Below, piece after piece: positions 1 to 10,000 of a DNA stretch of 10,000 nt (its first letter is position 1; each line of letters starts with the position of its first letter). The translations under genes were made by a program, and so were the position numbers. Origin of the DNA: Rheinheimera sp. (lineage in GTDB: Bacteria; Pseudomonadota; Gammaproteobacteria; Enterobacterales; Alteromonadaceae). Under the pieces are notes generated by a model. The model had not been told where the DNA came from, made no database searches, and saw only the letters and a program-made list of their open reading frames with translations. The DNA lies in NCBI RefSeq assembly GCF_020217005.1, contig NZ_JAIWOI010000320.1, positions 1 through 10,000 on the forward strand, given 5' to 3'.

Positions 1-60
1 CACATAGGTTTACTATGTTCCCGGGGATTCACTCTTTTGTCGCCTTGCTGCACCACCAAT
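1..60 (-). repeat. Partial copy of a structured intergenic repeat, inverted relative to the copy at 535-633
   Basis: Read on the minus strand, this stretch matches the plus-strand element at 535-633. The shared parts are ATTGG, TGCAG, GGCGACAA, CCCC and the stem CATAG (loop) CTATGTG. By eye, about 44 of 56 aligned bases agree. The CATAG/CTATG hairpin is at 3-17 with a five-base loop. The element continues beyond the left window edge, so only its 5' half is visible. Such elements are either mobile small repeats or structured RNA; I cannot name the family. Confidence 0.7.
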
Positions 61-230
61 GCCTTTGGATTTTATCCTGCGTCCTTGGCGCCGCAGCGGA
101 GTGACGGACGGGCGACCCTAAAAGTCGCTCTTAGGGGGTGATGCACGGGTTTTGGATTTTAGTCTGTGGATGGGGTCGCAGGGGGCGGGTTTATCCCCGC
201 CCGTCCAACATCAGATAGCTGCCTATCAGA
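61..230. other. Gene-free stretch with several hairpins
   Basis: I see no supported gene here. The stretch holds a direct repeat TTTGGATTTTA (64-74 and 152-162), a 6-bp stem CCCTAA/TTAGGG (116-121 with 132-137), and a GC-only hairpin at 183-202. It lies downstream of the minus-strand gene ending at 231 and probably contains its 3' untranslated region. Confidence 0.5.
183..202 (-). terminator. GC-rich hairpin downstream of the small gene; possible terminator or REP-like palindrome
   Basis: A 7-bp perfect stem GGGCGGG/CCCGCCC encloses the six-base loop TTTATC. It starts about 28 bases after the stop codon of the minus-strand gene. A weaker GATAG/CTATC stem lies between it and the stop. There is no T-tract on either strand, so an intrinsic terminator is not proven. 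A REP-like palindrome or mRNA-stabilising hairpin is equally possible. Confidence 0.4.
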
Positions 231-494
231 TTATTCTGTCACCCACGGCATTTCTGGCAATAAGGCCAGATGTTCAATGTAACGGGGTAAATTAAAGCTC
301 TCGTTGCGTTCGATGACCGCTTCCATTTCCGGCGCTAAAGCACAGGCAATCAGCTCCAACGCGTCTTCTCTGCTGTGACCTGTCATGCATAAACGCATCA
401 GCGTTTCTTTCACTTGTTTCGGATTATTGTCGGCCAGCTGGTTTTCCAGCACTTCAAAAATAATTTCCTGTGCTTCTAAATCTTCTTCGTTCAT
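231..494 (-). CDS. Small conserved-looking protein of unknown function (87 aa)
   Basis: An 87-residue, acidic, mostly helical protein with no signal peptide or membrane segment, so probably cytoplasmic. The start at 494 is supported by a good Shine-Dalgarno sequence, AGAGGA, 7 bases upstream on the minus strand. Visible features are an acidic N-terminal helix (MNEEDLEAQEIIFEVLENQL), a central block LMRLCMTGHSREDALELIACAL, and a C-terminal LPEMPW segment. The block with MTGHSREDA reminds me of short uncharacterised proteins in other gammaproteobacteria, but I cannot name the family. It stands alone, with structured repeats on both sides and a hairpin after its stop. The real ribosome-binding site and soluble, ordered-looking composition make it a likely genuine gene; the function is unknown. 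Confidence 0.75.
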   Translation of the reverse strand: MNEEDLEAQEIIFEVLENQLADNNPKQVKETLMRLCMTGHSREDALELIACALAPEMEAVIERNESFNLPRYIEHLALLPEMPWVTE

Positions 495-534
495 GGCACT
501 TTCCTCTGACGTTATTTAGGTATTACCCAAAGTA

Positions 535-633
535 ATTGGAGTTGCAGTGAGGCGACAAGTGCGGGAGACCCCAAGAGCATAGTTAACCTATGTGACTGGG
601 GCGAGAGCACGCAGGCAACAAAGCTGCAGCTTC
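535..633 (+). repeat. Structured intergenic repeat, intact copy (about 100 bp)
   Basis: The ends pair as a 10-bp stem, GGAGTTGCAG (538-547) with CTGCAGCTTC (624-633), using two G-U wobbles. Nested inside are CCCCA/TGGGG (569-573 with 597-601) and CATAG/CTATG (578-582 with 588-592) around the loop TTAAC. The wobbles in the outer stem suggest selection at RNA level or simple drift of a palindromic mobile repeat. The second, inverted copy is at the window start. I recall similar CATAG/CTATG elements ending in GTGACTGGGG between genes of Alteromonadales, but cannot check. Confidence 0.7.
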
Positions 634-765
634 AAGTACGAAGGGAATATGCGCGCAGCATGCCAGAGCAGGCACAAAGCGGCAAGCTGAAGGACTGACT
701 TCTGAAGTTTTTCCACTGGCCCGATGGTGTTCCGCTTTGGCTTTGGCTAAGCTGGGCCACGACTT
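634..765. other. Intergenic stretch upstream of the transporter gene
   Basis: No gene is supported here. A plus-strand frame beginning at 737 overlaps the transporter gene in another frame and has no recognisable protein content, so it is treated as chance. The stretch is moderately GC-rich up to about 760 and then turns AT-rich next to the transporter start. Confidence 0.4.
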
Positions 766-777
766 TTTAAATATAAA
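743..777 (+). promoter_or_regulatory. Possible promoter for the Nramp-like gene
   Basis: A TTGGCT box (743-748) lies 17 bp before TTTAAA (766-771). An alternative -10, TATAAA, is at 772-777. Either would start transcription only about 5-15 bases before the ATG at 789. No Shine-Dalgarno sequence is visible in that gap, which agrees with a very short or leaderless transcript. Prediction by eye only. Confidence 0.3.
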
Positions 778-788
778 AACAAAAACTT

Positions 789-2033
789 ATGCAACAAGGA
801 AATTCGTCACACTGGCACAGCAGGCTAAAAGCTCTAGGACCAGGTGTTTTATTGGCTACGGCCGCTATTGGTGGCTCACATATAGTGGCTTCGACTCAGG
901 CCGGGGCTTTGTTCGGCTGGCAACTGGCGGTACTGATTTTGCTGGTGAATGTGCTGAAATACCCCTTTTTCCGCTTTGGCGTCGAGTACAGTCTGCAAAG
1001 CGGTGAAACTTTACTGGAAGGTTATCAAAAGCAAGGCCGGGGTTATTTATTAAGTTTTGTCTGGCTGAACTTAATAGCTGCAGTGGTTAATACAGCAGGT
1101 GTGTTGTTACTGACTGCCAGTTTGCTGCAGTTTTTTATGCCGATGCAGTTATCCTTGGCAGTACTGTGTTTTATTCTGCTGGCGGTGTGTTTACTGATTT
1201 TACTGGCGGGCCAATACAGGCTGCTCGACAGCGTGTCTAAAGCGGTGATGGTGTTGTTGACCGTCACCACAGTGGCTGCCGCCATTATTGCCTTTAACAA
1301 AGGCCCGACCGCTGCGCCAGATTTTATTGGCCCTTCACCCTGGCAGTTGATGTATTTAGGTTTTTTGGTGGCTCTGATGGGCTGGATGCCTGCTCCTATT
1401 GAAATTTCGGCTATTAACTCCTTATGGCTGAAAGCCAAACAGCAGCATACCCCTGTTAATAAACAGAATGGTTTGTTTGATTTTAACTTGGGCTATTGGA
1501 GTACCACAGCACTGGCTCTGGTGTTTTTATCACTGGGGGCTTTGGTGCAGTATGGCTCAAACCAGCCTGTACAGTTAGCGGGTGCAGCCTATACCAGCCA
1601 GTTTGTTGCTATGTATGCCAGCACTATAGGCGACTGGTCAAAGCTGTTGGTGGCTTTAGTGGCTTTTCTTTGCATGTTTGGTACTACCCTGACCGTATTG
1701 GATGGTTATGCCAGAACCATTAATGAATCTTTTCAACTCTTGGGCTGGCAAAAAACTGAACGAAAACATAGCTATAACTATTGGCTTTTGGCACAGGCGG
1801 CTTCTGGTATGGCCGTGATTTTGTTTTTTAAATCTGCGCTTGGGCCTATGCTGACCTTTGCCATGAGCCTGGCTTTTGTAACAACCCCTGTGTTTGCCTG
1901 GCTGAATTACCGCCTGATGCGCCGCCAGCAAAAACACCTGATGCAACCCTGGATCCGTTTCTTATCCTGGTTAGGTCTGATTTATTTATTCAGCTTTTCA
2001 TTATTGTTTATCTGGTGGTATTTGAGTAAATAA
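789..2033 (+). CDS. Divergent Nramp-family (natural resistance-associated macrophage protein) transporter, 414 aa
   Basis: An integral inner-membrane protein with about 11 hydrophobic helices, the usual length and topology of bacterial Nramp/MntH metal-ion transporters. The N-terminal pattern GPG...QAGALFGWQL (residues 17-45) aligns with Nramp helix 1. Where MntH has the metal-binding DPGN, this protein has Gly-Gly-Ser-His (28-31); where helix 6 has the conserved MPH, it has Met-Pro-Ala-Pro (200-203), followed by a conserved-looking Glu at 205. Two of the classic metal ligands, the Asp and Asn of helix 1, are therefore absent, while the helix 6 Met is kept. I recall a subclade of bacterial Nramp-like proteins with an AAIGxSH helix 1, so this is probably a real clade rather than decay. 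The substrate cannot be predicted as manganese. The start at 789 is forced by an in-frame stop at 774-776; no Shine-Dalgarno sequence is seen. Confidence 0.85.
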   Translation: MQQGNSSHWHSRLKALGPGVLLATAAIGGSHIVASTQAGALFGWQLAVLILLVNVLKYPFFRFGVEYSLQSGETLLEGYQKQGRGYLLSFVWLNLIAAVVNTAGVLLLTASLLQFFMPMQLSLAVLCFILLAVCLLILLAGQYRLLDSVSKAVMVLLTVTTVAAAIIAFNKGPTAAPDFIGPSPWQLMYLGFLVALMGWMPAPIEISAINSLWLKAKQQHTPVNKQNGLFDFNLGYWSTTALALVFLSLGALVQYGSNQPVQLAGAAYTSQFVAMYASTIGDWSKLLVALVAFLCMFGTTLTVLDGYARTINESFQLLGWQKTERKHSYNYWLLAQAASGMAVILFFKSALGPMLTFAMSLAFVTTPVFAWLNYRLMRRQQKHLMQPWIRFLSWLGLIYLFSFSLLFIWWYLSK

Positions 2034-2038
2034 CAATT

Positions 2039-2072
2039 TGGAGTAAGGCAAGCTGATGTTCACCTTACTCCA
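2039..2072. terminator. Hairpin between convergent genes; probable bidirectional terminator
   Basis: A perfect 10-bp stem, TGGAGTAAGG (2039-2048) with CCTTACTCCA (2063-2072), and a 14-base loop, sits just after the transporter stop and 25 bases after the ilvH stop on the other strand. T-tracts are poor on both sides, so termination is inferred mainly from the position between convergent genes. Confidence 0.5.
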
Positions 2073-2083
2073 TACCTGTTTGC

Positions 2084-2097
2084 CAAGAGTAATCTTG
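2084..2097. other. Small hairpin abutting the ilvH stop codon
   Basis: CAAGA (2084-2088) and TCTTG (2093-2097) pair around GTAA, directly beside the ilvH stop at 2098-2100. It may protect the mRNA end or help termination together with the larger hairpin at 2039-2072. Confidence 0.3.
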
Positions 2098-2589
2098 TTA
2101 CAAACTTAAAGTCCGCTCACCGCGGGAAATGCCCGACACACCACTTCTGACTGTTTCCAGTATTTGGGTACCGTTTAAAGCCTGAATAAAAGCTTCGAGT
2201 TTGTCCGAAGTACCCACCACCTGAATGGTATAGGTATTGGCTGTGATATCAATAATCTGACCACGGAAGATGTCAGCGCAGCGTTTTACTTCTTCGCGTT
2301 GCTCTGCTGTGGTTTTGACTTTGACCATCATCAGTTCACGTTCGATATGAGCTGACTCGCTTAAATCGGCCAACTTGACCACTTCAATTAGCTTGTGCAG
2401 TTGCTTGGTGATTTGTTCGATGACCTGATCATCACCGCGTGTCACCAGCGTCAGACGTGAGATGGTTGGGTCTTCAGTGGCCGCTACTGTGAGTGAATCA
2501 ATGTTATAACCGCGCTGGGCAAATAAACCTACAACACGGGCTAAAGCGCCGGACTCGTTTTCCAGCAATACAGATAAAATATGCCGCAT
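2098..2589 (-). CDS. ilvH: Acetolactate synthase isozyme III-type regulatory (small) subunit
   Basis: The regulatory subunit of acetohydroxyacid synthase, which binds valine and confers feedback inhibition on the catalytic subunit while stimulating its activity. At 163 residues it has the length I recall for E. coli IlvH. Residues 1-80 form an ACT domain beginning MRHILSVLLENESGALARVV; Asn11, Gly14 and Asn29 fall at positions known in E. coli IlvH for valine binding or sensitivity. The C-terminal half contains EVKRCADIFRGQIIDIT and ends with a GVSGISRG motif typical of the family. Its ATG begins one base after the ilvI stop codon, so it is translated from the same transcript, probably by coupling. 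Feedback sensitivity is inferred from the retained residues. Confidence 0.97.
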   Translation of the reverse strand: MRHILSVLLENESGALARVVGLFAQRGYNIDSLTVAATEDPTISRLTLVTRGDDQVIEQITKQLHKLIEVVKLADLSESAHIERELMMVKVKTTAEQREEVKRCADIFRGQIIDITANTYTIQVVGTSDKLEAFIQALNGTQILETVRSGVSGISRGERTLSL

Positions 2590-2590
2590 C

Positions 2591-4330
2591 TTAAGTCCGC
2601 TCCGTTTTGCTTAAAAACATCTCATTCATAGCACCACCTGGTATTTGCATTGGATAGACATGCTCTGTTGGGTCGACATGAATATCTAAAAACACCAGTT
2701 TGTCTTTGAGGGCAAAAGCACGTTCTAAAGCGGGCTCTAACTCTTCGGCTTTGGTGACACGAATCCCTACATGGCCATAAGCTTCAGCCAGCTTTACAAA
2801 GTCAGGCAAGGAATCCATATAAGAGCTGGAATAGCGGCTGTCATAGTTCATATCCTGCCACTGCTTCACCATGCCTAAATAACCGTTGTTCAGGTTGATG
2901 ATTTTTACATTCAGGCCATATTGTTTGCAGGTCGACAGCTCCTGAATATTCATCTGAATAGAACCTTCGCCAGTGACGCACACTACTTCAGCTTCAGGGT
3001 AATGCAGTTTGACACCCATAGCGGCTGGTAAACCAAAGCCCATAGTGCCGAGGCCACCCGAGTTGATCCAGCGATTTGGCTTATCAAATTTGTAATATTG
3101 AGCAGCAAACATCTGGTGCTGACCTACGTCGGACGTGACATAAGCATCACCTTTGGTATGGCGATGCACAGCTTCAATCACGGCCTGAGGTTTTAAATGC
3201 GCCGCGCTTTGCTCATAGCGGCCGCCATGCACTTCACGCCACTGCTGAATTTGTTGCCACCAGTGCCCCAGTGCCTGCTGATCCAACTGACCTTGATTTT
3301 TTTCCAGCTGCTGCAGCATTTCCTGCAATACAGGTTTGACTAAGCCAACAATAGGAATATGTGCATTGACGGTTTTGGAGATGCTGGCCGGGTCAATGTC
3401 GATGTGAATAATGGTCGCATTCGGACAGAATTTTTTGGTGGCGTTGGTGACACGATCATCAAAGCGTGCGCCCACGGCAAAAATCACATCAGCATTATGC
3501 ATCACCTGGTTAGCTTCATAACTGCCGTGCATGCCCAACATACCGATAAACTGTGGGTCTGATGCAGGGTAAGCGCCCAAGCCCATTAAGGTATTGGTGA
3601 CCGGAATATTCAGCTTGCGTGCTAAAGTCGTCAGCTCTTCTGAGGCCTGACCTAAAATTACGCCACCGCCTGAATACAGCACAGGCTTTTTCGCCGCTAA
3701 CAAAGTAGTCAGGGCTTTTTTAATCTGGCCGGGATGGCCTTTGGCGTTCGGGTTGTATGAGCGCAGCTTGATATCTTTTGGATACTCATAAGGGAACTTC
3801 TGACTGGGTATCGTCATATCCTTGGGAATATCTAGTACTACAGGACCAGGCCGGCCGCTTTGCGCTATATAAAAGGCTTTTTTCACTAAATACGGAATAT
3901 CTTCAGGGCGGCGAACCGACATATTGTGTTTCACAATAGGCCGGGAAATACCCAACATATCGGTTTCCTGAAAGGCATCGTCGCCAATCAAATGGCTCAT
4001 CACCTGACCACAGATCACTACCATAGGAATAGAATCCATATAAGCAGTGGCTATGCCGGTAACCGCATTAGTAGCACCTGGGCCGGATGTGACGAGCACT
4101 ACACCAGCTTTGCCGCTTGCTCTTGCGTAGGCGTCCGCCATATGGGTCGCGGCTTGCTCATGGCGGACCAGTACGTGTTTCACCTGATGCTGTTGGAACA
4201 TCGCATCGTAAATGTGTAACACGGCACCGCCGGGGTAACCATACACATACTCTACGCCTTCGTCAGCTAAGGCGCGGATCAGCATGGCTCCACCAGACAG
4301 CAGTTCTGGTTGGGTGTTTTGGCTTGTCAT
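2591..4330 (-). CDS. ilvI: Acetolactate synthase isozyme III-type catalytic (large) subunit
   Basis: A thiamine-diphosphate enzyme joining two pyruvates into acetolactate, or pyruvate with 2-oxobutyrate into acetohydroxybutyrate, the first common step of valine, leucine and isoleucine synthesis. It is cytoplasmic and also binds Mg2+ and FAD. Domains in order are the N-terminal pyrimidine-binding domain (about 10-175) with catalytic Glu58 in RHEQ, the central FAD-type domain (about 200-340, with [10 protein letters not shown]), and the C-terminal diphosphate-binding domain (about 380-550). Its GDG-type motif reads GEG (454-456) and continues to the Asn-Asn pair near 481-482, as in related gammaproteobacterial enzymes I recall. 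The C-terminus LSKTERT matches E. coli IlvI. The length of 579 is normal. It is followed by ilvH after one base. The start at 4330 has only a weak GAGA upstream. The leader carries hairpins and a possible leader peptide. Confidence 0.97.
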
Positions 4331-4360
4331 GATAAAGGTCTCATAGTTTGCACGTGCGAA

Positions 4361-4396
4361 CTTTAAGCCCTATTGCGGGCGCAATAAGGCTTAAAG
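4361..4396 (-). promoter_or_regulatory. Strong 17-bp hairpin in the ilvI leader
   Basis: Two 17-base arms, 4361-4377 and 4380-4396, are separated by two bases. On the plus strand there is one C-A mismatch (4370 with 4387); in RNA from the minus strand that pair is G-U, so the stem is unbroken only in the ilvI-sense transcript. No U-tract follows, so it is not an ordinary terminator. It lies 31 bases before the ilvI start and could be part of an attenuation switch, a processing site or an operator palindrome. Confidence 0.6.
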
Positions 4397-4405
4397 CAAA
4401 AATCA

Positions 4406-4427
4406 CCGCTCTGCTTACACAGAACAG
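4406..4427 (-). promoter_or_regulatory. Second leader hairpin followed by a short U-run
   Basis: In the minus-strand RNA, CUGUUCUG and CAGAGCGG form an 8-bp stem with two G-U wobbles around a six-base loop; on the plus strand those two pairs are C-A mismatches. It is followed two bases later by a run of five U. It may be a pause or weak terminator at the start of the leader ORF. A further 6-bp stem, GACAGA/TCTGTC (4452-4457 with 4466-4471), lies upstream. Confidence 0.4.
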
Positions 4428-4430
4428 CAT

Positions 4431-4682
4431 TAATTTTCTTTTACGTGGACGGACAGAGTAAGGGGTCTGTCAAACAAACTAATCACGCCTGGTTAGTGTT
4501 GACTCGTTGGTCGTTTTTTTATTTAGCAGGCTTGATGGCTAATTTAAGGGAAGTGGCTTGGAAAGTCGACTAATTATTAATGAAAGATTTGCACTCACAT
4601 CGTCCCTGATGTTCGCCTTCGGCAGCATTGGCTTTTAGTTAAGGCGTTATACGGCTGAAACACTAAACTTAAAGCACAAATT
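4431..4682. other. Intergenic region carrying the presumed ilvIH promoter
   Basis: No gene is supported. For the minus strand, an extended -10-like TGCTAAATA (complement of 4520-4528) and a TTGACA (complement of 4469-4474) are visible, but neither has a convincing partner at proper spacing. The region is AT-rich in 4505-4590, as expected for an Lrp-type control region, but no site can be assigned. I see no clear terminator after the large gene ending at 4683. Confidence 0.4.
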
Positions 4683-7600
4683 CTATCGGTCCTTCTTTTG
4701 ATTTATAGGTAGTGCAAAAGTAATTTTTCCGTCCTGCATAATTTGCATCACTTGAACAGTAATCTGTTGGCCAACTTTATATTTACGCAAAATATCTACA
4801 TTGGTTGGTAGCGCACCGCGATGAAGCAACCCACTACGAGCACCGATTCGAAGAAATATGCCGTATTCCTTAATGCCTGTAACACAGGCATTATAAGTGT
4901 CTCCAACGACTAGTTTTTCGGTTCCAATATCTGTCTTTAATACGGGGCCTGCGTAACCTAGCTCTAGCCCTTTTGCAGTTGATTTCAGAATTTCGACACA
5001 AATATTACTACCGATAGGAAATTCTCTGGTGAGGCTTATCCAGTCTGAACAACTATTTTTGTGAAGTAACCCTTGTTGTCCCTCGATGGCGATAAGCAGA
5101 CCATAGGACTGTTGATCTATGACATTTCCTTCATAACTTCTACCTATATCCAGTGCGGCATGTTTATCCAATCCAACCAGAATAAAGTCCCTTTCTGGGA
5201 TCAATTTAAGTGCATAAAAATGGTACACTTTCCCTTTAGTAATTGAACAGCCATCTCGAGTATTTAAATAGGCAGCACGCAGGCCGATCTCTAATTCAAT
5301 GACATAGCTTTTTTTGCCTTTAGGAGCAGTAACCCGTCCTTTGAGTGGAAGTCCCTCGTCCAGGCTGCGACGAGCCTCTACCCATGCAGGTAATTCTCTG
5401 CGCCCATGTAAAATTTTTAACCAATTGGTAACTTCAATTGGTAACCCAGTGGTGATCAGTAGATCTGTGACGAAACTAATCGTTCTGAACCAGTGCGCGT
5501 TATTTGGGCAGGCTTCAATACGTTCCGCCAGAATTGCTGCGAATTCAACTGAAGCTTTATGCAGCGGAGCCGCAGCGATGAACTTGGCGGCCAGTAGTGG
5601 CCACTCCGGTTTATCTCTTGAGTGGTTCAGCCAAACTGCAGCACGCTCGGTGAAATCCGCTGCGTGGAACTTTTGCTCTAGTAGCTTTTCACAAACAAAA
5701 CCCCATTCTTCGGCTTCCTCTCGACCTACTAGCCACTCCGCGCCGAGTTGTAATAGCTCGCTGACCGCCAGTACCTCGGGCTGAACATGAATATCACATT
5801 GTTTTAGCAAGTCTTGCCAGATAAGAGCCCAGTCGGACCTGTCTTCACGCCCTTTTAACCAATCAACTCCAAGTCGTAACAGTTGGTTTAGCTCCAGCAC
5901 CTCGGGCTGAACATGAATATCACATTGTTTCAGTAAGTCTTGCCAGACATATGACCACTCGGCCATATCTTCCCGGCCATTCAACCAATGAACGCCGTTG
6001 CGCAACAGTTGGCTGAGTTCCGGCCCCTCGATTTGAGCATCATATTGTTTCAACAAGTCTTGCCAGACATATGACCACTCGACCGTGTCTTCTCGGCCTT
6101 CCAGCCAATGAACGCCCTGACGCAACAGTTCGCTGAGTTCCAGTTCCCTGGGCTGAGCAGCACATTGTCTCAGCAAGTCTCGCCAGACATATGACCACAC
6201 AGCGCTGCCTTCACGACCTTTCAACCAATGAACACCCCGACGCAACAGTTGGTTGAAATCCAGCCCATAAAGCAGAGTATCACTATGCTTCATCAAATCT
6301 TGCCAGATATACGACCACTCCACATTGTCTTCGCGACCATTTAACCAATCCACGCCAAGGTATAGTAGCTCGTTGAGTGCCAACTCTTTGGGCAGAGCAT
6401 CATGTTTCTCCAGCAAGGTTCGCCAGACATATGACCACTTGGGTTTGTCTTCCCTACCTCTCAACCAAAGAACGCCAAGGCGTAATATTTCGTTGAGTTC
6501 CAGCCCGCCAGGCTGAGCATCATGCTGTTCCAACAGATCTCGCCATACATGTGGCCACCCTGCTATATCTTCACGTTCTTTCAACCAGTCGACGCCAAGA
6601 TGCAACAGTTTACTGAGCTCCGGTTCTTGAGGCTGAGCTTCATGAGGTTTAAGTAAGGCTCGCCAGACATAATTCCACTCGGAGTCGTTTTCATGTCTGG
6701 CCAGCCAGTCTTTAGCTAGGCTGGCTAGCTCGATAGCTTGTGGACTATGGAGATCTGCCAAAGCATAAAGATCTTGCAGTACAAAAGCCCAATCAGGGCC
6801 GTCGTTTTCTGCATGTAAACGACGCATCCCCAGAATCAGGGTAGGATCATTATTCCAGTCCGGCTCATCATCCACAGGTAAAAGCTTCTTCCAAACGATG
6901 TGCCAGTCAGGGCGTCGTAACCGACGCTGCAGCCAATCCAGTCCAATATTGCTCCAGATATGATGATGATCAGGATCATCTTGTAGGCATCGCTCCCAAA
7001 CATAAGACCATGTAGGGTGGCTCATCCTTAAAGCATCAGTTAGATGCTCTGAGGCCCAGGTAAGTAGCTCACTATGCTTGGGATAGTGATTAACTAAATG
7101 TCCCCAGCATACAGACCAAGCTTTATAGGCCGCGGCTAAGTATGTTAGTGCTTTGGCAAGTAAATCTGGACCGAGGGTTTGACTAATGCTGGGGGCTGCC
7201 GTTGACCAGCATGCCCAACTGGTTGCAATATCTGCCTGGCAATCTGCATCAAGCGTCAGTTGTGCGTGCTTTTCGGCCCATGCTTGAGCACACTGCTTCG
7301 CGAGAAGAGGGTGGTTTAAGATATTTAGTCGTTCTATAGCAAGCCCTTGTTCGCGCCCAGAGAACAAGCGCAGCAGTTGAGTAACTAAGCCGAAATCGTT
7401 TTCGGTTAACGCACGCCGGAAAACGCCAACCAGATCATGGGTATAGGCTATGTCATTTGCAGGCTTGCGCAAGGAAAGGTACAGCTCGTTGGCTAAATGC
7501 GGATGTGTGAGGCGAACTATTTGGCCTTCTTCCCCGGCTTCTAGTAGGCTAAAATCGCCTTCACTATTTAGTGTTGCTAGCTTTTCGCGGTCGTTTTCGG

Positions 7601-9077
7601 TTAGCCAGTTATAGGGTGCACGCAGATAGAGACGGTTCAGCGCTAAGGGGAGATAAAGGGCTTCATCGAGGCCATTGAGGCGAACCCGTTCACCGAAACG
7701 TTGGGCAAACGCTTTAAGATCACCGTGCGCCAACTCCACAGCCAGCGAGATAAACAAGCCATTGTCTTCTTGGGTTGCCTGAGAAAATGCAATTCCGCGC
7801 TGTACAGTCTGACCCGTGCGCTCTGTGTACCAAGCCTCGATCTCAGCAGCTTCGTGTGTTGCAATGGTTTCGACAGTTTCAAGATGTAAATCAAAACCAC
7901 GATAAGTGGCAGCCTCTCTGAAGGATTCTGCAAACTCTGTTGGGCCGCAGGTTAGAATCATTGGCCATGCTTTTTGGTCGCATTCATCGATAAATGCGCC
8001 TAAGCGGCTTAGATCAAGCCGATTTCGCGCGTTGCGGTCGTAAAGATCGTCGATTGCAATAAAATCTGGTCGCCACTCATTAGGTGCATCTGCAATGGAT
8101 CGCAGAACAGGCTCAAGTAATTCGGCTTGCCCTTTAAGCCAAAGTACTCGCCAACCTTCTGCAACCAGACGCTCAACTGACTGAAGCAGGAGCACACTCT
8201 TACCAACACCGGAGCGACCACTCAGCCAGAAGACTCGAGCTTCACTCTTGAGGTCTCGCTGGCTTAGATCTTTTCGTTCGAGAACCTTGGCATACAAGAC
8301 ATCCAGGCGATGGGCGCGTTGCATGTACTGTTGATCACGTAGCCGGGTCAGCGTGATTTCGCGTCCAACTTCTAGATATGGGCTGGGATGTTGCGACAAT
8401 CGAAAATCTGTGGCTGTCAGTAGCTGTCCAGGCAATTCGTGTGTCAGTCGGTTTTTTGCAAAATATTCGCATATATCATCGCGAATACGCTGTGCATCCG
8501 CAGCCGACGGTGCACGGCTTAAAGCGCGATCTAATGCAAAGCGCAGAAAAGCGTAAGGATCCTTTAGATGCCGCCATACCGCAACGATGGCTCGCCACCA
8601 TGGATCTGGTTCGATGCGAGGAGATAAAAGACGTCCTTGCTTGAGAAGTTCGTTAATTGTTGAGCGTGCCGGGTGCGTTGAGGGAATGTCGTTCCACTGG
8701 ATTGTAGAGTTGCCTTGCGAGGCGATAAGATTAAATTTCACCTGAGCACGCAAATCTGAGTAATACGTAGCCAGAAACCGCTCGATAGTCAGAATTTCGG
8801 CGGCAGCATCCTTCAATGTGTCTTTTGTCAGAGTGCGTTTAACCTGAATACAAATTAAATTGCCATTCACGTCATGCTTGGCTAAATCAGAAATAGCTTC
8901 CAGAAAGACCTTGCCAGCGTCATTCAGACTAGCCTCTTGTCCGGCGAGAGATTCGGCAAACTCAGCTAGGTAAAGGCGCAACTGGTAGTCAAAGCCAGCC
9001 AAGGCGTAAATACCACCTAGCGCTCGCCGCTTTTCCCGTAGCTCATAATTCGAGAGGATAGATGTAATATTTTCCAT
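4683..9077 (-). CDS. Nuclease-STAND ATPase-helical repeat-S1 protein; putative Avs-like anti-phage defence protein (1464 aa)
   Basis: The N-terminus (about 20-125) looks like a DUF4297/Cap4-type PD-(D/E)XK DNA endonuclease: GFDYQ (28-32), Glu60, Asp64 and the Gln78-Val-Lys80 motif. A STAND/NACHT-like P-loop ATPase follows (about 235-540), with Walker A GRSGVGKS (287-294), Walker B FIAIDD (339-344), a sensor-like strand MILTCGP (373-379) and a winged-helix-like end with LTHPHLANELY (523-533). Residues 654-1200 hold about 15 helical repeats anchored on a Trp. The C-terminus contains S1/OB folds at about 1311-1376 and 1390-1457, and a likely degenerate third at 1245-1304. By analogy with Avs proteins, the repeats would sense a phage or cell component, ATP-driven oligomerisation would follow, and the nuclease would cut DNA. 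Start: an in-frame stop lies 24 bases upstream and the next Met is residue 252. No good Shine-Dalgarno sequence is seen. Defence function is inferred. Confidence 0.85.
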   Translation of the reverse strand: MENITSILSNYELREKRRALGGIYALAGFDYQLRLYLAEFAESLAGQEASLNDAGKVFLEAISDLAKHDVNGNLICIQVKRTLTKDTLKDAAAEILTIERFLATYYSDLRAQVKFNLIASQGNSTIQWNDIPSTHPARSTINELLKQGRLLSPRIEPDPWWRAIVAVWRHLKDPYAFLRFALDRALSRAPSAADAQRIRDDICEYFAKNRLTHELPGQLLTATDFRLSQHPSPYLEVGREITLTRLRDQQYMQRAHRLDVLYAKVLERKDLSQRDLKSEARVFWLSGRSGVGKSVLLLQSVERLVAEGWRVLWLKGQAELLEPVLRSIADAPNEWRPDFIAIDDLYDRNARNRLDLSRLGAFIDECDQKAWPMILTCGPTEFAESFREAATYRGFDLHLETVETIATHEAAEIEAWYTERTGQTVQRGIAFSQATQEDNGLFISLAVELAHGDLKAFAQRFGERVRLNGLDEALYLPLALNRLYLRAPYNWLTENDREKLATLNSEGDFSLLEAGEEGQIVRLTHPHLANELYLSLRKPANDIAYTHDLVGVFRRALTENDFGLVTQLLRLFSGREQGLAIERLNILNHPLLAKQCAQAWAEKHAQLTLDADCQADIATSWACWSTAAPSISQTLGPDLLAKALTYLAAAYKAWSVCWGHLVNHYPKHSELLTWASEHLTDALRMSHPTWSYVWERCLQDDPDHHHIWSNIGLDWLQRRLRRPDWHIVWKKLLPVDDEPDWNNDPTLILGMRRLHAENDGPDWAFVLQDLYALADLHSPQAIELASLAKDWLARHENDSEWNYVWRALLKPHEAQPQEPELSKLLHLGVDWLKEREDIAGWPHVWRDLLEQHDAQPGGLELNEILRLGVLWLRGREDKPKWSYVWRTLLEKHDALPKELALNELLYLGVDWLNGREDNVEWSYIWQDLMKHSDTLLYGLDFNQLLRRGVHWLKGREGSAVWSYVWRDLLRQCAAQPRELELSELLRQGVHWLEGREDTVEWSYVWQDLLKQYDAQIEGPELSQLLRNGVHWLNGREDMAEWSYVWQDLLKQCDIHVQPEVLELNQLLRLGVDWLKGREDRSDWALIWQDLLKQCDIHVQPEVLAVSELLQLGAEWLVGREEAEEWGFVCEKLLEQKFHAADFTERAAVWLNHSRDKPEWPLLAAKFIAAAPLHKASVEFAAILAERIEACPNNAHWFRTISFVTDLLITTGLPIEVTNWLKILHGRRELPAWVEARRSLDEGLPLKGRVTAPKGKKSYVIELEIGLRAAYLNTRDGCSITKGKVYHFYALKLIPERDFILVGLDKHAALDIGRSYEGNVIDQQSYGLLIAIEGQQGLLHKNSCSDWISLTREFPIGSNICVEILKSTAKGLELGYAGPVLKTDIGTEKLVVGDTYNACVTGIKEYGIFLRIGARSGLLHRGALPTNVDILRKYKVGQQITVQVMQIMQDGKITFALPINQKKDR
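5700..6709 (-). repeat. In-gene tandem repeat: about nine units of 120-126 bp
   Basis: The coding units are anchored on Trp801, 841, 881, 921, 961, 1001, 1041, 1083 and 1125, giving an exact 40-residue period followed by two steps of 42. The consensus is W-S-Y-V-W-x-D-L-L-x-Q, then L-x-x-L-L-R-x-G-V-x-W-L-x-G-R-E-D. Similarity is also strong in DNA: 27 bases are identical at 5935-5961 and 6055-6081 (120 apart), and 32 are identical at 5773-5804 and 5899-5930 (126 apart). Older, diverged units precede and follow (Trp654, 690, 725, 763, 1159, 1196). Each unit is probably a two-helix TPR-like repeat. Confidence 0.95.
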
Positions 9078-9182
9078 AGAAAGAACAATGAACCTGGATT
9101 AGGGATAAGAAAATCTGAACTAAGAGCTCTCTATGTGACCGGATCTTCCGAACAAATGCAGTCTCATATCCACTGATAGTTT
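9078..9182 (-). promoter_or_regulatory. Presumed promoter region of the large defence gene
   Basis: This gap lies between the start of the minus-strand gene and the transposase remnant. The best pair on the minus strand is TTGTGC (complement of 9183-9188) and TATGAG (complement of 9161-9166), 16 bp apart. This is weak, and the -35 would lie inside the transposase remnant. No operator palindrome is evident. Confidence 0.2.
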
Positions 9183-9383
9183 ATGCACAAGTTAGTGGAT
9201 GTATTTTGCGATGTCGATGATTTTTTCGCTGTCTCCATCCCTGAATGGGAAAAACTCTGTCAACTGATGAAGCAGCCAAACGTCAGCGCTGTGATTTTTA
9301 TTAGCATGAGTGAAGTCGTTACGTTCATTATCTTCTTCCAAATGTCCAAACATCATGGTTTTGGCAATACAGAACCACTATAA
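9183..9383 (+). pseudogene. Decayed N-terminal fragment of an IS982-family transposase
   Basis: The reading frame begins MHKLVDVFCDVDDFFAVSIP and continues with PEWEKL, which is the characteristic start of IS982-family transposases. A SMSEVVTFIIFFQMSKHH stretch near residues 41-58 matches the next conserved block. Only about 60 of the roughly 290-300 residues remain and the catalytic part is missing. Between these blocks, the frame with the family's basic Arg-Gln-Arg motif is a different one (around 9266-9294), which suggests compensating frameshifts. It stops at 9381-9383. I could not find terminal inverted repeats. It is evidence of past insertion next to the defence gene, not an active element. 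Confidence 0.75.
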
Positions 9384-9481
9384 GTCGCTGTCCGACCCTT
9401 TGACGCTCAACGTTTTTATATATCAAACGAAAACACATGTAGGGTAAGGCTCGCTACCAAAGGGTTGGAGTGCTCGCAATT

Positions 9482-9781
9482 CTACTTCAGATGTTTTTGC
9501 GGCAACTGTGGTTGACCTAACACTGCAACTATCAGAATAAAGCCATATTCTTTTGTGAAGTACGCTGTATGTTTGCCAATGGGGAAATAGAATCCGTTTG
9601 GGTAGATGTCGTGGCAAGGTCTGCCTAAATCCGGGTTATCGGCTAACATTTGCAAGCCAGATATCAGGCTTGCTTTGTACTTTTGCCACTGCGACTCAGA
9701 AAAGTTTTGAATCGTGTAGTGTCTGATTTGTTGTAAATGAGTCTGAGCCAGGCTGCTTAATTTGTATCTTTTCTTTTGCAT
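9482..9781 (-). CDS. parE: ParE/RelE-superfamily toxin of a type II toxin-antitoxin pair
   Basis: A 99-residue basic protein with the ParE/RelE fold pattern: YKLSSLAQTHLQQIRHYT at the N-terminus, a helix with the KY pair, then LADNPDLGRPCHDI (46-59), and a C-terminal strand series FPIGKHTAYF...GFILIVAVLG ending QKHLK. ParE-type members poison DNA gyrase and RelE-type members cleave mRNA at the ribosome; the NPDLGR and KH(T)xxF motifs favour ParE. The start at 9781 lies 8 bases after the upstream antitoxin stop, so the two are co-transcribed and probably translationally coupled. Length is normal. The gyrase target is inferred from the family. Confidence 0.88.
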   Translation of the reverse strand: MQKKRYKLSSLAQTHLQQIRHYTIQNFSESQWQKYKASLISGLQMLADNPDLGRPCHDIYPNGFYFPIGKHTAYFTKEYGFILIVAVLGQPQLPQKHLK

Positions 9782-9789
9782 TTCAGTGG

Positions 9790-10000
9790 TTACAGAGCGC
9801 TAAGAAACTCTTCGCCGTCAACAACATTACCCTTTGCTAAGTCTTCTTTCGCAGATTTGAAGCAATGTTTAAGGTAATCCGCTTTCATCACCTCTAGCGC
9901 CTGGTAGTCATGCATAGACATCACGACAACAGCATCTTTATTGTTTTTGCTGATTTTGATCGGTTCGCGCTGAGCGTTTAGAAGTAGCTCACCGAAATTT
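9790..10000 (-). CDS. Phd/YefM-type antitoxin, partial (N-terminus beyond window)
   Basis: Only the last 69 codons are visible, stopping with TAA at 9790-9792. The sequence begins NFGELLLNAQREPIKISKNN, followed by DAVVVMSMHDYQALEVM, which is the family's dimeric DNA-binding domain; its first 10-15 residues lie outside the window. The tail (KHCFKSAKEDLAKGNVVDGE) is the toxin-neutralising region. Antitoxins of this family bind their toxin and repress their own promoter, which would lie past 10000. It is directly upstream of the ParE-type toxin, the usual antitoxin-first order. Confidence 0.88.
   Translation of the reverse strand, partial: NFGELLLNAQREPIKISKNNKDAVVVMSMHDYQALEVMKADYLKHCFKSAKEDLAKGNVVDGEEFLSAL

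Follow-up and report, generated by a model that had tools for sequence, protein, structure and literature searches.

A candidate single-gene STAND immune receptor in Rheinheimera sp. with a predicted nuclease effector, a helical-repeat solenoid and C-terminal S1 barrels

Our analysis suggests that a 1464-residue protein of Rheinheimera sp. is likely to be a one-gene antiphage abortive-infection receptor of the NLR/Avs type, built on a SAMD9-like STAND chassis. Its open reading frame (4683-9077, minus strand) lies in the window, by which we mean the whole stretch of 10,000 nucleotides analyzed here; it has no internal stop and is single copy in its genome. Profiles, homologues and structural models divide the chain into a nuclease, a STAND NTPase, helical repeats and three OB/S1 barrels. 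The data show this domain content, conserved catalytic residues, fold likeness, mobility and, among relatives, exchange of effectors and change in repeats; the literature searched reported no phage phenotype for any family member. The uninterrupted frame and near-full-length homologues confirm the original prediction of a single-gene multidomain protein. A search with the full protein, in which at least 7,988 candidates were scored, returned at least 69 homologues at E ≤ 1e-5, the best eight sharing 56-64% identity over 99-100% of the query. They come from Pectobacterium, Shewanella, Pseudomonas, Laribacter, Enterobacter, Delftia and others, many being metagenomic. Where the source gives a name, it is mostly 'S1 RNA-binding domain-containing protein' or 'P-loop NTPase', and 'Polyribonucleotide nucleotidyltransferase' also occurs as an automatic annotation. 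Scans for promoters and terminators in the window returned one site against 6.3 expected and four against 5.2 expected, respectively.

Residue conservation was assessed in an alignment of 28 sequences (the query and 27 homologues), and motifs were scanned in 70 sequences including the query. Residues 1-212 (8442-9077, minus strand) correspond to a Cap4/DUF4297/LmuA-type PD-(D/E)xK nuclease. The PADLOC LmuA model matched residues 26-224 (E 1.6e-5), fold matches agreed, and the predicted catalytic residues E60, D64 and Q78-x-K80 (residues 60-80; 8838-8900, minus strand) were invariant in 28/28 aligned sequences, query included, as were G22, F29 and Q32. The nuclease fold with its conserved acidic and QxK residues was thus found as originally proposed from Glu60, Asp64 and the QVK at 78-80. 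Nuclease motifs were present in 63-65 of the 70 sequences, query included; seven lacked one or more of the patterns (P0028, P0038, P0047, P0057, P0064, P0066 and P0067), among which P0064 begins 35 residues ahead of its Walker A, the N-terminus of P0067 is unrelated and P0066 has its nuclease start displaced by an extension.

The nuclease is followed by a STAND NTPase with a helical extension (residues 213-560, the end being approximate; 7398-8441, minus strand), which matched Pfam nSTAND_NTPase5 (PF25199) at 45.7 bits against a cut-off of 34. The Walker A motif GRSGVGKS (residues 287-294; 8196-8219, minus strand) fits G[RK]SGxGKS, a pattern found in 70/70 sequences, query included; in the 28-sequence alignment G287, S289, G290, G292, K293 and S294 were invariant and R288 nearly so. 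D343 and D344 of the Walker B motif FIAIDD (residues 339-344; 8046-8063, minus strand) were likewise invariant, so that the expectation of an intact P-loop ATPase held. An HPH motif of putative function (residues 525-527; 7497-7505, minus strand) was invariant in the same alignment and present in 69/70 sequences.

To look beyond the nuclease, residues 230-640 alone were used as a query, retrieving at least 90 proteins at E ≤ 1e-6, and four relatives with other N-termini were scanned against Pfam. P0075 combines Trypsin_2, nSTAND5 and S1; P0079 combines CHAT, nSTAND5 and S1; P0078 has TIR_2 and nSTAND5 (30.9 bits, under the cut-off of 34), with no S1 match; and P0095 has nSTAND5 (25.3 bits, under the cut-off), S1 and S1_RRP5, with no N-terminal match. 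NLR/Avs-type immunity typically combines a single NTPase chassis with swappable N-terminal effectors. The replacement of the nuclease by trypsin, TIR or CHAT in three relatives, two of them with S1, is therefore evidence for a defence role; together with profiles and fold matches, it backs the proposed effector-STAND-repeat-S1 order and its Avs/NLR-like logic. The S1-terminated P0095 is a Streptomyces protein of 2062 residues, of which residues 1-300 look alpha/beta hydrolase-like by eye.

As in Avs (AVAST) proteins, a single gene encodes an N-terminal effector, a central STAND NTPase and a C-terminal helical solenoid, and a Cap4 domain has been reported in Avs3 (PMC11291478). Foldseek matched Avs4 (8dgf, E 6.5e-7) and Avs5 (9jap and 9nc9, E 1.7e-6). 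Unlike Avs, the window protein carries 40-residue W-motif repeats and three C-terminal S1/OB barrels, and its NTPase belongs to Pfam nSTAND5, as opposed to the nSTAND3 reported for Avs5 (PMC12931631). At E ≤ 1, LmuA was the one PADLOC model listed, with none named Avs among the matches. Residues 1-645 were modeled with AlphaFold2 (mean pLDDT 85.1). In fold matches, SAMD9 came closer to the NTPase half than any other solved structure, Avs included. The idea of an Avs-like defence protein thus stands for order and logic, but the NTPase half lies nearer SAMD9 among solved structures.

Human SAMD9 (9zjs/9zjr/9zjv) has a STAND-like NTPase, helical repeats and a C-terminal OB fold in the same order as the window protein. 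A likeness of Avs5 to SAMD9 has been published before (PMC12931631). The SAMD9 family has been defined by a Walker A lysine replaced by glycine, GG[TS] (PMC5445408), whereas this lysine is intact in the GRSGVGKS of the window protein. Neither AlbA_2 nor SIR2 had a Pfam match in it at E ≤ 1, the LmuA-type nuclease being found instead; both domains are reported as lost in some SAMD9-family members (Mekhedov et al., PMC5445408). The link is one of fold only, with no match at sequence level: the family profile found no SAMD9 or Avs chain among its 55 PDB matches at E ≤ 0.1, and the whole-chain Foldseek alignment to SAMD9 was loose (TM 0.34, rmsd 22). SAMD9 was also absent among the best 50 matches listed for the C-terminal half (VIA), which excludes nothing. 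A library of viral protein folds gave five matches at E ≤ 0.001, the best being a Siphoviridae protein named NLR-like (2.1e-5).

Compared with Lamassu LmuA and HerA-associated DUF4297 nucleases, the nuclease here is fused with STAND, repeats and S1 in one chain. No second long unassigned open reading frame that could encode an LmuB (SMC-like) partner was present in the window, which is exactly the 10-kb contig, so that the readable sequence ends with it. REase effectors and S1-like or cold-shock OB domains have been described as parts of prokaryotic NTP-dependent conflict systems (Kaur et al., 2020, PMC7159879); a nuclease-STAND-repeat-S1 chain is not described in the available text of that work. 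Nor did we find such a bacterial layout in the titles and abstract openings of mostly non-subscription literature, and we therefore class the protein as a novel variation on the Avs/NLR theme, its core resembling SAMD9. The original remark that an S1-terminated layout was not recognised among described Avs types agrees with this absence, yet the C-terminal OB of SAMD9 is a precedent in kind.

C-terminal S1/OB folds had been predicted, and an AlphaFold2 model of residues 620-1464 (mean pLDDT 86.0) bears them out as three beta-barrels, all encoded on the minus strand. An OB-like barrel at residues 1244-1309 (5151-5348) is outlined by modeled strands and by a ribosomal S1 profile match; residues 1314-1375 (4953-5138) form an S1/OB barrel by modeled strands and by the family profile against PDB; and residues 1394-1455 (4713-4898) form a canonical S1 domain. 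Pfam S1 (PF00575) matched two stretches at 44.4 bits against a cut-off of 22. The family profile matched the tail to ribosomal protein S1 (E 2.4e-26; profile positions 1180-1337 to ribosomal S1 residues 82-260 in the PDB search), which was also the top Foldseek match, and the last barrel matched YabR and PNPase S1 domains. The barrels probably bind RNA or ribosomes. A search with the tail alone (residues 1130-1464) found 18 proteins, none of them new. In P0010, a simple S1 motif matched four times at the C-terminus, so the number of S1 units in the tail can change too.

Between NTPase and barrels lies an alpha-solenoid (residues 561-1210; 5448-7397, minus strand), recognized from modeled helices and from Foldseek matches to helical-repeat proteins; the C-terminal model shows helix pairs, with 36 helices ahead of the barrels. 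Within it, tandem repeats of 40-42 residues with the motif WLxGREDRxEWxxVWxxLL occupy residues 791-1132 (5682-6707, minus strand), and a 120-bp tandem array is visible in the DNA at 5793-6610. The original prediction of about 15 helical repeats was right as to their presence, but the W motif occurs ten times (8/9 intervals being 40-42 residues), within the longer solenoid. Against the repeats, Pfam gave 48 families at E ≤ 1, none coherent, and the repeat profile had seven weak PDB matches at E ≤ 10, led by a designed repeat protein (0.065) and RRP5 (0.49).

In the 45 proteins that carry three or more units of 40 residues (288 units), mean unit identity was 65% within proteins and 45% between them. 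Some arrays were near-homogeneous (P0004 with 93% and P0053 with 95% unit identity); the window array, at 52%, was not, so the rapid change described here belongs to relatives and not to the window copy. Among proteins that show no difference in a core of 600 residues or in the final 250, P0003 and P0015 (Pectobacterium polaris) differed in length by 320 residues, with 11 versus 3 motifs. Lengths differed by 40 residues in P0019/P0020 and P0019/P0025 and by 80 in P0020/P0025, and P0026 differed by 43 and 83 from two of these. The near-identical repeats of relatives thus appear to change number in 40-residue steps, though assembly collapse could mimic this, which is a real caveat.

Differences between units were not evenly spread. 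In 15 proteins having five or more units and a mean unit identity of at least 78%, grouped into 10 lineages by consensus unit, they peaked at positions 12 (0.62) and 16 (0.49) when weighted by lineage, the next value being 0.30. In a max-statistic shuffle confined to lineages the maximum averaged 0.35, with 0/20,000 shuffles reaching 0.62, and these positions were the top two in all three split-half trials; the ranking below them depended on weighting (14, 13 and 3 by protein; 40, 14, 28 and 22 by lineage). Both fall in one helix (unit positions 11-20) in the modeled unit at residue 831. We consider the concentration of differences at positions 12 and 16 firm at the level of protein sequence. 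At the codon level, we compared pN/pS at positions 3, 12, 13, 14, 16 and 17 with that at the other 34. The ratio was 1.57 versus 0.37 in L003, which is P0009 and hence part of the set used to choose the positions; in L011, with no exact counterpart in that set, the six positions had no synonymous change, versus 0.20; and in L007, outside the set, 0.49 versus 0.41 was no clear excess. Pooled values were 1.08 versus 0.39 (64 pairs), and four genes with divergent repeats (those of the window, L002, L004 and L027) gave 0.76 versus 0.41, under 1. For whole units, dN/dS came to 0.25-0.45 in the seven genes, out of nine, that allowed its calculation. These comparisons suggest diversifying selection on the repeats in two genes but do not show it in general.

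Change in repeat number and differences focused on two positions, as seen in relatives, are further evidence for a defence role. Fungal NLRs (HNWD, TPR, ANK) are reported to carry repeats that are nearly identical, polymorphic in number and under selection at particular codons (PMC4986451), and the relatives resemble them in the first two features and in change focused on certain positions. Unlike them, the present proteins are bacterial, have another repeat type and a nuclease effector, and offer evidence of selection that is mixed and limited to few genes.

A bolder idea, which we regard as quite unlikely, is that near-identical arrays serve as a modular reading head, retargeted by adding, deleting or re-lettering units, much as TAL-effector or PUF repeats would be; the target would possibly be either phage RNA, read in concert with the S1 barrels, or a peptide of repetitive sequence. 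In these arrays, positions other than 12 and 16 vary at about half their rate. Over 308 units, position 12 is A/T/S/N/P/G in 289, position 13 is H/Y/F in 300 and position 16 is Q/R in 267. The 12-13-16 spacing, with its NYxxQ and SYxxR types, is what we take to be a PUF-like trait. Puf structures appeared only among generic solenoid matches of the C-terminal half, and no PUF chain matched the repeat profile. The units are acidic, with a mean net charge of -2.5, which argues against RNA binding by the repeats.

The genomic setting was compared across relatives. At E ≤ 1e-20 and counting its own genome, the gene was found in 1/22 genomes of the genus and 2/369 of the class; its downstream neighbour, which by eye we take to be the acetolactate synthase large subunit gene ilvI, was present in all 22 genus genomes. 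Judged from the flanks of nine relatives, the segment at 4571-9475 has no counterpart at the matching site in the genus. Similarity on the ilvI side ends at about 4570-4594 in eight of the nine relatives fetched, copies of a dispersed element at 4582-4626 aside; in G002 it breaks at 4474, with 4500-4570 placed apart. The opposite side holds a toxin-antitoxin pair, named in the original prediction and found to be real: ParE scored 51.5 bits against a cut-off of 23, and the Phd-family antitoxin, whose frame runs past the contig end, was above the NCBIfam cut-off (27.6 versus 20.8) and just below that of Pfam (28.8 versus 29.8). Three of the nine relatives have this side close to ilvI, at about 60 bp in G003, about 1.1 kb of other DNA in G012 and about 1.35 kb with a DUF2971 gene in G005; the stretches fetched from the other six held no such match. 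In G005, which has no STAND gene, the DNA next to ilvI shares 89.9% identity with window positions 9476-10000, so the toxin-antitoxin pair is independent of the STAND gene. The site is thus variable among relatives, with the STAND gene as one of its cargoes; rarity in the genus and the variable site are evidence for a defence role. The DUF2971 gene of G005 (L060, G005:C30, 8780-9568) fills the same ilvI-side site, suggesting a small cargo hot spot. A transposase remnant, also predicted, was unsupported: the open reading frame at 9183-9383 had no match in Pfam or by tblastn against plasmids, and only a weak unrelated match in NCBIfam.

Other copies of the family occupy mobile DNA. A full-length relative on an IMG/VR viral contig (L071, 2363-6688; 46% identity in the best segment) is flanked by an HTH_36 gene with a small open reading frame and by a DUF1133/antitermination-like gene; genes for DNA methylase, holin, phage metallopeptidase, DUF2280 and terminase follow downstream. 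Matches were also present in two plasmid records, in one of them across most of the query. Within 15 kb of the copy on the Enterobacter hormaechei plasmid lie genes for AbiEii, colicin V, HicA, DUF4041 and an integrase. One relative among phage genes and one on a plasmid beside AbiE are again evidence for a defence role. Named phage genomes gave no match, and the Enterobacter copy, used as query, had none in the E. coli set.

Enrichment in defence islands had been suggested as a check, and here the plasmid copy does have defence neighbours, but enrichment was not shown across loci. Of 19 neighbouring open reading frames at nine loci, eight matched Pfam at 1e-5 (AMP-binding, integrase, L-PSP, HD, proline utilisation, ParA-type, class I tRNA synthetase and LysR), none a known defence family, and 11 had no match; ten neighbours scanned with PADLOC gave no match at 1e-5. 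A wider PADLOC scan at 1e-8 covered 140 of 142 open reading frames at 10 loci, leaving out L005:9777-10019 and L010:2438-2728. Run with no control set, its first 70 frames hit 10 families, each in a single member, some of them (RtcR and BrxHI) probably as cross-hits, and its second 70 hit 38 families, with PD-Lambda-1, AbiEi/AbiEii, Vsr and mREase_IV among the 25 listed. AbiE and PD-Lambda-1 were matched by annotation to frames in L027 and fit the E. hormaechei plasmid genes. That identifiable neighbours are mostly not defence genes counts against the defence reading, as do the unsupported transposase remnant and the independence of the toxin-antitoxin pair. Vsr (3.7e-35) and mREase_IV (1.2e-18) were matched somewhere among the 70 neighbouring frames of L009-L011 and L027.

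By homology, the receptor we propose would be held at rest by its NTPase, which would keep the nuclease inactive. The least certain step is sensing: a phage component may bind the repeat solenoid, and the S1/OB barrels may bind RNA or ribosome-associated nucleic acid, gating or placing the protein. Of these parts, the solenoid is the most probable sensor, since it varies among relatives in its number of units and at two unit positions. ATP-bound NTPases would then oligomerise, again by homology, and the Cap4-type nucleases thus brought together would degrade DNA, the cell dying before phage release. DUF4297-HerA is reported to degrade both host and phage DNA in such a manner (PMC11291478). The present protein probably kills infected cells.

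The sensor could lie elsewhere in the chain. Under one alternative, which we consider unlikely, the S1 barrels sense either a phage-induced alteration of mRNA or ribosomes or an arrest of host translation, the nuclease acts as executioner, and the repeats merely tune oligomerisation or bind a host partner; this overlaps the preferred reading, and the alternatives are not mutually exclusive. The matches of the tail to ribosomal protein S1 and of its last barrel to YabR and PNPase favor it, as does retention of the S1 tail with a trypsin or CHAT effector, but repeat number differs between proteins otherwise identical in the parts compared, and the TIR relative P0078 has no S1 match, so that S1 is dispensable in the wider chassis.

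The target could also be other than phage. It is rather unlikely, in our view, that the gene serves conflict between elements, as prophage, plasmid or chromosomal hot-spot cargo directed mainly at competing plasmids or superinfecting prophages and less at lytic phages. Copies among phage genes, on an integrase-bearing plasmid and, in L011, close to an integrase gene would suit such a role, and the nuclease resembles LmuA of Lamassu, reported as an anti-plasmid and anti-phage system (PMC10586767); against this, the single-gene STAND layout resembles Avs, whose members are reported to sense phage proteins (PMC13245274). The automatic homologue names imply a housekeeping RNA-binding regulator, and the S1 domain does score above its cut-off. 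This is extremely improbable given the patchy distribution (1/22 and 2/369 genomes, itself included), the nuclease here with TIR, trypsin or CHAT in relatives, and a site filled differently in relatives, with other copies among phage genes and on a plasmid.

If the antiphage reading is true, bacteria have a SAMD9-like immune chassis with an intact NTPase and swappable nuclease, TIR, trypsin and CHAT effectors, extending the published SAMD9 likeness of Avs5. It would offer a tractable model for the switching of a SAMD9-type core and for the origin of the STAND-solenoid-OB layout. It would also mean receptor diversification in the style of fungal NLRs in bacteria, with few variable positions and hence a recognition rule that is directly testable.

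Several minor observations concern the surrounding DNA. An integron cassette considered at 4582-4626 was rejected, since relatives of this sequence occur at seven other places in the genome and in G009; we read it as a dispersed intergenic repeat. The element measures 35-45 bp, and in G009 (L053) four copies stand beside ilvI at 145 bp spacing. Elsewhere in the window, 789-2033 encodes an Nramp-like transporter just under its Pfam cut-off (29.4 versus 29.8 bits). Two distant relatives of the STAND protein, in Microvirga and Sphingomonas records (L014 and L015), are both 1545 residues long and both located at 9932-14569, a coincidence possibly due to recent transfer or strain overlap.
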